Assembly: GCA_019636535.1 (NCBI GenBank)
Contig: JAHBXK010000001.1
Location: forward strand, 62,001 to 126,000
Length of the DNA: 64,000 nucleotides
Direction: 5' to 3'
From: Phycisphaeraceae bacterium
Lineage (GTDB): Bacteria; Planctomycetota; Phycisphaerae; Phycisphaerales; UBA1924
The position numbers and the translations under genes are program-made. Below, in pieces: positions 1 through 64,000 of the stretch (position 1 is its first letter; the number at the start of each line of letters is the position of its first letter). The notes below the pieces were generated by a model. The model did no database searches. It was not told the DNA's origin and was given only the letters and a program-made list of their open reading frames with translations.

Positions 1-1
1 C

Positions 2-1240
2 CTCGTCTACAACCGCGATGTCGTCGCTTCACTCGGCCTGCCCGAGCCGCGATCCTTCGAAGACCTCACCGACCCGCGCTATGCCGGACTGTTGGCACTC
101 GCCGACGGTCGCCAATCCGGCTCCATCACCACCACCTACGACTCGATCCTCAACAAGAACGACTGGGAAGTCGGCTGGCGGATCCTCCGCGAACTCGCCG
201 CCAACGCCCGCTACTTCGCCGCGGCATCCACCAAGCCCCCCGTCGATGTGAGTCAGGGCGAAGCCGCAGCCGGCCTCGCGATCGACTTCTACGGCCGCGG
301 CCAATCTCAATTTGTCCTCCAGCCAGGCCAGGACGCCGCCGACAGCCGAGTCGGATACGTCGATCCCGAAGGCGCGGTCTACATCGACGCCGACCCCGTC
401 TCCATCGTCAACGGCGCATCAGACCCCGATCTCGCACGCCGATTCGTCGAGTTCTGTCTCACCACCGAGGCCCAGGCCCTCTGGCAGTTCCACGCGCTCA
501 ACACGCCCGCAGCCACGGACAACCCGACCGTCGACGGCGTCAAACTCGGCCCCGTCCGCTACGAACTCCGCCGCATGCCCGTCCGCCGGGTCATGTACGA
601 GCGCTACTGGGACCACCTCACCGACAAGGTCGATCCCTTCAAACTCGCCTCCGACGTCCCCACCCGCGGCTACCGCCCCGCCATCGGCCCGCTCATGGCC
701 GCGTTCGGCATCGACACTTCCAGAGAGATCCGCGCAGCGTGGCGAGCGCTCAATCGTGCTCGCGATCGTGCCCGCACCGGCGATTTCAACCCATCCACGC
801 TCGCCGAGATGGAGCGACTCTTCTACGCGATGCCCGAGCACCGTTTCCAGACCGGTTCGATCTGGTGGCCGACCGAGATGACCGAAGGCATCGAGCGAGA
901 TGCGCTCCGAGAACTCGAACGCATGAAGATCGCCACCTTCCCGCAACTCCGGGCCGCCATCGCCACCGCGCGGTCCGACGGCAAACTCGCCCCCGCGATC
1001 CTCGCACAGTTCGAGTCCCTCGCCGCCCGCGAACCTCGTTTCGGCGATGCCACCCCTTCCGCCGTCCTCAGCCCTCAGAGCCTCCGTCCCATCCGCAACG
1101 ACACCGACTCGTGGCGGCACCCCGAACACGGCCGGCGAGCACTCATCGCCTACACCGAGTTCTTCCGCAGAACCTACCGGGAAGTCCTGCGTCTCGAACA
1201 GTCCGCAGCCGCGCCCGCCGCCGCCTCCATCGCCGATTGA
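2..1240 (+). CDS. Extracellular solute-binding protein of an ABC transporter (5' truncated)
   Basis: The reading frame is open from the window edge to a TGA at 1238-1240, so the N-terminus (signal peptide and first lobe) lies upstream. The visible 412 residues begin LVYNRDVVASLGLPEPRSFE, typical of the hinge region of periplasmic type-2 binding proteins for iron, spermidine or similar ligands. Later come a stretch with SIVNGASDPDLARRFVEF and TTEAQALW, the usual C-lobe signature of this fold. About 200 residues beyond that are an unusual charged extension rich in Arg and Glu. Family membership is clear; the ligand is not. Partner permease and ATPase genes would be upstream, outside the window. 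Pyruvate kinase follows after 34 bases. Confidence 0.75.
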   Translation, partial: LVYNRDVVASLGLPEPRSFEDLTDPRYAGLLALADGRQSGSITTTYDSILNKNDWEVGWRILRELAANARYFAAASTKPPVDVSQGEAAAGLAIDFYGRGQSQFVLQPGQDAADSRVGYVDPEGAVYIDADPVSIVNGASDPDLARRFVEFCLTTEAQALWQFHALNTPAATDNPTVDGVKLGPVRYELRRMPVRRVMYERYWDHLTDKVDPFKLASDVPTRGYRPAIGPLMAAFGIDTSREIRAAWRALNRARDRARTGDFNPSTLAEMERLFYAMPEHRFQTGSIWWPTEMTEGIERDALRELERMKIATFPQLRAAIATARSDGKLAPAILAQFESLAAREPRFGDATPSAVLSPQSLRPIRNDTDSWRHPEHGRRALIAYTEFFRRTYREVLRLEQSAAAPAAASIAD

Positions 1241-1274
1241 CTCGACCAACCATCCTCCCCCCGCCCGCCTCCAC

Positions 1275-2855
1275 ATGCCCATCTCCGCAACTGCAAACGA
1301 GCCCGTCAACACTCCCCGACCGACGCTCACCAAGATCGTCGCGACCATCGGCCCCGCCAGCAGCGCACCTGAGAAAATCGAGAAGCTCATTCTCGCCGGT
1401 GTCTCGGTCTTCCGTCTCAACTTTTCCCACGGCCACCTCGACGAACACGCAGAGCGATTGCAGACAATCCGCCAGGTGTCCGCCCGTCTCGGCCTTCACG
1501 TGGCCGTTCTCGGCGATCTCCAGGGCCCCAAAATCCGCGTCGGCGCGATCGCGGACCCAGGCGTCGAACTCCATCAAGGCCAGACCGTCCGCTTTGTTCC
1601 GTCCTCTGCGCTTGCCTCCGCCCCCTCCGCTCCGCCCGACGTGGCCACCCTTCCCTGCGACTACGAGCCCATCGCCCGCGAAGTCGAGCCCGGGCACCGC
1701 GTCCTGATCAACGACGGCGCTCTCCGCCTGCTCGCCATCCCTCACGAGCCCGCCGACGGCCCCGACGCCCTCCGCGCCGTGGTCACCGTCGGCGGCACGG
1801 TCACCAGCCGCAAGGGCATCAACCTTCCCGATTCTGACGTCTCCGCGCCCGCGCTCAGCGACCGCGATTGGGCTTGCGTCGAGTGGGCCGTTGCCCACGA
1901 ACTCGACTGGCTCGCCATGTCCTTCGTCCGAAAGGCCGACGAAGTTCGCGCGCTCCGCCGGGCCCTCGCTGGAATGTGTCCCGCCACCCACGACCCCGCC
2001 GACGGCACCGAGCAGGGCTCGATGATCCCCGTCATCGCCAAGATCGAGAAGCCCCAGGCCCTCAAGGAGATCGACGGCATCCTCGATGCCGCCGACGGCA
2101 TCATGGTCGCCCGCGGCGATCTCGGCGTCGAGATGGACCTCGCCACCGTCCCCATCATCCAGAAGCAACTCATCGCCAAGGCCGATGAGTGGGGCAAGCC
2201 CTGCATCGTCGCCACCCAGATGCTCGAGACGATGATCACCAGCGCTGCCCCCACCCGCGCTGAGGCCAGCGACGTCGCCAACGCCATCCTCGACGGCGCA
2301 GACGCCGTGATGCTCAGCGCTGAGACCGCCGTCGGCAAGCACCCGTCGCTCGTCGTCGAGACCATGCGACGCATCGCCACCGAGGCCGAGCGAGAACTCG
2401 CTTCAGAGTCCAGCGATGCGTCACCTTCCTCTCGGCTCCGCGACTCGCGCTACCGCACCGCCGCCCTCGCCCACGGCGCGTGGTACGTCGCGCACGACAT
2501 CGGCGCGCGACTCATCGCCTGCTGGTCGCAGGAGGGCGGCACCGCCCGCTACCTCGCTCAGACCGGCATGAACATCCCCATCATCGCTTACTCCAGCAGC
2601 CAGCGACACGTCCGCCGCATGTCCCTGCTCCGCGGCGTGACGGCCCTGCACATGCCCGTGCCCGGCACCGGCAAACTCGCCGATTGGAACCTCGCCGTCG
2701 AACGCGATCTCATCGCACGAGGCTGGGCCGCCCCGGGCGATCCCATCGTCCTCCTCGCCGGCAAGCCACTCGGCCACAAGGGCGCCACCAACACCCTCGC
2801 CATCCACTACATCGGCAACACCCACCTGGGCTTCCTCGCCGGCACCGACGCCTAG
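1275..2855 (+). CDS. pyk: Pyruvate kinase
   Basis: Cytosolic glycolytic enzyme converting phosphoenolpyruvate and ADP to pyruvate and ATP. The 526-residue product opens with the family signature KIVATIGPAS, followed by RLNFSHG. It contains the active-site segment KIEKPQALKEIDGI...GIMVARGDLGVE with the lysine and the acidic metal ligands, and ATQMLETMITSAAPTRAE...DAVMLSAETAVGKHP. The C-terminal allosteric domain is present and ends with the usual 'TNT' region. The ATG at 1275 is chosen because homology begins about 15 codons later; the frame is open upstream but looks non-coding. cinA starts 3 bases after the stop, so co-transcription is likely. Confidence 0.96.
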   Translation: MPISATANEPVNTPRPTLTKIVATIGPASSAPEKIEKLILAGVSVFRLNFSHGHLDEHAERLQTIRQVSARLGLHVAVLGDLQGPKIRVGAIADPGVELHQGQTVRFVPSSALASAPSAPPDVATLPCDYEPIAREVEPGHRVLINDGALRLLAIPHEPADGPDALRAVVTVGGTVTSRKGINLPDSDVSAPALSDRDWACVEWAVAHELDWLAMSFVRKADEVRALRRALAGMCPATHDPADGTEQGSMIPVIAKIEKPQALKEIDGILDAADGIMVARGDLGVEMDLATVPIIQKQLIAKADEWGKPCIVATQMLETMITSAAPTRAEASDVANAILDGADAVMLSAETAVGKHPSLVVETMRRIATEAERELASESSDASPSSRLRDSRYRTAALAHGAWYVAHDIGARLIACWSQEGGTARYLAQTGMNIPIIAYSSSQRHVRRMSLLRGVTALHMPVPGTGKLADWNLAVERDLIARGWAAPGDPIVLLAGKPLGHKGATNTLAIHYIGNTHLGFLAGTDA

Positions 2856-2858
2856 CAA

Positions 2859-4226
2859 ATGCCCATCCCCCACGCCACATTCCTTCACACCCACGCCGCC
2901 ATCCTCTCCATCGGAGACGAACTCACCCGCGGCCAGATGCTCGACACCAACTCGCGTGATCTCTCCGCGCTCCTCCTCGATCTCGGCGTTCCCACCATCG
3001 CCCACCTGACCATTCCCGACGACCGCGACGCCATCACCCGCGCACTCCGCCAACTCGCCGCCGCCGCGCCGCTCGTCATCGTCACCGGCGGCCTCGGCCC
3101 CACCGCCGACGATCTCACCCGCGATGCGCTCGCCGACGTGCTCGCCGAACCGCTCGTCGAGGACGCCGACGCGCTCGCCGCTCTCGAAGCCCTCCTCCGC
3201 GCCCGCAACCGCCCGCTCACCCCGCCCCAGCGTGTCCAGACGCTCCGCCCGACCTCCGCCCACTGCCTCCCCAACGCACGCGGCACCGCCCCCGGCCTCT
3301 TCGCGTTCCTGTCCACCCCGAACCCCACCGACAACACCACCCGCAGCGCAGCCAGCCTCTTCTGCCTCCCCGGCCCACCCAACGAATGGCGGCCGATGTT
3401 CGATCGCGACGTCCGCGCCCACCTCAACCCCCCGCCCGGCCTTGTCATCCGCACACGCCTCCTCCGCGTCATCGGCCTCTCCGAGGCCTACGCCGCCACC
3501 ATGATCCCCGGCCTCATGGCCCGCGACCGCCGACCACAGGTCGGCATCACCGCCAGCGACGGCGTCCTCACTTGGCGCATCTGTTCCGACAACACTTCCT
3601 CCCCAACGCAGGCCGAGTCCGATCTCGACTCCACCGAAGCCCTCATCCGTTCCGCGATGGCCCACCACGTCATCGCCGGTGCCCAGACCCCCGCTCAGGC
3701 ACTCGTCGCCCGCCTCACCGCTCTCGCCCAGACCGTCACCACCGCCGAGTCCTGCACCGGCGGCCTCATCGCCAGCGCCATCACCGACGTCCCCGGCTCC
3801 TCCGCCGCCTTCCGCGCCTCGTGGGTCACGTACTCAAACGACGCCAAGTCGGCCCAACTCGCCGTCTCCGCCGACACCCTCCGCGAGCACGGCGCCGTCA
3901 GCGCCCCCACCGTTCGCGAAATGGCCACCGGCGCTTTGGCCCGTGCTCAGGCCGACTTTGCCCTCGCCGTCAGCGGCGTCGCGGGTCCCGACGGCGGCAC
4001 CGATCGCTCCCCAGTGGGCACCGTCTGGATCGCCCTTGCCGACCGCGCCTCAGGGTCAACCCTCGCCCGCCGACTCCTCATCCCCGGCGACCGTTCCGAC
4101 ATCCGCCGCCGCACCGTCCAGGCCGCCCTCGGCATGCTCCTGCTCCACCTGCCCGATCCTGACCGTCCGGACGTGCCCTCACGCCTCAGCCGCGTTCAAC
4201 TCCCCTGGCAAGTCGAAATCGGCTGA
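2859..4226 (+). CDS. cinA: CinA-family nicotinamide-nucleotide amidase / competence-damage protein
   Basis: Two-domain protein of 455 residues. The N-terminal MoCF-type domain (about residues 10-180) has AAILSIGDELTRGQMLDTNS and VIVTGGLGPTADDLTRDALA, giving ADP-ribose/NAD-related pyrophosphatase activity in the family. The C-terminal CinA domain (about 290-440) has TTAESCTGGLIASAITDVPG with the catalytic Ser region, and AVSGVAGPDGGTDRSPVGTV. It deamidates nicotinamide mononucleotide in pyridine nucleotide salvage. It starts 3 bases after the pyruvate kinase stop without a strong ribosome binding site, suggesting translational coupling. Confidence 0.93.
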   Translation: MPIPHATFLHTHAAILSIGDELTRGQMLDTNSRDLSALLLDLGVPTIAHLTIPDDRDAITRALRQLAAAAPLVIVTGGLGPTADDLTRDALADVLAEPLVEDADALAALEALLRARNRPLTPPQRVQTLRPTSAHCLPNARGTAPGLFAFLSTPNPTDNTTRSAASLFCLPGPPNEWRPMFDRDVRAHLNPPPGLVIRTRLLRVIGLSEAYAATMIPGLMARDRRPQVGITASDGVLTWRICSDNTSSPTQAESDLDSTEALIRSAMAHHVIAGAQTPAQALVARLTALAQTVTTAESCTGGLIASAITDVPGSSAAFRASWVTYSNDAKSAQLAVSADTLREHGAVSAPTVREMATGALARAQADFALAVSGVAGPDGGTDRSPVGTVWIALADRASGSTLARRLLIPGDRSDIRRRTVQAALGMLLLHLPDPDRPDVPSRLSRVQLPWQVEIG

Positions 4227-4305
4227 TCGACGCCCCGCCACGCCCCCCCTACCATCGCCTCCAAGTCCGCCCTGCGAGTCACCCCCAAACCCGGAGAGCC
4301 GCGAC

Positions 4306-4746
4306 GTGGCCACCACCTTCCGCTGCAAACTCATCACCCCCGAAGCCCAGGTCTTCGACGACGCCTCCACGAGCGCGGTGGTCCCGATCTGGGACGGCCA
4401 GATGGGTTTCCTCCCGGGCCGCGCCGCGTTCGTCGGCGAACTCGGCAACGGCGAACTCCGCGTCGACTTCCCCGACCGAGGCGGTGCAAGGGGCGGCTCT
4501 CGCCACTTCTTCGTCTCCGGCGGCTTCGTCCAGATGCTCCGCAACGAACTGACCATCCTCGCCGCCCACGCCGTCGCCGCCGAGCAACTCACCGAGGCCG
4601 ACGCTCAGAACGAGGTCAACGCCGCTCGCGGCAAGCCCACGACGGGCCTGAGCCCCAGCGAGACTCAACGCGTCAACGCCGCTCGCCAGCGTGCGGACGC
4701 CAAACTCGCCGCAGCGCGAAAGTTCCGCTCCCTCGGCGGCATCTAA
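4306..4746 (+). CDS. atpC: F1F0 ATP synthase subunit epsilon
   Basis: The 146-residue product starts at a GTG (4306) preceded by GGAGAG. FRCKLITPEAQVFDDA and VPIWDGQMGFLPGRAAFV are the typical N-terminal beta-barrel motifs of subunit epsilon. HFFVSGGFVQMLRNELTILA closes the barrel, and a C-terminal helical region follows (residues about 100-146). Its job is coupling and auto-inhibition in the central stalk of the ATP synthase. It stands alone here: atpD, which normally precedes it, is not in the window, and its upstream neighbour is cinA. Confidence 0.9.
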   Translation: MATTFRCKLITPEAQVFDDASTSAVVPIWDGQMGFLPGRAAFVGELGNGELRVDFPDRGGARGGSRHFFVSGGFVQMLRNELTILAAHAVAAEQLTEADAQNEVNAARGKPTTGLSPSETQRVNAARQRADAKLAAARKFRSLGGI

Positions 4747-4884
4747 CCTCCTCTCCCTCCTCCCAAAGCCACCCCCCACTTCCGGGCAGTCACCGCTCCC
4801 CGTGCGCGCTGCCCCACCAACCACCCTCCCCGCCCCTCAATCGCGCTCGCCCCTCGGACGATCCCGTCCGAATCGGAGGCGGCG

Positions 4885-5577
4885 ATGCCCCACGGTCCGC
4901 ACAAGTCCAAGTTCTCAGCCGCTTCCGCCCGCGCGTCCGGCCCCCTCGCCGCTGCGCTCCGCGCTTCCGCCGCCGAGAACCGCCGTCTGCATGCCCTGAT
5001 CGACCAACTCCGTGCGGAGGCACAGACCGACTGTCTGACCGCGCTCCCCAACCGTCGAGCCCTCGAATGTCGGCTGACCGAGGTCTGGTCCGCCGCCGTG
5101 CGCCACGGCCAAGACCTTGCCTACATCGCCCTCGACATCGACGGCCTCAAACGCGTCAACGACACGCTCGGCCACGCCGCCGGCGACGACCTAATCCGTA
5201 CCGTCGCCCAGACCCTCCGCGAGTGCATCCGAGCCTCGGACTTCGCCGCACGCACCGGCGGCGACGAGTTCGTCGTCCTTCTCCCCATGACCAACATTCA
5301 GGGCGCACAACTCCTGGCAGACCGAATCGCCGAGCGATTCCAACTCGACACCGCCCGCCTCCGCGCCACCCTCGACGAGCACCCCTTCAGTCAGGTCCGT
5401 GTCGTCATCCCCACCCGTCAACACCCCGACGGCCGCACCGCGCACATCGGCATATCCACCGGCGTCAGCGCTCGACTCGCCGACGCTTGCTCAACCCCGA
5501 AGGCCATGCTCGACACCGCCGACGCCCGCCTTTACCACGCCAAGCGCTCGCGCAAGCGACTCCCTCTCGCCGCCTGA
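4885..5577 (+). CDS. GGDEF-domain diguanylate cyclase
   Basis: 230-residue protein with a short N-terminal coiled region (about residues 18-50) and one GGDEF domain. DCLTALPNRRALE and DIDGLKRVNDTLGHAAGDD are the standard nucleotide and metal-binding elements. The catalytic GGDEF is intact at residues 125-129, and an RxxD inhibitory site (RASD, residues 116-119) lies exactly five residues upstream, so c-di-GMP synthesis with product inhibition is expected. No transmembrane or sensory domain is visible, so the enzyme should be cytosolic. The start is supported by GGAGG five bases before the ATG. It appears to be transcribed alone. Confidence 0.93.
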   Translation: MPHGPHKSKFSAASARASGPLAAALRASAAENRRLHALIDQLRAEAQTDCLTALPNRRALECRLTEVWSAAVRHGQDLAYIALDIDGLKRVNDTLGHAAGDDLIRTVAQTLRECIRASDFAARTGGDEFVVLLPMTNIQGAQLLADRIAERFQLDTARLRATLDEHPFSQVRVVIPTRQHPDGRTAHIGISTGVSARLADACSTPKAMLDTADARLYHAKRSRKRLPLAA

Positions 5578-5870
5578 GCCTCGCTCCCGCATCCGACGCA
5601 CAACCCCAGCGACTTTCCGCCCGCCGCCGCGCTCGGTCACTCGCGACGGCCATTCCTATTCCCATTCCCTTCAAAGACTTACGCAGCACAACGTCACGCC
5701 GACGCAGTCGCCATGGGCCGAACCTATTTACCTCAACCTTGCCACCTCCGCCCCGCTCCCATCCCACCCGCGACTCAATCCCCCGCGCCCCATTTTGGAC
5801 ACCCAACTCATCAACGGACGATCTTTCCGTTACGCTGTTCCAATCCCCACAGCCAGAAGAGGAACCACGC
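5578..5870. other. Intergenic stretch, no gene seen
   Basis: This region of about 290 bases between the diguanylate cyclase and the Pmp3-type gene is less GC-rich than its surroundings. It contains no plausible reading frame with a ribosome binding site. The promoter of the small membrane-peptide gene probably lies in its 3' half, but I cannot assign boxes. Confidence 0.4.
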
Positions 5871-6047
5871 ATGGCCGACAACGCCGAACTCAACAAACTG
5901 CTGCTCGTCATCATCGCGATCCTCCTGCCGCCCCTCGCGGTCGGCCTGAAAGCCGGGGTCGGCGGAGCGCTCATCCTCAACATCGTGCTCACGCTACTCT
6001 TCTACATCCCCGGCCTGCTGCACGCCCTCTACGTCGTCCTGAAGTAG
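5871..6047 (+). CDS. Pmp3/YqaE-type small membrane protein
   Basis: A 58-residue hydrophobic peptide with two membrane helices: LLLVIIAILLPPLAVGLKAG and LILNIVLTLLFYIPGLLHAL. The order 'ILLPPLAVGL...G...LNI.LTLL.YIPG.IHA' is the hallmark of the UPF0057/Pmp3 (proteolipid 3) family, linked to membrane potential and salt or cold stress. The start at 5871 follows AGAGGA at good spacing. The gene is short and easily missed. No operon partner is evident. Confidence 0.93.
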   Translation: MADNAELNKLLLVIIAILLPPLAVGLKAGVGGALILNIVLTLLFYIPGLLHALYVVLK

Positions 6048-6201
6048 AACGCAAGGTTCAGCACCGACCCAACGAGCCGTCGTCGTTGAACCGCGACCGT
6101 TCGCCCTCAGTGGCAGGCCGCACTGCCTGAGTGATTGTGCGCACACATCCAATGTGCCCCGCCCGTCACGGGTCGATCCGCCCGCGAGGTACACTGCGCC
6201 C

Positions 6202-6858
6202 ATGCCCCCCACCAAGAGCGCCAAGTCCGCCAAACCCTCAAAGCCCGCCACCGTCCAGCAGTACCTCGCCGCGCTCCCGCCCGAACGACGCGCGGTCATC
6301 CAGGCCGTCCGCGAGGTCATCCTCGCCAACCTGCCCGAGGGATATCAAGAGTGCATGCAGTACGGCATGATCGGCTACTCCGTCCCCCACACCCTCTACC
6401 CGCCCGGCTACCACTGCGACCCCAGACAGCCGCTCCCCTTCGCCGGCCTCGCCGCCCAGAAAAACGCCTACTCGCTCTACCTCATGTGCGTCTACGGCAA
6501 CTCCACCCACGACGCGTGGTTCCGCAAGGCGTGGGTCGCCGCAGGCAAGAAACTCGACATGGGCAAGGCCTGCGTCCGCTTCAAGCGACTCGAAGACGTG
6601 CCCCTCGAAGTCGTCGGCGAAGCGATCCGCCGAGTCCCGGTTGAGGAGACCATCGCCCACTACGAGGCCGCCATCCTCACCATGAACAAGGCCGCCACCG
6701 CAAGACGCACATCGGCAGCCAAAGCCCCCAAGCCCGTCCCGCCCCGATCCAGCGCAAAGCCGACATCCCCGAAACCGAAGACCTCAAGGGCTTCATCCAC
6801 CCCGAAGCGCTCCTCGAACAAACCCACCGCCAAGAAGCGCACCGCGCGCAAAGCATGA
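6202..6858 (+). CDS. DUF1801-domain protein with a basic, histone H1-like C-terminal tail
   Basis: 218 residues. Residues about 15-150 match the DUF1801 (YdhG-like) fold: VQQYLAALPPERRAVIQAV, GYQECMQYGMIGYSVPHTLY and KKLDMGKACVRFKRLEDVPL. The function of this family is unknown. From about residue 160 the chain becomes a low-complexity tail of Lys, Ala, Pro, Ser and Thr (about 60 residues), resembling eukaryotic histone H1 tails and likely to bind nucleic acid. The ATG at 6202 is chosen over an in-frame GTG at 6154 because the core begins just after it. The next gene is convergent. Confidence 0.82.
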   Translation: MPPTKSAKSAKPSKPATVQQYLAALPPERRAVIQAVREVILANLPEGYQECMQYGMIGYSVPHTLYPPGYHCDPRQPLPFAGLAAQKNAYSLYLMCVYGNSTHDAWFRKAWVAAGKKLDMGKACVRFKRLEDVPLEVVGEAIRRVPVEETIAHYEAAILTMNKAATARRTSAAKAPKPVPPRSSAKPTSPKPKTSRASSTPKRSSNKPTAKKRTARKA

Positions 6859-6903
6859 CCGCTCGCCCACGCAGGCTTCCACGAACACACCCCACCAATC
6901 AGA

Positions 6904-7842
6904 TCACTTCGAGTCCGTCGGCCGCACCGCCAGCACCGAGCACGAAACGTCCCGCAGGATCTTCTCCGCCGTTGAGCCAAGGAAGAAGTCGCGCAGGTTC
7001 GAGTGCCCCCGCGTTCCGAGCACCACCAGGTCCGCGCCCTCGCGCTGCAGGTACTCCGGCAGCGCATAACGATGGTCCGACGAGTCGATCAGCACGAACT
7101 TCGGCTTCACATACTGCAGTTCATGCTCGATCGGCTGCCCGAACTGCACCAGCCGCTGATGCAGCATGTCGGTGTACTGTTTACGAAATGCCGGGTCGGC
7201 CTCCGGCGTGGGGGCCCGGTAGTGCAGCACGTGCCACGGCGGATAGAACACGTGCACAACGTGCAGCGCAGCCGAATCCTGTGCGGCCAGCCGCGCCGCC
7301 TTCTCCAGCGCCTCCAAGGATGTCTTCGAGAAGTCCACGCAGCACACCACCGTCTTGAAGGGGGTCACCCCCTTGCTCTCGCGAACCAGCAGAACGCTGC
7401 ACGGCGACCGCCGCACCGCCGCCGAAGCCACCGTCCCCATCCCGACGTTCGCCTTCCCTTCGCCCACCGCTCCAAGCACCAGCAGGTCCGCCTCGGCGTC
7501 CTTCGCCGCCCGAACGATCCCCTCGAGCCGGCTCTCCACCATGGCCTTGAAGTCGACGCCCTCGCCGATGTTCGCCGCATCAACGTACTGAACCCACTTT
7601 CGCTTCGTATCATCCAGCAGTTGTTGGCGCACGCTCCCGGCCCCGGCACTCTTGTCATCGAAAAACGCGCCCCCCGACCGGCTGATCGCGTCCTCAAGTT
7701 CCAGCGCCACCATTGTGTCGATCACGTGCACCGCCGTCACCGACGAACGGTTCCACGCGCCGATCCGCGCCGCCTGCCCCAGCGCCACCGCCGAGCACGC
7801 AGAAAAGTCAACGCCCACAACGATCGACTTCAGTCTGTTCAT
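6904..7842 (-). CDS. Tandem universal stress protein (UspA family)
   Basis: 312-residue cytosolic protein made of two Usp domains. Domain 1 (about 1-155) starts KSIVVGVDFSACSAVAL and ends VLGAVGEGKANVGMGTVA...SVLLVRE. Domain 2 (about 160-312) starts FKTVVCCVDFSKTSLEALE and ends VLGTRGHSNLRDFFLGSTAE...SVLAVRP. Both contain the G-2x-G-9x-G-[S/T] ATP-binding pattern, so both halves could bind nucleotide. Such tandem forms commonly act in starvation, redox or low-oxygen responses. It is transcribed alone, opposite to both neighbours. Confidence 0.93.
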   Translation of the reverse strand: MNRLKSIVVGVDFSACSAVALGQAARIGAWNRSSVTAVHVIDTMVALELEDAISRSGGAFFDDKSAGAGSVRQQLLDDTKRKWVQYVDAANIGEGVDFKAMVESRLEGIVRAAKDAEADLLVLGAVGEGKANVGMGTVASAAVRRSPCSVLLVRESKGVTPFKTVVCCVDFSKTSLEALEKAARLAAQDSAALHVVHVFYPPWHVLHYRAPTPEADPAFRKQYTDMLHQRLVQFGQPIEHELQYVKPKFVLIDSSDHRYALPEYLQREGADLVVLGTRGHSNLRDFFLGSTAEKILRDVSCSVLAVRPTDSK

Positions 7843-8058
7843 GCGGACAGTCTATCTTGATCCGCCGACGAACGCCGCCCAGCCGACGACCGTGTCGACT
7901 TCCGCCCGCGGCGCCCCCCGATCGACCAGAGCCCCGGCCGGGTGTAGAGTCACTTTCTAACCGGCGCGTGCGCCCACGCGGACCCGCCGGCCAACGTCCT
8001 TGTGCTGTCAAGCACCCAAACCCGGCCGCACTCGGCCACCATCTCCGGAGTCGTTCTC

Positions 8059-8856
8059 ATGCCGACCATCAGTGCCGACAAGGCCCGCGCAATCTGCTCC
8101 CCCGCCGAGTACAAACTCGTCCGCGAGTCCGCCCCCCAGAACATCGCCGGCCTCTCCGCCGCCGAGTTGCGAGGCGCCGTCGCACGCGCCCGCAAACTGC
8201 GAGACAAGCAGCGCGACATCGCCCAACGCCAGCGCCGCGAATACCGCGGCAAGGCCGACCCACGAAAGATGGGCGGCCGAGGCAACCCCGCCACCAACAA
8301 CGCCAACACACTCCTCAAACTCGACCTCTTCCAACTCGCGCTCGACCGCTTCCAGGCCCGACTCGACAAGGTCGAATCCGGCGCTGCCGACAGCCTCGCG
8401 AAGAAGAACAAGCGGAAGGGCAAGGCCGCCAAGACGGCAATGGCCAAGAAGGCCGCGGGCAGGACGGCCAAGGGTGGCACCGCCGCTTCGGCGAACGGCG
8501 CCGTAGCATCCAAGAATTCCAACACCCCCAAACCCGCCAAGTCAATCAAGAAGAAAGCCTCCCCCAAGCTCGCCAAGGCGGGCAAGGCCAAGACCCTCGC
8601 CCTCTCCTCCCGCGCAGGCTCACTCACCGGCGGCGTCGAGACCACTTCCGCAAGGCTCGCCGCACGTACCTCGGCCCTGCTCGCCGTGTCCGAACACTCC
8701 GCGCCGAGCCGGCACGCCAACATCCTCGCCAACACCGCCAACGCCCGCATCCGCGGCCACGCTCGTGGCGCGCACCGCCGGGCGCAGGCACGCCGAGACG
8801 CCGTCCAGCGCGTCGGTCGAGACCCCGGCGTCAAGCCCGGTCGCAAGGAACCCTGA
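8059..8856 (+). CDS. Hypothetical basic protein with Lys/Ala-rich region
   Basis: 265 residues; not recognised. The ordered N-terminal part (about 1-115) has AGLSAAELRGAVARARKLRD followed by KQRDIAQRQRREYRGKADPR, predicted helical and strongly basic. Residues about 128-195 are low complexity with repeated KK, AK and TAKGG units, and the C-terminus is rich in Arg, His and Ala. The net charge is very positive, so DNA or RNA binding is a reasonable inference. The start is supported by GGAG eight bases upstream of the ATG. It converges on the GlmU-like gene with a 12-base gap. Confidence 0.7.
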   Translation: MPTISADKARAICSPAEYKLVRESAPQNIAGLSAAELRGAVARARKLRDKQRDIAQRQRREYRGKADPRKMGGRGNPATNNANTLLKLDLFQLALDRFQARLDKVESGAADSLAKKNKRKGKAAKTAMAKKAAGRTAKGGTAASANGAVASKNSNTPKPAKSIKKKASPKLAKAGKAKTLALSSRAGSLTGGVETTSARLAARTSALLAVSEHSAPSRHANILANTANARIRGHARGAHRRAQARRDAVQRVGRDPGVKPGRKEP

Positions 8857-8868
8857 TCGCAAGTCCGG

Positions 8869-10191
8869 TCAACCGCCGCTTAGCCCCCGCAGCGCTGCGA
8901 CATAGGCATCCGTCGGATGAACACTCCGACGCGCCATCGCCGCGCGCGCAACGTCCATGAACTTCTCGAACCGATAATCCGCCCCCGCCGACGTCGTCGA
9001 CAGCGGCGTCGCGTCGGTGATCCAGCGAAAGCCCGGCACCGTCCCCGTCACCGCCTGCCCCGCCGCGAACATCGTCCCTGTCCCCACGATCGTGCCAGTC
9101 ATGATCCGCGTGCAGATCGCCGTCTTCACGTGGTCTCCCAGAACGCACCCCAGAAACCGCTCCCCGCTCCGTTCGTTCGACCCCACAGGTCCCACCGGCC
9201 CCTTCAGCGCCCGCGCCGTGATCTCGCCGTACGTGTTCAACAGGTTCGAGTTGGTCGTATTCGCGCCGAGGTTCACCCACTCGCCGATGTACGAATCGCC
9301 CAGGTAGCCGTCGTGCGCCTTGTTCGCGTACCCCTGAAAGATCGTCGCCCCCACTTCGCCCCCGACCTTGCACCACGGCCCGATCGCCGTCTGCGCCCGG
9401 ATCACCGCGCGGTCCATCACCGTCGAGTGCTCCCCGACCGCGCATGGCCCGCACACCACCGCCCCCGGCCGGATCACCGCGTGCGCTCCGATCCAGATCG
9501 GCCCACTGCTCGCGTCCAGCACCACCCCGGCCTGAACCACCGCCGTCTCCGCGATCCTCACCGCGTGCGGCCCGATCATCCAACCAAAGGGCGTCTGCCC
9601 AGTACTGGTCGGTTCCGACCCGGCCAACGCAGCCAAGTCGATCTCCAACGCCTCATCGCGGAACGTGCGAAGGTGCCATGGCCGGCTAAGCAGTCGCTCG
9701 CTGCTTCCCTTCGCAACGGGCACAGGCTTGATCCCGCCCAGCACCCTCGCGCTTCCACCGCCCGATAGAAAATCACGCGCTGCGCTGGCCTCCACCCGCG
9801 CGACGACCACCGACCCCTCGCCGGAGACTTCGCCGCTCCCAACCGCCAACCCGCGCCACGCCTCGAAGCACTGCTCCGTCGCGAGCGCGAACCGCCCGTT
9901 CACCAGCAGCGCTGAGCCGGAGTCCAACCCCGCGCTGTCATTCACGCGCAGTCCGCTGTGCCGCTCTCGCGTAAGCCCCGCCAGCCTTGCCGGCACGCGC
10001 AGCCGAATCCGTGAGCCGTCAACACCCGCCGCGCTGACCATCCGCTCCAGCGTCGTGCGAGCGCCCGTCCGCAAATCGAAGGTCGCACGAAGGTCCGTCA
10101 CAGGCGAGAGCAGGCACGCCCCACCCTCCGAAACCAGATCGGTGTCGTCGAAGACAATCATCGCGGCGTCGGTGAAGTTGGTGGCGCTCAT
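8869..10191 (-). CDS. GlmU-like putative sugar nucleotidyltransferase / hexapeptide acyltransferase
   Basis: 440 residues. The N-terminal half has the atypical nucleotidyltransferase motif LLSPVTDLRATFDLRTGART seen in the alternative GlmU family of Bacteroidetes and planctomycetes. The C-terminal half (about 230-400) is a left-handed beta helix of hexapeptide repeats (AVRIAETAVVQAGVVLDAS, IGAHAVIRPGAVVCGP). It also contains the conserved GYANKAHDGYLGDSYIGEWV and NLGANTTNSNL, where acetyl-CoA enzymes carry the catalytic His/Asn. Expected role: UDP-N-acetylglucosamine or related sugar nucleotide synthesis in the cytosol. Start 10191 is chosen for the CGGAG just upstream; an earlier in-frame start exists at 10248. 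Confidence 0.82.
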   Translation of the reverse strand: MSATNFTDAAMIVFDDTDLVSEGGACLLSPVTDLRATFDLRTGARTTLERMVSAAGVDGSRIRLRVPARLAGLTRERHSGLRVNDSAGLDSGSALLVNGRFALATEQCFEAWRGLAVGSGEVSGEGSVVVARVEASAARDFLSGGGSARVLGGIKPVPVAKGSSERLLSRPWHLRTFRDEALEIDLAALAGSEPTSTGQTPFGWMIGPHAVRIAETAVVQAGVVLDASSGPIWIGAHAVIRPGAVVCGPCAVGEHSTVMDRAVIRAQTAIGPWCKVGGEVGATIFQGYANKAHDGYLGDSYIGEWVNLGANTTNSNLLNTYGEITARALKGPVGPVGSNERSGERFLGCVLGDHVKTAICTRIMTGTIVGTGTMFAAGQAVTGTVPGFRWITDATPLSTTSAGADYRFEKFMDVARAAMARRSVHPTDAYVAALRGLSGG

Positions 10192-10257
10192 GCGACTCCG
10201 AGCGGCATCACGCGCCGCGTGAGCGGTCAGTGTACCCGAACCGCGCAAGCCGACACG

Positions 10258-11229
10258 TCACCACGTCCCCCCCGCCGTCTCGGCCGCGACCAGTTCAAAG
10301 AACTTCGCCCGCCGATCCTCATCCAGCGCTCGGTACATCCGACCCATCAGTTCCCGCCGATGCTCCGCCCGCGGCCTTAGCCGTGATTCCCTCAGGAACT
10401 CGGCCACCGCCCCGCGAATCTCCTCCCACTGCTCGGGCGTCGGGTCCGTTGCTTCCCGCAATTTCTCCAGTTTCTCCTTGTACGGCCTGATCTGGTCGTC
10501 ATACGCCCGCCGAAGTTCCTCGGAGAAGATCGTCCGCTCCAGCCGCAAGCGCGTGCGCTCGCAGTCCGCCTCCGTCGGGTTCCGCCGCGTCCGCAACTCC
10601 CACGCCACCCACGCCTGCCAGTACTCGTTCAACATCCGCTCGAGTTCAACATACTGCTCGGGGCTCAGCACCACCGCCAACGTGAGCACCAGGTCCGACC
10701 GCCCCCAAGCCAGCGACGGGCTCCTGCTCAACTCCCACCGATCTCGAAAGAACGTCGTCAGTTCCGACGTAATCTCGCGCTCTCGCTTCTGAATCGAGTC
10801 CCCATACGCAAACGACTCATCCAGGTGGTCCGCGAGCAGCACCCCCATCGCCAGCCGCCGCTCGGCAAAAACCCCCCGGCAGTACTCGCGCGCCTGATCG
10901 TCAAGGCCCAGCAGCCCGACCGCCGACTCCTCGGGCAGACCGCTCACCCGACGAAACTCCCCGCGCGCATCGTGCCGCACGATGCTCCGACCGACACGCT
11001 CCTGCACCACCGGGCCGGAGAGCGCGGAGAACAAGTCCGCAGCCTCCGCCGAGTCCGCGCCCATCTCCGCAGCCGGCGCCGGCTCCTCCACCGGCTCCCC
11101 CATCATCTGCCCGAGCCCGCTCGGTGCGCAGCACATCCACGCAATCACGCACGCCGCCACCGGCGCAATCCGACCGCTGCATCGCATCCAGCACACCGAT
11201 TCCACACGCGAAGTTCGTCGTCGCATCAT
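10258..11229 (-). CDS. Exported hypothetical protein
   Basis: About 323 residues; no family recognised. The N-terminus is a basic leader followed by IAPVAACVIAWMCC and a cleavage-like APSGLGQ, so export is likely. The mature part is highly charged and helical, with Trp-rich patches (LNEYWQAWVAWELRTRR) and an Arg/Glu-rich C-terminus (RESRLRPRAEHRRELMGRMY). This suggests a periplasmic helical bundle. Three consecutive ATG codons (11226-11232) follow GGGAG; the middle one is given. The gene diverges from the patatin lipoprotein, sharing a 112-base promoter region. Confidence 0.65.
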   Translation of the reverse strand: MMRRRTSRVESVCWMRCSGRIAPVAACVIAWMCCAPSGLGQMMGEPVEEPAPAAEMGADSAEAADLFSALSGPVVQERVGRSIVRHDARGEFRRVSGLPEESAVGLLGLDDQAREYCRGVFAERRLAMGVLLADHLDESFAYGDSIQKREREITSELTTFFRDRWELSRSPSLAWGRSDLVLTLAVVLSPEQYVELERMLNEYWQAWVAWELRTRRNPTEADCERTRLRLERTIFSEELRRAYDDQIRPYKEKLEKLREATDPTPEQWEEIRGAVAEFLRESRLRPRAEHRRELMGRMYRALDEDRRAKFFELVAAETAGGTW

Positions 11230-11341
11230 CATCCGCTCCCACACGCGCCCACTCAACTACGCCGCCGTTACCATCCTCAAGATACCCCACCACGCCCCGC
11301 TCGCCAAGACCCTTCGCGCATTCCGTCGATACGCTTGTCGA

Positions 11342-12604
11342 ATGCTCCTCAAACGCACGCCCGCGGCGGCCGGGCTGGTCATGTCGCTCGCGCTCCTGTG
11401 CTGCTTCCTCTCGGTCGGCTGCGCGGTCCCGCGCCCAACCCTCAACCCCGAACAACTCGCGCAGGTCAAAGCCCGCTACCTCGAAGCCGCCCGGACAGAC
11501 ACACGCACCGCCAACGAGAAAATGCTCCGCCGCATGTACGCCGAGCAGTCCGCCCACCTCCTCGCGCTCGACGCCCATGCACCGCCGACCGAAGCGCTCC
11601 CAGAAGCCCCCCACCCCCACTCCACGCTCCCTCCCACCTACGACATCCTGATCCTCTCCGGCGGGGGCGACTACGGCGCCTTCGGCGCGGGATTCCTCAA
11701 GGCCTGGGGTCAGATCACCGACCCCGCCTTTGCCCGCCCCGAGTTCGACATGGTCACCGGCGTCTCCACCGGCGCGCTCATCGCGCCCTTCGCCTTCATC
11801 GGCGACGACCCCTCCTACACACAACTCATCGACCTTTACTCAACCCCAAAGGCCGATTGGTTCTCCAGCCGTGGCCCCTTCTTCTTCCTCCCCGGCAACG
11901 AATCCTTCATGGACAACCGCGGCCTCCGACGCGACCTCGAAGCCGCCGTCAACGAGTCCGTCGTCGCGCACATCGCCCGCGAGTCCCGCAACGACCGCGT
12001 CCTCGCCATCAACACCACCAATCTCGACGTCGGAGCCATGCACCCGTTCGAACTCTCCGCCGAGGCCGAGCGCGCTGAGGCCTCGGGCGACCGCAAACGA
12101 CTCCACGACATCCTCCTCGCCTCCGCCGCCATCCCCGCCGTCTTCCCACCCGTCATCATCGACGGCGCGCTCTACGTCGACGGCGGCACCACCTCCAACA
12201 TCCTCTACGGCGCCAACTGGCTCAGCCCCCGCGCGCCGCTCGCCGTTTGGCGCGAGCGCCACCCCCACCTCCCCCGACCCCGCATCCGCTTCTGGGTCAT
12301 CATCAACAACCAACTCGAATCCACCGCCCACGTCGTCCAGCCCACATGGATCAGCATCACCCGCTCCAGCGTCGCCACCACCATCCGCTCCGGCACCGCC
12401 ATCGCCCTCCGCCACCTCTACGCGCAAGTCTCCACCATGCGCGCTGAGGGCTGGGACGCCGACTTCCGCTACGTCTCCATCCCAGAGTCCTGGGTTCCAC
12501 CAAACGACCGCCCCTTCGACAAGGACGTCATGCAATCGCTCGTCAACCTCGGCCTCCGGATGGGCGCCGACCCCTCCAGTTGGCGATCCGATTTCGCCCG
12601 CTGA
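11342..12604 (+). CDS. Patatin-like phospholipase lipoprotein (copy 1)
   Basis: 420 residues. An N-terminal signal peptide ends in the lipobox LSVGC, so the enzyme should be lipid-anchored outside the cytoplasmic membrane. The patatin catalytic elements are complete: oxyanion loop SGGGDYGAFGAGF, nucleophile motif GVSTG with the catalytic Ser, and the aspartate of the dyad in YVDGGTT. Further shared blocks are ASAAIPAVFPPV and FWVIINNQ. It should hydrolyse acyl esters of phospholipids or related lipids. A paralogue lies at 60545-61774 with the same blocks in the same order. The ATG at 11342 directly begins the signal peptide. Confidence 0.88.
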   Translation: MLLKRTPAAAGLVMSLALLCCFLSVGCAVPRPTLNPEQLAQVKARYLEAARTDTRTANEKMLRRMYAEQSAHLLALDAHAPPTEALPEAPHPHSTLPPTYDILILSGGGDYGAFGAGFLKAWGQITDPAFARPEFDMVTGVSTGALIAPFAFIGDDPSYTQLIDLYSTPKADWFSSRGPFFFLPGNESFMDNRGLRRDLEAAVNESVVAHIARESRNDRVLAINTTNLDVGAMHPFELSAEAERAEASGDRKRLHDILLASAAIPAVFPPVIIDGALYVDGGTTSNILYGANWLSPRAPLAVWRERHPHLPRPRIRFWVIINNQLESTAHVVQPTWISITRSSVATTIRSGTAIALRHLYAQVSTMRAEGWDADFRYVSIPESWVPPNDRPFDKDVMQSLVNLGLRMGADPSSWRSDFAR

Positions 12605-12700
12605 TCGCGCCCGCCAAAGCCCACACGCCCCAATACCCCCTCGCGTACACTGCAATTCCTCGTCCCCTCGGTTCGCAATCAGGCAACGGAGTGCCGACCC

Positions 12701-13849
12701 ATGGCCAAGAAGTCCCCATCCACCGCCAAACCCTCCACGATCTCCGCGGCCAGAAAGTCGCGCGACGATCGAACCCAGAAACAAATCGCCGACCTCGCCT
12801 CGCGCGTCGCCAAGACCGCCTTCACCGGCAAGGAGCCCGTCCTCCACATCCCCACGCGCTCGCGCGCCAACACCATCTGGAACAAGCAGCGCCGAATCCT
12901 CGAAATGGGCGACGCCCGACAAGACCGCCAACTCTTCAACCTCAATCAGGCCAAGCAGTTCATGCAGACCATGCTCCACTGCTCCACCATCATGGACCTG
13001 ATCCAGGAAGGCAAGACCAGCAGCCTCCGCGGCGTGTTCTACAAGGCCAAGCACACCGTCGCCGGAACCAAGGAAAACACCTTCGACACCCAGGAGGAAT
13101 CAGACCCCATCCTCGAAGACCTCGAAGTCACCCTCGGCGCCCTCCGCGAAGAACTCCACATCTACGCCAAGAAAAAGGGCACCATGATCGGCAACATCAC
13201 GATCGTCGACAGCGGCGACGAGATCGACTGCCGAAGAATGGGCTCCGGCGGCTACGCCATCCCCTCCATCGTCGAGCCCGACGTCATCCAGTTCAAAAAG
13301 TGCGAGGCCAAGTTCGTCCTCCACGTCGAAAAGGACACCGTCTGGGGCCGTTTCAACGAGGACAGGTTCTGGCAGGAGCACAACTGCATCCTCACCGAGG
13401 GCGGCGGTCAGCCTTCACGCGGCGTCCGCCGACTCCTCCAGCGACTCAACAAGGAACTCGGCCTCCCCATCTACTGCCTGCTCGACTGCGACCCCTGGGG
13501 CCACTACATCTTCTCCGTCATCAAGCAGGGCTCCATCTCCCTCGCCTTCGAGTCCGAGCGCCTCGCCATCCCCGACGCCAAGTTCATCGGCGTCCGCGCC
13601 AAGGACTACGACGAGTGCGACCTCGGCGACGCCGTCAAGATCGATCTCTCCGATCAGGACATCAAGCGCGCCAAGGAGATCGCCGCCTACCCCTGGTTCG
13701 CCGCCCACAAAGGCTGGCAGAAGGAAATCCAGGGCATGCTCAACAACGGCTTCAAGATGGAAGTCGAAGCCATGATCAACAAGGGCATCTCCTACGTCAC
13801 CGAGGAGTACGTGCCCCAGCGCCTCCGCTCCAAAGACTGGCTGGAGTGA
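12701..13849 (+). CDS. top6A: DNA topoisomerase VI subunit A / Spo11-like protein
   Basis: 382 residues. The N-terminal 25 residues are a Lys/Ser-rich extension. The winged-helix (5Y-CAP) domain carries the catalytic Tyr114 in SSLRGVFYKAKHT. The TOPRIM domain has the metal-binding Glu210 (HVEKDTVWGRF) and Asp262/Asp264 (LLDCDPWGHY), so both active-site parts are intact. With subunit B it would form an ATP-dependent type IIB enzyme cutting both strands. No subunit B gene occurs in the window: the next gene encodes an anchored surface protein on the other strand, and the upstream one is a phospholipase. GGAG precedes the ATG. Confidence 0.9.
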   Translation: MAKKSPSTAKPSTISAARKSRDDRTQKQIADLASRVAKTAFTGKEPVLHIPTRSRANTIWNKQRRILEMGDARQDRQLFNLNQAKQFMQTMLHCSTIMDLIQEGKTSSLRGVFYKAKHTVAGTKENTFDTQEESDPILEDLEVTLGALREELHIYAKKKGTMIGNITIVDSGDEIDCRRMGSGGYAIPSIVEPDVIQFKKCEAKFVLHVEKDTVWGRFNEDRFWQEHNCILTEGGGQPSRGVRRLLQRLNKELGLPIYCLLDCDPWGHYIFSVIKQGSISLAFESERLAIPDAKFIGVRAKDYDECDLGDAVKIDLSDQDIKRAKEIAAYPWFAAHKGWQKEIQGMLNNGFKMEVEAMINKGISYVTEEYVPQRLRSKDWLE

Positions 13850-13915
13850 CAACCGCCGCCGCCTCACGGCCGCTCGCTCACACACCGATCACAACCGGCG
13901 TACCGCACGCTCCGA

Positions 13916-14728
13916 TCAGCACTCCCGCCGCCGACGACGCCCCAGCCCCACAACCCCGGCCATCGCCAGCATCGTCCCCGCCGCCGGCGCCGGAATCGCC
14001 AACCGAACCTGCAGCGTCGTTGAACCGCTCATCCCCGAGAACACGCCGCCCGGCGCACCAACAAAGTCGATGCGGTAGAACACGTCAAAGAACGAATCCA
14101 CGTGCCACATGCTCCCGGGCGCGGAGGTCAGCGTCGTCTGACCGGGCCCCGGCAGCCCGAAGTCCGACCCCATCACCACGCGGAACAGGTCAAAGTCCGG
14201 ATCGCCCGTCACCTGTCCGAAGAAACGGAACAGGTCCGTCGAGAACGACTGTACCGGCGCGAAGTTCGTCCTCGGCGCCGAGTGCATCTCCAGCGAGATC
14301 GGAACGTTCAGCGTCCTGAAGTAGCCGGCAAACACACCGGTCCCGTCAAGGTCCAGCGTCAGCACGCCGTCCGCCGCGTGCTTCTCCCCGCCCAGCACGC
14401 CCCCGGCCACGCTCTGCGTCCCCATGAACGAGTACACGCCGCCCATCGGGTTCCAGAAAAAACCGCCCAGCGCTGCATCCGCCTTCAGCGTCGATCCCAC
14501 CGGCAGGCCGTTCACCACGTTCATCTGCCCCGAAGGTGTTGCCGCCGACGGCACCGAGTAATACGTCAACCCAAACGGCGGCAGGTCCGCCGTCCCGTTC
14601 CCGTTGTCCGCAACCGTGTTCGGTCCACCCAGCGCGGCGCCCGCCATCGCACAAACCGCGCTGGCGGCGAAAAGCCCCATCGATCGCGCGCGATCCGCCC
14701 GAATTCCAAGTGAAATGTGGGTCAACAT
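13916..14728 (-). CDS. PEP-CTERM-like sorted exoprotein
   Basis: 270-residue secreted protein. The signal peptide contains SMGLFAASAVCAMAGAALGG. The middle is a beta-rich region of unknown function (FFWNPMGGVYSFMG, LTLDLDGTGVFAGYF). The C-terminus has the sorting signal PAPAAGTMLAMAGVVGLGRR followed by more Arg: a PAP variant of the PEP motif, one membrane helix and a basic tail, as handled by exosortase-type systems in planctomycetes. The start at 14728 follows the excellent site GAGGAGAGACA. Convergent with top6A. The substrate or partner is unknown. Confidence 0.85.
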   Translation of the reverse strand: MLTHISLGIRADRARSMGLFAASAVCAMAGAALGGPNTVADNGNGTADLPPFGLTYYSVPSAATPSGQMNVVNGLPVGSTLKADAALGGFFWNPMGGVYSFMGTQSVAGGVLGGEKHAADGVLTLDLDGTGVFAGYFRTLNVPISLEMHSAPRTNFAPVQSFSTDLFRFFGQVTGDPDFDLFRVVMGSDFGLPGPGQTTLTSAPGSMWHVDSFFDVFYRIDFVGAPGGVFSGMSGSTTLQVRLAIPAPAAGTMLAMAGVVGLGRRRRREC

Positions 14729-14993
14729 TGTCTCTCTCCTCGCCGCAAATCGGCTCTCGCCGCGCGGCAAACAGGGTTCCCCCTTGCCCTCCGATCCGTT
14801 CAGAGTACCCGATTCCAACGCCCCTGCAACGTCGAACTCGCAAATCGTAGCGCAAAAACCCGGGATCGCGCACACGCCCGAGAAATCCCGCGTCAATGAC
14901 GACGCACGGCATCCACCGGCCGTCAACCAGTTCAATTCGTCGCCCCACCCCGCCGCCTCCCCCACCTCGCGCTCGACACGCCCCCCACCCCCC

Positions 14994-15755
14994 TCAGCAC
15001 ATCGTCATCCCGCCGTCCACGCAGATCGTCTGCCCCGTCAAAAACCCCGCCTCATCGCTCGTCACATACGCCACCGCCGCCGCGATGTCGTCGCCCGTCC
15101 CCGTCCGCTTCACGGCCTGCAGGCCCACAACGTGGTCCTTCACCTGCCCAGGCAGGTTCGCCGTCATGTCCGTCTCGATGAACCCCGGCGCGATCACATT
15201 GCACGTGATCCCCTTCGACCCAAGTTCCCGCGCGATCGTCTTCGACAGCCCGATCAGCCCCGCCTTCGCCGCGGCATAGTTCGCCTGCCCCGAGTTTCCC
15301 ACCACGCCCGACGTGCTCGCGATGTTCACGATGCGCCCGAACTTCGCTCGCATCATCGGCCTCGCGGCAGTCCGAATCGCCGCGAACGCCGACGTCAGGT
15401 TCACGCGGATCACCTCGTCCCACTCCGCGTCAGACATCCGCAGCACGAGGTTGTCCCGAGTGATCCCCGCGTTGTTCACCAGAATGTCCACACGCCCAAG
15501 CTGCTCCGCGATCTGCTCCACCATTTTCCCCACGGCCCCGGCGTCGCCCACGTCGCACGCCACCGCCGTCGCCTTCCCGCCGCCGCTCTCGATCTGAGAT
15601 TTCAGATCGTTCAGCGGCGGAAGCGACCGCGCCACGAGCACCACGTGTCGGCCATCTCGCGCCAGCCTCATCGCGATCGATCGCCCGATGCCCCGGCTCG
15701 CACCGGTCACGATCGCCACGCGCACACCCGCCTGATCTGTTGTGTTCGTGCTCAA
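14994..15755 (-). CDS. fabG: 3-oxoacyl-[acyl-carrier-protein] reductase
   Basis: Short-chain dehydrogenase of 253 residues that reduces beta-ketoacyl-ACP with NADPH in fatty acid elongation. It shows the cofactor motif VTGASRGIGRSIA, the NNAG motif (ILVNNAGITRDNL), the catalytic Ser in IVNIASTSG and the YxxxK pair in ANYAAAKAGLIGL. The C-terminus ends GQTICVDGGMT, usual for FabG. No ATG is available: the TTG at 15755 preceded by GGAG (nine-base spacer) is preferred, while another TTG at 15785 would add ten residues. Last gene of the rpmF-plsX-fabH-fabD cluster. Confidence 0.93.
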   Translation of the reverse strand: MSTNTTDQAGVRVAIVTGASRGIGRSIAMRLARDGRHVVLVARSLPPLNDLKSQIESGGGKATAVACDVGDAGAVGKMVEQIAEQLGRVDILVNNAGITRDNLVLRMSDAEWDEVIRVNLTSAFAAIRTAARPMMRAKFGRIVNIASTSGVVGNSGQANYAAAKAGLIGLSKTIARELGSKGITCNVIAPGFIETDMTANLPGQVKDHVVGLQAVKRTGTGDDIAAAVAYVTSDEAGFLTGQTICVDGGMTMC

Positions 15756-15795
15756 CGCTCTGCGCTCCGCGAAAGGTCCTGACAATCCATCCTCA

Positions 15796-16881
15796 TCAAC
15801 CGACGCCGGGAATCGTCACCGGGCCGCTCGGCGTGTTCTTGCGTCCGGGGTCGCGCTGCGGGCTCCCACCGCCGCCGCCGCCCCCGCCACCACCCTCGTC
15901 CGTCTCCTGACGGTCCGGGCTGAAGTCGACCGGCCGGTCGGGCTGAGCCATGCTCGGCCCGCCCATCATGAACCCCATCACGCCTATGCCGTCGAACGAT
16001 GCCGCCCGAGGCCGAACGTCCGCGGCCGAAGGCGCAGGCGAGAACACCCACATCTCTCCGCTCGGCGCGATCCCCCACCCTGTCAGGTACGCCCCTCGCG
16101 GATCCTGCAGCGCAATCAACACACCGCGCGATATGACCCCCGTAGGCTCGGGCGGGGGAGCCTCCGTATCGCTCAGCCCGGCCCCCTCCGAGAGCGCCTT
16201 CAACTGTTGCTCCATCATCGCCAGAAACTCCGGCGGTGTCCCAGCCGCACGCATGCTCTCGATCTGCTGCCGCATCTGCTCGCGGATCTGCTCGCGACCC
16301 TCCGGCGTGTTCATCTGCTCGAGCGCCCGCTCCAGTTCGCTCCGCATCTCCGGCGGCATCGAACCCATGATCGCAGTCAATTGGTTCTTCAGCGTCGAGA
16401 AGTCCGCCGCGCTCGGCACACCCGCAGCGCCCAGCGGAATCCCCTCACCGATGAAGATCACCCGCACCGCTTCCAGTTGCGAGGTCTGCTCCACCCACTC
16501 ATCCGTCATCGTCAGTTCCGAGAGCAGTTCCCGCCCGCGCGGATTCAGCAGCGACGACAACTTCGACGAGTCCCCCCGCGCCAGCGCATCCGCAAGGCGA
16601 ACGATCGCCTCGCCCATCGCGACCTGCTCCTGCTCAACCTGAACGCCCGACGCGAACGTCACGCGCGCATCGATCCCCAGGTCCTGCCCGATCGATTCCA
16701 GCGACACCGGCGGCGGCGGCGGCGGGGGTGGCGGTGGTGGCGGAGGCGGCGGGGGTGGCGGGGGCTTCGGGCACCCCATCATCAACAGGCAGAACAGCCC
16801 GGCGGTGGCGCCGCCGATGATCCGCCCCGCGCGCTGTGCGCCCGTCCGCCGCGTGAACTCGCTCTGTGTCAACTCAGGCAT
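15796..16881 (-). CDS. Lipoprotein with 19 consecutive prolines, inside the fab operon
   Basis: 361 residues; no known family. After a signal peptide the lipobox LLMMGC supplies the acylated Cys, followed at once by PKP and a run totalling 19 prolines, then a folded domain. Residues about 170-225 form a Met/Glu-rich helix (MRSELERALEQMNTPEGREQ). Near the C-terminus is a run of about ten glycines. The proline codons are mixed (CCG, CCC, CCA, CCT), so this is not a fresh triplet expansion. Start 16881 overlaps the fabD stop in ATGCCTGA, implying translational coupling; an in-frame ATG at 16902 is an alternative. Probably a periplasmic spacer-anchored protein. Confidence 0.8.
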   Translation of the reverse strand: MPELTQSEFTRRTGAQRAGRIIGGATAGLFCLLMMGCPKPPPPPPPPPPPPPPPPPPPVSLESIGQDLGIDARVTFASGVQVEQEQVAMGEAIVRLADALARGDSSKLSSLLNPRGRELLSELTMTDEWVEQTSQLEAVRVIFIGEGIPLGAAGVPSAADFSTLKNQLTAIMGSMPPEMRSELERALEQMNTPEGREQIREQMRQQIESMRAAGTPPEFLAMMEQQLKALSEGAGLSDTEAPPPEPTGVISRGVLIALQDPRGAYLTGWGIAPSGEMWVFSPAPSAADVRPRAASFDGIGVMGFMMGGPSMAQPDRPVDFSPDRQETDEGGGGGGGGGGSPQRDPGRKNTPSGPVTIPGVG

Positions 16882-17929
16882 GGGTGCTTTCCGGCTCGTC
16901 ATACGCGAGCACCTTCGTGGCTTTGTCGATCCGCCGCATCAGCCCGGCCAGCGTCCGCCCGGGCGCAAGTTCTACGAAATCCGCCCCACCCGCCCGACCG
17001 ACCAGCCCCCGGCAGTTCTGCTCCCATCGCACGGGCTTCGTCAATTGTTCCACCAGACGCCGCCGGATCATCCCCACCACCGCCGACGCATCCCCCGACC
17101 GATCGTGCGCTTCCCCCGTCACGTTCGACATCACGTCCACGCGCGGCGCAGACATCGGCGTCGATTCCAGTTTCTCGCCAAGCCGGTCCGCCGCGGGGCT
17201 CATCAGCGGCGAGTGAAACGCCCCAGCCACGGGCAGCGCGGTCGCACGCAAACCCATCGAACCCGCGACTTCCACCGCGCGACCGCAAGCGCCGATCGAG
17301 CCCGATACGACGATCTGACCGGGCGAGTTGAAGTTCGCGGGCACCAGCACCTCTCCCCCCCGCGAGCGATCGCACAACTCGTTCACCTGCGCCTCATCGG
17401 CGCCGATGATCGCCACCATCCCCGACCCGGCGCTCCCGTCGGGCTGCCGAATCTGGTCCGCCGCGTCCTGCATCGCTCGCCCGCGCAGCGCCACCAACTC
17501 CAGACCGTCCTCGAACGAGAACACCCCCGCGATGTGCAGCGCCGTGTACTCACCCAGCGACAGGCCAGCGGTCGCGACCACGTGCGACTCGATCGCCCCG
17601 CCACCTCCCACGCCGTTCGTTCCCCCGCCCGAGCCCCACTTCGCAAGCAGCCCGCGCCAGCAGGCCACGCCGGCCACATAGATCGCCGGCTGCGACACGT
17701 CCGTCCGATTCAGACGATCCGCGGGCCCCTCAAAGCACAGTGTGCTCAGCCGCTCACCCCCGAGCCGATCGCCCAGCAGCCGATCCGCCTTCTCAAAGAC
17801 CGTCCGCGCCTCGGTCGAGGCCCCCGCCCACGCGCGCCCCATGCCCACCGCCTGCGCACCCTGCCCGGGGCAGAGAACGATGCGGGATCGGCTCGTGTTG
17901 GATGGTCCTGGGTTCGTCATCGTCACCAT
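16874..17929 (-). CDS. fabD: Malonyl-CoA:ACP transacylase
   Basis: 351 residues. It transfers malonyl from CoA to ACP to start each round of fatty acid elongation. The N-terminal motif LCPGQGAQAVGMG is intact. The nucleophile elbow reads AGLSLGEYTAL, so the usual GHSLGE has Leu instead of His next to the catalytic Ser. The second catalytic His is in VAGAFHSPLMSPAADRL. The C-terminal ELAPGRTLAGLMRRID is standard. Start 17929 is an ATG with a second in-frame ATG at 17920; neither has a clear ribosome binding site. fabH lies 21 bases upstream, and the proline-rich lipoprotein overlaps its end. Confidence 0.95.
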   Translation of the reverse strand: MVTMTNPGPSNTSRSRIVLCPGQGAQAVGMGRAWAGASTEARTVFEKADRLLGDRLGGERLSTLCFEGPADRLNRTDVSQPAIYVAGVACWRGLLAKWGSGGGTNGVGGGGAIESHVVATAGLSLGEYTALHIAGVFSFEDGLELVALRGRAMQDAADQIRQPDGSAGSGMVAIIGADEAQVNELCDRSRGGEVLVPANFNSPGQIVVSGSIGACGRAVEVAGSMGLRATALPVAGAFHSPLMSPAADRLGEKLESTPMSAPRVDVMSNVTGEAHDRSGDASAVVGMIRRRLVEQLTKPVRWEQNCRGLVGRAGGADFVELAPGRTLAGLMRRIDKATKVLAYDEPESTHA

Positions 17930-17950
17930 GAAGAATACGTCGCAAACGCG

Positions 17951-19015
17951 CTACATCTGCCAGAGACTCGAGCCCCAAGTCAGCCCACCGCCGAACGCCA
18001 CGAACATCACCTTCATACCGGGCTTCACCCGTCCCGCCGCACGAAGTTCGTGCAGGCACAGCGGCACGCTCGCCCCAACCGTGTTCCCGAACCGCTCGAT
18101 GTTGATGTAGAGTTTGTCCGTGCTCAGTCCAAACCGATCGCGAGCCGCCTGCAGAATCCTCGCGTTCGATTGGTGGCACACGAACATGTCCACGTCCGAC
18201 GCCTTCAAACCCGCCTTGTCCAGCGTCTGCTCGATGACCTCGGGAAACGTCCCGACGGCAAACTTGAACACCGTTGCCCCGCTCATCTGAACGCGCTTGA
18301 TCTTCCTCGGGTCCGGCTCCACGCCCTCAGGGAAGTCCCGGTCCTTCTCGGGAACGTAGATGTCCTTCCACCCCCGTCCGTCCGAGTGCATCGATTGCGC
18401 CAGCACGCCCAGCCGCCGGTCCGCGTCCGCCGTGATCACCACCGCCCCCGCCGCGTCGCCGAAAATGATCGACGTGCCGCGGCCGGCCGTGCTGTAGTCC
18501 TGGTAGATGCTCAGCGTGTCCGCGCCCACCAGCCCGATCGTCCGATACGCGCCGCTCCGCACCAGCGCCGACACGACGTTCAAGCCGAACACGAATCCGG
18601 AACACGCACCCGACAGGTCCCACGCACCCGCGTTCACCGCGCCCGCCTCCGCGGCGATGCGGCACGCACTCGGCGGACACGACATCTCCGGCGTCATCGT
18701 CGCCACGATCAACAGGTCAAGGCTCGCCGGATCGACCTTCGCGTCCGCGCAGGCGTTCCGCAGCGCTGTCGTGCTCAGCGTCCGCGTGCACTCCCCCTTG
18801 GTCTCGTCGATCAGGAACCGCTGACGAATCCCCGTGCGCTGCACGATCCACTCGTCCGACGTGTCCATCATCTTCTCGAGGTCGGCGTTCGTCAGCACTC
18901 TGCTCGGCAGCGCCATACCCGTGCCCGCGATCCGCACGCCGGGCAGCGTGTGAAACGCGCCCGATCCACCCGCCTTCCCTCGAACGCCCGCTGCTGCCGT
19001 CGATGCTGCGTCCAT
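17951..19015 (-). CDS. fabH: Beta-ketoacyl-ACP synthase III
   Basis: 354 residues. It condenses acetyl-CoA with malonyl-ACP to initiate fatty acid synthesis. The Cys-His-Asn triad is complete: Cys in DLSGACSGFVFGL, His in CHQSNARIL and Asn in FGNTVGASVPL. The C-terminal GLTWGSSLWQM matches the family end. The N-terminal roughly 25 residues (Ala/Gly-rich) precede the core GVRIAGTGMALPSRVLTNAD. The start at 19015 is chosen for GGGAG five bases upstream; an in-frame start at 19054 would add 13 residues. It sits between plsX and fabD on the same strand. Confidence 0.96.
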   Translation of the reverse strand: MDAASTAAAGVRGKAGGSGAFHTLPGVRIAGTGMALPSRVLTNADLEKMMDTSDEWIVQRTGIRQRFLIDETKGECTRTLSTTALRNACADAKVDPASLDLLIVATMTPEMSCPPSACRIAAEAGAVNAGAWDLSGACSGFVFGLNVVSALVRSGAYRTIGLVGADTLSIYQDYSTAGRGTSIIFGDAAGAVVITADADRRLGVLAQSMHSDGRGWKDIYVPEKDRDFPEGVEPDPRKIKRVQMSGATVFKFAVGTFPEVIEQTLDKAGLKASDVDMFVCHQSNARILQAARDRFGLSTDKLYINIERFGNTVGASVPLCLHELRAAGRVKPGMKVMFVAFGGGLTWGSSLWQM

Positions 19016-19195
19016 TCCAACTCCCGCCGGACCGAACCGGTCCGGCTTGTCCAATCACCCGCCCGCCCCGGCAAAGACCGCCAGAGCAGGATGTTAGTGC
19101 CCCCCACCTTCCCCGGCGCGATGCGCGCCGACCACGCCGACACCGCTGTCGTCTCGCCGGTTCCTACCCAACATCCCAAACCCAACCCCCGCCCG

Positions 19196-20230
19196 TCACA
19201 CCGCCTCTCGCTCCGGCGTGGCCAGGTGCGCCACCTGCTCCAGCCGCTCCACGATCGCCCCGTTCACGCGGTGCAGCACGTACGACTTGGCGTTCCGGAT
19301 CGCCGCCTTCACCGTCCGCGCCTCGCTCGAGCCGTGCAGAATGATGCACGCCCCGTTCACCCCGAGCAGCGGCGCCCCACCGTACTCGTGATAATCGTTC
19401 TGCCGATGAATGTCCTTGAACACCGGCTCCAGTTGCATCCCAAGGTCCGGCGCACGCGTGAAGATCTCGTGCGCGATCGCCTTGAACAGGCCCTTCGCCA
19501 GGCCCTCGGCCATCTTCAGCAGCGTGTTCCCCACAAACCCGTCCGTGATCACCACGTCCACCACGCCGTCGAACAGGTCGCGGCCTTCCACGTACCCGAC
19601 GTAGTTCATCCCGGGCGTCCGCTTCAACAGGTCGTGCGTCGCCTTGATCAGGTCCGTCCCCTTCCCCTCCTCCGAACCGATGTTCATCAGCCCCACGCGC
19701 GGTGACTCGATCCGCAGTTCGTGCTTGGCCAGCACCTCCGACATCAGCCCGTACTGCCACAAGTGGCTCGGCCGCGGCAGCGGATTCCCGCCCGCGTCGC
19801 ACAGCACCAACGGGCCGTGAAACGCAGGAATCGTCACCGCGATCCCCGGCCTGTGAACGTGCGCCAGCCGACGCATGTGCATCGTCGCCGCCGCCACGCA
19901 CGCCCCCGTATTCCCCGCCGAGATCACCACGTCGCACGGCGACTCGCTCTTGGTGGAACCCAGCAGCGCCATCCGCACGATCGATGAGTCGGCCTTCGCC
20001 CGAACCGCCTTCGCCGGCGATTCGTCCATGCCGATCACCTGCGTCGTCGCGACGATCTTCAGACGACCGTCGCTGACGCCGCGCTCGGCCAGCAGCTCTT
20101 CAATGTCACCCCGGTTGCCGATCAGCACCAGTTCGTCGGTCGCATCCAGATTCGCAAGGGCGTCAACGCATCCGCGCACGATGGCGTCGGGAGCATGATC
20201 GCCTCCCATCACATCCACCGCGATGCGCAT
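19196..20230 (-). CDS. plsX: Phosphate acyltransferase PlsX
   Basis: 344 residues. It makes acyl-phosphate from acyl-ACP, the first step of the PlsX/PlsY route to phosphatidic acid. It starts MRIAVDVMGGDHAPDAIVRG and contains VISAGNTGACVAAATMHMRR, GLMNIGSEEGKGTDL and VDVVITDGFVGNTLLKM, all hallmark blocks. Start 20230 follows AGAGGA. rpmF lies 63 bases upstream and fabH 180 bases downstream, giving the classical order linking ribosome, phospholipid and fatty acid synthesis. Confidence 0.97.
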   Translation of the reverse strand: MRIAVDVMGGDHAPDAIVRGCVDALANLDATDELVLIGNRGDIEELLAERGVSDGRLKIVATTQVIGMDESPAKAVRAKADSSIVRMALLGSTKSESPCDVVISAGNTGACVAAATMHMRRLAHVHRPGIAVTIPAFHGPLVLCDAGGNPLPRPSHLWQYGLMSEVLAKHELRIESPRVGLMNIGSEEGKGTDLIKATHDLLKRTPGMNYVGYVEGRDLFDGVVDVVITDGFVGNTLLKMAEGLAKGLFKAIAHEIFTRAPDLGMQLEPVFKDIHRQNDYHEYGGAPLLGVNGACIILHGSSEARTVKAAIRNAKSYVLHRVNGAIVERLEQVAHLATPEREAV

Positions 20231-20293
20231 GCGCTCCGTCCTCTCGCAACCACCGCGGGTCAATGCCCGCCCGGCGCAACCGAACGACCCGAC

Positions 20294-20497
20294 TCACTTC
20301 TTCTTGTCGACGCCGATGCCGAACTTCGGAACCACGATCTTCAGGCCGGGACGAACATACCCGCTCTGAACGCACGCCCGATGATGAGCCTTCGGCATGC
20401 CGCTCAGCGGACAAACGCCGGGCGTGGCGCCCACGAGCGCGTGGTGCGAGCGGCGGCGGCGGGTTCGACCGTGGCTGACTCGAAATGACGGTTGCAT
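20294..20497 (-). CDS. rpmF: 50S ribosomal protein L32
   Basis: 67-residue basic protein. The N-terminus (RVSHGRTRRRRSHHAL) corresponds to the Arg-rich L32 start that lies in the ribosome. It is followed by a putative zinc-binding set, Cys-Pro-Leu-Ser-Gly and His-His-Arg-Ala-Cys, then GYVRPGLKIV. The tail (FGIGVDKKK) is longer than in E. coli. GGAG lies five bases before the ATG. Its place immediately upstream of plsX is the common bacterial arrangement and supports the assignment of this divergent sequence. Confidence 0.88.
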   Translation of the reverse strand: MQPSFRVSHGRTRRRRSHHALVGATPGVCPLSGMPKAHHRACVQSGYVRPGLKIVVPKFGIGVDKKK

Positions 20498-20669
20498 GAC
20501 AACTCCAACTCTCTGGGCGGATCCCGATCAAAACCGACGCAAGCCGGCAAGGGCCCGCATGTTAGGGGGATAGCCAGTACCGGTCAAAGCAGCCCCCGAC
20601 TGGAACACGCCCCCCGCCGCGGTTATCATCGCCTCGCAACGCCCGCCGGACCAAAAATCCCCGGGCCAC
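20498..20669. promoter_or_regulatory. Divergent intergenic region between rpmF and tRNA-Lys
   Basis: 172 bases that must hold the promoter of the rpmF-plsX-fab operon (leftward) and of the tRNA gene (rightward). I cannot assign convincing -35 or -10 boxes. No reading frame with a ribosome binding site is seen. Confidence 0.45.
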
Positions 20670-20742
<73 letters not shown>

Positions 20743-20752
20743 TTTTTGAAAT

Positions 20753-20779
20753 GGGCGCTTTTGAGTGCCCGTTTTTTTG
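20753..20779 (+). terminator. Rho-independent terminator of tRNA-Lys
   Basis: Six-base stem GGGCGC/GTGCCC (one G-T pair) with loop TTTTGA, followed by G and seven T residues and further T-rich DNA. It lies just after the tRNA and is properly oriented to end its transcript. Confidence 0.8.
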
Positions 20780-20798
20780 TTTTTGTTTTTCGGGGGGG

Positions 20799-20820
20799 GG
20801 GTGTTCCACGTGGAACACCC
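20799..20820. promoter_or_regulatory. parS centromere-like site (ParB binding)
   Basis: Positions 20802-20817 read TGTTCCACGTGGAACA, a perfect 16-bp palindrome identical to the widely conserved chromosomal parS sequence bound by ParB. The dyad symmetry extends to 22 bp (20799-20820). It lies in non-coding DNA after the tRNA terminator and just before the end of a leftward gene. A run of ten G (20792-20801) abuts it. A T-rich stretch follows, so it could also work as a transcription terminator, but a match to parS over all 16 bases is unlikely by chance. I found no second copy in the window, and parA/parB are not here. Confidence 0.82.
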
Positions 20821-20853
20821 GTTTTTCCTTGGGATTGAACGAGCGAAGGTGGT

Positions 20854-21489
20854 TTATTTTGGTGTTTGTTTGGGTTTGAGATACGGGGGATCGAGGCGGG
20901 CCAGGAGGCCGGCTTTGACTGTCGGCCACTCGCTTTCGAGGATTGAGTAGGTTGCGGAGGATCGTCGGAAGCCGTCGGCCATGATGACGGTGTGGCGGAG
21001 GATTCCTTCGAACGTTGCGCCGAGTTTGAGGATGGCCGCGCGGCTGCGGGCGTTTCGCTCGTCGGTTTTCAGGCAGACGCGGATCGCGCCCGAGCGCTCG
21101 AAGGCGTGCTCGAAGAGGAGCAACTTCGCCGCGGGGTTGATCTTTGTTCCTCTTGCGCTCGGCGAGTACCAGGTCCACCCGACTTCGAGACCGCGGTGGG
21201 CGGGCTTGATGTCGAGGTAGGACGTGATGCCGATCGGCTTGGCGCTGGCGGGGTCGATCACGCAGAACGGGACGGTCTGGGCCGGGCCGAGCAGGAACTC
21301 GATGAACTCTCTCATGCCCGAGTGATTGAACTCGCGGGGTCCGCGCGAGAACAACCGGAACGTTTCGGGAGATTCGGCGGCGCTCAAGAGCTCTTGCGCG
21401 TGTTCGAGCCGGAGCGGCTCCAGCCGGACGTGCCGGTTCTCGAGCGTGACGGGCGCGATCCACGGATCGGACGGAGTGGCTTGGGTCAT
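20854..21489 (-). CDS. GNAT-family N-acetyltransferase (RimJ/RimL-like)
   Basis: 211 residues. The motif order VRLEPLRLEHAQELLSA, PIGITSYLDIKPAHRGLEVG, INPAAKLLLFEHAFE, RVCLKTDERNARSRAAILKL and GATFEGILRHTVI is that of RimJ/RimL-type acetyltransferases, with the acetyl-CoA-binding region around the Asn/Ser segment. The substrate may be a protein N-terminus or a small amine; not determinable. The ATG at 21489 lies eight bases after the cyanophycinase-like gene's stop, so it is the third gene of that operon. Confidence 0.9.
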   Translation of the reverse strand: MTQATPSDPWIAPVTLENRHVRLEPLRLEHAQELLSAAESPETFRLFSRGPREFNHSGMREFIEFLLGPAQTVPFCVIDPASAKPIGITSYLDIKPAHRGLEVGWTWYSPSARGTKINPAAKLLLFEHAFERSGAIRVCLKTDERNARSRAAILKLGATFEGILRHTVIMADGFRRSSATYSILESEWPTVKAGLLARLDPPYLKPKQTPK

Positions 21490-21497
21490 ACCGGTGT

Positions 21498-22868
21498 TTA
21501 CTGGTTCGGGCTGGGTTGGCGGCGCACGACGTCGAGGCGAGCGGCGTGGATGGTGGGCGGCGCCTCGGCATCGGGACGCACGTGGACGGCGGTTTGACGA
21601 TCTCTGGTGAACCGCACTTCGAACGCATCGCCGCGGATGATCGCGACCGACGTGGGGCGGAGCGCCACGACTTCGAGCGCCTCGCGGACGCCGTCGCGGG
21701 ACCACGCGGTCGCTTCGAGGACCCGTTCTGCCGGCGCGCCCGGGAGCGGTCCGACTCTGTCCCGGGGAGTCCGACCCTGCGCCGGGGAGAGTCGGTCCGT
21801 GCCGTCCTGCCGACGCCAGGCGTCGCCGTCGTTCATGAGCGAGACGCGGAGTCCGGTGATGGCGGAGCCTGTGCGTTCCGCGTGGCGTGCGTCGATCACG
21901 ACCGCCGCGCGATCGCCGAGCGCGCGGAACTCGCCGGTGTCCGCGTTGACGAGGATGGCGCGGTTGTCGGCGATGCCGACGCCGAACCTGCGATCGTCGA
22001 TGATGGCCGCGGCGACGAGCCGTCCGAGGCGGCCGCGCGCGAGGAAGTGCTGGTCGGTGATGCCGTGGGTGAAGTACCCCATGCCGGGGGCGATGCGGAA
22101 GTCGGCGGACTGGTCGGAGTCTTCGTCTTCGGGGTCGGTTGGTTCGGGTGCGGCGGTGGGGCTGGTGTTCGCGTGATGGGGTCTCGGGGCGGAACCGGGT
22201 GTTGAGGCCTGGCGGTCGAAGAGCAGGGTGAGCCAGCGTTCGGAACGGCCGCCGGTGATCATGGGATCGCTCATCATGGCTGCGCCGGCGGAGGTTCCGG
22301 CGATGATGGCGCCGTTGTCCAGCGCGCGATTGATTGCCTGATCGACGGCGGTGGATCTGCCGGAAGGACGGAGGATCGCGGTGATGCGTGACTGATCGCC
22401 GCCGGTGAACCAGATGGCGTGTGCGGCGGCGACCCAGCGAGCGAGGTCGGGATCGTCGGCCCGATCCGGGGTGTTGATGCTGATGGGGACAGCGCGGAGG
22501 TCGAGGGCTTCGGGGTTGGTTGCGTGGCTGCGGATGGACTCGATGGTGGAGGAGGCCGATTCGTCGGGGACGCCGGAGGCGGTCGGGAGGACGGCGATTC
22601 GGATGATCGGCGGTTCGTCGCTCGGCTGGCTTTGCCGAGCGGTTGCGACGGACTCCGCGTGATCGAGAAAGGCCCGGTAGACCTGTGCGTTGGACCGGCT
22701 CAGCCCGCCGCCGATGATGAGGAGGCGGGCCCCGACGGTCGCCGGCGCCGGCGGTGCGTTGTGAGCGGGCGCCGGGGTGGAGGTCCGGCAGGCCGTGAGC
22801 GCGAGCGTGACGAGTGCGAGGGAGAGCACGACCGCCGGGTGACGTGCGAGGCGCGGCAGCGCTTTCAT
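21498..22868 (-). CDS. Cyanophycinase-like lipoprotein (peptidase family S51)
   Basis: 456 residues. The signal peptide ends in lipobox LALTAC (Cys27). The catalytic core has LLIIGGGLSRSN, FTGGDQSRIT and GTSAGAAMM, placing the nucleophile Ser at residue 193, with GMGYFTHGITDQHFLARGR further on, as in cyanophycinases. These enzymes cut multi-L-arginyl-poly-aspartate to beta-Asp-Arg dipeptides. An acidic insert (PTDPEDEDSDQ) and a 150-residue C-terminal extension are unusual. Its start overlaps the stop of the isoaspartyl peptidase gene in ATGA, so the two are coupled. Exact substrate is inferred from this pairing. Confidence 0.87.
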   Translation of the reverse strand: MKALPRLARHPAVVLSLALVTLALTACRTSTPAPAHNAPPAPATVGARLLIIGGGLSRSNAQVYRAFLDHAESVATARQSQPSDEPPIIRIAVLPTASGVPDESASSTIESIRSHATNPEALDLRAVPISINTPDRADDPDLARWVAAAHAIWFTGGDQSRITAILRPSGRSTAVDQAINRALDNGAIIAGTSAGAAMMSDPMITGGRSERWLTLLFDRQASTPGSAPRPHHANTSPTAAPEPTDPEDEDSDQSADFRIAPGMGYFTHGITDQHFLARGRLGRLVAAAIIDDRRFGVGIADNRAILVNADTGEFRALGDRAAVVIDARHAERTGSAITGLRVSLMNDGDAWRRQDGTDRLSPAQGRTPRDRVGPLPGAPAERVLEATAWSRDGVREALEVVALRPTSVAIIRGDAFEVRFTRDRQTAVHVRPDAEAPPTIHAARLDVVRRQPSPNQ

Positions 22869-24001
22869 CGCGCCACTCCGGCGGAGGGCGAATCGAGCGG
22901 TTCGGGGGCGTCCCAGATGAGCACTCGGTAGACGCCGCGGGACGTGGCTTCCGCGCGGGGCATCGAGCCGGTGTTGGTGAACATGGCGATGTCGCCCTTG
23001 CGAGAGACGGCGATGAGACCGCCGACGTCGGGTTCCAGACGGTTGAAGATCTGATCGCGTGCTGCGCGATCCAGGGAATGGCCGGCGTAGCGCATCTGTG
23101 CGCAGACGTCGTAGGCGACGGCTCGGCGGATGTACTCCTCACCCGTGCCGGTGCATGAGACGGCGGCGGTGGCGTTGTCGGCGTAGGTGCCCGCGGCGAT
23201 GATGGGGGAATCGCCGATGCGTCCCCATCGCTTGGCGGTGAGCCCGCCGGTGCTCGTGGCGGCGGCGAGGTTGCCGAACTTGTCGAGCGCCACGCAGCCG
23301 ACGGTGCCGAAGCCGAGCGGTGAGCCGAGGGGCGCGTTGCTGGGCAACGGCGAGGCGTGCGAGTGCTCCCCCACTCCCGCGGGCTTGGCGGGGATTGGCT
23401 CGCCGCGTTCGCGGAGGACCTTCTCGAGATCGGCCCAGCGGCCGGGCGTGTAGAAGTAGGCCGGGTCGACGCGTTCGAGTTGGGTGGAATCGGCGAAGCG
23501 CTCTGCGCCTTCGCGGGCGAGCAGGACGTGGCGCGTGTCGGTCATGACCTTGCGTGCGAGGCGGATGGGGTTTCGGACGGTGGTGACGCCGGCAACGGCG
23601 CCGCAGCGGAGGTCAGCGCCCTCCATGATGGAGGCGTCGAGTTCGTTCCGGCCCTCGGCGGTGAAGACGCCGCCGCGGCCTGCGTTGAAGAGGGGATCGT
23701 CTTCCAAGAGCGCCACGACGTGCTCGACGGCGTCGAGTGCGGGTTCGCCGCGTTCGAGCATGGCTCGGCCCTCGGCGAGGGCGCGTTCGAGCGAGGTGAC
23801 GATGGCCTTTTTGTGCGCGGTCGGGACGTCCTTGGGGATGAAGCCCGCGCCGCCGTGGATGGCGATGGCGTAGTGGCCAGTGTGCGGGGTGGTCATGGGT
23901 GCTCCCGATCGGCTGGAGGATGACCCGTCGCCGCGGCCCGCGCACGACGGCAGCAGGGCGAGGACGAGCGCGGCAACGAGGATGGCGAAGGTGTTTCGCA
24001 T
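22865..24001 (-). CDS. Isoaspartyl peptidase / L-asparaginase lipoprotein (Ntn-hydrolase)
   Basis: 378 residues. A signal peptide with lipobox ALLPSC (Cys20) precedes the enzyme. Motifs AIAIHGGAGFI, DDPLFNAGRGGVFTAEG and DASIMEGADLRCGAVAGV are those of plant-type asparaginases. The autoproteolysis site and nucleophile is Thr233 in LGFGTVGCVALD, followed by AATSTGGLTAKRWGRIGDSP. Such enzymes hydrolyse beta-aspartyl dipeptides, the product of cyanophycinase. The start at 24001 is chosen because it begins the signal peptide. First gene of the operon that continues into the cyanophycinase-like and GNAT genes. Confidence 0.92.
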   Translation of the reverse strand: MRNTFAILVAALVLALLPSCAGRGDGSSSSRSGAPMTTPHTGHYAIAIHGGAGFIPKDVPTAHKKAIVTSLERALAEGRAMLERGEPALDAVEHVVALLEDDPLFNAGRGGVFTAEGRNELDASIMEGADLRCGAVAGVTTVRNPIRLARKVMTDTRHVLLAREGAERFADSTQLERVDPAYFYTPGRWADLEKVLRERGEPIPAKPAGVGEHSHASPLPSNAPLGSPLGFGTVGCVALDKFGNLAAATSTGGLTAKRWGRIGDSPIIAAGTYADNATAAVSCTGTGEEYIRRAVAYDVCAQMRYAGHSLDRAARDQIFNRLEPDVGGLIAVSRKGDIAMFTNTGSMPRAEATSRGVYRVLIWDAPEPLDSPSAGVAR

Positions 24002-24120
24002 TGCGTGAGGATACCGCGCGGCGGGCTTGTCATGCGAACCGGCGTGTGCGCTGGAACGCGTGCGAGGGCCAGAGCGGATACGCTGCGTGTGACTGACTCG
24101 ATGGACCGAGGAGACTCGTT

Positions 24121-24750
24121 CTGAGCGAATCCGCACCAAACTCGGGTCGAGCGAAGAGCGCGGGCGGAGGCTCGCGGTTTGGGAGCGCGCTGGACCGTCT
24201 GAAGCAACGGCACCGGGTGCCGGGTTCGAGTTGGAAGTTGCTGAGCGCTGCGGTGCTGGCGATGCTGATCGGCACGGTGTGGTGGGTTGCGTGGCCGGGG
24301 GAGGCCGGCGGCGGGGGTGGTGGTGCCGGGAAAGGGGCGGGTGGTACGAACGCTCCGGTCTCGGGGCTTGTCTCGATGTCGGACACGGGAGACGCGGATC
24401 GGGAAACCGGACGCGTGGACGGCACGCGCGCGGATGACCGGCGGGGTGCGCCGCTGGCGTTTCGGATGGGGCTGAGTTTCTTCGTCGGGTTCGCGGTGGC
24501 GTTCGCGCTGCGGAGCGTGCTGACGATGGCGATCGTGGTGGTCGGCTTTGCGTTCCTGCTGCTGTTCGGTTTGCAGTACGCGGGGGTGATCGACGTGAGT
24601 TGGGAATCGATCTCGGGCGGCTTTGACAGCGCGCAGGCGTGGATGTGGGGACAGGTGGAGAGCGTGCGCGCCTTTGCGAAGGGCGTGCTGCCGTCTGCGA
24701 CGGCGGCGACGGTGGGTCTGATCGCGGGTTGGCGGCGGAAGCGACTCTGA
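24121..24750 (+). CDS. FUN14-like membrane protein, possible CTG start
   Basis: About 209 residues from the CTG at 24121. Helix 1 is LLSAAVLAMLIGTVWWVAW. A Gly-rich linker follows, then a FUN14-like part: LSFFVGFAVAFALRSVLTMA, VVGFAFLLLFGLQYAGVIDV, an amphipathic segment and TAATVGLIAGWRRKRL. FUN14 proteins are of unknown role in bacteria. No ATG is available. A GTG at 24217 is possible, but the frame is open upstream, and GAGGAG lies seven bases before the CTG at 24121, which looks like the true initiation site. It diverges from the isoaspartyl peptidase operon. Confidence 0.65.
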   Translation: MSESAPNSGRAKSAGGGSRFGSALDRLKQRHRVPGSSWKLLSAAVLAMLIGTVWWVAWPGEAGGGGGGAGKGAGGTNAPVSGLVSMSDTGDADRETGRVDGTRADDRRGAPLAFRMGLSFFVGFAVAFALRSVLTMAIVVVGFAFLLLFGLQYAGVIDVSWESISGGFDSAQAWMWGQVESVRAFAKGVLPSATAATVGLIAGWRRKRL

Positions 24751-24763
24751 AGCCGGGTGGACG

Positions 24764-27700
24764 CTACTCGCGAAACAGCAGCCAATCGATCACCTCGATC
24801 GGATGGTGCGAAGCACGCCCCGTTCCGTCCTGAATCTGGTGTCGGCAGGATGTGCCGGTTGCGCAGACAGACGCCTCTTGGGAGGTCGAACGCACTGCGG
24901 GGAAAAGGGACTCCTCACCGATCCGCATGGAGAGGTCGTAATGGTCGGCGGTGTAGCCGAATGAGCCGGCCATGCCGCAACAGCCGGTGTCGAGGACGCG
25001 GGTGCGTGGGCCGAAGAGCCTGCGGAGGAGCGCGGCGGAGGAGTTCGGCCCCCAGAGGGCCTTCTGGTGGCAGTGGCCGTGGAAGAGGAGGGGACGATCT
25101 GACGGCCACGCGGAAGCGGCGGCGAGCATTCGCCCGACGGCTGCGCGGTTTGGGTGGTCGTCCCACCTGGCCTCGATGAAGTCTTCAACGAGGAAGGACC
25201 TGGCGGCGAGGGCTGCGCGTCGCTCGATGGGGGTCCGCACCTTCAACTGTTGCCAGTCGTCCTTGATGGCGCTGAGGCAACTCGGCTCGCAGGTGACGAG
25301 GGCCACAGCGCGCGGGTCGTCGAGGGCGGGGGCGAGGATCTCGAGCGTGTGGTCGATGGTGGAGCGGGCCTGGGCAAGGCAACCGGTGGAGATCATGGCC
25401 CGGCCGCAGCAGCCGTGCGTTCCGGCACGCTCGGGCAGCACGCGCACGCGATAGCCGAGCGCTTCGAGCACACGCACGGACGCGAAGCCGATTCCCGGCT
25501 CGTTGTACGCCGTGAAGCAGTCGGCGTAGAGAACAACCACCGGTCGATCCGACAGCGCTTCGGCGTCGCCTCGCCGGCGGGCTGCGGCCTGTGCCCACGT
25601 GATTCGATCCCACAGTGGGCGCTCGAAACTCGGGATGCTTCGGCGCTCGTCGATGCCGAGCGCCGAGCGCAGGAGAGACTTGGCGAGACGTGTGCGGTTG
25701 AGGCGGTTGGCGAGGCTGGGGGACAGTGAGCCGAGGCGGTTGAGGAGTCGGACGTGGGCGAAGACTCTGGCCTTGATGGGCGTGCCGGACTGACGGAAGC
25801 GCTGGGCGGTGTACTCGGCCTTGAGGCGGGCGATGTCGACGTTGCTGGGGCACTCGCTCTTGCAGGCCTTGCAGGAGAGGCAGAGGTCGAGGGTCTGGAT
25901 CGTGTCGGCGTCGTTGAAGGCCGGGGCGCCGGGATCGACGAGGTTGACCTGACCGGTGACGGCGAGTCGGAGGGCGTTTCCTCGGCCGCGCGTGGAGTGT
26001 CGCTCGTCCTGCGTGCCGCGGTATGAGGGGCACATTGTGCCGCCGCTGCGCTTTCGGCAGACGCCCGCGCCGTTGCACTGCTCGACCGCGCCCATGAAGC
26101 CGTGCTGATCGTCGTAGGAGAAGTAGGTCTCGACGGGTGGGCGTGGCCCGTCGGGGGCTTGTCGGGCCGGCGGGCTGGCGGCGTCGATGCGCAGGCCGTG
26201 GGCGATGGAAGACTCGCCGGCGTATGGGCCGACGATGTTGCCGGGGTTCATGATGCCGGCGGGGTCGAAGGCGTGTTTGACGCGTCGGAAGGCGTCGATC
26301 AACTCGGGGCCGAAGAAGCGCTCGAGGAGCGGGCCGCGGACCTTGCCGTCGCCGTGCTCGCCGGACATGATGCCGCCGCAGGCGCGGGCGAGATCGGCGA
26401 CTTCGACGGCGATCTGGACCATTCGGTCGCGGTCGGCGGGGTCGTGGAGATCGATCATGGGTCGGACGTGGAGGACGCCGACGCTTGCGTGGGCCCAGTA
26501 GGCCGCGCGGGTGCCGTGGCGAGCGATGATCTGCTTGAAGCCTTGCACGAACTCGCCGAGGCGCTCGACGGGGACGGCGTTGTCTTCCACGAAAGTGATG
26601 GGCTTTCGCGGGCCGGGAAGGCCGTGGAGGAGTGGCTCGCCCGCCTTGCGGAGCGCCCAGGCGTTGAGCATGGCGGGGGCGTCGGTGTATTCGGCGATGC
26701 CGCGGACGCCAACGGCGAGGGGGGCGGAGGCGAGCACGCGGCGGGCGGACTCGAAGCCTGTGGCGAGGGCGCGGGCGGGGTTGTGCTCGTCCCAGACGGA
26801 GAACTCGACATAGAGGGCGGCCTTGGGCTCGTTGAGCGCGGCGTTGGCGCCGGGGAGAAGATCGACGTAGCGGCGGTACTCGATGTTGCCGCGAGCGGCG
26901 TCGAGGACGACGTCGTCGAGGAGTTCAACGGCGGTGAGGCCGAGGGGGAGGCCGGCGTCGAGGAGAGGCTTGACGGCGGCGATGGCGTCTTCGACGCTCG
27001 CGAAACTGATGACCATGAGGCCGCGGGCGGTGGGCGCGGGCATGAGTTTGAGGCGGGCGCGCGTGGTGAGGGCGAGCGTGCCCTCGCTGCCGCAGAGGAG
27101 CGGGGCGAGATCGAGCGAGCGCTCGTCGGCGCCGGCGTCGATCTGGGCGAGGATCATGTCCAGCCCGTATCCGGCGTTGCGGCGGATGGTCTTTGGGAAG
27201 CGCTCGCGGATGAGGGGCTCGACGGAGCGCACGATGAGGATGACGTCGCGGGCGATGCGTCGTGCAATCGCGTCGCGGTCGCCTGCGCCGGGCTCGAAGC
27301 GCAGGCGCTCGGCGGTGCTGAGCGCGGCGTCGACGGCGAGGAGGTTCTCGCTGGTTCGGCCGTAGCGGATGGAGCGGCTGCCGGCGGCGTTGTTGCCGAT
27401 GCAGCCGCCGATGGCGGCCTGACGCGTGGTGGCGGGATCGGGCGCGAAGAAGAGGCGGTGGCCTCTGCGGGAGAGTTCTTCGTTGAGTTCGTCGACGGTG
27501 ACGCCGGCGTCGACTTCGATCCAGTGGCCTTGCCAGTCGCCGAGTCTGGGCGGCTGGGCCGGAGAGAGGGAGGTGTAAGAGTCGCGCGGCGATTCGGCTT
27601 GCACGGTGCCGATGGCTCGGCACATGGGGGTCATGTCGACGACGACGGCGGTGTTGGTGCACTGACCCGCGAGGCTGGTTCCGCCGCCGCGGGGAAGGAC

Positions 27701-27976
27701 TGGGATGCGGTTGCGTCCGCACCAGGCGACGACCTTTGCGGCGACTTCGGGTGAAGAGGGCGCCACGACGCCGATGGGGGTTTGCTGATAGAGCGAGGCG
27801 TCGGTTGCGTAGAGGAGGCGGTCGTGGAGGCCGAAGCGGACCTGCGAGGGCGTGCCGGTGAGGAGGATTTTGAGAGAGGCTTCGATCGTGGCGTGATCGG
27901 CTGGGTGCGTGTGCGTGGGGTCGGCGTGGGGCTGCCTTGAAGTGGGGAGCAGTGGAAGGCCGATGCGTCTGTCCAT
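24764..27976 (-). CDS. FAD-linked oxidase fused to Fe-S/CCG subunit (D-2-hydroxyacid dehydrogenase, YdiJ-like)
   Basis: 1070 residues, the size of E. coli YdiJ. The N-terminal FAD-binding domain has VLPRGGGTSLAGQCTN and AAIGGCIGNNAAGSRSIRYG. The FAD-oxidase C-terminal domain follows, with ISGEHGDGKVRG carrying the conserved His/Asp (read here as MSGEHGDG). A ferredoxin-like part has the cluster motif CLSCKACKSECP preceded by another Cys set. The C-terminal CCG domains show HGCCGRAM and DTGCCGMAGSFGY. Such enzymes oxidise D-lactate or D-2-hydroxyglutarate and pass electrons to the respiratory chain. The substrate is not proven by sequence. ATG at 27976 lacks a clear ribosome binding site. Confidence 0.92.
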   Translation of the reverse strand: MDRRIGLPLLPTSRQPHADPTHTHPADHATIEASLKILLTGTPSQVRFGLHDRLLYATDASLYQQTPIGVVAPSSPEVAAKVVAWCGRNRIPVLPRGGGTSLAGQCTNTAVVVDMTPMCRAIGTVQAESPRDSYTSLSPAQPPRLGDWQGHWIEVDAGVTVDELNEELSRRGHRLFFAPDPATTRQAAIGGCIGNNAAGSRSIRYGRTSENLLAVDAALSTAERLRFEPGAGDRDAIARRIARDVILIVRSVEPLIRERFPKTIRRNAGYGLDMILAQIDAGADERSLDLAPLLCGSEGTLALTTRARLKLMPAPTARGLMVISFASVEDAIAAVKPLLDAGLPLGLTAVELLDDVVLDAARGNIEYRRYVDLLPGANAALNEPKAALYVEFSVWDEHNPARALATGFESARRVLASAPLAVGVRGIAEYTDAPAMLNAWALRKAGEPLLHGLPGPRKPITFVEDNAVPVERLGEFVQGFKQIIARHGTRAAYWAHASVGVLHVRPMIDLHDPADRDRMVQIAVEVADLARACGGIMSGEHGDGKVRGPLLERFFGPELIDAFRRVKHAFDPAGIMNPGNIVGPYAGESSIAHGLRIDAASPPARQAPDGPRPPVETYFSYDDQHGFMGAVEQCNGAGVCRKRSGGTMCPSYRGTQDERHSTRGRGNALRLAVTGQVNLVDPGAPAFNDADTIQTLDLCLSCKACKSECPSNVDIARLKAEYTAQRFRQSGTPIKARVFAHVRLLNRLGSLSPSLANRLNRTRLAKSLLRSALGIDERRSIPSFERPLWDRITWAQAAARRRGDAEALSDRPVVVLYADCFTAYNEPGIGFASVRVLEALGYRVRVLPERAGTHGCCGRAMISTGCLAQARSTIDHTLEILAPALDDPRAVALVTCEPSCLSAIKDDWQQLKVRTPIERRAALAARSFLVEDFIEARWDDHPNRAAVGRMLAAASAWPSDRPLLFHGHCHQKALWGPNSSAALLRRLFGPRTRVLDTGCCGMAGSFGYTADHYDLSMRIGEESLFPAVRSTSQEASVCATGTSCRHQIQDGTGRASHHPIEVIDWLLFRE

Positions 27977-28312
27977 GACGGCGGAACCGTACGCCGATGG
28001 TTGTGACGGTCAGATGGGGAATGGGACCGAGCGCGGGGGATCGCGGTCACGAATCGAAGGGTTGGCGCGCGGGGTCGGCATAAACGGCAGGGTCGGCGCG
28101 GGTTTGTGCGGAGGGAGGATGAGGGAGGGAACCAATGCCGGAGTTGTTTGTCTAACAATCGGAGGTCGGGCGGGAGGTGAGGACGGGAGGTCGGGGCGGA
28201 AGATGGTGGCGGGGGTTGATGACGACGATTGGCCGGTGGTTTCCGGCGTTCGATCGGTTTGGGTAGCGGGGCGCGGGCGGGAGTGCGAAGACCATTCACC
28301 TTGGAGCATCAC
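27977..28312. other. Intergenic region between two divergent genes
   Basis: 336 bases with promoters expected for both flanking genes. A small inverted repeat TTGTT-N5-AACAA lies at 28144-28158 and could be an operator, but the evidence is weak. No coding frame with ribosome binding site is seen. Confidence 0.35.
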
Positions 28313-30541
28313 ATGGAAGCCCGTCGTTCGCGTTCGGTCGGTGGTTTTGGTTTGCGGTCGCCGCGGATGTTGTGCGTGGTTGCGGGGTTGGCGGTGTCGC
28401 CGGGCGTGTTGGCGCTGGGCGGGCCGGCGGGTGACGCGAACCAGACGCTGCCGATCCGGCAGATCACGCTGTATCGCTCGGGCGTCGGATACTTCGAGCG
28501 TGCGGCGACGATCGACGGGAACACCGAGGTTCAGTTGCGGTTCAACACGGATCAGATCAACGACATTCTGAAATCGATGGTGCTGCTGGACCTGGACGGC
28601 GGGCGGGTGGACTCGGTGTCGTACGCCTCGAAGGAGCCGCTGTCCAAGCGGCTGGCATCGTTCGGGATCAACATCGCGGACAACCCGTCCTTGCCGCAGT
28701 TGCTGAATCAACTGCGCGGCGCGCCGGTGCGCGTGCAACTTCCGGGCGGATCGGGCGAGGGGACGATCCTGGGCGTCGAGCAGCGTCAGCGGCCTGGGAC
28801 GCGGGACGTGCCCGCGACGACGCAGCACTTCCTGAACGTGGTGACGCCGACGGGGCTGCGGTCGATCAACATCGAAGAGATCACGAGTTTCGAGATTCTG
28901 GACAAGGCGCTGGCGGACGAACTGGGCAAGGCGCTGGCCGCGCTCGCGGAGTATCGGGCGGACCGGACCAAGACGGTGGACCTGCGGTTCAGCGGGGCGG
29001 GTCAGCGGCGGATCGTGGTGGGGTATGTGCACGAGATGCCGGTGTGGAAGACGAGTTACCGGCTGGTGCTGCCGGACGCGGACGCGAGGGCGGGCGAGGG
29101 GGAGGTGCTGCTGCAGGGATGGGCGATCGTGGAGAACACGACCGATCAGGATTGGAACGGCGTGAACCTGTCGCTGGTTTCGGGGCGGCCGGTGAGTTTC
29201 CAGATGGATCTGTACGAGCCGCTGTTCATGACTCGGCCGTTCGTGCAGGTGCCAACGATTCCCGGTGTCTCGCCGCGCGGGTATGCGCTGGGGGTTGATG
29301 GGAGCGACGTGGAGCGGATGGGGCGGGACCTGGCGGTGGCGTCGCGGGCGCAATCAACGGCGGAGATGCGGCGGAACGTTGGAGCAGCGCCGGGAAGCCC
29401 GCCGGCGGGAGTGCGTGCGCGCGCATTGGCCGACTCGCGGATGGAAGCGGACGCCATGTACAACGTGGACGAATCCGGGGGGTCGATGTTCTTTGCGGGG
29501 GTGTCGGCGGATGACATCGCCAAGTACGCGCCGGGCGCGGGGGCCACGCCGGCGGAGGTTGGCGAGGTGTTCCAGTACCGGATCGATGCGCCGGTGTCGA
29601 TCGAGCGGCAGCGGTCGGCGATGCTGCCGATCCTGACGACGAACATTCCGGGCCGGCGGGTGAGCATCTACAACATGTCGGACGCCGGGGGCGAGGGGGT
29701 CTACCCGCGGCGCGGCGTGGAGATCACCAACTCGGGCGGGCTGCAACTGCTGGCGGGGCCGATCAGCGTGCTCGACGGCGGGACGTACGCGGGCGATGCG
29801 CAGGTCGGGCAGATTCCCAAGGGGGACAAGCGGCTGCTGTCGTACGCGCTGGACCTGAACGTGCAGGTGATGACCAAGCCGGAGTCGAGTTCGTCGATCC
29901 AGTCGATCCGGATCGTGGACGGGCAGTTCGTCTTCACGAACAAGAACGTCAACACGATGAAGTACGAGTTGATCAACAAGGACTCCGCGCGCGGGCGGAC
30001 GGTGATCATCGAGCACCCGAAGTACACGGGTTGGAAACTGGTGCAGCCGGCGAAGCCGACGGAGGAGACCAAGGACCTGTACCGGTTCGAGGTGGCATTG
30101 GGCAAGGGCGGGGACGACGCGAAGACCAGCGGCGGGAACCTGGTGGTGACGCAGGAGATCGTGACAAGCGAGAGCGTGTCGGTGACGAGCTACGACCTCG
30201 CCCAGGTCGTGTCGTGGCACAAGGACGGCAAACTGTCGAACGAGGTGATGAACGCGGTTCGGCAGGTGGCCGATCGGCAGTCGGCGATCAACCAGACGCG
30301 GAACCAGATCTCGACGATCGACCAGCAGGTCAACGCGATCACGAGCGAGCAGTCTCGCATCCGCGAGAACATGCGGACGATCGAGCGGACGAGCCAGTTG
30401 TACACGCGGTACATGACCAAACTGACTGAGCAGGAAGGGCAGATCGACACGCTGACGACGCAGCGGGCGGAGGCCCAGCGCCGGCTGGAGCAGCAGCAGA
30501 TCGAGTTCAACAACTTTGTGCGGCAGTTGAACGTGGGCTGA
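28313..30541 (+). CDS. DUF4139-domain exported protein
   Basis: 742 residues. An N-terminal leader (MLCVVAGLAVSPGVLALGG) indicates export. The DUF4139 features include ITLYRSGVGYFERAATIDGN at the N-terminus, VVGYVHEMPVWKTSYRLVLP and NLSLVSGRPVSFQMDLYEP in the middle, and IEHPKYTGWKL later. The last 120 residues are a coiled coil rich in Gln/Arg/Thr (QTRNQISTIDQQVNAITSEQ). The family has no defined function; in other bacteria it resembles mucoidy-inhibitor-A-like beta-sandwich proteins. Start 28313 follows GGAG with an eight-base spacer. A small membrane-anchored protein follows 2 bases after the stop. Confidence 0.85.
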   Translation: MEARRSRSVGGFGLRSPRMLCVVAGLAVSPGVLALGGPAGDANQTLPIRQITLYRSGVGYFERAATIDGNTEVQLRFNTDQINDILKSMVLLDLDGGRVDSVSYASKEPLSKRLASFGINIADNPSLPQLLNQLRGAPVRVQLPGGSGEGTILGVEQRQRPGTRDVPATTQHFLNVVTPTGLRSINIEEITSFEILDKALADELGKALAALAEYRADRTKTVDLRFSGAGQRRIVVGYVHEMPVWKTSYRLVLPDADARAGEGEVLLQGWAIVENTTDQDWNGVNLSLVSGRPVSFQMDLYEPLFMTRPFVQVPTIPGVSPRGYALGVDGSDVERMGRDLAVASRAQSTAEMRRNVGAAPGSPPAGVRARALADSRMEADAMYNVDESGGSMFFAGVSADDIAKYAPGAGATPAEVGEVFQYRIDAPVSIERQRSAMLPILTTNIPGRRVSIYNMSDAGGEGVYPRRGVEITNSGGLQLLAGPISVLDGGTYAGDAQVGQIPKGDKRLLSYALDLNVQVMTKPESSSSIQSIRIVDGQFVFTNKNVNTMKYELINKDSARGRTVIIEHPKYTGWKLVQPAKPTEETKDLYRFEVALGKGGDDAKTSGGNLVVTQEIVTSESVSVTSYDLAQVVSWHKDGKLSNEVMNAVRQVADRQSAINQTRNQISTIDQQVNAITSEQSRIRENMRTIERTSQLYTRYMTKLTEQEGQIDTLTTQRAEAQRRLEQQQIEFNNFVRQLNVG

Positions 30542-30543
30542 AC

Positions 30544-30891
30544 ATGAGGGAACTCACACGCCGCAACGCAAAGCGACAAGTGCTCGTTATTGTTGCGCTC
30601 GCACTGTTCGTGCTTGGTTCGGGAGTGGCCGTGACAAACCACGTCACTCATGCTCGCGTCTACGTCCCGTTGCAGTTCAATGTCCGGTCCGGACCGCCGT
30701 ACGTCGAACGACCGGACTGGAACACGCCCGAGCACCGCAAAGCGCTGGTGACTGTGCTCGCGCAACACGGGTACTCGAGCCGGACGCGGGCGGACGGACA
30801 GATCCTCATCCCGTGGTCACTCTGGCGAAATCGGGACATGCTGGCAAACATGACAAGCAAAGCCTTCGACGAAATGGACGAACTTCCCTGA
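30544..30891 (+). CDS. Small membrane-anchored hypothetical protein
   Basis: 115 residues, family not recognised. One N-terminal helix (VLVIVALALFVLGSGVAVTN) should anchor it with a short extracytoplasmic domain. That domain has Pro/Tyr-rich RSGPPYVERPDWNTPEH and then QILIPWSLWRNRDMLANM. It begins 2 bases after the DUF4139 stop, so it is likely translated from the same mRNA. It is not a shadow of another frame: no alternative gene covers this stretch. Confidence 0.65.
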   Translation: MRELTRRNAKRQVLVIVALALFVLGSGVAVTNHVTHARVYVPLQFNVRSGPPYVERPDWNTPEHRKALVTVLAQHGYSSRTRADGQILIPWSLWRNRDMLANMTSKAFDEMDELP

Positions 30892-30943
30892 GCGCCCTGG
30901 CTTCAAAGCCGCGAGAGTGCCGGTGCGTTCGAAGTCCACTATC

Positions 30944-31819
30944 ATGGTCCCTATGGCGTCACCCACCGGCTCTCCCGTTCTTGCCGTTCGCGATCTGAAG
31001 GTCCACTTTCCCATCCGCTCGGGCATCCTGCAGCGGACGACGGGGTATGTGAAGGCCGTGGACGGCGTGTCGTTCGACATCGGCGCAGACGGCAAGGGCG
31101 AGACGCTCGGGCTGGTCGGTGAGTCGGGGTGCGGCAAGACGACGGTCGGGCGGGCGATCCTGAAACTGATCCCCCCCACTTCCGGCCAGGTGCTGTTTCA
31201 GGGGCGCGACGTTGCGCCTGCGACGGGCTCAGCGCTGAAGTCGCTTCGGCAGAAGATGCAGATCGTGTTTCAGGATCCGGCCGGGAGCCTGAACCCGCGC
31301 ATGCGGGTGATGAACATCATCGGCGAGCCGATGATCGTTCACGGGTTGATCCCCGCGGGAGACAAGGACCGGCTGCGGCACCGGGTGGAGGAACTGCTGG
31401 TGCGGTGCGGGATGCCCGCGTTCGCGGCGGATCGGTACCCGCACGAGTTCAGCGGCGGTCAACGGCAACGCATCTGCATCGCGCGTGCGCTCTCGCTCGA
31501 ACCGAGTTTCATCGTGTGCGATGAGCCGACGAGCGCGCTGGACGTTTCGATCCAGGCGCAGATCCTGAACCTCTTGAAGGATCTGCAGCGGGACCTGGGG
31601 ATGTCGTACCTGTTCATCAGCCACGACATGGCGGTGATCAACCACATGTGCGAGCGGATCGCGGTGATGTTCAAGGGGAAGATCGTGGAGACGGGGAGCC
31701 GGGACGAGATCATCAACCGTCCGCAGCACAAGTACACGCAGTCGCTGCTGAGCGCGGTGCCGCAGGGCAAGCCGGGCCAGAAGCGGCAGCGGGTGGTTTT
31801 CGAGGGCGGTTTGATGTGA
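30944..31819 (+). CDS. Oligopeptide/dipeptide-type ABC transporter ATP-binding protein (DppF/OppF-like)
   Basis: 291 residues. The nucleotide-binding domain is complete: Walker A GESGCGKTTVG, Q-loop QIVFQDPAGSLNPRM, signature EFSGGQRQRICIARAL, Walker B FIVCDEPTSALDVS and switch His in FISHDMAVI. The C-terminal tail (RPQHKYTQSLLSAVP) is typical of DppF/OppF. It would energise peptide import, but no permease, binding protein or DppD partner is in the window, so it is an orphan. Two in-frame ATGs (30944, 30953) and a GTG at 30917 are possible starts; none has a clear ribosome binding site. Confidence 0.92.
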   Translation: MVPMASPTGSPVLAVRDLKVHFPIRSGILQRTTGYVKAVDGVSFDIGADGKGETLGLVGESGCGKTTVGRAILKLIPPTSGQVLFQGRDVAPATGSALKSLRQKMQIVFQDPAGSLNPRMRVMNIIGEPMIVHGLIPAGDKDRLRHRVEELLVRCGMPAFAADRYPHEFSGGQRQRICIARALSLEPSFIVCDEPTSALDVSIQAQILNLLKDLQRDLGMSYLFISHDMAVINHMCERIAVMFKGKIVETGSRDEIINRPQHKYTQSLLSAVPQGKPGQKRQRVVFEGGLM

Positions 31820-31822
31820 GCG

Positions 31823-33568
31823 TCAGGCCCGAGTGGCCAGAACGCCGGGCCGGCTGCCGTTGTGGCGGGCGTGGCGGGGGCAGGCGGAGGCTTCGAGTTC
31901 CATGCGGGCGCGCTCGTTGGAAGCGAGGCGATGGACCAGGTCGAGTTCGCTGAGCGTGTGCAGGATGGAATCGGCCTGAAGGCCGCGATAGACGGCGTCG
32001 GAGTCGACGATCGGTTTGCCGAGAATGTCTTCGAGCATCGACCGGGTGTACGTCGGCTTGACGGGCGCGGTGGACTTGGTGCCGTACTGGTTGAGGTTGG
32101 ACGCGAAGATTCCCGCCGCGCTGACGGGGAGAAAGTCCTCGTACCGGAGGCCCTGGCAGTCCACGAATCCGTCTTGGAGGAGCGAGAGGACGTCGGTGGT
32201 CTGGATGGTGCCGCGAGCGGCGAGGCCCTTGTGGGTCGGCTCGAAGGTCGCGTAGACCAGACCGTTCGCAACGAGTTCCGGAAGAGTCTTGGGGAAGGGG
32301 GCGAAGTGCGCGGCGTATGCGGCCTGGTATGCCTCGAAGTCACGCTTGATGAGGCCGGGGTCTGACTCCTTCTGCGCTTCGGCGGCGTCGAGGCAACGGT
32401 CGTAGAGCGCTCGGCCCTTGGGCGTGGTGGCGTAGAAGCGCTGCTCGATCTCACCGAAGCGGGCGGTGTGGACGGTGTCGAGTTCGGAGCCGTCGGGGTT
32501 GACGAAGTGGACGGGTTCGCTGAGCGCCTTGTACGCGTCCTGACGGAGCAGGACGGGCGTGTCGGCGGGGGGGCCCTCGGTGCAGTCCTTGTAGCCCGCG
32601 TGGTTGAGTTTGCTGAGTTGGAGGTCGGGCCGGTTGAGTCGTTCGACGATGGCGTCGACGATCGAGGCGATGCAAGCCTCGCCGGCGCTGCCCTGCGCGA
32701 ATGAGGCGATCCGGTCGCGCGTGAGGTGCTTGAAGTGCAGGCGGATCCAATCGCGATCGCAGGCGGACTCGAGTTGATCGAGTGCGCTCGCAGCGCGTCG
32801 GCGGAAGGTCGGTTCGGGGATCTCGCCGAGACAGAACTTCATCGCGGACGTGTAGAGGTCCATGCAGAAGGTGTTCGGCGTGAGGTGGTTGAGGTGGTGG
32901 GCCTGGAAGCAGGCAATGTCGGCGGCGATCTTGAAGCCCGCATCGCAGAGGTGCGTGTAGAGGGCATGGTCGAAGGCGCGGCCGGTCCACTTGAAGATGC
33001 GCTCGGAGCCTTCGCGGATGAGGGCCTCTGCGTCGGATCGATCGAGCCCGCCCTGACGCTCGGACTTCTCGATGAGTTGCTTGGCCTTGTCGGAGAAGAC
33101 CTGCCGCTTGGCGAGCAGCGCCTCGATGCGGGCGCGGGTGTCGGCGTCGAAATAGTCGGTCTGCAGGAGGGACGTGAAGACGCGGTGCTCGGGATGAACC
33201 ACCGAACGGAAGGCGGTGGCGATGACCGGCTGGCTCTTGGCGCCCACGATGGTGGTGTCGTAGAAGTTGTGCGGTTCCATCGCGAAACAGGCGAAGAAGC
33301 GGCCGATCCAGCGGTACTCGTCGGGGCGGCCGATGCGGATCGCCCCGTGGCGTTCGCCGCTGGTTCTCTCGAGTTGCTCGTCGCTGACGGCAAACCCGCG
33401 GTGGAGCCTTGAGACCAGATCGCAGACCGCGCGGTTGCAGATGGAGTTGACGGCGAGGGACTTGTCGTAGAGGGGGACTTCCCTGCCGAACATGCCGGAG
33501 AGTTCGGCGAAGAGGCGGTTCTGCATCTCGATCTTGTCGGCGAAGTGGCTGGCGTGTTGAGCGGACAT
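31823..33568 (-). CDS. DUF1338 (HglS/YdcJ-like) VOC-fold metalloenzyme
   Basis: 581 residues. The segment AHHLNHLTPNTFCMDLYTSA is the DUF1338 core motif (elsewhere 'INHLTPR.LDID'), with its metal-ligand His. Other matching parts are SICNRAVCDLVSRLHRGF near the N-terminus, FKIAADIACFQ, and RFGEIEQRFYATTPKGRALY. In Pseudomonas HglS, members of this family convert 2-oxoadipate to D-2-hydroxyglutarate. The large FAD/Fe-S dehydrogenase at 24764-27976 could in principle use that product, but the genes are 4 kb apart. The ATG at 33568 is chosen because the 110 codons upstream in frame look non-coding and C-rich. Confidence 0.85.
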   Translation of the reverse strand: MSAQHASHFADKIEMQNRLFAELSGMFGREVPLYDKSLAVNSICNRAVCDLVSRLHRGFAVSDEQLERTSGERHGAIRIGRPDEYRWIGRFFACFAMEPHNFYDTTIVGAKSQPVIATAFRSVVHPEHRVFTSLLQTDYFDADTRARIEALLAKRQVFSDKAKQLIEKSERQGGLDRSDAEALIREGSERIFKWTGRAFDHALYTHLCDAGFKIAADIACFQAHHLNHLTPNTFCMDLYTSAMKFCLGEIPEPTFRRRAASALDQLESACDRDWIRLHFKHLTRDRIASFAQGSAGEACIASIVDAIVERLNRPDLQLSKLNHAGYKDCTEGPPADTPVLLRQDAYKALSEPVHFVNPDGSELDTVHTARFGEIEQRFYATTPKGRALYDRCLDAAEAQKESDPGLIKRDFEAYQAAYAAHFAPFPKTLPELVANGLVYATFEPTHKGLAARGTIQTTDVLSLLQDGFVDCQGLRYEDFLPVSAAGIFASNLNQYGTKSTAPVKPTYTRSMLEDILGKPIVDSDAVYRGLQADSILHTLSELDLVHRLASNERARMELEASACPRHARHNGSRPGVLATRA

Positions 33569-33902
33569 GGAGTGCGTTCCGAAGGAAGGGCGAGCGGATC
33601 GCCGTCGCTGGCGCGGGCTGATGCCGGATCGTTGCCGCGGCTTGATCGGTCGGCGGCCGTTGAGCCGGGGCCGCGATGGCTCGATCGACCGCTGCTGATG
33701 GTATTGATGCCGAGGATTGGGTGAGTTGGCGCGGGAGGAAGGCAGGATGCCCGTTTCACCCCCCCACCCCCCCACCCCCCCACCCCGCCACCTCGCCACC
33801 CCAACACCCAGCCCGCTCGCGCCCCAGAAACACGCCGTGGCATCGTCCCAGCCCAGCCCAAGAGACGATGCCCCACCACCGTCACGCCACGCACGCAACC
33901 GT
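33569..33902. other. Intergenic region with C-rich tandem tract
   Basis: 334 bases without a credible gene. Positions about 33757-33795 hold a nearly regular series of CCCCCCC runs separated by single A residues, then a more degenerate CCACC part. The opposite strand thus has four or more G runs of 4-7, a strong G-quadruplex candidate. The promoter of the DUF1338 gene probably lies in the right part. Confidence 0.6.
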
Positions 33903-35003
33903 TCAACGTGAGCGGGGAGGTTGCGCTACACCGCTGCCGGGGTTGGTCGGTTGCAGCGTGTCGGGGGATCGCACCGGATCGTCGTTGGGCTTCGCGTCGG
34001 CCGCGTTGTCGAACGCGGCGCGGTAGAACGACCAGTTCTCATCGCCGAGCGCTTCGAGGGAGCGCATCGGATCGTGCGCCACACCCTTGAGCACCTTCCA
34101 CGTGTGCGGGATGTTCAGTGACTCGAGGTGGCGATGGAAGTCGAGGTTGGCCGGGTAGGTCTCGTCGAGATCGCCGATGACGATTCGTATGAGGGTGCCC
34201 TTGGCGATGGACTCGGCGTGGCGTTCGGCGATCGCGCGCGGGCTGACCCTTCGGAAGTACGACTGATCGCCTCCATAGACGCGCTGCAGGACCTCGGCTG
34301 CGCGTTGGCGGCCCGCGCGTGGCGCCTGCACGAGCTCGGCCTGCATCGGTCCAGCGCCGATCATGGAAACGGACGCGAAGAGGTCTCGGTGCTCGAAGCC
34401 GAGCCGGGCAGCGCCGTAACCGCCCATGCTGAAGCCGTCGAGCAATCGGGCTTGCCGGGTCGGGATGGTTCGGTGGGTGGCGTCGACGTGGGGGACCAGT
34501 TCCTTCACGATCACCGATTCGAGCGGCACGGAGCCGTCTTTCCAATCGACGTACATGCCCTCGACGAGGCCGTTGACAAAGACGACCAGGAAGGGTGGGG
34601 CCTTGCCGACCTCGATCGCGCGATCGAAGTGCTCGGCGAGCCTGGCGATGCCGGGGAGGCCGCCGCCGGAACCGTGGAGCCAGTAGACCACGGGGAATCG
34701 GCGGTCGGGTTGGGCGGTGTAGGCGGCGGGTCGGTAGAGGTGGTAACTGACCTTGCCCTTGATGAGATCGCTGTCGAAGGTGTGGAAGGTGACGCCGGGG
34801 GCGCGGACCTCGCGCGTGACCCACTGGACGGTGGTGCGTGCGCCCGGCTCGGCGGGTGCGACATCGCGCGGCTGCGGACCGGGGTTCGAGGCGGGCTTGT
34901 CGGGCTCAGCAGATGAGCGCGGCGATGCGGCAAGGAGGACGAGCGAGAGAGCGAGCGTTGATGCGAGCAGCGATGATGAAGGTGTAGCGGCGGTGGTTGG
35001 CAT
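33903..35003 (-). CDS. Secreted esterase of the alpha/beta-hydrolase (esterase D) family
   Basis: 366 residues. The signal peptide contains LLASTLALSLVLLAASPRSS. The catalytic domain has FPVVYWLHGSGGGLPG (oxyanion region), and the nucleophile motif GFSMGGYGAARLG with the catalytic Ser. GVAHDPM near the C-terminus likely carries the catalytic His. These enzymes cut carboxylic esters such as those in hemicellulose or deacylate small substrates; substrate not assignable. The C-terminal 30 residues are disordered. The gene is alone, convergent to none, and followed by the C-rich intergenic region. Confidence 0.85.
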   Translation of the reverse strand: MPTTAATPSSSLLASTLALSLVLLAASPRSSAEPDKPASNPGPQPRDVAPAEPGARTTVQWVTREVRAPGVTFHTFDSDLIKGKVSYHLYRPAAYTAQPDRRFPVVYWLHGSGGGLPGIARLAEHFDRAIEVGKAPPFLVVFVNGLVEGMYVDWKDGSVPLESVIVKELVPHVDATHRTIPTRQARLLDGFSMGGYGAARLGFEHRDLFASVSMIGAGPMQAELVQAPRAGRQRAAEVLQRVYGGDQSYFRRVSPRAIAERHAESIAKGTLIRIVIGDLDETYPANLDFHRHLESLNIPHTWKVLKGVAHDPMRSLEALGDENWSFYRAAFDNAADAKPNDDPVRSPDTLQPTNPGSGVAQPPRSR

Positions 35004-35222
35004 GGTGGCCGAACGAGGCTGAGGAGGAGTGATTGCAGTGCGAATATGTTGATACTGAACGCCCCGATTCCGCTCGCAGTGTGCGCATCGCCAGGCTGAC
35101 CATCCGCGTGCTGGGCCTCGATCGATCTGTCGACCGACCGGGGGGTCCGAGAGGTCGCTACGCTTCGGGATTGGCTTGAACGCTCATGCGAGCGTCGGCC
35201 TTGATCCGAACGGAGACCCGAC
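35004..35222. promoter_or_regulatory. Divergent intergenic region
   Basis: 219 bases between the esterase and the alcohol dehydrogenase, transcribed apart from each other. It must hold two promoters. An AT-richer pocket (GAATATGTTGATACTG near 35042) could hold a -10 element for the leftward gene. Nothing else is recognisable. Confidence 0.4.
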
Positions 35223-36281
35223 ATGGCCACCATGACCAAGGCGTATGCCGCGCAGACGGGCGACAAGCCGCTGGCGCCGGCATCGATCGATCGTCGCGAC
35301 GTCGGCCCGCGTGACGTGCAGATCGACATCCTGTATTGCGGCGTTTGCCACTCGGACCTGCACACCGCGCGGGGGGAGTGGCCGGGGGTCGTGTTTCCGG
35401 TGGTGCCGGGGCACGAGATCGTCGGTCGCATCGTTAAGGTTGGAGCGCAGGCGTCGCGGCACAGGGTGGGCCAGATCGGCGCCGTCGGGTGCATGGTGGA
35501 CTCTTGCAAGGACTGCGCGGCCTGCGGCAAGGGGCTGGAGCAGTATTGCGACCACGGGAAGACGGTGTTCACGTACAACAGCCCGGACAAGCACTTTCCC
35601 GGCAAGATGACGTACGGGGGGTACTCGAAGTCGATCGTGGTGGACGAGCGGTTCGTGCTGAGCGTGAGCGAGAAGGCGGACCTCGCGGCGACGGCGCCGC
35701 TGCTGTGCGCGGGGATCACGCTGTACTCGCCGCTGAAGCACTGGGGGGCGACCAAGGGGAAGAAAGTTGGGATCGTCGGGCTGGGCGGGCTGGGGCACAT
35801 GGGCGTGAAACTGAGCCATGCGCTCGGGGCCCACACGGTGCTCTTTACGACTTCGGCGAGCAAGGTTGAGGACGGGAAGCGGCTGGGCGCCGACGAGGTG
35901 GTGATCTCTCGCGATGAAGCGCAGATGGCCAAGCACGCGGGCTCATTGGACCTGATCGTGAACACGGTGAGCGTGTCGCACAACCTCGACGCGTTCACGA
36001 ACCTCCTGCGGACCGACGGGACGCTGTGCCTGGTGGGTGCGCCGGAGCACCCGCACCCGTCGCCGAGCGTCTGGCCGCTGATCATGCGTCGGCGGAGCAT
36101 CGCGGGCTCGGCGATCGGCGGGATTCCCGAGACGCAGGAGATGCTCGACTTCTGCGCGGAGCGCGGAATCGCGGCGGACGTGGAGATGATCTCGATCGAT
36201 CAGATCAACCACGCATACGAGCGGATGACCAAGAGCGACGTGAAGTACCGCTTTGTGATCGATATGTCGACGCTGAAGTAG
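35223..36281 (+). CDS. Zinc-dependent NAD(P) alcohol dehydrogenase (YahK/CAD-like)
   Basis: 352 residues, medium-chain dehydrogenase. Catalytic zinc ligands lie in CGVCHSDLH and VPGHEIVGR. The structural-zinc lobe has SCKDCAACGKGLEQYC with four Cys. The dinucleotide fold has VGIVGLGGLGHMGVKL. Residues GAPEHPHP and INHAYERMTKSDVKYRFVID near the C-terminus match cinnamyl-alcohol/aldehyde reductases such as E. coli YahK, which reduce broad aldehydes with NADPH. GGAG precedes the ATG by seven bases. Convergent with the prolyl oligopeptidase gene, only 10 bases apart. Confidence 0.94.
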   Translation: MATMTKAYAAQTGDKPLAPASIDRRDVGPRDVQIDILYCGVCHSDLHTARGEWPGVVFPVVPGHEIVGRIVKVGAQASRHRVGQIGAVGCMVDSCKDCAACGKGLEQYCDHGKTVFTYNSPDKHFPGKMTYGGYSKSIVVDERFVLSVSEKADLAATAPLLCAGITLYSPLKHWGATKGKKVGIVGLGGLGHMGVKLSHALGAHTVLFTTSASKVEDGKRLGADEVVISRDEAQMAKHAGSLDLIVNTVSVSHNLDAFTNLLRTDGTLCLVGAPEHPHPSPSVWPLIMRRRSIAGSAIGGIPETQEMLDFCAERGIAADVEMISIDQINHAYERMTKSDVKYRFVIDMSTLK

Positions 36282-36291
36282 CCCGACCCGC

Positions 36292-38766
36292 TCAGCGTGC
36301 CGGTTCGAGCATGCCCAATCGCCACATCACGAACATGCGACTGTCGGCGGCGTCGCGGATGCGGAGGTTGAGCGGCTTGCCCTGACCGTGGCCCGCATCG
36401 CGATCGACCCAGAGCAGGACCGGGTTGGAGTCGCCGGCACGCGCAGCGGCCTGGGCCTGCATGAGCGCGGCCATCTTGCGGGCGTGGAGCGCGTGGACGC
36501 GGGTGTCATTCTCGCCGGCGGTGATGAACATCGCCGGGTACTTCACGCCGGGCTTGATGTTGTGGTAGGGCGAGTAGGCGCGGATGAACTCGAAGTGCTC
36601 CTTGTTCTGGGCGCTGCCGTACTCGGGCACCCAGTACTTGGCCATCAGGAACTTCTCGAATCGGAGCATGTCGAGCAGGGGCACCGCGCTGATCGCCGCG
36701 GCGAAGAGTTCCGGGCGCTGGGCGACGACGGCGCCGGTGAGCAGGCCGCCGTTGGAGCCGCCGGAGATCGCCAGCCGGCTGGGGCGCGTGTAGCCGCGGT
36801 CGATCAGGTGCTCGGCGGCGGCGATGAAGTCGTCGAAGACGTTCTGCTTGCGGTCGAGTTTGCCGGCATCGTGCCACTCTTTGCCGAACTCGCCCCCGCC
36901 CCGAAGGTTGGGGATCGCGAAGACACCACCCGATTCGAACCACTGGAAGAGCGTGGGGGAGAAGAAGGGCGTCTGCGAGACGTTGAAGCCGCCGTAGCCG
37001 TTGAGGATGGTGGGGTTGGAGCCGTCGAGTTTGAGGCCCTTGCGGTGGACGATGAACATGGGGACGCGCGTTCCGTCCTTGCTGGAGTACCACTCCTGCT
37101 TGACCTCGACGATGTCGGGGTTGACAGGGACTTCGGGGCGTTCCCAGAGTTGCGGCTCGGCGGCGGGGTTGGCCAGATCGACGCGGAAGATGGAAGTCGG
37201 GTAGTTGAAACTGGTGAAACTGAGGAAGGCCTCGGTGCGGTCCTGATCGGTGGAGAGGCCGGTGGAGCCGATGCCGGGGAGGCGAAGCGAGCCCTTCTTC
37301 GAGCCGTCGAGGCCGAAGAGTTCGATGGTGTTGGCGGCGTTGACCATGTAGGTCACGGCGACGATCCCCTTGGCGAGATCGACGCTCTCGATCACCGCGT
37401 CCTTGCGCTCGGGGACAACGGTGCGCCAGGCGCTGCGGTCGGCCGGGTTGGCGGAGGAGAGATCGACGGCGACGAGCCGGCCGTTGGGGGCGTCGTTGGT
37501 GGTCTGCAGGTAGAGAATGCCGTCGATGACCGTGCCGTAGGACTGGCTTTGGTCGCCGGTGATGATCTCGATGCGTTCGACCTTGCCGGACTCGGCGAAG
37601 GCGGCGAAGTCGAAGGCCCAGTAGTCGTTGTTGCGCGTGCCGGTGGAGTAGCCGATCAGCCCCCACTTGCCGTCCTTGGAGAGGCCGCCCCACGGGCCCC
37701 AGGTGGTGGCGAGGTCCTTGTTCTCTTCGACGGTGAACTGACGGATGATCAGCGGGTCGGTTGAGATGTCGGAGCCGATGCGGTGGAATCGCAACTGGCC
37801 GGAGTAGGGGTTGGCGAGCTGGGCGAGGTTGCGGTAGGCGAAGCCGGAGTTGTCGGGGAGCCAGGTGACGCCGGAGACCTTGTTCGGGATGGTCGTGGGG
37901 AGTTTCTCACCCGTGTCGACGTCCATCAGGTGCAGGACGGAGTTCTCGTCGCCTGAGCGGTAGGTGCCGTAGGCGAGGAGTTTGCCGTCGTGGCTGGGTG
38001 TGAACCACGAGACGGTGACGAGGCCCTTCTCGTCGAGGGTGTTGGGATCCAGGAGGAGGCGCGGCTTGCCCGAGCCGCCCGCTCCTTCTCTGACGAAGAC
38101 GCGCGGCTGGTTCTCGGTGCCCTCGCGCTTGGAGTAGAAGTAGCGGGCGCCGGCCATTCTGGGAGCGGAGACTGAGCCGACCTCCATGAGTTCGCGCAGG
38201 CGGGCCTCAACCCTGGCCCGGCCGGGGAGGTTGTCGAGGATGGAGCGGGTGTGGGCGTTCTGGGCATCGGTCCAGGCGGCGACCTCGTCGGTCACCGCGC
38301 CCATGTTCTCCGGGTTGGAGTTGTCACCCTCGAGCCAGCGGTAGGGATCGACGACGGTGACACCGAAGTAGGTGTCGCGGGCGTTGTCGATGCGCGTGGG
38401 CGGGGGCGCGGGGAACGCGTGCGCCTTGGCTTGGGCGGGGGGGGCGGGGAGGGCGGGGGCGGGCTGAGGCTTGGTGTCGAGTCGCGGCAGGGGCGTGTTG
38501 GTCACGTCCGAGACACGGACAGAGCCGGAGGGCTGGTTGGCGCTGGCGCGCTGATCGCCGGTAGTCTGAGGCTGGGTGGAGGTTGACCCGCTCCCCTCCG
38601 CCCCCGACTGGGCGCTGGACGACTCGCACCCGATGAGGCCGACGAGCAGGCCCGCGCTGAACGCGATGACCGCCGCGAGGGCGAGGAATCGGGCTGCCGG
38701 GCGGAGGTCCGCCCTGCGGCAACGGTGGCTGGGTTCGGACATGGAAGGCTGGCGTGGGGTGGGCAT
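36292..38766 (-). CDS. Prolyl oligopeptidase lipoprotein (peptidase family S9A)
   Basis: 824 residues. The N-terminal signal peptide ends in lipobox VGLIGC. A Pro/Ala-rich linker follows (residues about 60-120), then the seven-bladed propeller (FGVTVVDPYRWLEGDNS onward). The catalytic domain has the nucleophile ISGGSNGGLLTG, the Asp in AGENDTRVHALHARKM and His in DAGHGQGKP, so the triad is complete. It should cleave short peptides after proline outside the cytoplasmic membrane. The start at 38766 has GGAAG nine bases upstream; ATG 38742 is also possible. Confidence 0.93.
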   Translation of the reverse strand: MPTPRQPSMSEPSHRCRRADLRPAARFLALAAVIAFSAGLLVGLIGCESSSAQSGAEGSGSTSTQPQTTGDQRASANQPSGSVRVSDVTNTPLPRLDTKPQPAPALPAPPAQAKAHAFPAPPPTRIDNARDTYFGVTVVDPYRWLEGDNSNPENMGAVTDEVAAWTDAQNAHTRSILDNLPGRARVEARLRELMEVGSVSAPRMAGARYFYSKREGTENQPRVFVREGAGGSGKPRLLLDPNTLDEKGLVTVSWFTPSHDGKLLAYGTYRSGDENSVLHLMDVDTGEKLPTTIPNKVSGVTWLPDNSGFAYRNLAQLANPYSGQLRFHRIGSDISTDPLIIRQFTVEENKDLATTWGPWGGLSKDGKWGLIGYSTGTRNNDYWAFDFAAFAESGKVERIEIITGDQSQSYGTVIDGILYLQTTNDAPNGRLVAVDLSSANPADRSAWRTVVPERKDAVIESVDLAKGIVAVTYMVNAANTIELFGLDGSKKGSLRLPGIGSTGLSTDQDRTEAFLSFTSFNYPTSIFRVDLANPAAEPQLWERPEVPVNPDIVEVKQEWYSSKDGTRVPMFIVHRKGLKLDGSNPTILNGYGGFNVSQTPFFSPTLFQWFESGGVFAIPNLRGGGEFGKEWHDAGKLDRKQNVFDDFIAAAEHLIDRGYTRPSRLAISGGSNGGLLTGAVVAQRPELFAAAISAVPLLDMLRFEKFLMAKYWVPEYGSAQNKEHFEFIRAYSPYHNIKPGVKYPAMFITAGENDTRVHALHARKMAALMQAQAAARAGDSNPVLLWVDRDAGHGQGKPLNLRIRDAADSRMFVMWRLGMLEPAR

Positions 38767-38903
38767 GGTGCGGGGCTTCCTTGCGACCCGGCGGCGATCG
38801 CCGGGCGCGGGTCTTCGATCGGTGAGGAATGGTACCTGCGAACAGGCACTGGGTTGAGATGGAACCCCAGCGACCGCGGAGGCCGCCAGGAAAGAGCTGT
38901 TGC

Positions 38904-39170
38904 TCAGTCCTCATCGTCATCCTCATCCAGTCCGAGGTCCTCTCGCTCTTCCCGCCAGGCCATCTGGATGGTCTCGAGGATCTTCTCGTTGACGGGGTGG
39001 GCCGGATCCGGTGCGAAGCCGGGGAGTTCTTCCACCAGCCGGCGGAGGTTGGTGAAGCGGAGCGTGAGCGGGTCGGTCGAGGGATGGGCCTGCGCAAGCG
39101 TGCGGGCGATGCGGTCGACGTCGAGCCAGCCGAAGGGGGCACCTGGATGTTCGTCGGCAGCGCGGGGCAT
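38904..39170 (-). CDS. iscX: IscX-like Fe-S cluster assembly regulator
   Basis: 88 residues. FGWLDVDRIARTLAQAHPST, then DPLTLRFTNLRRLVEELPGF and NEKILETIQMAW follow the IscX (YfhJ) pattern exactly. The C-terminus is an acidic tail (LGLDEDDDED), longer than in E. coli. IscX binds IscS and iron and tunes Fe-S cluster assembly. No iscSUA or ferredoxin gene is adjacent, so it stands alone between the peptidase and the cytochrome biogenesis gene. The ATG at 39170 is the first with a matching reading frame. Confidence 0.88.
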   Translation of the reverse strand: MPRAADEHPGAPFGWLDVDRIARTLAQAHPSTDPLTLRFTNLRRLVEELPGFAPDPAHPVNEKILETIQMAWREEREDLGLDEDDDED

Positions 39171-39339
39171 GTGTACGGATTGAAGGCTTGATCCTGAGGG
39201 AAGAGCAAGCGGGAACTCGGAGGTCGCCCAGGGAGCGGAGAGACTCGAACGGGGCGGGGGTGACGGGGGGCGAGGGGCGCGTATGCTGGCGAGCGGCCGC
39301 GTGGCCGGATCGCCATCGCACCTGAAACACCGAGCCGAC
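39171..39339. promoter_or_regulatory. Divergent promoter region iscX / ccsBA
   Basis: 169 bases separating iscX (leftward) and the cytochrome biogenesis gene (rightward). Both promoters should be here. I cannot name boxes. The presence of an Fe-S assembly gene opposite a heme-protein module is notable but may be chance. Confidence 0.35.
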
Positions 39340-42300
39340 ATGGAGATACTCAAGGCGGTCATTCGGGCGCTGGCTTCGCTCCGACTCACGGTGGCGCTGC
39401 TGTCGCTGTCGATGGTGTTGATCTTCATCGGGACGCTGGCGCAGGTTCGGGTGGGTGTGTGGGAAGCGGTAGACACGTACTTCCGCAGCGCGGTGGCGTG
39501 GGTCGACCTGCAACTGCTGATTCCCGAGTCGTGGGTGCGGGTGCCCTGGCGTGTGCCGCTGCCGGGCGGGGCGGCGATCGGCGTGGCGCTGCTGGCGAAT
39601 CTGCTGGCTGCGCACGCCGGGCGGTTCAAGTTGACCGGACGCCGCGCGGGGGTGATGGCGCTGCACGCCGGGCTGATCGTGCTGATCGCGGGTGAGTTTG
39701 TGACAGCGCTCTTCGCGGACGAAGGGCTGATGAGCATCGACGTGGGCCGGACGGTGAACTACGCGGAGGACCTGCGGACCACCGAGATCGCCGTGACGGA
39801 CCCGGCGGGGGCGATCGCGGGCGGGGCGGTGGTGATTCCCGGCGGGAGGGCGGAGCGGGCGTCGGCAACAGGCGATCGGATCTCCGAACCCGGGCTGCCG
39901 TTCGAGCTCGAAGTGCTGGAGTGGGTCCCCAACGCTCGCCTACTTCGCGGCTCGGCCGCGGGGGCCGCGGATCGGGGCGTCGGCCTGGAAGCGTTCGCCG
40001 ATCGCCTGCCGGTGGTTCGCGGGGTGGACGGTGCGCAGACGGATGCGCCCGCGGCGTACGTCCGGCTGCATCGCGATGGAACTTCGCTGGGCACCTGGCT
40101 CCTGTGGGCGAACCTGATCGAGCCGCAGTCTGTGGACGTTGAAGGGAAGGCGTACGGGCTGGCGCTGCGGTATCGCCGCAAGTACAAGCCGTACGAGTTG
40201 ACCCTGCTCGAGTTTCGTCACGACACGTTCGTGGGGACGCAGATCGCGCGGAACTTTTCGAGCCGGGTGCGGCTGGTGGATCGCGAGCGGGGCGTGGACC
40301 GGGAAGTGCTGATCTGGATGAACAACCCGCTGCGGTATCGCGGCGCGACGTTCTACCAGGCCTCTTACAAGCCTGACGGGAGCGGCACGGTCCTGCAGGT
40401 CGTGCGCAATCCCGGGGCAGCGCTGCCGTACATCGCCGGGTCGATGGTCGGCCTAGGCATGCTCGTGCACATGCTGGTCGGGCTGACGGGGTTTCTGCGG
40501 CGGCGGAACGCGGGCGGTACGCGGCCCAGCGCGGTCGATGCGCATGGCGGGGCAGGGCCGGCGAGCGGGGCCTGCGCTCCGGATGGTGGTGGCGGTGGTT
40601 CGCGGCCGTGGCTGACGCTCAGCGCGGTGATGATCGGCTTGGTGATGGCGTGTTCAGCGCTGCTGCGATCACCCGCGACAAGCGAGTACGACCTTCGCAC
40701 GTTCGCAGCGCTGCCGGTGACTTCGGGCGGGCGGGTCAAGCCGATGGACTCGGCCGCGCGGCACGTGCTGATGGTTGCCGGAGGCCGGCAGTCGGTTGTG
40801 GATGGCGGATCGCGGATGGAGGCCGTGGAGTTTCTGCTGGGCTTGATGGGCCGGCCGGAGGACGTGGCGGATCTGCCGACGGTCCGCATCGATCATCCGG
40901 ACGTGCTGGCGATTCTCGGGCTGACGCCGGAGATGGGCGGGCGCAAGCGCATCTCGTTGAACCGTGTCGAGGCGCAGTGGCACGAGGTGGTTGCTCAGGC
41001 ACATCGGGCGCTCGACGTTGAACCCAAGGGGCGCGACGCGTTCCAGCGGGCGGTGGTCGGGCTGTACGGCGGGGTCGAGACGGTGCTGGCCCACGCGCGG
41101 ATGCGCGAGCCGTACATGATCCCTCCGCTGCGCGAAGGGGAAACGTGGCGGAGTTTCCACGAGGCGTTCATGTCGTCGGGGTTGGCCTTCCCGCCGGGCC
41201 ACCCGGCGGTTGGCGAGCGGCTTGAGCGCGACGTCCCGCACCCGGCTGTCGCGTCGGTGATCGAGATGATGACGGCGTACAGCCGGTCGGATGCGGAGGA
41301 GTTCAACCGGGCGGTGCGGGCGTACGACGGTTTGTTGCGGGACGTGATGCCCGGCACGATGCGTCGGATGGACATCGAGGTGCTGTTCAACCGTGCTCGG
41401 CTGTTCGCGGGCACGGCGGGGGTGTACGTACTCGCGTTTGTGCTGCTGGGGCTGTGGCTGCTGCTCCGGCTCCGGACCGGCTCGGCGGACGCGGACCGGG
41501 GCAACGATCGCCGGAGCGCTCTGCGTGTTTCGGCGGTGACGTTGCTTTGGACCGCGCTCGCGGTGCACACGATCGCGATCGTGGCGCGGATTTATCTGCA
41601 GGGGCGGCCCCCCGTGACGAACTTGTATTCATCGGCGGTGTTCGTGGGGTGGGCGTCGGTGCTGTTCGGGTTGATCCTGGAACGCTTGCACCCCATCGGC
41701 ATCGCAGCGCTGGGTGCTGCGACGGTGGGGTTCGGAACGCTGGTGGTGGCGCACAATCTGGGCACCGATGGCGACACGATGCAGATGATGCAGGCGGTGC
41801 TGGACAGCAACTTCTGGCTGTCGACGCACGTGGTGACGATCACGCTCGGGTATTCGGCCACATTCCTGGCGGGGGCGCTGGGGCTGGCGTACGTGCTGCT
41901 GGGGGTGTTCACGCGAGTCCTGACCGAGGAACGGGCGAAGGCGATGGGCCGCATGGTCTACGGGATGGTCTGCTTCGCGCTGCTGCTGAGTTTCGTGGGG
42001 ACGGTGCTGGGTGGGATCTGGGCCGATCAGTCGTGGGGACGATTCTGGGGGTGGGACCCGAAGGAGAACGGCGCTGCGCTGGTGGTGCTGCTGAACGCGA
42101 TCATCCTGCACGCGAGGTGGAGCGGACTTGTGCGCCGGCGGGGCATCATGCTGCTGGCGATCGGCGGGAACGTCGTGACGGCGTGGAGTTGGTTCGGCAC
42201 GAACATGCTGGGCGTGGGGCTGCACTCCTACGGCTTCATGGACTCGGCGGTGGCGTGGCTGCTGGTGTTCGTCGCAGCGCAGTTGCTGGTGATCGGGCTG

Positions 42301-42342
42301 GGATTGACGCCCCAGAGGTCGTGGAGAAGCCCGGGCGCGTGA
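39340..42342 (+). CDS. ccsBA: Fused CcsBA (ResB-ResC) cytochrome c synthase, System II
   Basis: About 1000 residues. The N-terminal ResB part has membrane helices (TVALLSLSMVLIFIGTLAQV, AAIGVALLANLLAAHAGRFK) and a large extracytoplasmic domain with WMNNPLRYRGATFYQASYKP. The C-terminal ResC part (CcsA) has at least six helices and the heme-handling WWD motif in WGRFWGWDPKENGAALVV. It exports heme and ligates it to apocytochromes. The gene precedes nrfH by 90 bases on the same strand, so it likely serves the multi-heme NrfHA. Start 39340 is preferred over 39283. Confidence 0.93.
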   Translation: MEILKAVIRALASLRLTVALLSLSMVLIFIGTLAQVRVGVWEAVDTYFRSAVAWVDLQLLIPESWVRVPWRVPLPGGAAIGVALLANLLAAHAGRFKLTGRRAGVMALHAGLIVLIAGEFVTALFADEGLMSIDVGRTVNYAEDLRTTEIAVTDPAGAIAGGAVVIPGGRAERASATGDRISEPGLPFELEVLEWVPNARLLRGSAAGAADRGVGLEAFADRLPVVRGVDGAQTDAPAAYVRLHRDGTSLGTWLLWANLIEPQSVDVEGKAYGLALRYRRKYKPYELTLLEFRHDTFVGTQIARNFSSRVRLVDRERGVDREVLIWMNNPLRYRGATFYQASYKPDGSGTVLQVVRNPGAALPYIAGSMVGLGMLVHMLVGLTGFLRRRNAGGTRPSAVDAHGGAGPASGACAPDGGGGGSRPWLTLSAVMIGLVMACSALLRSPATSEYDLRTFAALPVTSGGRVKPMDSAARHVLMVAGGRQSVVDGGSRMEAVEFLLGLMGRPEDVADLPTVRIDHPDVLAILGLTPEMGGRKRISLNRVEAQWHEVVAQAHRALDVEPKGRDAFQRAVVGLYGGVETVLAHARMREPYMIPPLREGETWRSFHEAFMSSGLAFPPGHPAVGERLERDVPHPAVASVIEMMTAYSRSDAEEFNRAVRAYDGLLRDVMPGTMRRMDIEVLFNRARLFAGTAGVYVLAFVLLGLWLLLRLRTGSADADRGNDRRSALRVSAVTLLWTALAVHTIAIVARIYLQGRPPVTNLYSSAVFVGWASVLFGLILERLHPIGIAALGAATVGFGTLVVAHNLGTDGDTMQMMQAVLDSNFWLSTHVVTITLGYSATFLAGALGLAYVLLGVFTRVLTEERAKAMGRMVYGMVCFALLLSFVGTVLGGIWADQSWGRFWGWDPKENGAALVVLLNAIILHARWSGLVRRRGIMLLAIGGNVVTAWSWFGTNMLGVGLHSYGFMDSAVAWLLVFVAAQLLVIGLGLTPQRSWRSPGA

Positions 42343-42432
42343 CGGACGACGCGAACTCGACAGATTCACGGTTGTTTGGTACGCTGCATGGGTCCGCTGC
42401 CCGATTCATTACGGCAGATCGGAACACGAACG

Positions 42433-42966
42433 ATGGAGGAAAGACCGAGCGTCAACCCGGAACCGCCCGCGGCAGGGCAGACGCGTCGAGCGTCGAGGCG
42501 CGGGTTGCTTGCGCAGTTGGGTTACTGGCCGGTGGCCGTGACCCTTGTGCTGGGGATGCTCTCGGGGCTGGGGACTTTCACGTTCGGGTATGGGCAGGGG
42601 GCGTCGTACCTCTCGAGCGACCCGGCGGCGTGCGCGAACTGTCACGTGATGCAGGACCATTACGACTCGTGGCAGAACTCGAGCCACAAGAACGTGGCGG
42701 TGTGCAACGACTGCCACCTCTCGCACCACCCGATCGGGAAGTGGGTGGTGAAGGCCGACAACGGCTTCTTCCACTCGCTGGCCTTCACGACCGGGAACTA
42801 TCCCGATCCGATCAGGATCAAGCCGAGGAACAAGCGCGTTGCGCAGAACGCGTGCCTTCACTGTCACAGCGATTTCGTGCACAACATGCTTCCCGAGCAG
42901 CCGGGCGGCGACATGCTTTCGTGCGTGCATTGCCACAGCGACGTGGGGCACGCGCACCGTCGATGA
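42433..42966 (+). CDS. nrfH: NrfH, tetraheme quinol-oxidising subunit of nitrite reductase
   Basis: 177 residues of the NapC/NirT family. One N-terminal helix (YWPVAVTLVLGMLSGLGTFT) anchors it. Four heme sites are visible: CANCH (residue 67), CNDCH (91), CLHCH (141) and CVHCH (164). It takes electrons from menaquinol in the membrane to NrfA. The start at 42433 has only a weak ribosome binding site. It lies between ccsBA (90 bases upstream) and nrfA (34 bases downstream), suggesting one operon. Confidence 0.95.
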   Translation: MEERPSVNPEPPAAGQTRRASRRGLLAQLGYWPVAVTLVLGMLSGLGTFTFGYGQGASYLSSDPAACANCHVMQDHYDSWQNSSHKNVAVCNDCHLSHHPIGKWVVKADNGFFHSLAFTTGNYPDPIRIKPRNKRVAQNACLHCHSDFVHNMLPEQPGGDMLSCVHCHSDVGHAHRR

Positions 42967-43000
42967 CGATCGATCCATGAATTGAGCAGGGGTGAACGCG

Positions 43001-44659
43001 ATGGAGAACGCAACGAGCAACGTCAACAACTCACGGCCGGGTCGGCGCAGGCTGGGCCGCCAGGCCGTGCTGCTCGGCGGCGTGTTGGCCGTGGCGGCCG
43101 TCGCGACCGCGGGGGTGACGTACACGCTCGTGACGATGGTTGAGCACAAGCAGGATGCGAGGTCACCGTTTCTGCGGATCGTCGAACTGAACGAGGTCAG
43201 CACGGACCCCGCGCCGTGGGGGATGAACTGGCCGCATCACTTCGAGCAGTACAAGAGCACGGCGGGCGAACAGTTCTACGGCGGGTCGAGCGCGATGCCG
43301 CAGAGCAAGCTCGACGAGAGCCCGTGGCTGAAGCGGCTCTACGCGGGGTATGCGTTCAGCATCGACTACCGCGAAGCGCGCGGCCACGCGTACATGCTGT
43401 ACGACCAGGTGGTCACCGAGCGGGTGAATCAGCGACCGCAGGCCGGGGCGTGCCTGCACTGCCACGCGTCGACGACGGTGCTGTATCGCAAGGCCGGTCT
43501 GGACGCGATGGGCCTGCCCTCGGACGCCGAGGCGCTGGCGGCCGAGTTCAACATGCCGGCCGTGATCAGGGGCTTCGAGGAACTCAGCCGCAAGCCGTAC
43601 CACGAGGTGCTGCAGATGCTCACGGGCGTGCCCGACGGCACCGCTCCGGGCGGATCGCAGGTCTTCGAGTCTCCGCCGGTCGGGGGCTTCAACGGCGGGA
43701 CCGTGCCGGAGGGTCACTTCGCGATGAGCGAGACGCACCCCGTGAGCTGCATCGACTGCCACGATCCGAAGACGATGCAGGTGCGGATCACCCGGCCCGG
43801 GTTCATGCAGGGCATGGCCGCGCTCGCCAAGAGCGACGACCCCGTGCCGCACATGCCGAGCGTGGAGAAGTGGCGGCGGGGCGATCGATCGGAGCCGTAC
43901 GACCCGAACCGGCTCGCGACCAGGCAGGAGATGCGTTCGTTCGTGTGCGGCCAGTGCCACGTTGAGTATTACTGCGCAACCAAGGACACGCTGACGTTCC
44001 CCTGGGGGCACGGGCTGAAGGTCGAGCAGATCGAGAAGGCGTGGGAGACACACGTGTTCCCGGACGGCTCGGCGTTCCACGATTACAAGCACGGGGAAAC
44101 AGGCGCGCCGCTGTTCAAGGCGCAGCACCCGGAGTTTGAGCTCTGGAGCCAGGGCGTCCACGCACGGGCCGGGGTGAGTTGCGCTGACTGCCACATGCCG
44201 TACGAGCGCGTCGGTGCGATGAAACTGAGCAACCACAACGTTCGCAGCCCGATGGAGAACATCAACAACGCCTGCCGCACGTGCCACAACGTCTCGGAGA
44301 ACGAACTGCGCGATCGCGTGAAGACGATCCAGCGGCGGACGGTGGAACTGATGGAGAGGGCCGCGGCCGCGATGACGGACATGCTCGACGCGATCATGGA
44401 GGCAAAGGCGTCGGGCGCGACCGACGACTCGCTGCGCGAGGTGTTTGTGCTTCAGCGGAAGGCGATGTGGCGTCTGGACTTCATCAGCAGCGAGAACTCG
44501 AAGGGCTTCCACGCGGATCAGGAAGCCGCGCGAATCCTGGGCGAGTCGATCGATTACAGCCGCAAGGCGCAGGCTCTGGCGATCAGGCTTCGGGCGCCCG
44601 AGCCGCCCGGAACGGAGCACCTGCCCGTGCGTCCGGTGCAGGGCGTTTCGGATCGATGA
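43001..44659 (+). CDS. nrfA: NrfA, pentaheme cytochrome c nitrite reductase (ammonia-forming)
   Basis: 552 residues. It reduces nitrite to ammonium with six electrons outside the cytoplasmic membrane. A signal/anchor helix (VLLGGVLAVAAVATAGVTYT) starts the chain. Five heme motifs: CLHCH (151), CIDCH (250), CGQCH (316), CADCH (394), CRTCH (425). The first is the catalytic heme, where most NrfA proteins have CxxCK; here it is CxxCH. The active-site Arg (REARGHAYM), Ca-site VEYY and LFKAQHPE are conserved, as is the distal His. AGGGG precedes the ATG by eight bases. Confidence 0.96.
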   Translation: MENATSNVNNSRPGRRRLGRQAVLLGGVLAVAAVATAGVTYTLVTMVEHKQDARSPFLRIVELNEVSTDPAPWGMNWPHHFEQYKSTAGEQFYGGSSAMPQSKLDESPWLKRLYAGYAFSIDYREARGHAYMLYDQVVTERVNQRPQAGACLHCHASTTVLYRKAGLDAMGLPSDAEALAAEFNMPAVIRGFEELSRKPYHEVLQMLTGVPDGTAPGGSQVFESPPVGGFNGGTVPEGHFAMSETHPVSCIDCHDPKTMQVRITRPGFMQGMAALAKSDDPVPHMPSVEKWRRGDRSEPYDPNRLATRQEMRSFVCGQCHVEYYCATKDTLTFPWGHGLKVEQIEKAWETHVFPDGSAFHDYKHGETGAPLFKAQHPEFELWSQGVHARAGVSCADCHMPYERVGAMKLSNHNVRSPMENINNACRTCHNVSENELRDRVKTIQRRTVELMERAAAAMTDMLDAIMEAKASGATDDSLREVFVLQRKAMWRLDFISSENSKGFHADQEAARILGESIDYSRKAQALAIRLRAPEPPGTEHLPVRPVQGVSDR

Positions 44660-44699
44660 TGACGGCGCTGAAAACCGAGGCTTGATCGCCTGTCGAGGC

Positions 44700-45371
44700 T
44701 CAGGGCGAGAGTTCCTCGCGGATCCAGCGGCGGGCGCCGATGACGGATTGGTCTGAGGAGCCCGGGATCCGCCAGCGGATGCGCTGGTGGAGCCGGCCTT
44801 CCGCGCCCGACCAGAGTTCGACGGCGTCTGCGTGCAGCTTGAATCCGCCCCAATAGTCGGGTCTTTGCGGGCCGAATTCGAGGCAAGTGGCCGCGGCGAC
44901 CTTCGCCGCCTGACCGAGCAGATCGGCACGAGATCTGATGACCTCGCTTTGCCTGCTCACGGTTGCGCCGATGCGGGAGAGCAGCGGCCGTGTTCTGAAG
45001 TAGTCGTCGCACTCCCGATCGCTCAGCCGCTCGACGGTTCCCTCGACTCGGGCCTGTCGGTGCGCGTGGGGCCAGTGAAAGACCACCGCGGCGTGGGGGT
45101 TCTGCGCGAGTTCACGCCCCTTCCGGCTGAGGTAGTTGGTGAAGAACGTGAGGGAGCCGGACTCGGTCTCGACCGCCTTGCACAGGACGATGCGGACCGA
45201 GGGCCGGCCGTCGGGCGTGGAAGTGGCCAAGGCCATCGCGTTCGCGTCGGCGTACCGGCCGCTGGCGGCGGCATCGGCGAGCCAGGCCGACAGCGTTGGG
45301 AAGGGATCATCGGGGAGCGGTTCGGGAATGCCGACGGCTGAGAACATTCGGCCGAGCAGATCGGTGAGCAC
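44700..45371 (-). CDS. pdxH: Pyridoxamine 5'-phosphate oxidase
   Basis: 223 residues. It oxidises pyridoxine or pyridoxamine phosphate to PLP with FMN. Family blocks are MALATSTPDGRPSVRIVLCK, FFTNYLSRKGRELAQNP, FHWPHAHRQARVEG and the C-terminal RPDYWGGFKLHADAVELWSG with the final RIRW. It starts with GTG (45371) preceded by GGAG and an eight-base spacer. It is downstream of the Rrf2 regulator on the same strand, 51 bases away. The function is general cofactor synthesis, so its place in the nitrogen-oxide block is not explained. Confidence 0.94.
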   Translation of the reverse strand: MLTDLLGRMFSAVGIPEPLPDDPFPTLSAWLADAAASGRYADANAMALATSTPDGRPSVRIVLCKAVETESGSLTFFTNYLSRKGRELAQNPHAAVVFHWPHAHRQARVEGTVERLSDRECDDYFRTRPLLSRIGATVSRQSEVIRSRADLLGQAAKVAAATCLEFGPQRPDYWGGFKLHADAVELWSGAEGRLHQRIRWRIPGSSDQSVIGARRWIREELSP

Positions 45372-45422
45372 TCGACGTACTCCTGCTCCCGGCGTTGCGG
45401 GAGGGTGCGTGTTCGGCGGCGT

Positions 45423-45875
45423 TCAGCCCGTGACCCGCACGGTTGCGGGCGTAAGCGCACGGCACTGCGGAGCGGACTTGGTGTTGGTCTCGAGCACCTC
45501 GGCGAGCGTGGTCTTGGCGTACTCGCGCTCGATCAGGGCGAGCGCATCGTCCAGGCGGCGATGGAGCGGGCAGAGTTTGAGATGGGCCGGGTTGCCCAGC
45601 GGGCACTTGGTGATGCGGCGGATCGGATCGACGGCGATGAAGACATCGAGTATCGAGATTCGCGACGGCGGACGGGCGAGCGCGAAGCCGCCGTTGGGTC
45701 CTCGTTGAGAACTGATCAACTCCGCCACGACCAAATCGCGCAGGATCTTGGAGAGATACCCCTTCGGAACCTTCGTCCGAGCGGCGATGGCCTCGCTGCT
45801 GAGCAATTCATCGGGCTTCTGCGCCGCGAGGTGGACCATGGCGCGCAGGGCGTACTCGACGGTCTGCGAGAGCAT
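45423..45875 (-). CDS. Rrf2-family transcription regulator (copy 1, NsrR/IscR-like)
   Basis: 150 residues. The winged helix is typical: MLSQTVEYALRAMVHLAAQ, then VPKGYLSKILRDLVVAELI and SSQRGPNGGFALARPP. The cluster-binding region has Cys91 and Cys102 (KCPLGNPAHLKLCPLH) and a third Cys138 near the C-terminus. NsrR/IscR normally have three Cys in the cluster loop; here the middle one is missing. Probably an NO- or iron-responsive repressor. Start 45875 follows GGAGAC. A paralogue at 47732-48193 has a different Cys set. Confidence 0.9.
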   Translation of the reverse strand: MLSQTVEYALRAMVHLAAQKPDELLSSEAIAARTKVPKGYLSKILRDLVVAELISSQRGPNGGFALARPPSRISILDVFIAVDPIRRITKCPLGNPAHLKLCPLHRRLDDALALIEREYAKTTLAEVLETNTKSAPQCRALTPATVRVTG

Positions 45876-45992
45876 CGGGGGCGTGTCTCCGAGAGGTTCG
45901 GCTCCTCGCCGGGGGGCGCAGCCGCGGACTGCATCGTTCCGGAGAAGGATACCCGCATATCCGTACATGGCGAACGCAGCGTCCGGTGTTGT

Positions 45993-46778
45993 TCACGGCG
46001 AATCGGACGGGCGCTCGTCGCGATCGGCGGCGGCTTCGCGGTTGGCGTAGTCGACCATGGCGAGATACTGCACCGGCCTGGCCCTGACCGCCCGGACGCA
46101 CATGCCGCAGCAGACGCGGACCATGCGGTTGGCGACGACGATGTCGATCGGTCGATCGCTGGAGAGGATGTCGCCCTGGACCGGACACTTGCTCGGCATG
46201 CCATAGGTCGGTGTTTGAACCCGGATGACTTCCGCGTCGAGAAGGGAGATGTACCGGGTCGGCTCACGGAAGACGCTGTCACGCTCCGCCTCGTTTCGTA
46301 CCCTGAAGAGCCGGTTGCCCCAGATGCAGTCGAAGGGCTGCGCTCCGAGCGGCTCACCCGAAACGATCGAGTGATCGATCGGATAATGCGGGCGTTGATC
46401 TTCGATCATGACTCGGTCCACCCTGGCAAGAGCAGCGTTCGGGTTGGCGTTGAAGAGCCCGACGCATGAGAACGAGCAGAATCGGAGTTGCCTCCCTTCG
46501 TGCACGATCTCGTGCGACTCGCCTTTGCTGCCCAGCCGCGCCCCACACAGGGCGCAGACTCCGAGGTAGTACCCGTCTGAGTCGGGGTGCGCGGTTTGGC
46601 TGCCTGGGCTCGCCGAGGTGTCGTCGACCACAGCCCCGCACTCGCAGACGGCCGGAGCACGGGTCGGGCCCCCGCACGCGGCGATCGCCGAGAGTGCGCA
46701 GGCGGCGAGCACGGTGATCAACAGAGTGGTCAGCCCACCGCGGCAGGCGTGAACAGTTGTCTTGGAACTGACGCACAT
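45993..46778 (-). CDS. Cys-rich lipoprotein with YHS/TRASH-like metal-binding segments
   Basis: 261 residues; not assigned to a named family. The signal peptide ends in a lipobox (ALSAIAAC). The mature part has Cys pairs: CEC, CALCGARLG with FCSFSCVGLF (a TRASH-like unit), a second unit around DCIWGNRLFRV and a third with KCPVQGDI followed by RVCCGMC and a VQYLAMVDY tail, like a YHS domain. These small folds bind Cu, Zn or other soft metals. It sits between the Rrf2 gene and ric on the same strand, near the Cu enzyme NosZ, so a role in metal handling is plausible but inferred. The start has GGAGGG eight bases upstream. Confidence 0.75.
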   Translation of the reverse strand: MCVSSKTTVHACRGGLTTLLITVLAACALSAIAACGGPTRAPAVCECGAVVDDTSASPGSQTAHPDSDGYYLGVCALCGARLGSKGESHEIVHEGRQLRFCSFSCVGLFNANPNAALARVDRVMIEDQRPHYPIDHSIVSGEPLGAQPFDCIWGNRLFRVRNEAERDSVFREPTRYISLLDAEVIRVQTPTYGMPSKCPVQGDILSSDRPIDIVVANRMVRVCCGMCVRAVRARPVQYLAMVDYANREAAADRDERPSDSP

Positions 46779-46960
46779 GAACTTGGCCCTCCAGAGCACC
46801 CCCCACCCCCCCACCACCCACCACCTTCCACCCCACACTGCCTCCGTTTCACGCAGTCCCTCTCACGGCGGCGTTGACAAACACGCCACGGCCGTCGGCA
46901 AGCGGCACTGACCGCACGCGGGCCCAGCGTACAGACGACGATGCGTCATGCGGCACCGAC
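46779..46960. other. Intergenic region with C-rich tract
   Basis: 182 bases upstream of the YHS-like lipoprotein gene (leftward). Positions about 46798-46838 have repeated CCACC/CCCCCC runs, similar to the tract near 33.76 kb, and could form G-quadruplexes on the other strand. The promoter for the lipoprotein gene should be here. No gene is seen. Confidence 0.5.
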
Positions 46961-47728
46961 TCAGTTGTCTGAACCGAGCGGAGCGGGCATCGATCGCAAG
47001 CCGCCGTGCGCTCGGTCCTTCTCAGCACGAATGCCCGCGGGAAAGAGGATGTTGTTCTCCTTGTGGATGTGCACGCGTGTGTCGTGATCGAGGTCTCGCA
47101 GCGTGATCAGGAGCGACTCGTAGGTCCTGCACGCGTCGGTTGGAGCCTGATAGCCGCTGGTCAGTCGGCGCAGTCTCGCGAGCGCATCGGCCACGCTCGC
47201 GTGATCGTGCTCCATGCAGTCGATCGGTCGCTGCACGCTCCAGGGAGGGCCGACGTTGACCGCCGTGGGCCGCTCGAGCCTGCGCAGCCATGGGAACAGC
47301 ACCCGTTCTTCCCTGACCATGTGGTCCATCATCTCCTCCCGGAGTTGCTCGACGACCGCCGCGACTTCCCGCAATTCGGGATGCCGATCGGCGTGGGCGC
47401 TGAGCACTCGCGGCACGATGGCGGACAATCGATCGAACGACTCGCGGGCCTTGCGATGGTGCAAGGCCTCGATGTGGTCGGCCAGTTCGCACATCGAGGC
47501 GGATGCCCAGTCGTGCTCGGCGTGCGTGGCCGGCTCTCGGTCGGGCGTCTGGTCGATGGCCTTCAGGACGGCCCGCGGGTCGGCCCCCGCGTTGCGACAC
47601 GCCTCGGCCAGCGTCTGCCTGCCGTGGCAGCAGTAGTCAAGACCGAATCGGTCCAGCACGGGCAGCAGTTCGGGGTGTTCGGCCGCGAGTCGGCCGATCG
47701 GTGCGTCGAGCGAGGCGGTTGTCAGCAT
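46961..47728 (-). CDS. ric: RIC / DnrN-type di-iron protein for repair of iron centers
   Basis: 255 residues. The N-terminal DUF542 domain has APIGRLAAEHPELLPVLDRF with GLDYCCHG, the Cys-Cys signature of ScdA/RIC. The hemerythrin-like domain has His/Glu ligands in HHRKARESFD, EEMMDHMVREERVLFPWL, MEHDHASVADAL and HIHKENNILFP. RIC repairs Fe-S clusters damaged by NO or H2O2 and is commonly under NsrR. AAGGAG precedes the ATG by six bases. It begins 3 bases after the second Rrf2 gene, which is thus its likely regulator and operon partner. Confidence 0.94.
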   Translation of the reverse strand: MLTTASLDAPIGRLAAEHPELLPVLDRFGLDYCCHGRQTLAEACRNAGADPRAVLKAIDQTPDREPATHAEHDWASASMCELADHIEALHHRKARESFDRLSAIVPRVLSAHADRHPELREVAAVVEQLREEMMDHMVREERVLFPWLRRLERPTAVNVGPPWSVQRPIDCMEHDHASVADALARLRRLTSGYQAPTDACRTYESLLITLRDLDHDTRVHIHKENNILFPAGIRAEKDRAHGGLRSMPAPLGSDN

Positions 47729-47731
47729 GGA

Positions 47732-48193
47732 TCACTCCTTTGTTGTTGTTGGGGCGGGTTGGAACAGTGTCCGGCAAGCGCCCGGCACGGCTGTTGCGCC
47801 CGCCGCGCTGTCGAGCACGCTGCCGAGCGTCGTGCGTTGAAATGACTGCTCGATCGAGGCGAGGTTGTCGTCGAGACACCGATGCAACGAGCAGAGCCGC
47901 GAGTGGAGCGGATTGTCGAGCGGGCAGCATGTGATGCGCCGAATGGGGTCCACGGCGTTGACGATGTCGAGCAGCGTGATGTTCCGGGGGTCGCGAGCGA
48001 GCGCGAAGCCGCCGTGCGGCCCACGAAACGAGCGGACCAATTCGGCGCAGACAAGACTCCGCATGACCTTCGAGAGGTACCCGTGCGGCACGCGCGTCGC
48101 TCTGGCGATCGACCGGCTGGTGGCCGCTCCATCACCGATCGACGCGAGGTGGCTCATGGCCCGCAGTGCGTATTCGACGGTGTGGGAGATCAT
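47732..48193 (-). CDS. Rrf2-family transcription regulator (copy 2)
   Basis: 153 residues, clearly paralogous to copy 1. MISHTVEYALRAMSHLASIG starts the winged helix, VPHGYLSKVMRSLVCAELVR and SFRGPHGGFALARDP continue it. The cluster loop has Cys89, Cys90, Cys101 and Cys106 (TCCPLDNPLHSRLCSLHRC), richer than copy 1. Expected to sense NO through a Fe-S cluster. It lies 42 bases downstream of nosL and 3 bases upstream of ric, linking the N2O reductase operon and NO-damage repair. Confidence 0.9.
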   Translation of the reverse strand: MISHTVEYALRAMSHLASIGDGAATSRSIARATRVPHGYLSKVMRSLVCAELVRSFRGPHGGFALARDPRNITLLDIVNAVDPIRRITCCPLDNPLHSRLCSLHRCLDDNLASIEQSFQRTTLGSVLDSAAGATAVPGACRTLFQPAPTTTKE

Positions 48194-48235
48194 GGGAGGT
48201 CCGGTTTGTACGAGACGGCCGATCACATCGGCGCG

Positions 48236-48736
48236 TCAGTTGTTCGGCTTGCCGTAGCGCTGCTCCATCCACTCCCTGCGGGCGACGACCAGGGCCGGGT
48301 AGTCCATCAGTTCACCGCCAAACTCGGCCTGCGCCCGCTCGGCGTCGGTCCGCTCTCGGAAGGAGGCGATGCCCGAGCCCATCGGCGTCAGCAGCCGCTC
48401 GCGATCGGCGAAGAGGAAGACCGCCGAGTCGGCGTCGATCCACTCCCGTGTGGGATGATCGCGAACGTAACGCGCGATCACGCCGAGCGGCTCGGCGGTG
48501 CTGCGCTCAAGGTCAAGCATGCAGCAGGCATCGTCGAACAGCAGGTGCTCGCGTCGACCGGAGCGGTTCACGAGCATGGCGCTGGAGAACCGATCCTCCT
48601 GGATGATCATGCCGCACTCGACGCACTCGTGACGGCCGAGTTTCATGTCTGGCGGTCCGGACAGATCGGCACGGCCGCAACCGACGCACAGAAGGGCCAG
48701 CAGGAGCGCGATGAACAAGGACGACAAGAGGTTCAT
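48236..48736 (-). CDS. nosL: NosL, copper-chaperone lipoprotein for NosZ
   Basis: 166 residues. Signal peptide with lipobox LLCVGC. The copper-binding motif is HECVECGMIIQ, followed by DDACCMLDLE, and the rest matches NosL (WIDADSAVFLFADR, PMGSGIASFRERTDAERAQ). NosL binds Cu(I) outside the cytoplasmic membrane for assembly of the CuZ site of NosZ. The ATG at 48736 follows GGAGG with an eight-base spacer and overlaps the nosY stop in ATGA. Confidence 0.94.
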   Translation of the reverse strand: MNLLSSLFIALLLALLCVGCGRADLSGPPDMKLGRHECVECGMIIQEDRFSSAMLVNRSGRREHLLFDDACCMLDLERSTAEPLGVIARYVRDHPTREWIDADSAVFLFADRERLLTPMGSGIASFRERTDAERAQAEFGGELMDYPALVVARREWMEQRYGKPNN

Positions 48737-49623
48737 AGCGGTGACCTCCGAGAGAAGACAACGGACGCGACGACCAGCGGAAGGACGATCCAGACGGCCA
48801 GGCACGCGCCGAAGATCGCGTGCAACGTTCGACCGAACTCCTCGGTTGCGTACAGGCCCGCCGGGCCGAGCACGTCGAGCGAAGCGTCGACCGCGTGCAG
48901 CGACCACATCTTGAACACCTGGAGCGGGTTGGCCAGCGAGAGCGCCAGCAGTTCCTCGATCCGCAGCCGCAGAGCGATCGCCCCGGCCATGATCGCCAGG
49001 TCGGTGACAAACACCAGCGCCAGCCACACGAAAATGGCGGTGCCGACCGCGACCGAGGCCCGCCGGGCCAGAACGGAGATCAGCATCCCCAGGCTCAACA
49101 TGCCGAGCGCGAGCGCGAACGACAGCGCTGCGAGCCACAGAACGCTCGCCGGGTGGGTGGCCAGGCCGCGCCAGGCAAGCACGCCCGCGCAGACGCCCAG
49201 TCCCAGCGACAGCGACGCCAGCAGCGAGCAGGCCAGACCAACGTACTTGCCCAGCAGCACCTCCGTCCGCGAGAGAGGCTGCGCGAGGAGGTAGGCGAGC
49301 ATGCCCCGCTCACGATCGGAGGCGATCGACGCCGAGCCGGCCGTGAGCGCCATGAGGGGCACGACCAGCAGCACGAGGTTGATCAACCCGGCGGTGGTCC
49401 GGCCGAACCCGGAGAGCCCGACGCCGCCGCCGCCCGCGGCGGACACAAAGGAGACCGCGAGCCCGAGGACCGCGAACGCGAGGGTGTAGAGCAGGAACCA
49501 CCGGCTGCGAACGGCATCGCGCAGTTCTCGACGCGAGACCGTCAGGACGTTGCGTGCGAACGACGGTGGTTTGGCGACTGCGGACTTCCGCTCAACGGGA
49601 GCCCATGAGGCAATCGTGGTCAT
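48733..49623 (-). CDS. nosY: NosY, ABC permease of the NosDFY maturation complex
   Basis: 296 residues with about six membrane helices: WFLLYTLAFAVLGLAVSFVS, GLINLVLLVVPLMALTAGSA, ACSLLASLSLGLGVCAGVLA, LALGMLSLGMLISVL, FVWLALVFVTDLAIMAGAIA and a final one near VWIVLPLVVASVVF. It is an ABC-2-type permease. With NosF and NosD it hands sulfur or another component for the CuZ site. It overlaps nosF and nosL by four bases each (ATGA), showing tight coupling. Confidence 0.93.
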   Translation of the reverse strand: MTTIASWAPVERKSAVAKPPSFARNVLTVSRRELRDAVRSRWFLLYTLAFAVLGLAVSFVSAAGGGGVGLSGFGRTTAGLINLVLLVVPLMALTAGSASIASDRERGMLAYLLAQPLSRTEVLLGKYVGLACSLLASLSLGLGVCAGVLAWRGLATHPASVLWLAALSFALALGMLSLGMLISVLARRASVAVGTAIFVWLALVFVTDLAIMAGAIALRLRIEELLALSLANPLQVFKMWSLHAVDASLDVLGPAGLYATEEFGRTLHAIFGACLAVWIVLPLVVASVVFSRRSPL

Positions 49624-50540
49624 GATCGCTGCTCCTTGGCGTGGCGATTGCTCACTCGTGGCTCTGAAGCGTTCATGCCGTGGTCGAGAGCCACCAACTC
49701 GAAGTCATCGACGCGGATGCTCGCTTCGGCGAGCACGCGGAACGGACCGGCCTTCTGCTCGGACGACACGGGGACGAGCACGCCGACTCCGTTCATGCGG
49801 GGCGTGAACCCGCCGGCCTTCAGGCTCAGCATGGCCCTTTCGCGGACGTGCGCCGGCAGAACAAGATGCAGAACCGCGCCATGGCCAAGACTCGCGACGA
49901 AGTCGCGGCACGGCACGACGCGGTCGATTCGGCCCCGATCGAGCACGGCGACGCGCTCGGCGAGCGTGGCGACCTCCTCGACGCGGTGAGAGGCGAACAG
50001 CATCGTCCGCCCCGACCCGGACAACCCCCGGAGCATCGACACGAACTCGGCACGACCGACGGCGTCGAGACTCGCGGTGACCTCGTCGAGCACGAGCACC
50101 GCGGGATCGCCCAGCAGCGCGATCGCGAGCGCGAGTCGTTGCTTCATGCCGCCCGAGAGTTCTCGGATCCGCTTCGACTCGTGGCCAGTCAGACCCACAC
50201 CCGCCAGCGACGCCTCCGCATCGGTGGATCTCAGGCCCTTGAGTCTGCCGAAGAATCGAACCGCCTCCGCGACTCCGAGGTCGTCGTAGAACCCCAGTTC
50301 CTGCGGAACGTACCCGATCAACAGCCTCGCGGCCTTGCCACTCCGCCGAACGTCGAGCCCGCCGACGTGGATGCGCCCTCGGAACCGCAGCAGCCCGAGC
50401 ACGCAGCGGATCAGCGTGGTCTTGCCCGCGCCGTTGGCGCCCCACAGCGCCACGCTGTCGCCGGGCGGCAGGGTGAGGCAGGCATCGTCGACGGCGACGG
50501 TGCGACCGAACTTCTTGGTGACGTGTTCGATGCGGATCAT
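49620..50540 (-). CDS. nosF: NosF, ATPase of the NosDFY complex
   Basis: 306 residues. Walker A GANGAGKTTLI, Q-loop region YVPQELGFYDDLG, signature ELSGGMKQRLALAIAL, Walker B VLVLDEVTASLD and switch His in FASHRVEEV are complete. A 90-residue C-terminal extension follows. It powers NosDFY for NosZ maturation. The ATG at 50540 overlaps the nosD stop; GGAGG precedes it. Position between nosD and nosY confirms the role. Confidence 0.94.
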   Translation of the reverse strand: MIRIEHVTKKFGRTVAVDDACLTLPPGDSVALWGANGAGKTTLIRCVLGLLRFRGRIHVGGLDVRRSGKAARLLIGYVPQELGFYDDLGVAEAVRFFGRLKGLRSTDAEASLAGVGLTGHESKRIRELSGGMKQRLALAIALLGDPAVLVLDEVTASLDAVGRAEFVSMLRGLSGSGRTMLFASHRVEEVATLAERVAVLDRGRIDRVVPCRDFVASLGHGAVLHLVLPAHVRERAMLSLKAGGFTPRMNGVGVLVPVSSEQKAGPFRVLAEASIRVDDFELVALDHGMNASEPRVSNRHAKEQRS

Positions 50541-52033
50541 GCGTCCACCTCCTCCGCGGCTGCAACCACCCCGCTCGCTGACGGGCGTGGCGGTTGTGAC
50601 CTCAAGCCGGCACTTCCCAACGCTCCGGACAACGCCAGCACAGCGCCACCGAGCGTGATCAGCCCGAACGCGCTCGCCGCCAGGGCCACGACCGGTGCCG
50701 GCTGCGCCGAGTCCGCGCACGCGACAAGAACCGGACGCATCAGCGGTACCTCGTCCACGAACTTCGGTTCGGGACGCACGGCGGGGACGGCACGCCCGAC
50801 AAACTCGATGGCCTGCTGAGCCGGACTGAACAGAAACAGCCGGAGCGAGGGCTCACGGTCCATCAGGTTCTCGAAGAGCGTGTGCGACTCGTGAACGAAG
50901 TCGCCCACGCCGTCGGCGTTGGCGTCGTAGCCGGTGTAGTCGCTCCAGAAGTTGCCTCGATCGCCCTTCCAGAAGCGGTTGGCTTCGAGCGAGCCTCGCC
51001 CGGCCACGGCGATCTGATCGATGTTGTCGATGAAGTTGTTCTCGGTCAGTTCGTTGCCGCGCGCAGAAGGCAGGAACATCATGCCGACGTCGTTGTACGC
51101 CAGCGTGTTGCCCGTGAACTCCCCCGGCTGACGGTCGGTGAAGGGCGACCCGTCGATGTAAACGCCCGTTCGGTTCCCGACGATGAGGTTGTTTCGCACC
51201 GAGAAGCGGTCGGTCTCTTTCAGACCGATTCCGTAGCCGCTGGGCCCGCGGTTGCGGATCAGACGGTTGCCGGTCAGTTCGACGCCCGTGCTGTACATCA
51301 AGTAGATGCCGACCGAGTTGCGCGTGAACTGGTTGTCGGCGATCGTCACGTCGTCGCTGAACATCAGGTGAAGCCCGTAGCGGCAGTCGTGCCCGACGTT
51401 GCGACGGACGATCACGCCCGTGGAGTACCAGAGAATCGCGTCGCGGCCGTCGTGGATCGTGTTGCCCTCCACGAGCGTCCGGTCGCACCGCCAGAGCCGC
51501 AGTCCGTCGCCGCGCCTGGCGATGTCCAGCGGCTTCCCGCCGATCACGTTCCCGCGCACAACGCTGTCGGGCGACTCGCGAAGATCGATCCCGAAGAGCA
51601 CGTCCTCGAGCGTGTTGCTCTCAATGGTGACGCGCGGCGCAACGGCACGCACGGCCGCGTTCTCGCGATCGAGGTCGATGCCCGTGTTCCGGATGGTGAA
51701 ACCGCGGAGGGTGACGTCCGGCGCGGTGATCTCGACAATGTCGCCCCGTCCGCCGCCGTCGATGACCACGCGACCGTCCGCGACGAGCGAGATCGGCTTC
51801 GTGATGCGGACGTGCTCACGATAGAGCCCCGCCGGCACGACGACCGTCTGGCCGTGCTCGGCTGCGGCGATCCATGCGCCGATCTTGCCCATTTCCCGGA
51901 CCGCGGGAACGCTCTCCACGCGTGCCGTGGGCTCGGCGTGCTCGCGGTGAGCGTCGTCGCTTGGCTGGGCCAAGTCAGCGCCGCAGACGAGCATCGTCAG
52001 ACCGACGCTCAAGATGGACACGTGCCACATCAT
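50537..52033 (-). CDS. nosD: NosD, periplasmic beta-helix copper-site maturation protein with C-terminal membrane helix
   Basis: 498 residues. A signal peptide (SILSVGLTMLVCGADLAQPS) starts the chain. The right-handed beta helix of PbH1 repeats follows (DVTLRGFTIRNTGIDL, NTIHDGRDAILWYSTGV, GNRLIRNRGPSGYGIGLKET, NNFIDNIDQIAVAG), then FWSDYTGYDANADGVGD, typical of NosD. The C-terminus has a membrane helix (VALAASAFGLITLGGAVLAL), so the protein would be anchored. It works with NosFY. Start ATG 52033 overlaps the upstream membrane protein's stop by four bases. Confidence 0.94.
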   Translation of the reverse strand: MMWHVSILSVGLTMLVCGADLAQPSDDAHREHAEPTARVESVPAVREMGKIGAWIAAAEHGQTVVVPAGLYREHVRITKPISLVADGRVVIDGGGRGDIVEITAPDVTLRGFTIRNTGIDLDRENAAVRAVAPRVTIESNTLEDVLFGIDLRESPDSVVRGNVIGGKPLDIARRGDGLRLWRCDRTLVEGNTIHDGRDAILWYSTGVIVRRNVGHDCRYGLHLMFSDDVTIADNQFTRNSVGIYLMYSTGVELTGNRLIRNRGPSGYGIGLKETDRFSVRNNLIVGNRTGVYIDGSPFTDRQPGEFTGNTLAYNDVGMMFLPSARGNELTENNFIDNIDQIAVAGRGSLEANRFWKGDRGNFWSDYTGYDANADGVGDFVHESHTLFENLMDREPSLRLFLFSPAQQAIEFVGRAVPAVRPEPKFVDEVPLMRPVLVACADSAQPAPVVALAASAFGLITLGGAVLALSGALGSAGLRSQPPRPSASGVVAAAEEVDA

Positions 52034-52710
52034 GCGGACGCCCCTCTCGCCGTCGACGCACGGCGGTTCCGGTCGAACAGCGGCTTGTACGCCCGACGGT
52101 GGAAGAAGAACCCGACGACCGTGAGCGCTGCGCACGCGACGGCCATCCAGTACCCCGTGCCGAGTTCGGCGTAGGTCTTGAACTGCCCGATGCCGCCCTC
52201 GCCGAGCACCGTGGGCACGAACGGCTTGACCGCGGCCGAGAGCGGCGCGTTGGGATCGAGGCTCAGCCCGAACGTGCGCATCCACAGGTACAGATCGACC
52301 AGGAAAGCGATGGGGAACGTGAGCGCCGGGATCGCCAGCAGCACGGCCCAGCGGCTGTGCACGAACGCTGCTCCCTCGACCAGCAGGAACATGGCGATGA
52401 TGGCCCACACGGCGACGGCCCGCTCAAAGGCGGCCGCCTCGCCCAGCGGCCGCATGCCGATGTAGTGGTTCAATCCGTCGATCTCGCGGACGTCGCCGGT
52501 CAGGTGATTGACGTAGGCGGTCAGGAAGAGCCCGTCCGGGTACTGCGGCGCATCCAGTTCCATGTGCCAATAGGGGAAGTAGATGGAAGCCAGCAGCAAC
52601 ACCCGCGCCACCATGAAGAACACCGTCGGCGTCAGGTAGCGCCAGCGTCGTGCTCGCAATTCCTCGAGCGGAACTCGCGGACCGATCAGCGTGTGGAGAA
52701 TGCCGGCCAT
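52030..52710 (-). CDS. Nos-cluster integral membrane protein
   Basis: 226 residues with four membrane helices: TPTVFFMVARVLLLASIYFP, FERAVAVWAIIAMFLLVEGA, WAVLLAIPALTFPIAFLVDL and YWMAVACAALTVVGFFFHRR. Between helices 1 and 2 is the stretch YWHMELDAPQYPDGLFLTAY ... INGLNHYIGMRP-like segment (here IDGLNHYIGMRPLGEA), which I recall as typical of an uncharacterised gene beside nosZ in clade II clusters. Role unknown; electron transfer or NosZ assembly are possibilities. The ATG at 52710 follows GAGGA. It lies between nosZ and nosD. Confidence 0.8.
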   Translation of the reverse strand: MAGILHTLIGPRVPLEELRARRWRYLTPTVFFMVARVLLLASIYFPYWHMELDAPQYPDGLFLTAYVNHLTGDVREIDGLNHYIGMRPLGEAAAFERAVAVWAIIAMFLLVEGAAFVHSRWAVLLAIPALTFPIAFLVDLYLWMRTFGLSLDPNAPLSAAVKPFVPTVLGEGGIGQFKTYAELGTGYWMAVACAALTVVGFFFHRRAYKPLFDRNRRASTARGASA

Positions 52711-52816
52711 CGTTTGAGTCCTCGCCGGGTCCGACCATTCGGACCCGAGTGCCCGGAGATTGGCAGAAGCGGAAGGCTCCGCGCGGAGCGCTGGCCCCGC
52801 GCAGAACAGGGATCGA

Positions 52817-54901
52817 TCACTCGCGTTCGGCAGAGCCGAGCGACTTGGGCTTGACATGGAAGTAGCCCATCATCTCCAGGTGCAGCGCCGAGCAGAACTC
52901 GGTGCAATAGAAGGGATAGGTGCCCGCCCTGTCGGCCACGAACGTGAACTCGATGAACTCGCCCGGCTCGAGCGACAGGTTGATGTTGTACCCGCCGATG
53001 CAGAAGCCGTGGGTCGCGTCCTGAGCGCTCTCGATCGCGGTGATGCGCCACGTCACGCGGTCGCCCTCGTTCACCTCGACGTGCTCGGGGAAGAAGTGGC
53101 TCCTCACCGCGGTCATCTTGACGAGCACGTTGTTCCCGTCGCGTGTCACGCCCTCCTGCCCCTTCTTCGGTGCTCTGGGGTCGAGTTTCTGCGTGTGCGG
53201 ATTCCACCCGATCTCCGGGTACACCTTCCAACTCTTAAGTTTGTCGGCCTTGATCATCTGCGCGTAGTGAGGCTCACCGACGCCCAGCGGCATGTCGTAG
53301 ATCACCGGCATCGCGGTCCCCGTGCCGGCGATGTCGAGCAACTGGAAGTTCTGCGGCAGCAGCGGCCCGGTCGTGAGGAACCGGTCGACGGACCACTTCG
53401 ACATCGAGATCAGGTAGAGCCCGTCGGGCGTTGTCGTGTCACCCTCCGCGGCGCAGAGGTGGCCGATGTTGTAGTGGACCGGGGTCTTGGTGACCAGTTT
53501 CCAGGGCTGCTCGGGGTTCAACTTCGCGTACTCGCCGCCCAGCGTCCATCGCGCGACCGCTGAATCGAGGAACAGCGAGGTGTAGGCGTATCCCTTGTCG
53601 TCGAACTGCGTGTGCAGCGGCCCAAGCCCGAGTTCCACCTGCGCCTCGACAACCGCGTCGAAGTCCAGCACCGGCACACCGTACTCGTCGGTCTTGCCCG
53701 TGCTGCCCGCCGCGATCGCCGCCTTGATCTTGTCAATCGAGTAGACGGTGACGTGCGGGTCGAGTTTCCCGGCGACGACGATGAACTGACCGTTGGGCGT
53801 CACGTCCACGCCGTGCGGGCTCTTGGGCTCGGGGGCGAAGTACATGATCCCGTCGGCGATGAGCGTGTCGAGCATCAGCACCGGGAACCCGTTGATCTGC
53901 TTGGCCTTGCCGGCCTTGAAGGCCGCCTCGGCCTTGCGCCAGTCGATGATGTGCAGGTAGTCCATGTCGCGTTTGCTGGCGCCCGCCTCGAACGGAGGGT
54001 TGCCCATCTCGACGCCGCCCGTGGCCATCTCGGAGTTGAACGAGTTGATGAAGATGTACCCGTCGCTGGCGTTCTTGCCCGCGTCGGCAAGGTCCTGCCA
54101 GTACGGCGGCAGTTCGAGCGCGAACGACTGACTCTCGTCGATGCGGCCCCGGGCGCGATCGAACTTCCAGAGCGTGACCATGCCCCGGTAGAGTTCCTTG
54201 TACTGCTCCGGCGATGCGTAGCCGTAGCCGAGCACCGTCGCGTACTGACCACCCTCCACCACGTACTCCGTGTTCGGCGTCACGAACGCGGCGCCGTGAT
54301 CGCTGATCGTCAGCGGGTTCTTGACGATCTGCTTGGTCTCCCAATCTCGCAGGTCGATCACGGCAACTCGGGCGTTCGCCTTGTCGCCGATGAAGAGCCA
54401 CTCGCCGTCGTATTCTCCCTTGGTCTCGGAGAGCGCCGGGTGGTGCGTGTCGCCCCACAGCACGGGCTTGCCGTTGATCTCGAGCGACTTGTGCACCGGA
54501 TCCTCGTCGCCCGCGAAGCCGTAGCCCTGCCACGACTCCGGCGTGAACACCGCGATCGACCGCAGCAATCGCATGCTCGGAACGCCGATCGCAAAGACCT
54601 GCCCGCTCTGGCCGCCCGATGAGAACAGCACGTACTCGTCGTGCCGCCCGCTCGGCATGAACGTCTTCGCGGCCGCCAGCAGGTCGTCCACGTTAAGCCT
54701 GCGGTCGTTGGCGATCCTGGTCAGTTGTCCGACCTGATCCGGCGTCAGTTCGATGGGCTTTGCTTCCTGCGCTCCGCCGCGCCGACGCCTCCCCTCCTGC
54801 TGCGCGAGTGCCTCGGGAGCGGCGACCGAGAGCGCCACGCACGCGGCCATCGCCGGGGCGATGAATCTCCCGACGAGTCTTGATGTGAACAAGCCATTCA
54901 T
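52817..54901 (-). CDS. nosZ: Nitrous oxide reductase, clade II (Sec-type signal)
   Basis: 694 residues. It reduces N2O to N2 outside the cytoplasmic membrane. The signal peptide (APAMAACVALSVAAPEALAQ) lacks a twin-arginine motif, the mark of clade II. CuZ histidines lie in WGDTHHPALSE, SDHGAAF, KSPHGVDV, LGPLHTQFD and HYNIGHLCAAEGDT. CuA ligands lie in CTEFCSALHLEMMGYFHV near the C-terminus with ATHGFCIGG. The ATG at 54901 follows GGAGG by seven bases. A dihaem cytochrome c gene is upstream and nosDFYL downstream; no nosR is found, as expected for clade II. Confidence 0.97.
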   Translation of the reverse strand: MNGLFTSRLVGRFIAPAMAACVALSVAAPEALAQQEGRRRRGGAQEAKPIELTPDQVGQLTRIANDRRLNVDDLLAAAKTFMPSGRHDEYVLFSSGGQSGQVFAIGVPSMRLLRSIAVFTPESWQGYGFAGDEDPVHKSLEINGKPVLWGDTHHPALSETKGEYDGEWLFIGDKANARVAVIDLRDWETKQIVKNPLTISDHGAAFVTPNTEYVVEGGQYATVLGYGYASPEQYKELYRGMVTLWKFDRARGRIDESQSFALELPPYWQDLADAGKNASDGYIFINSFNSEMATGGVEMGNPPFEAGASKRDMDYLHIIDWRKAEAAFKAGKAKQINGFPVLMLDTLIADGIMYFAPEPKSPHGVDVTPNGQFIVVAGKLDPHVTVYSIDKIKAAIAAGSTGKTDEYGVPVLDFDAVVEAQVELGLGPLHTQFDDKGYAYTSLFLDSAVARWTLGGEYAKLNPEQPWKLVTKTPVHYNIGHLCAAEGDTTTPDGLYLISMSKWSVDRFLTTGPLLPQNFQLLDIAGTGTAMPVIYDMPLGVGEPHYAQMIKADKLKSWKVYPEIGWNPHTQKLDPRAPKKGQEGVTRDGNNVLVKMTAVRSHFFPEHVEVNEGDRVTWRITAIESAQDATHGFCIGGYNINLSLEPGEFIEFTFVADRAGTYPFYCTEFCSALHLEMMGYFHVKPKSLGSAERE

Positions 54902-54971
54902 GTCTTGGCCTCCGAATTGTGCGGGGCGCGGGTGGTTCCGACGCGGAAGCCCGCTCCGCGGGGTTGTGCGA

Positions 54972-55922
54972 TCACTTCGCGGCGCTGCTCGCCGAGGACG
55001 CCGGCTGCAGCGTTCGCAGGTACGCGATGATGTCGAGAATGTCGTCGTCCGAGATCGCCGGGTTGCCGCCCTTGGGAGGCATCTGAATGCCCGTCGTGCT
55101 CGCGGGGTCCGTCGGCGTTCGGCCCTTCTTGATGAAGTCGAGCAACGCGTCGTCATCGAGCCCCTGGATGAAGGTGTTGTTCACCATCGCCTTGCCGTTG
55201 CCGGTCACGCCGACTCCACCCTTGCCGTGGCAGGCAATGCACGCGCTATGGAACAGCCGGTCGCCGCTGGCGATGTACTCCGCGAGTTCCTCATCGCCGC
55301 CGGCGGCCGCCAACGCCGAGTCTTTCTGAGATTGCGTCGGGATGGTGTCGGCAACGAACACGGGCAACTCGGGCATGCGCCGGGCGTCCTGCAACCCGCG
55401 GAGATAGAGCGTGACCGCGCGAACATCCTCGTCGTTCAAGTCGTCACGCCCTCCCTTCGGAGGCATGGGGAGCGGCTTGGCGTCCGGGCGACCCTTCACG
55501 ACGAAGTCGATCAGATCGTCGTCGGCGGTCGCCGCGACGAACGGGCTGGTCGTGAGGTCCCTGCCCAGGCCGTTGACACCGCGGGCCTCCGCTCCGTGGC
55601 AGGACGCGCAAGCGGACGCGAAGACCTGCCGACCGTGGACCAAATCGTCAACCGGCAGCATCGGCCCCGCGGGGGCATCGAGCAGCCGAGCGTGCGCGCC
55701 CTCCGCGTAGAGCGCTGCGCGGATCGACTCGTGACGAGCCTCAACCGAACGCGATCGGGCTGACCACGTTGCGTGAATCTGGATCCCCCCCAGCAGCAGA
55801 ATCGGCCCGCTCAGGAGAGCTGAGAGACCGACGACCCTCAGCCCCTCACTGATCGGGCTCGACGCGCGAAGCGGCCGCTCGGCCGGGGGTTGCGTTGCTC
55901 GTGCGGAGGCGGGGGTGCTCAT
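54972..55922 (-). CDS. Membrane-anchored diheme cytochrome c, probable NosZ electron donor
   Basis: 316 residues. One N-terminal helix (VVGLSALLSGPILLLGGIQI) anchors it. Two cytochrome c domains follow with heme motifs CASCH and CIACH, and Met ligands likely in PMPPKGGRDD and GIQMPPKGGNP. It should feed electrons from the quinol chain to NosZ, as cytochromes beside clade II nosZ do. AGGAG lies seven bases before the ATG. It is the first gene of the nos operon; the AT-rich operator-like stretch lies 30 bases upstream. Confidence 0.88.
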   Translation of the reverse strand: MSTPASARATQPPAERPLRASSPISEGLRVVGLSALLSGPILLLGGIQIHATWSARSRSVEARHESIRAALYAEGAHARLLDAPAGPMLPVDDLVHGRQVFASACASCHGAEARGVNGLGRDLTTSPFVAATADDDLIDFVVKGRPDAKPLPMPPKGGRDDLNDEDVRAVTLYLRGLQDARRMPELPVFVADTIPTQSQKDSALAAAGGDEELAEYIASGDRLFHSACIACHGKGGVGVTGNGKAMVNNTFIQGLDDDALLDFIKKGRTPTDPASTTGIQMPPKGGNPAISDDDILDIIAYLRTLQPASSASSAAK

Positions 55923-56308
55923 GGCGTGCTCCTGGTGGCCGGAGTCAGTGTTAGATATATCGATATATTTATCGATCATTAGAACGGAAAGTCAAGCACT
56001 CCGACAAAACAATCCACCCATCTCGACCCCCCCCCCTCGCAAATCGCTTCGCGCGCCGCGTCTAGGACAGTCACAACCACTTGTCCGGACCGCATTAAGA
56101 TCGCACAACGCGATTGGCACAGCGATCCGCACGCTCGGTGTCTATCCCAAGCCGAGCCGACAGCGCTCACGCTCGAGTCGGCGCAACCCTCGCCTTTGTC
56201 CCGGCGAGTTCAACCTGGTTACTCGGACGTTCGGCCATGGCCGGGATGACGCCGCGGAACCTCAAGGCCCGTACGGAGCACGGGCCGACCTCGCGATCCC
56301 CGCCCCGC
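55923..56308. other. Intergenic region holding the nos operon promoter
   Basis: 386 bases with no credible gene. The part next to the cytochrome gene (55950-55985) is AT-rich in a GC-rich genome; the rest is ordinary GC-rich DNA with a poly-C run (56030-56037). The SYLF gene ends at its right side. Confidence 0.5.
55951..55980 (-). promoter_or_regulatory. AT-rich operator/promoter of the nos operon
   Basis: ATATATCGATATAT (55955-55968) is a perfect 14-bp palindrome. TATCGAT occurs twice, 12 bases apart (55958-55964 and 55970-55976). AT-rich palindromes at this position upstream of the first nos gene suit an Rrf2/NsrR or FNR/Dnr-type regulator overlapping the promoter. The exact regulator is inferred; the nearby Rrf2 genes are candidates. 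Confidence 0.6.
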
Positions 56309-56872
56309 TCATTGCCCGCTGTCCAGCGGCTGGAACCTCAGGTAGTCCAGCCCGATGTTCGCGCCCGCCATCAGGCCCGAACTCGCGCCCTGATACACCG
56401 CCACACCCTCCTGGAACGGGGCCGTTGTGCCGCCGCCCTCATCGCCCAGCACCGCGACGCCGGCGACGTTCCCCGTCAGTTTGTTCTGCTTGAACTTGTT
56501 GAGCGCGGCCTCATCCTGGAATACCACGAGCAACTTGTACCCGCGCACCCCCGCCTGCAGCCCGATCGAGCCCGTGTTGAGCGCGCCCCAGCCGATCTGC
56601 GTGCCATTCGGGCGCTTCACCGCGCCCCGCCCGAACTGACCGCCCGTGAACACGATGCCCCATTGACCGATCGACGGAAACACGACAAACCCCGCCGACT
56701 GATCGATCTGCCGCCGCAGCCCCGGCACACGCGACGTGAACCACGCCTCCGCAGCCGACGCCTCCGCCTTGAACGCCTCCTGATTCTCCGCCTTCGGCGC
56801 CGTCGAGCACCCGCAGAGCGCAACGCAAAGGACCGAAAGCACCCACACGCCCGCCGTTAGAAATCGATTCAT
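56309..56872 (-). CDS. SYLF/YSC84-domain lipoprotein
   Basis: 187 residues. Lipobox VALCGC closes the signal peptide. The SYLF (DUF500) domain shows SAGFVVFPSIGQWGIVFTGG, QFGRGAVKRP, GWGALNTGSIGLQAGVRGYK and VFQDEAALNKFKQNKLTGNV. The family binds phosphoinositides in eukaryotes and is a lipid-associated exported protein in bacteria. AAAGGA precedes the ATG by four bases. It is alone on the minus strand. Confidence 0.9.
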   Translation of the reverse strand: MNRFLTAGVWVLSVLCVALCGCSTAPKAENQEAFKAEASAAEAWFTSRVPGLRRQIDQSAGFVVFPSIGQWGIVFTGGQFGRGAVKRPNGTQIGWGALNTGSIGLQAGVRGYKLLVVFQDEAALNKFKQNKLTGNVAGVAVLGDEGGGTTAPFQEGVAVYQGASSGLMAGANIGLDYLRFQPLDSGQ

Positions 56873-56964
56873 GTGTTCCTTTCTGTTGGACACTCGGCCC
56901 GACGCACGAACTCCGCCGCCCGCACAGCCGTTCCAGATTCACGGACCCCGCACATCCAATCTCA

Positions 56965-59337
56965 TTAATGCACGCTCACCTCGACCTTGCGGATCTTCCC
57001 GGTGAAGCGGGACGCGGACTCCGCACCGATCCTCTCCACCACCGGCGTGCCCAGATCGATCCCGACGTCGGCCGTTTCATCGGCGGAGAAGACCGCCGAT
57101 TGCGTCCGTCCGATCCGTCCCTGCGCGACCTGACGATCGTTGACAAACAGCGTCGCCGTCCCGCCTTTGCCCAACCCACCACCGTCATACACGAACTCCA
57201 TGCGGATCGTCGACTTCCCCGCGGCAAGAGGCTCGGTTCCCTGCACCGTGAACCGCTCGAGTCCGAGGAAGTTGTAGTCGTACGCGGGAATCCCGTCATG
57301 CACGTACATCGCCCAGCCGCCGAACCGCCCTCCCTGCACAATGATCGCGCCGTGCGCACCGTCCGTGGGCGCCTCAACATCCGCCGTGATCGACTTCGAG
57401 CGATTCTTGATGTTCAGAAACACGTTCTCGCTCATTCCGGTCATGCCCTCCCCCAGCGCGAGCGAGGTTCGCCCGGCCATCAAGTCGGGCCGACCGACGA
57501 GCGCCGCGTTCGTCCGCTCGACGGTCCGATCGTCGATCGGAAGAACATTGTTCCGTTCCGCTTCGCGCATGAACAGCGCCTTGAGTTCCTCCAGGCGTTG
57601 CGGATGCTTCGCGGACAGATCGTTCGTAAGGCTGAAGTCCGCTCGAGTGTCGTACAACTCCCACAGATCCTCGGCGAGCGGTCGCCGCGGCTTCATCTCC
57701 CACGGAGCCCGATGGATCGTTCTCGCGAGCCAACCCTCGTGATAGATCGCGCGGTTCCCGAACATCTCGAAGTACTGCGTCGTCCGTCGGTCGCTCGACG
57801 TTGGATCGTCGAACGTGTACGACATGCTGATCCCGTCCATCGGCCGCTGCTCGACGCCGTTCACGCTCGTCGGCTCGGGTAGCCCGGCCGCCGCGAGGAT
57901 CGTCGGCGCCACATCGATCACGTGGTGGAACTGTGTCCGCACCTCACCCCTCGATCGGATGCCCTTCGGCCAGTGAACAACGGTCCCCACTTTGGTGCCG
58001 CCGTAGTCGGATGCGACCTGCTTGGTCCATTGGTACGGGGTGTCGAGCGCTACCGCCCAGCCCGCGGCCATGTGCGGGTACGTCATCGGACCACCCCAAT
58101 GGTCGATGTGCTTGAGCATGTCCTCCAGTCGCTCCTGCACGCCGTTGAAGTAGGTCATCTCGCTGAACATGCCGTTCCTGCCGCCCTCAGCGCTGGTGCC
58201 GTTGTCGCCGGCGATGTAGAAAATCAGCGTGTTGTCCAACTGCCCCGTCGAATCGATCGCGCTGATCAACCGACCAATCTCCGTGTCGGCCATCTCAAGG
58301 AACGCGACAAATGTCTCGAACTGGCGAGTGAACAGCCGCTTCTCATCCGGTGTCAGGCTCGCCCAGTCAGGAATCGCCTCCGGCTTGGGTGCAAGCACAG
58401 TGCCCGCGGGGACGATCCCCAACTCGATCTGACGCGCCAAGATCTCTTCCCGGAGTTTGTCCCAACCTTGATCGAACTTGCCCTTCCACCGGTCGATCCA
58501 CTTCTGCGGCACGTGGTGAGGCGCGTGCACCGCGCCCGGCGCGAAGTACACGAAGAAGGGTCTGTCCGGCGTCAGAGCCTTCTGGTACCTCACCCACGAC
58601 ACCGCCTGGTTGGTCATGTCGGTCATGAAGTGGTACTCGGGATCCGCCGGCAGTTCGACCGGATGCACGCCGTCGTAGATAAACGGCGCCCAGTGATTCG
58701 TCTCGCCGCCCAAGAAGCCATAGAACTTGTCGAAGCCCTGACGGGTCGGCCAACGATCGAACGGGCCGGCCATGCTCGCCTCCCACGCCGCCGTCTCGTG
58801 CCACTTTCCAAACGCCGCCGTGCTGTACCCGTTCAGCCGGAGCATCTCCGCTACCGGCGCAACATTCTGCGGAATCTGACCCGTGTTCCCCGGGAACGGC
58901 GTGCCCGTCTCGATGATGCTCCCCATGTTGCACACATGGTGGTTGCGACCGCTCTTGAGCGCGGCCCGCGTCGGCGAACACACCGCCGTGGTATGAAAGT
59001 TGTTGTACTTCAGCCCGCCCGCCGCCAGACGGTCGAATGTCGGCGTGCGCGTGGGTCCGCCAAAGGCGCCCGTGCCCGCGAAGCCCAGATCGTCGAGCAA
59101 GATAATGACCACGTTCGGTGCGCCCTCCGGCGCACGAACCTCGAACCGCGCTGGCGGCTTTGCGTTGCGAACGTCGAGTTCGGTGCTGACCGGCCGATCG
59201 GGTTCACGGATGGGCAGCACCCGCCGATCGACCTCCCCCATCACGACGCCCAACGATCGGGCGCTCGCGTGCGTGGCAATCGCGACAAAGCAGAACGCAA
59301 CGATCACGAGCGTTGGACAGAGGCTGTTCTTGCTCAC
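56965..59337 (-). CDS. Arylsulfatase (type I, formylglycine-dependent)
   Basis: 790 residues. Signal peptide VIVAFCFVAIATHASARS. Metal-binding Asp82-Asp83 in VVIILLDDLGFAGTGAFGG, and the maturation motif CSPTR with Cys120 (AVCSPTRAALKSGR) that is oxidised to formylglycine. Later KWHE and GDNGTSAEGG carry further active-site residues. The C-terminal 200 residues form an added beta domain. It removes sulfate from aryl or sugar esters outside the cytoplasm. The start overlaps the FGE gene's stop by four bases, so the modifying enzyme is made from the same mRNA. Confidence 0.95.
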   Translation of the reverse strand: MSKNSLCPTLVIVAFCFVAIATHASARSLGVVMGEVDRRVLPIREPDRPVSTELDVRNAKPPARFEVRAPEGAPNVVIILLDDLGFAGTGAFGGPTRTPTFDRLAAGGLKYNNFHTTAVCSPTRAALKSGRNHHVCNMGSIIETGTPFPGNTGQIPQNVAPVAEMLRLNGYSTAAFGKWHETAAWEASMAGPFDRWPTRQGFDKFYGFLGGETNHWAPFIYDGVHPVELPADPEYHFMTDMTNQAVSWVRYQKALTPDRPFFVYFAPGAVHAPHHVPQKWIDRWKGKFDQGWDKLREEILARQIELGIVPAGTVLAPKPEAIPDWASLTPDEKRLFTRQFETFVAFLEMADTEIGRLISAIDSTGQLDNTLIFYIAGDNGTSAEGGRNGMFSEMTYFNGVQERLEDMLKHIDHWGGPMTYPHMAAGWAVALDTPYQWTKQVASDYGGTKVGTVVHWPKGIRSRGEVRTQFHHVIDVAPTILAAAGLPEPTSVNGVEQRPMDGISMSYTFDDPTSSDRRTTQYFEMFGNRAIYHEGWLARTIHRAPWEMKPRRPLAEDLWELYDTRADFSLTNDLSAKHPQRLEELKALFMREAERNNVLPIDDRTVERTNAALVGRPDLMAGRTSLALGEGMTGMSENVFLNIKNRSKSITADVEAPTDGAHGAIIVQGGRFGGWAMYVHDGIPAYDYNFLGLERFTVQGTEPLAAGKSTIRMEFVYDGGGLGKGGTATLFVNDRQVAQGRIGRTQSAVFSADETADVGIDLGTPVVERIGAESASRFTGKIRKVEVSVH

Positions 59338-60533
59338 GGCAACTCCTCGCTGTTGCTGGAATGTGACTCACGAACCGGATTCTCCGTCGGTGCCGGCGCG
59401 TCCAGCACGCAGCGGAACCCAGTATGACTCAGCGAGGTGTCGGGCGACGTCGCCATCCTCGCGCTCGGACGATAACTCGCGCAGTAACTGTCATGGCACA
59501 GAAACGACCCCCCGCGAATCACCCGCACCTCCGGCTCGTGCGGATGCCTCGGATCGAAAGACCCCGACGCCTCCACCGGGTCTTGGCACACTCCGTCCGC
59601 CCCTGTCTCTCGCAAACGACGCGCGTACGCGTCCGGCCGGTACAGATCGACGCACCACTCCCAGACGTTTCCCGCCATGTCGTGCAAGCCATACCCGTTC
59701 GGTGCGAACGACCGCACCGGCGAACTCCCGATGTAGCCGTCCTCTCCGCTGTTGTGCACCGGAAAGCGACCCTGCCACGTGTTGCAACGCGTCGGATCGA
59801 TCGGCTCATCCCCCCACACGTTCCGCTTGCCCGACAGCCCCCCACGCGCGGCGTACTCCCACTCGGCCTCCGTCGGAAGCCGCTTCCCCGCCCACGCCGC
59901 GTACGCGCGCGCATCCTCGAACGCGACGTGAACCACGGGATGGTTCATCCGATCCACGATCGTGCTCCCCGGCCCCTCAGGATGCTTCCAGCAAGCGCCC
60001 TCCACCCACTTCCACCACAGTTCGTGCCTGCGAAGATCGACCGACCGATCCACGCCCGCGGGCGGCGAGAAGACCACCGAGCCCGGGGCCAACTCCTCAT
60101 CCGGCGGTTTCGGTGCGCCCTCAGGAAGGTGCCGCCGATACTCTTCCCAGTCGATGCGACGCTCAGCCATCGTCAGATACCCCGTCGCCTTCACAAACGC
60201 CTCGAACTCCGCGTTCGTCACCTCCGTCGCATCCATCCAGAATCCGCGCACGCTCACACGATGCACAGGCGACTCGTCCGCGCGTGCAAGGGGATCGGTG
60301 CTGCCCATCCAAAACTCACCGCCCGGGATCCAGACCATCCCATCCGTATCCTGCCCCCCGCCTGACTGCTCGCACCCGGGGCCCCGCTCCGGCGTGCTTG
60401 CGGCGCTGCCCGGTCGAACCGAACTCAACGAGAAGCAGCACCCGCCGCCCCCATCCACCCCCTCGTCGCAGCCCGACACCCCGCACAGCGCAAGCGCTCC
60501 GAGCCCGGCGAGCATCCACCCTTGCAAGTTCAT
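59334..60533 (-). CDS. Formylglycine-generating enzyme (SUMF1-type), lipoprotein-like
   Basis: 399 residues. An N-terminal signal peptide ends in LCGVSGC, then a Gly/Ser/Cys-rich linker. The FGE domain has MVWIPGGEFWMGSTDP, FWMDATEVTNAEFEAF, RLPTEAEWEYAARGG and DMAGNVWEWCVDLY. The catalytic pair Cys346 and Cys351 (SFLCHDSYC) has the same spacing as in human SUMF1, so the copper-dependent oxidase should be active. It would convert the sulfatase Cys120 to formylglycine. GAGG lies nine bases before the ATG. It is between the patatin and sulfatase genes. Confidence 0.93.
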   Translation of the reverse strand: MNLQGWMLAGLGALALCGVSGCDEGVDGGGGCCFSLSSVRPGSAASTPERGPGCEQSGGGQDTDGMVWIPGGEFWMGSTDPLARADESPVHRVSVRGFWMDATEVTNAEFEAFVKATGYLTMAERRIDWEEYRRHLPEGAPKPPDEELAPGSVVFSPPAGVDRSVDLRRHELWWKWVEGACWKHPEGPGSTIVDRMNHPVVHVAFEDARAYAAWAGKRLPTEAEWEYAARGGLSGKRNVWGDEPIDPTRCNTWQGRFPVHNSGEDGYIGSSPVRSFAPNGYGLHDMAGNVWEWCVDLYRPDAYARRLRETGADGVCQDPVEASGSFDPRHPHEPEVRVIRGGSFLCHDSYCASYRPSARMATSPDTSLSHTGFRCVLDAPAPTENPVRESHSSNSEELP

Positions 60534-60544
60534 GACGGTGCGCC

Positions 60545-61774
60545 TCAACGCCGGCCCGAGTGATTCTCGTGCGTCGTCCACAATGTCCAAGAGTTCGGAT
60601 CCCGTCCCATCGTCCGACCCAGTTCGGCCAGCGATTCCATCGTCTCCCTCTGAAACTCGCCCTCCACCGGCGGCACCCAGTCATTCGGAATCGACACCAC
60701 GCGAACCTCGATGTCCGTCCCGAACGCCAGGTTCACATAGTCCGCCTCCGCCGCAAGCCATCGCACCTCGGCCATCGTCGCCGATCGAATCGACGTCGCC
60801 AGACTCGGCCCGACGATCGACGGCCACTTCAACTGAACCATCTTCGGATTCGGTTGGATCTGGTTGTTGATGATCACCCAGTACCGAAACCTCGGAAACG
60901 GCCGGTCCGAGTGCTCCGCCTTCCATCGGGGCACGAACGCATGCGGGTTCTTGACATCCAACCTCAACAGCACATTCGCCGTCACGCCCCCGTCAGCATA
61001 AAAGCCCCCATCAATCTCCACCGGCGGAAACACCGCCGGAATCGCCGCCGACGCCAGAAACATGTCCTGAACCCGCGCAACGGCCGCGTCGCTGTCCGCC
61101 TTCGCCGCCTCAGCGCTCACATCCCACAGCTTCTGCCGACCCAGATCAAGATCCGTGGCGCTCACGACAAGCACGCGCCCCTGCCGGCCCTGCTCCGCCA
61201 ACTCCGCCACCATCTCCTTGTCCACCGCCCCGCGAACGTCCCGCACCAGCCCCTTGATCTCCATAAACGACGGGTTCGTCGGCCAGAAGAACAACGGCCT
61301 GCGCTCCGACACCCAGTCGTGCTTCGGGTTCCTATAGAAACTCTCAACCTCCAGACACGACTCATCCGTCCCAATGAACGCGAAAGGGGCCAACAACGCC
61401 CCGGTGCTCACGCCCGTCACAACCGTGAACTCCGGCCGCCGTGCTTCCTCCGGCGCTGAGCCCCATCCCACCAGAAATCCCGCTCCGAAGGCGCCAAAGT
61501 CGCCGCCTCCCGAGATCGCAAGCACATCCACCGTCGCCCGCCCGTCGGCGTTCCGCAACGTGCGCGTCAGCATCCGATCTACCGCGTTCTTAAAAGTCTC
61601 GGCGGTTGCCTGCGCTTCCGTCCGGCCACGCTCCACCAGTTCCTCATCCGTCAGCGTCGTCCTGCTCGCCGTGCTGCACCCACCCACCACCAACGCCGAC
61701 ACCAGCGCCACGCCGCCAAGCGCGCACCGCCAGCCCCGACAACTCGCACGCGAGCCGTCCTCCCAGCCACCCAT
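60545..61774 (-). CDS. Patatin-like phospholipase lipoprotein (copy 2)
   Basis: 409 residues, paralogue of the gene at 11342-12604. Signal peptide with lipobox ALVVGGC. Oxyanion loop ISGGGDFGAFGAGF, nucleophile GVSTGALLAPFAFIG, catalytic Asp in YADGGVTAN. Shared with copy 1 are ASAAIPAVFPPV, YWVIINNQ and VSIPNDWVPP. Expected acyl hydrolase outside the cytoplasm. Start 61774 follows GAGG. First gene of an operon with FGE (11-base gap) and sulfatase. Confidence 0.88.
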   Translation of the reverse strand: MGGWEDGSRASCRGWRCALGGVALVSALVVGGCSTASRTTLTDEELVERGRTEAQATAETFKNAVDRMLTRTLRNADGRATVDVLAISGGGDFGAFGAGFLVGWGSAPEEARRPEFTVVTGVSTGALLAPFAFIGTDESCLEVESFYRNPKHDWVSERRPLFFWPTNPSFMEIKGLVRDVRGAVDKEMVAELAEQGRQGRVLVVSATDLDLGRQKLWDVSAEAAKADSDAAVARVQDMFLASAAIPAVFPPVEIDGGFYADGGVTANVLLRLDVKNPHAFVPRWKAEHSDRPFPRFRYWVIINNQIQPNPKMVQLKWPSIVGPSLATSIRSATMAEVRWLAAEADYVNLAFGTDIEVRVVSIPNDWVPPVEGEFQRETMESLAELGRTMGRDPNSWTLWTTHENHSGRR

Positions 61775-62027
61775 TCGAACCTCGTTTCCCGGATCAGCGT
61801 CCGCTATCACCGCGCGACGTAGTGAAACACTCCCGCCTTGACGCATAAACGAACTCCACGCTCCCTGTAAGGCGCAGCGTATCCGTTGCGGACAATCCCG
61901 TCAACTTTCCGCATATTCTTCCCGCCCGCACCACTCAACCGTTACCCTACCACTCACACCACCCCTCCAAACCTCCGCCGAGGCAGTCGTCACGGTGGTG
62001 GGAGAAGTGGCGTGGAGCGCTACCACA
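61775..62027. promoter_or_regulatory. Divergent promoter region patatin 2 / ABC ATPase
   Basis: 253 bases separating the two divergent genes. It must hold a promoter for each; an AT-richer pocket with CATATT near 61913 may hold one -10 box. No gene is seen. Confidence 0.4.
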
Positions 62028-63644
62028 ATGCCCGACTTCCTCATCGCCCAGAACATCTCCAAACGCTTCGGCATCACCCAAGCGCTCGACGACGTCTCCG
62101 TCGCTTTCCGCCCAGGCGAAGTCCACGCCCTCATGGGCGAAAACGGCGCGGGCAAAAGCACCCTCGGCAAGGTCATCTCCGGTCTCCACAAACAAGACTC
62201 AGGAACCGTCACCATCGACGGCCACACCCTCCGCCCCGGCTCCATCGACGACGCCTTCGCACACGGCATCCGCATCGTCCACCAGGAACTCGCGCAGTGC
62301 CCCAATCTCACCGTCGCCGAGAACCTCTGCCTCCACGATCTCCCCACCCGCGCCACCCTGTCCCTCGCCGGCTCCCTCGTCGATCGCAAGCGCATGGAAG
62401 AACGCGCTGAGCGGCTCATCCGCCGACTCGACCCCACCATCGACGTCCGCCGCCCGCTCGCCGAACTCTCGCCCGGCCACCGCCAGGTCGTCCAGATCGC
62501 CTCCAGCCTCGACGAGTCCTCCGGCAAGGGCCACCATCCCGCACGCGTCATCGTCCTCGATGAGCCCACCAGTTCCCTCTCCATCGCCGAGGTCGACAAA
62601 CTCCTCGCCATCGTCCGCCAACTCGCCGCCGACGGCCTCACGCTCATCTACGTCTCGCACCGGATGAACGAGATCTTCGAGGTCTGCGACCGCGCTTCGG
62701 TCCTCCGCGACGGCAAGTTCGTCGCGACCAACACCGTCCGCGACATCGACGAGTCCGTCCTCGTCGAGCAGATGATCGGCCGAAAGGTGCCGCCCCCCCA
62801 GCCGCGTGCCCGCCCCCACCACGACACGGAAACGCCCGCGCTCGAGGTCAAAGGCCTCTCCTCCCCCGGCAGACTCCACGACATCTCCCTCCGCGTCTAC
62901 CCGGGTGAGGTGCTCGGCGTTGGCGGCCTCGTCGGCGCGGGCCGCAGCGAACTCCTCAACGCCATCTTCGGCCTCGACCCGCGCGCCCGCGGCTCGGTCC
63001 GCGCGGGCAAAGCCACCCTTCTCTCCACCAGCGCCCCGCACGCCGGCCCGCGCGCTTCCATCGCCGCCGAGGTCGGCTACGTTCCCGAAGACCGCAAACT
63101 CCAGGGCCTCTTCTTCCAACTCGGCATCGGCGAGAACATCGCCATGCCCGTCCTCACGCGCCTCGCCACCGCGCTCGGCATCCGCAAGCCCGCCGGCGAG
63201 TCTTCCTTCATCGCCGAGCGCCTCCGCGCCTTCCGCGTCAAGTCCGCGGGCCCCGCCGCGCTCCCCGACTCCCTCTCCGGCGGCAACCAGCAGAAACTCC
63301 TCATCGCACGCTGGATGGGCAAGAAGACACGCGTCCTCCTCCTCGACGAGCCAACCCGCGGCATCGACGTCGGCACCAAGGCCGAAATCTACCGCCTCAT
63401 CCGCGAAGCCGCCGAACGCGGCATGGCCGTCCTCCTCGTCTCCAGCGAAATGCCCGAACTCCTCGCCCTCAGCGACCGCATCACCGTCCTCTGCAACGGC
63501 CATCGCACCGGCGATCTCGACCGTCCCGCCCCCGGCCCCACCGGCTCCCACACCGACGACCCCCGCGCCATGACCCAGGCCAACATCCTCAGGCTCGCCA
63601 CCTCCGACACCCTCCACACCGCTTCTTCCACCAACGCCGCCTGA
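62028..63644 (+). CDS. Sugar-type ABC transporter ATP-binding protein (RbsA/MglA-like)
   Basis: 538 residues with two ATPase domains. Domain 1 has Walker A GENGAGKSTLGKV, signature-like ELSPGHRQVVQIA and Walker B VIVLDEPTSSLS. Domain 2 has the degenerate Walker A VGGLVGAGRSELLNA, SLSGGNQQKLLIARW and VLLLDEPTRGIDVGTKAEIY, typical of CUT2 sugar importers. It would energise uptake of ribose, galactose or similar; permease and binding protein may lie just beyond the window. GGAG is ten bases before the ATG. Confidence 0.93.
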   Translation: MPDFLIAQNISKRFGITQALDDVSVAFRPGEVHALMGENGAGKSTLGKVISGLHKQDSGTVTIDGHTLRPGSIDDAFAHGIRIVHQELAQCPNLTVAENLCLHDLPTRATLSLAGSLVDRKRMEERAERLIRRLDPTIDVRRPLAELSPGHRQVVQIASSLDESSGKGHHPARVIVLDEPTSSLSIAEVDKLLAIVRQLAADGLTLIYVSHRMNEIFEVCDRASVLRDGKFVATNTVRDIDESVLVEQMIGRKVPPPQPRARPHHDTETPALEVKGLSSPGRLHDISLRVYPGEVLGVGGLVGAGRSELLNAIFGLDPRARGSVRAGKATLLSTSAPHAGPRASIAAEVGYVPEDRKLQGLFFQLGIGENIAMPVLTRLATALGIRKPAGESSFIAERLRAFRVKSAGPAALPDSLSGGNQQKLLIARWMGKKTRVLLLDEPTRGIDVGTKAEIYRLIREAAERGMAVLLVSSEMPELLALSDRITVLCNGHRTGDLDRPAPGPTGSHTDDPRAMTQANILRLATSDTLHTASSTNAA

Positions 63645-63925
63645 TCCAATCTGAAGCGCACGGCCATGCCCTCAACGCTCGCCACGGCGTGACCCTCGCG
63701 GGACTCGTATACACACGTTCTGTCCTCGCAGCCCGCTCAGGGGTGGTCCGACACGCACCAACCGCCCCCATACGCTCTCAATCAATCTGAAAGCGATCCA
63801 ACGCTCAATTTTCAATTGAACTTGCCGAGCAAGTGATTGCGTGTACTCTGTCAATGTGAGTCCGTACCGCCGCTCGTTCTGGGCATTGTTGGATCGACTC
63901 CTGCACACATCGAGAGAGAGACAAC
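63645..63925. promoter_or_regulatory. Intergenic region with two adjacent inverted repeats
   Basis: 281 bases with no clear gene. TCAATT-TTC-AATTGA (63805-63819) is directly followed by ACTTGC-CGA-GCAAGT (63820-63834). Each is a 15-base dyad with a 3-base centre. A TTGAAC at 63817-63822 could be a -35 box, with a weak TGTACT at 63842-63847. This looks like an operator region for the gene that begins near 63926. Confidence 0.5.
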
Positions 63926-64000
63926 GTGACATCACAATCGCACAGTGGCCGGCTGCAGACCCCAATCCACCCCCGTACAGGCTCGCTCGCAAGCGTGTTC
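63926..64000 (+). CDS. Possible start of a gene (3' truncated by window end)
   Basis: The frame from GTG 63926 is open to the window end (25 codons) and follows a purine-rich GAGAGAGAGACAAC. The peptide starts VTSQSHSGRLQTPIHPRTGS. With the operator-like repeats upstream and the sugar ABC ATPase before it, this could be the next transport or regulatory gene. Too short to assign a function. Confidence 0.35.
   Translation, partial: MTSQSHSGRLQTPIHPRTGSLASVF

Follow-up and report, generated by a model that had tools for sequence, protein, structure and literature searches.

A stretch of 64,000 nt from a Phycisphaeraceae genome (the window) carries a gene for a topoisomerase VI (Topo VI) A subunit, top6A, with no subunit B gene beside it. 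Two questions are raised by this locus. Does the A subunit act alone, or with a B subunit encoded elsewhere? And what would such an archaeal-type enzyme do in a bacterium that has gyrase?

Domains and catalytic residues of Top6A

The ORF at 12701..13849 (+) has an ATG start and encodes 382 aa. It was identified by Pfam, NCBIfam, phmmer and AlphaFold2 (AF2) comparisons. Pfam matches were obtained to TP6A_N, Topo_VI_alpha and TOP6A-Spo11_Toprim (best E 5.8e-58), and NCBIfam NF003333 scored 525 bits against a cut-off of 465. A basic N-terminal tail (aa 1-29, 28% K+R; 12701..12787, +) precedes the TP6A_N winged-helix/5Y-CAP DNA-cleavage domain (aa 85-154; 12953..13162, +; PF04406, E 6e-17), the all-beta Topo_VI_alpha domain (aa 160-201; 13178..13303, +; PF20768, E 4e-9) and the Toprim domain (aa 205-375; 13313..13825, +; PF21180, TOP6A-Spo11_Toprim, E 6e-58). 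The catalytic tyrosine, Tyr114 (13040..13042, +), aligned with the active-site Tyr of Top6A in the phmmer comparison and was invariant in 11 and 13 aligned Top6A. The Toprim metal-site residues Glu210 (13328..13330, +) and Asp262 and Asp264 of the DxD motif (13484..13492, +) were likewise invariant in the alignments, so that all four catalytic residues named in the initial annotation were confirmed across relatives.

The nearest solved structure by sequence was S. shibatae Top6A (2zbk_A, phmmer E 7e-84), which the window A resembled most closely (285 bits, versus 170 bits for M. mazei). The AF2 model (mean pLDDT 73.7, from an 11-row alignment) was matched by the Top6A structures of M. mazei, S. 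shibatae and M. jannaschii with E 2e-25 to 1e-16, while the Spo11 match was far weaker (E 6e-8). Judged from its sequence, the ORF is a genuine full-length Topo VI A subunit in which every catalytic residue is kept. The Lys-rich tail had been considered unusual; however, many planctomycete Top6A of both types described below begin with a MAKK... tail of some 10-75 residues and 20-45% K+R, whereas the tail was short or absent in the archaeal Top6A compared.

NF003333 carries the name "DNA topoisomerase IV subunit A" for Top6A, and plasmid records copy this name. Identity with ParC was rejected for the window protein, in which PF00521 was absent and Pfam found type IIB domains only. Surveys of ParC by product name will miscount Top6A as ParC.

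Location of top6B and gene linkage

The window genome (3.56 Mb, 71 contigs, 92.5% complete, 0.8% contamination) was searched with profiles, and exactly one top6A, that of the window, and one top6B were found, on different contigs. The top6B transducer match (G000:C70:43943-44428, -) lies in an 808-aa ORF with GHKL ATPase and transducer domains. This ORF scored 187 bits with PF09239 and 596 bits with NF003218 (cut-off 274), had a HATPase match, and gave phmmer scores of 423 bits with M. mazei Top6B and 254 bits with S. shibatae Top6B. Its residues 333-628, between the GHKL and transducer domains, aligned with structurally solved Top6B and may hold an H2TH domain. No top6B was found within the 64-kb window, in line with the initial annotation, which had allowed for a distant B subunit as a fallback; the gene on contig C70 is such a subunit. 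top6A lies on contig C1, 75 kb from the nearer contig end, and top6B about 43 kb from the nearer end of C70, so the two genes are more than 100 kb apart unless the assembly is wrong. A mild caution about the top6B locus is its somewhat lower GC content (63% versus 67%). Against this stand the low contamination of the assembly and the finding that, in the sets compared, the same locus (L085) was the most identical relative for both A and B.

In close relatives the two genes are usually linked. top6B was at the same locus as top6A in 66 of 80 relatives (nearly all planctomycete MAGs, mostly Phycisphaerales), nearly always just upstream and on the same strand. The first sample of the window's family contained five further genomes with Topo VI (G002, G034, G095, G270 and G278), and in all of them A and B are adjacent. 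The genes were far apart on one contig in G167 and in the single-contig genomes G127 and G287. Taken at sequence level, the Topo VI of the window is a heterotetrameric enzyme of the ordinary kind with dispersed genes.

The neighbours of the window top6A are unrelated to it, as had been noted before. A patatin-like phospholipase ORF with an uncertain start lies upstream (10982..12604, +; PF01734, E 9e-25), and a short protein and then fatty-acid genes follow top6A; the downstream protein at 13916..14965 (-) has a C-terminal sorting-signal-like end. Neither the patatin-like ORF nor the sorting-signal-like protein was found beside top6A in the relatives searched. Six window neighbour genes were searched for near A in relatives; four gave no match and the other two gave two weak matches each, which fits relocation in the window's lineage. 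The gene sits on a 342-kb contig among housekeeping neighbours, and no mobile-element context was seen beside it. No match was found in the phage collection searched, and plasmid matches were to haloarchaeal Topo VI only, leaving a mobile-element or phage origin of top6A unsupported. About 18 consecutive prolines are encoded in another ORF of the window (15796-16902, -).

Co-occurrence of A and B across the phylum

Among 294 genomes across the phylum, 127 matched PF20768 (A) and 136 matched PF09239 (B). B was present in 127/127 genomes with A, and A without B was never seen. Used as the sole A marker, PF20768 misses the window-type A in several genomes: nine genomes appeared to be B-only, and 5 of the 7 that were fetched carry an adjacent window-type A missed by this short Pfam model. 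The two subunits were broadly co-inherited (Mantel r 0.67 within the window's type, with 0/2000 permutations as high).

An additional Top6A-like protein, consisting of the Toprim half, was observed in three genomes of family f52 (L196:2645-3712, L197:2383-3285 and L198:2455-3816, all -) that also carry a normal top6BA pair. Glu and DND are kept in it and no catalytic-tyrosine domain is recognisable; it is possibly a Toprim-only paralogue.

Alternation of Topo VI with Topo IV

In the window genome GyrA, with two QxRGGKG motifs, is the sole type IIA A subunit and the only PF00521 gene, and there is one GyrB. Topo IV (ParC/ParE) was not found in it, an absence that is uncertain at 92.5% completeness. 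The sister family f3, which lacks Topo VI, has GyrA with ParC and GyrB with ParE; its ParC has no GyrA-box motif and is about 33% identical to GyrA. Within the order (201 genomes, at least 90% complete), none of the 33 f3 genomes has Topo VI and every one carries at least two PF00521 genes, compared with 5/163 Topo VI genomes, and some of these five look like split fragments.

The same contrast was found across the phylum, where at least two type IIA matches were present in 17/136 Topo VI genomes versus 84/158 others (Fisher p 1e-13), counts that are not independent of one another. By family majority, the proportions were 5/52 versus 20/40 (p 3e-5). A within-family permutation gave p 0.04; without family f62 it gave p 0.002, a value of little weight because f62 was removed after the data were seen. 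The contrast recurs within families f19, f36 and f71, and f62 runs the opposite way. Some of the 17 Topo VI genomes with at least two type IIA matches may reflect fragments, and genomes with gyrase, Topo IV and Topo VI together may exist in the phylum.

Both Topo VI and Topo IV are missing from one genome of the window's family, G172 (98% complete), in which only GyrA was found. At the corresponding locus (L207, G172:C20:132000-142000) the contig is intact, other genes replace top6BA, and 80% identity is retained in the downstream flank. Topo VI is therefore dispensable in at least one lineage, and gyrase alone can suffice. Besides G172, four genomes of the order lack both Topo VI and a second type IIA enzyme.

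G172 also contains about 40 copies, some 80% identical, of a stretch of roughly 160 bp (L005:916-1078). Inspection by eye suggests coding sequence for a dockerin-like calcium-binding repeat at protein C-termini, not a non-coding element.

Topo VI is described as a preferential decatenase (PMC8837201), and M. mazei Topo VI is said to complement parE-ts E. coli (unpublished, cited in PMC11302465). From the alternation pattern together with this published biochemistry, Topo VI is probably the decatenase of the window's lineage, in place of Topo IV. Topo VI and Topo IV mostly substituting for each other in the phylum would give an account of why some bacteria retain an archaeal-type topoisomerase.

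Two types of planctomycete A subunit

The planctomycete A subunits fell into two types separated by a wide gap. Window-type proteins scored at least 386 bits against the window A, with full or nearly full matches, and the other type scored below 210. Between types, identity across families was 33.5% for A (28-39.5) and 52.1% for B; within types it was 57-63% for A and 55% for B. The A/B distance ratio was 0.76 and 0.64 within the types and 2.07 between them. In archaea A and B scale together (63/56% for M. mazei-Natrinema and 31/37% for S. shibatae-M. mazei), by which measure the 52% identity of planctomycete B is higher than expected from the 33% of A. Identity to M. jannaschii Top6A was 51-60% for the other type and 32-38% for the window type, and mean identity to S. 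shibatae A was 42% for the window type and 34.5% for the other. Accelerated evolution of A was rejected as the cause of the two types: the two types each have a nearer relative in a different archaeal A than in one another, and within types A evolves no faster than B.

The archaea sampled were S. shibatae, M. mazei and haloarchaea, with M. jannaschii for A only. With this sampling a single planctomycete A clade was rejected (dlnL 91, p-AU 6e-9). A grouping of all planctomycetes in the B tree is modestly supported (SH-aLRT 85), and an A-like arrangement stays acceptable under the B data (p-AU 0.26 and 0.45), a weak resolution at the deep level that is due to the very divergent S. shibatae B. 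Archaeal top6 sequences were sought in viral contigs and phage records and none was found; plasmids gave three haloarchaeal replicons only. On these comparisons, the two A types appear to have different archaeal relatives while B differs little, and the histories of A and B differ.

Conflict between A and B within the window's lineage

A second disagreement was found inside the window type, where no archaeal outgroup is needed. In the A tree, the f1 core and f4 (the window's core) join f71/f80 with bootstrap 100 and SH-aLRT 99, and f2 and G278 are placed apart from them. A data reject the order as one clade (dlnL 64, p-AU 6e-4). The B tree recovers the order as a single clade (support 100/99), and B data reject the grouping of A (dlnL 57, p-AU 2e-4). 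The groups for this test were picked after the first trees had been seen; still, with likelihood differences this large in both trees, chance is an unlikely cause of the conflict. The transducer match of f71/f80 Top6B is split, resembling the insertion of Pirellulales described in PMC11302465, and these families may belong to Pirellulales.

In another part of the phylum, L025 (G038, family f42) carries A and B that are 76% and 79% identical to those of the window and fall within the window's order in the A tree and the B tree alike. Either a recent transfer of the A/B pair or a misbinned contig would produce this.

Agreement between the A and B phylogenies had been proposed in the initial annotation as a mark of a normal Topo VI. 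Broad co-inheritance bears this out, but the two trees conflict at two levels; the window enzyme thus has the signs of a working Topo VI without a single shared A/B history.

Weighing the explanations

We consider it very likely that the window A is the DNA-cleaving subunit of a conventional A2B2 Topo VI whose B subunit is encoded on another contig, and that this enzyme most likely decatenates DNA. Observed are both subunits with intact motifs, their co-occurrence, gyrase with no Topo IV found, and the alternation among relatives; that A and B form a complex, carry out strand passage and act in decatenation we infer from the known Topo VI mechanism. An ancestral top6B-top6A pair would have been broken up in the window's lineage, leaving B on another contig. 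B would dimerise on ATP and capture a second duplex. Tyr114 and the Toprim metal site of A would cut the first duplex, the second duplex would pass through the cut, and A would then reseal it. In a cell with gyrase, and in which Topo IV was not found, Topo VI would most likely decatenate sister chromosomes. The initial annotation had instead proposed an orphan A subunit, possibly functioning without a partner in the manner of Spo11 or of mini-A/Topo VIII, and the missing B and unrelated neighbours in the window would suit this. The genome search it called for, however, located a complete top6B with GHKL and transducer domains, which was its own refuter and rules out an orphan. A without B in 0/127 genomes, the passed NCBIfam Top6A equivalog cut-off, the weak Spo11 structure match, and the lack of a mobile-element context or phage-collection match all speak against a lone nuclease, which is now highly improbable, and a false lead towards a Spo11-like bacterial A subunit is removed. 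An accessory Topo VI, related for example to repair or genome size, with phylogenetic inertia rather than function behind the alternation with Topo IV, seems unlikely to us. It would account for the opposite course of f62 and for the five genomes lacking both Topo VI and a second type IIA enzyme, and within the order the contrast is that of one family against others, possibly a single event. The repetition of the contrast within f19, f36 and f71, the within-family permutation (even with f62 kept) and the family-majority test argue for function.

A further explanation supplements the conventional A2B2 enzyme and does not exclude it. A was likely replaced at least twice independently of B, with the enzyme still A2B2: in a deep swap, A would have come from an archaeal source unlike that of other planctomycete A, and in one within the window's own lineage an A shared with f71/f80 would have joined a B native to the order. 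The disproportion between A and B divergence between types, the resemblance of the two A types to different archaea (M. jannaschii and S. shibatae), the rejection of one planctomycete A clade, and the mutual rejection of the A and B trees inside the window type are all expected from such replacements. Weighing against them, B data tolerate the deep A-like arrangement, archaeal sampling was thin, the donor archaeon may itself have held a mismatched A/B pair, and the internal test groups were selected after viewing the trees. The A/B conflict suggests that lineages can exchange the subunits of a heterotetrameric topoisomerase with function kept. The chances seem to us evenly balanced that Planctomycetota exchange Topo VI subunits as modules and that the window enzyme is a hybrid of an A and a B from different lineages, with at least two A replacements, one across a deep archaeal divergence, which took over decatenation from Topo IV.

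Comparison with known systems

Topo VIII, mini-A and Spo11 share the homologous cleavage core with the window A. Topo VIII and mini-A are carried on mobile elements (PMC8185306). In contrast to these systems, the window A shows no fusion and no mobile-element context beside the gene, has a B subunit, and matches the Spo11 fold much more weakly than that of Top6A.

Bacterial Topo VI, including that of planctomycete families without Topo IV, is already known. Allen & Maxwell 2024 (PMC11302465) reported Planctomycetota families with Topo VI and gyrase but without Topo IV, described two bacterial clusters each for A and B, inferred two whole-enzyme transfers from 17 bacteria, and stressed that a genome with Topo VI need not lack Topo IV. 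In our analysis, by contrast, A and B disagree, and the alternation of Topo IV and Topo VI inside the phylum is strong, with exceptions. The subunit conflict and the scale of this alternation were not found in a literature search that covered few subscription papers, and no priority is claimed.

Archaeal Topo VI (S. shibatae 2zbk, M. mazei 2q2e and M. jannaschii A 1d3y) shares with the window enzyme the A domains and catalytic residues and the GHKL/transducer B, and with the window's relatives the B-then-A gene order. Unlike in archaea, the host is a bacterium with gyrase, the window A has a basic N-terminal tail, and the A and B genes are unlinked. Compared with the archaeal enzymes, the window A scores best with S. 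shibatae and the window B with M. mazei.
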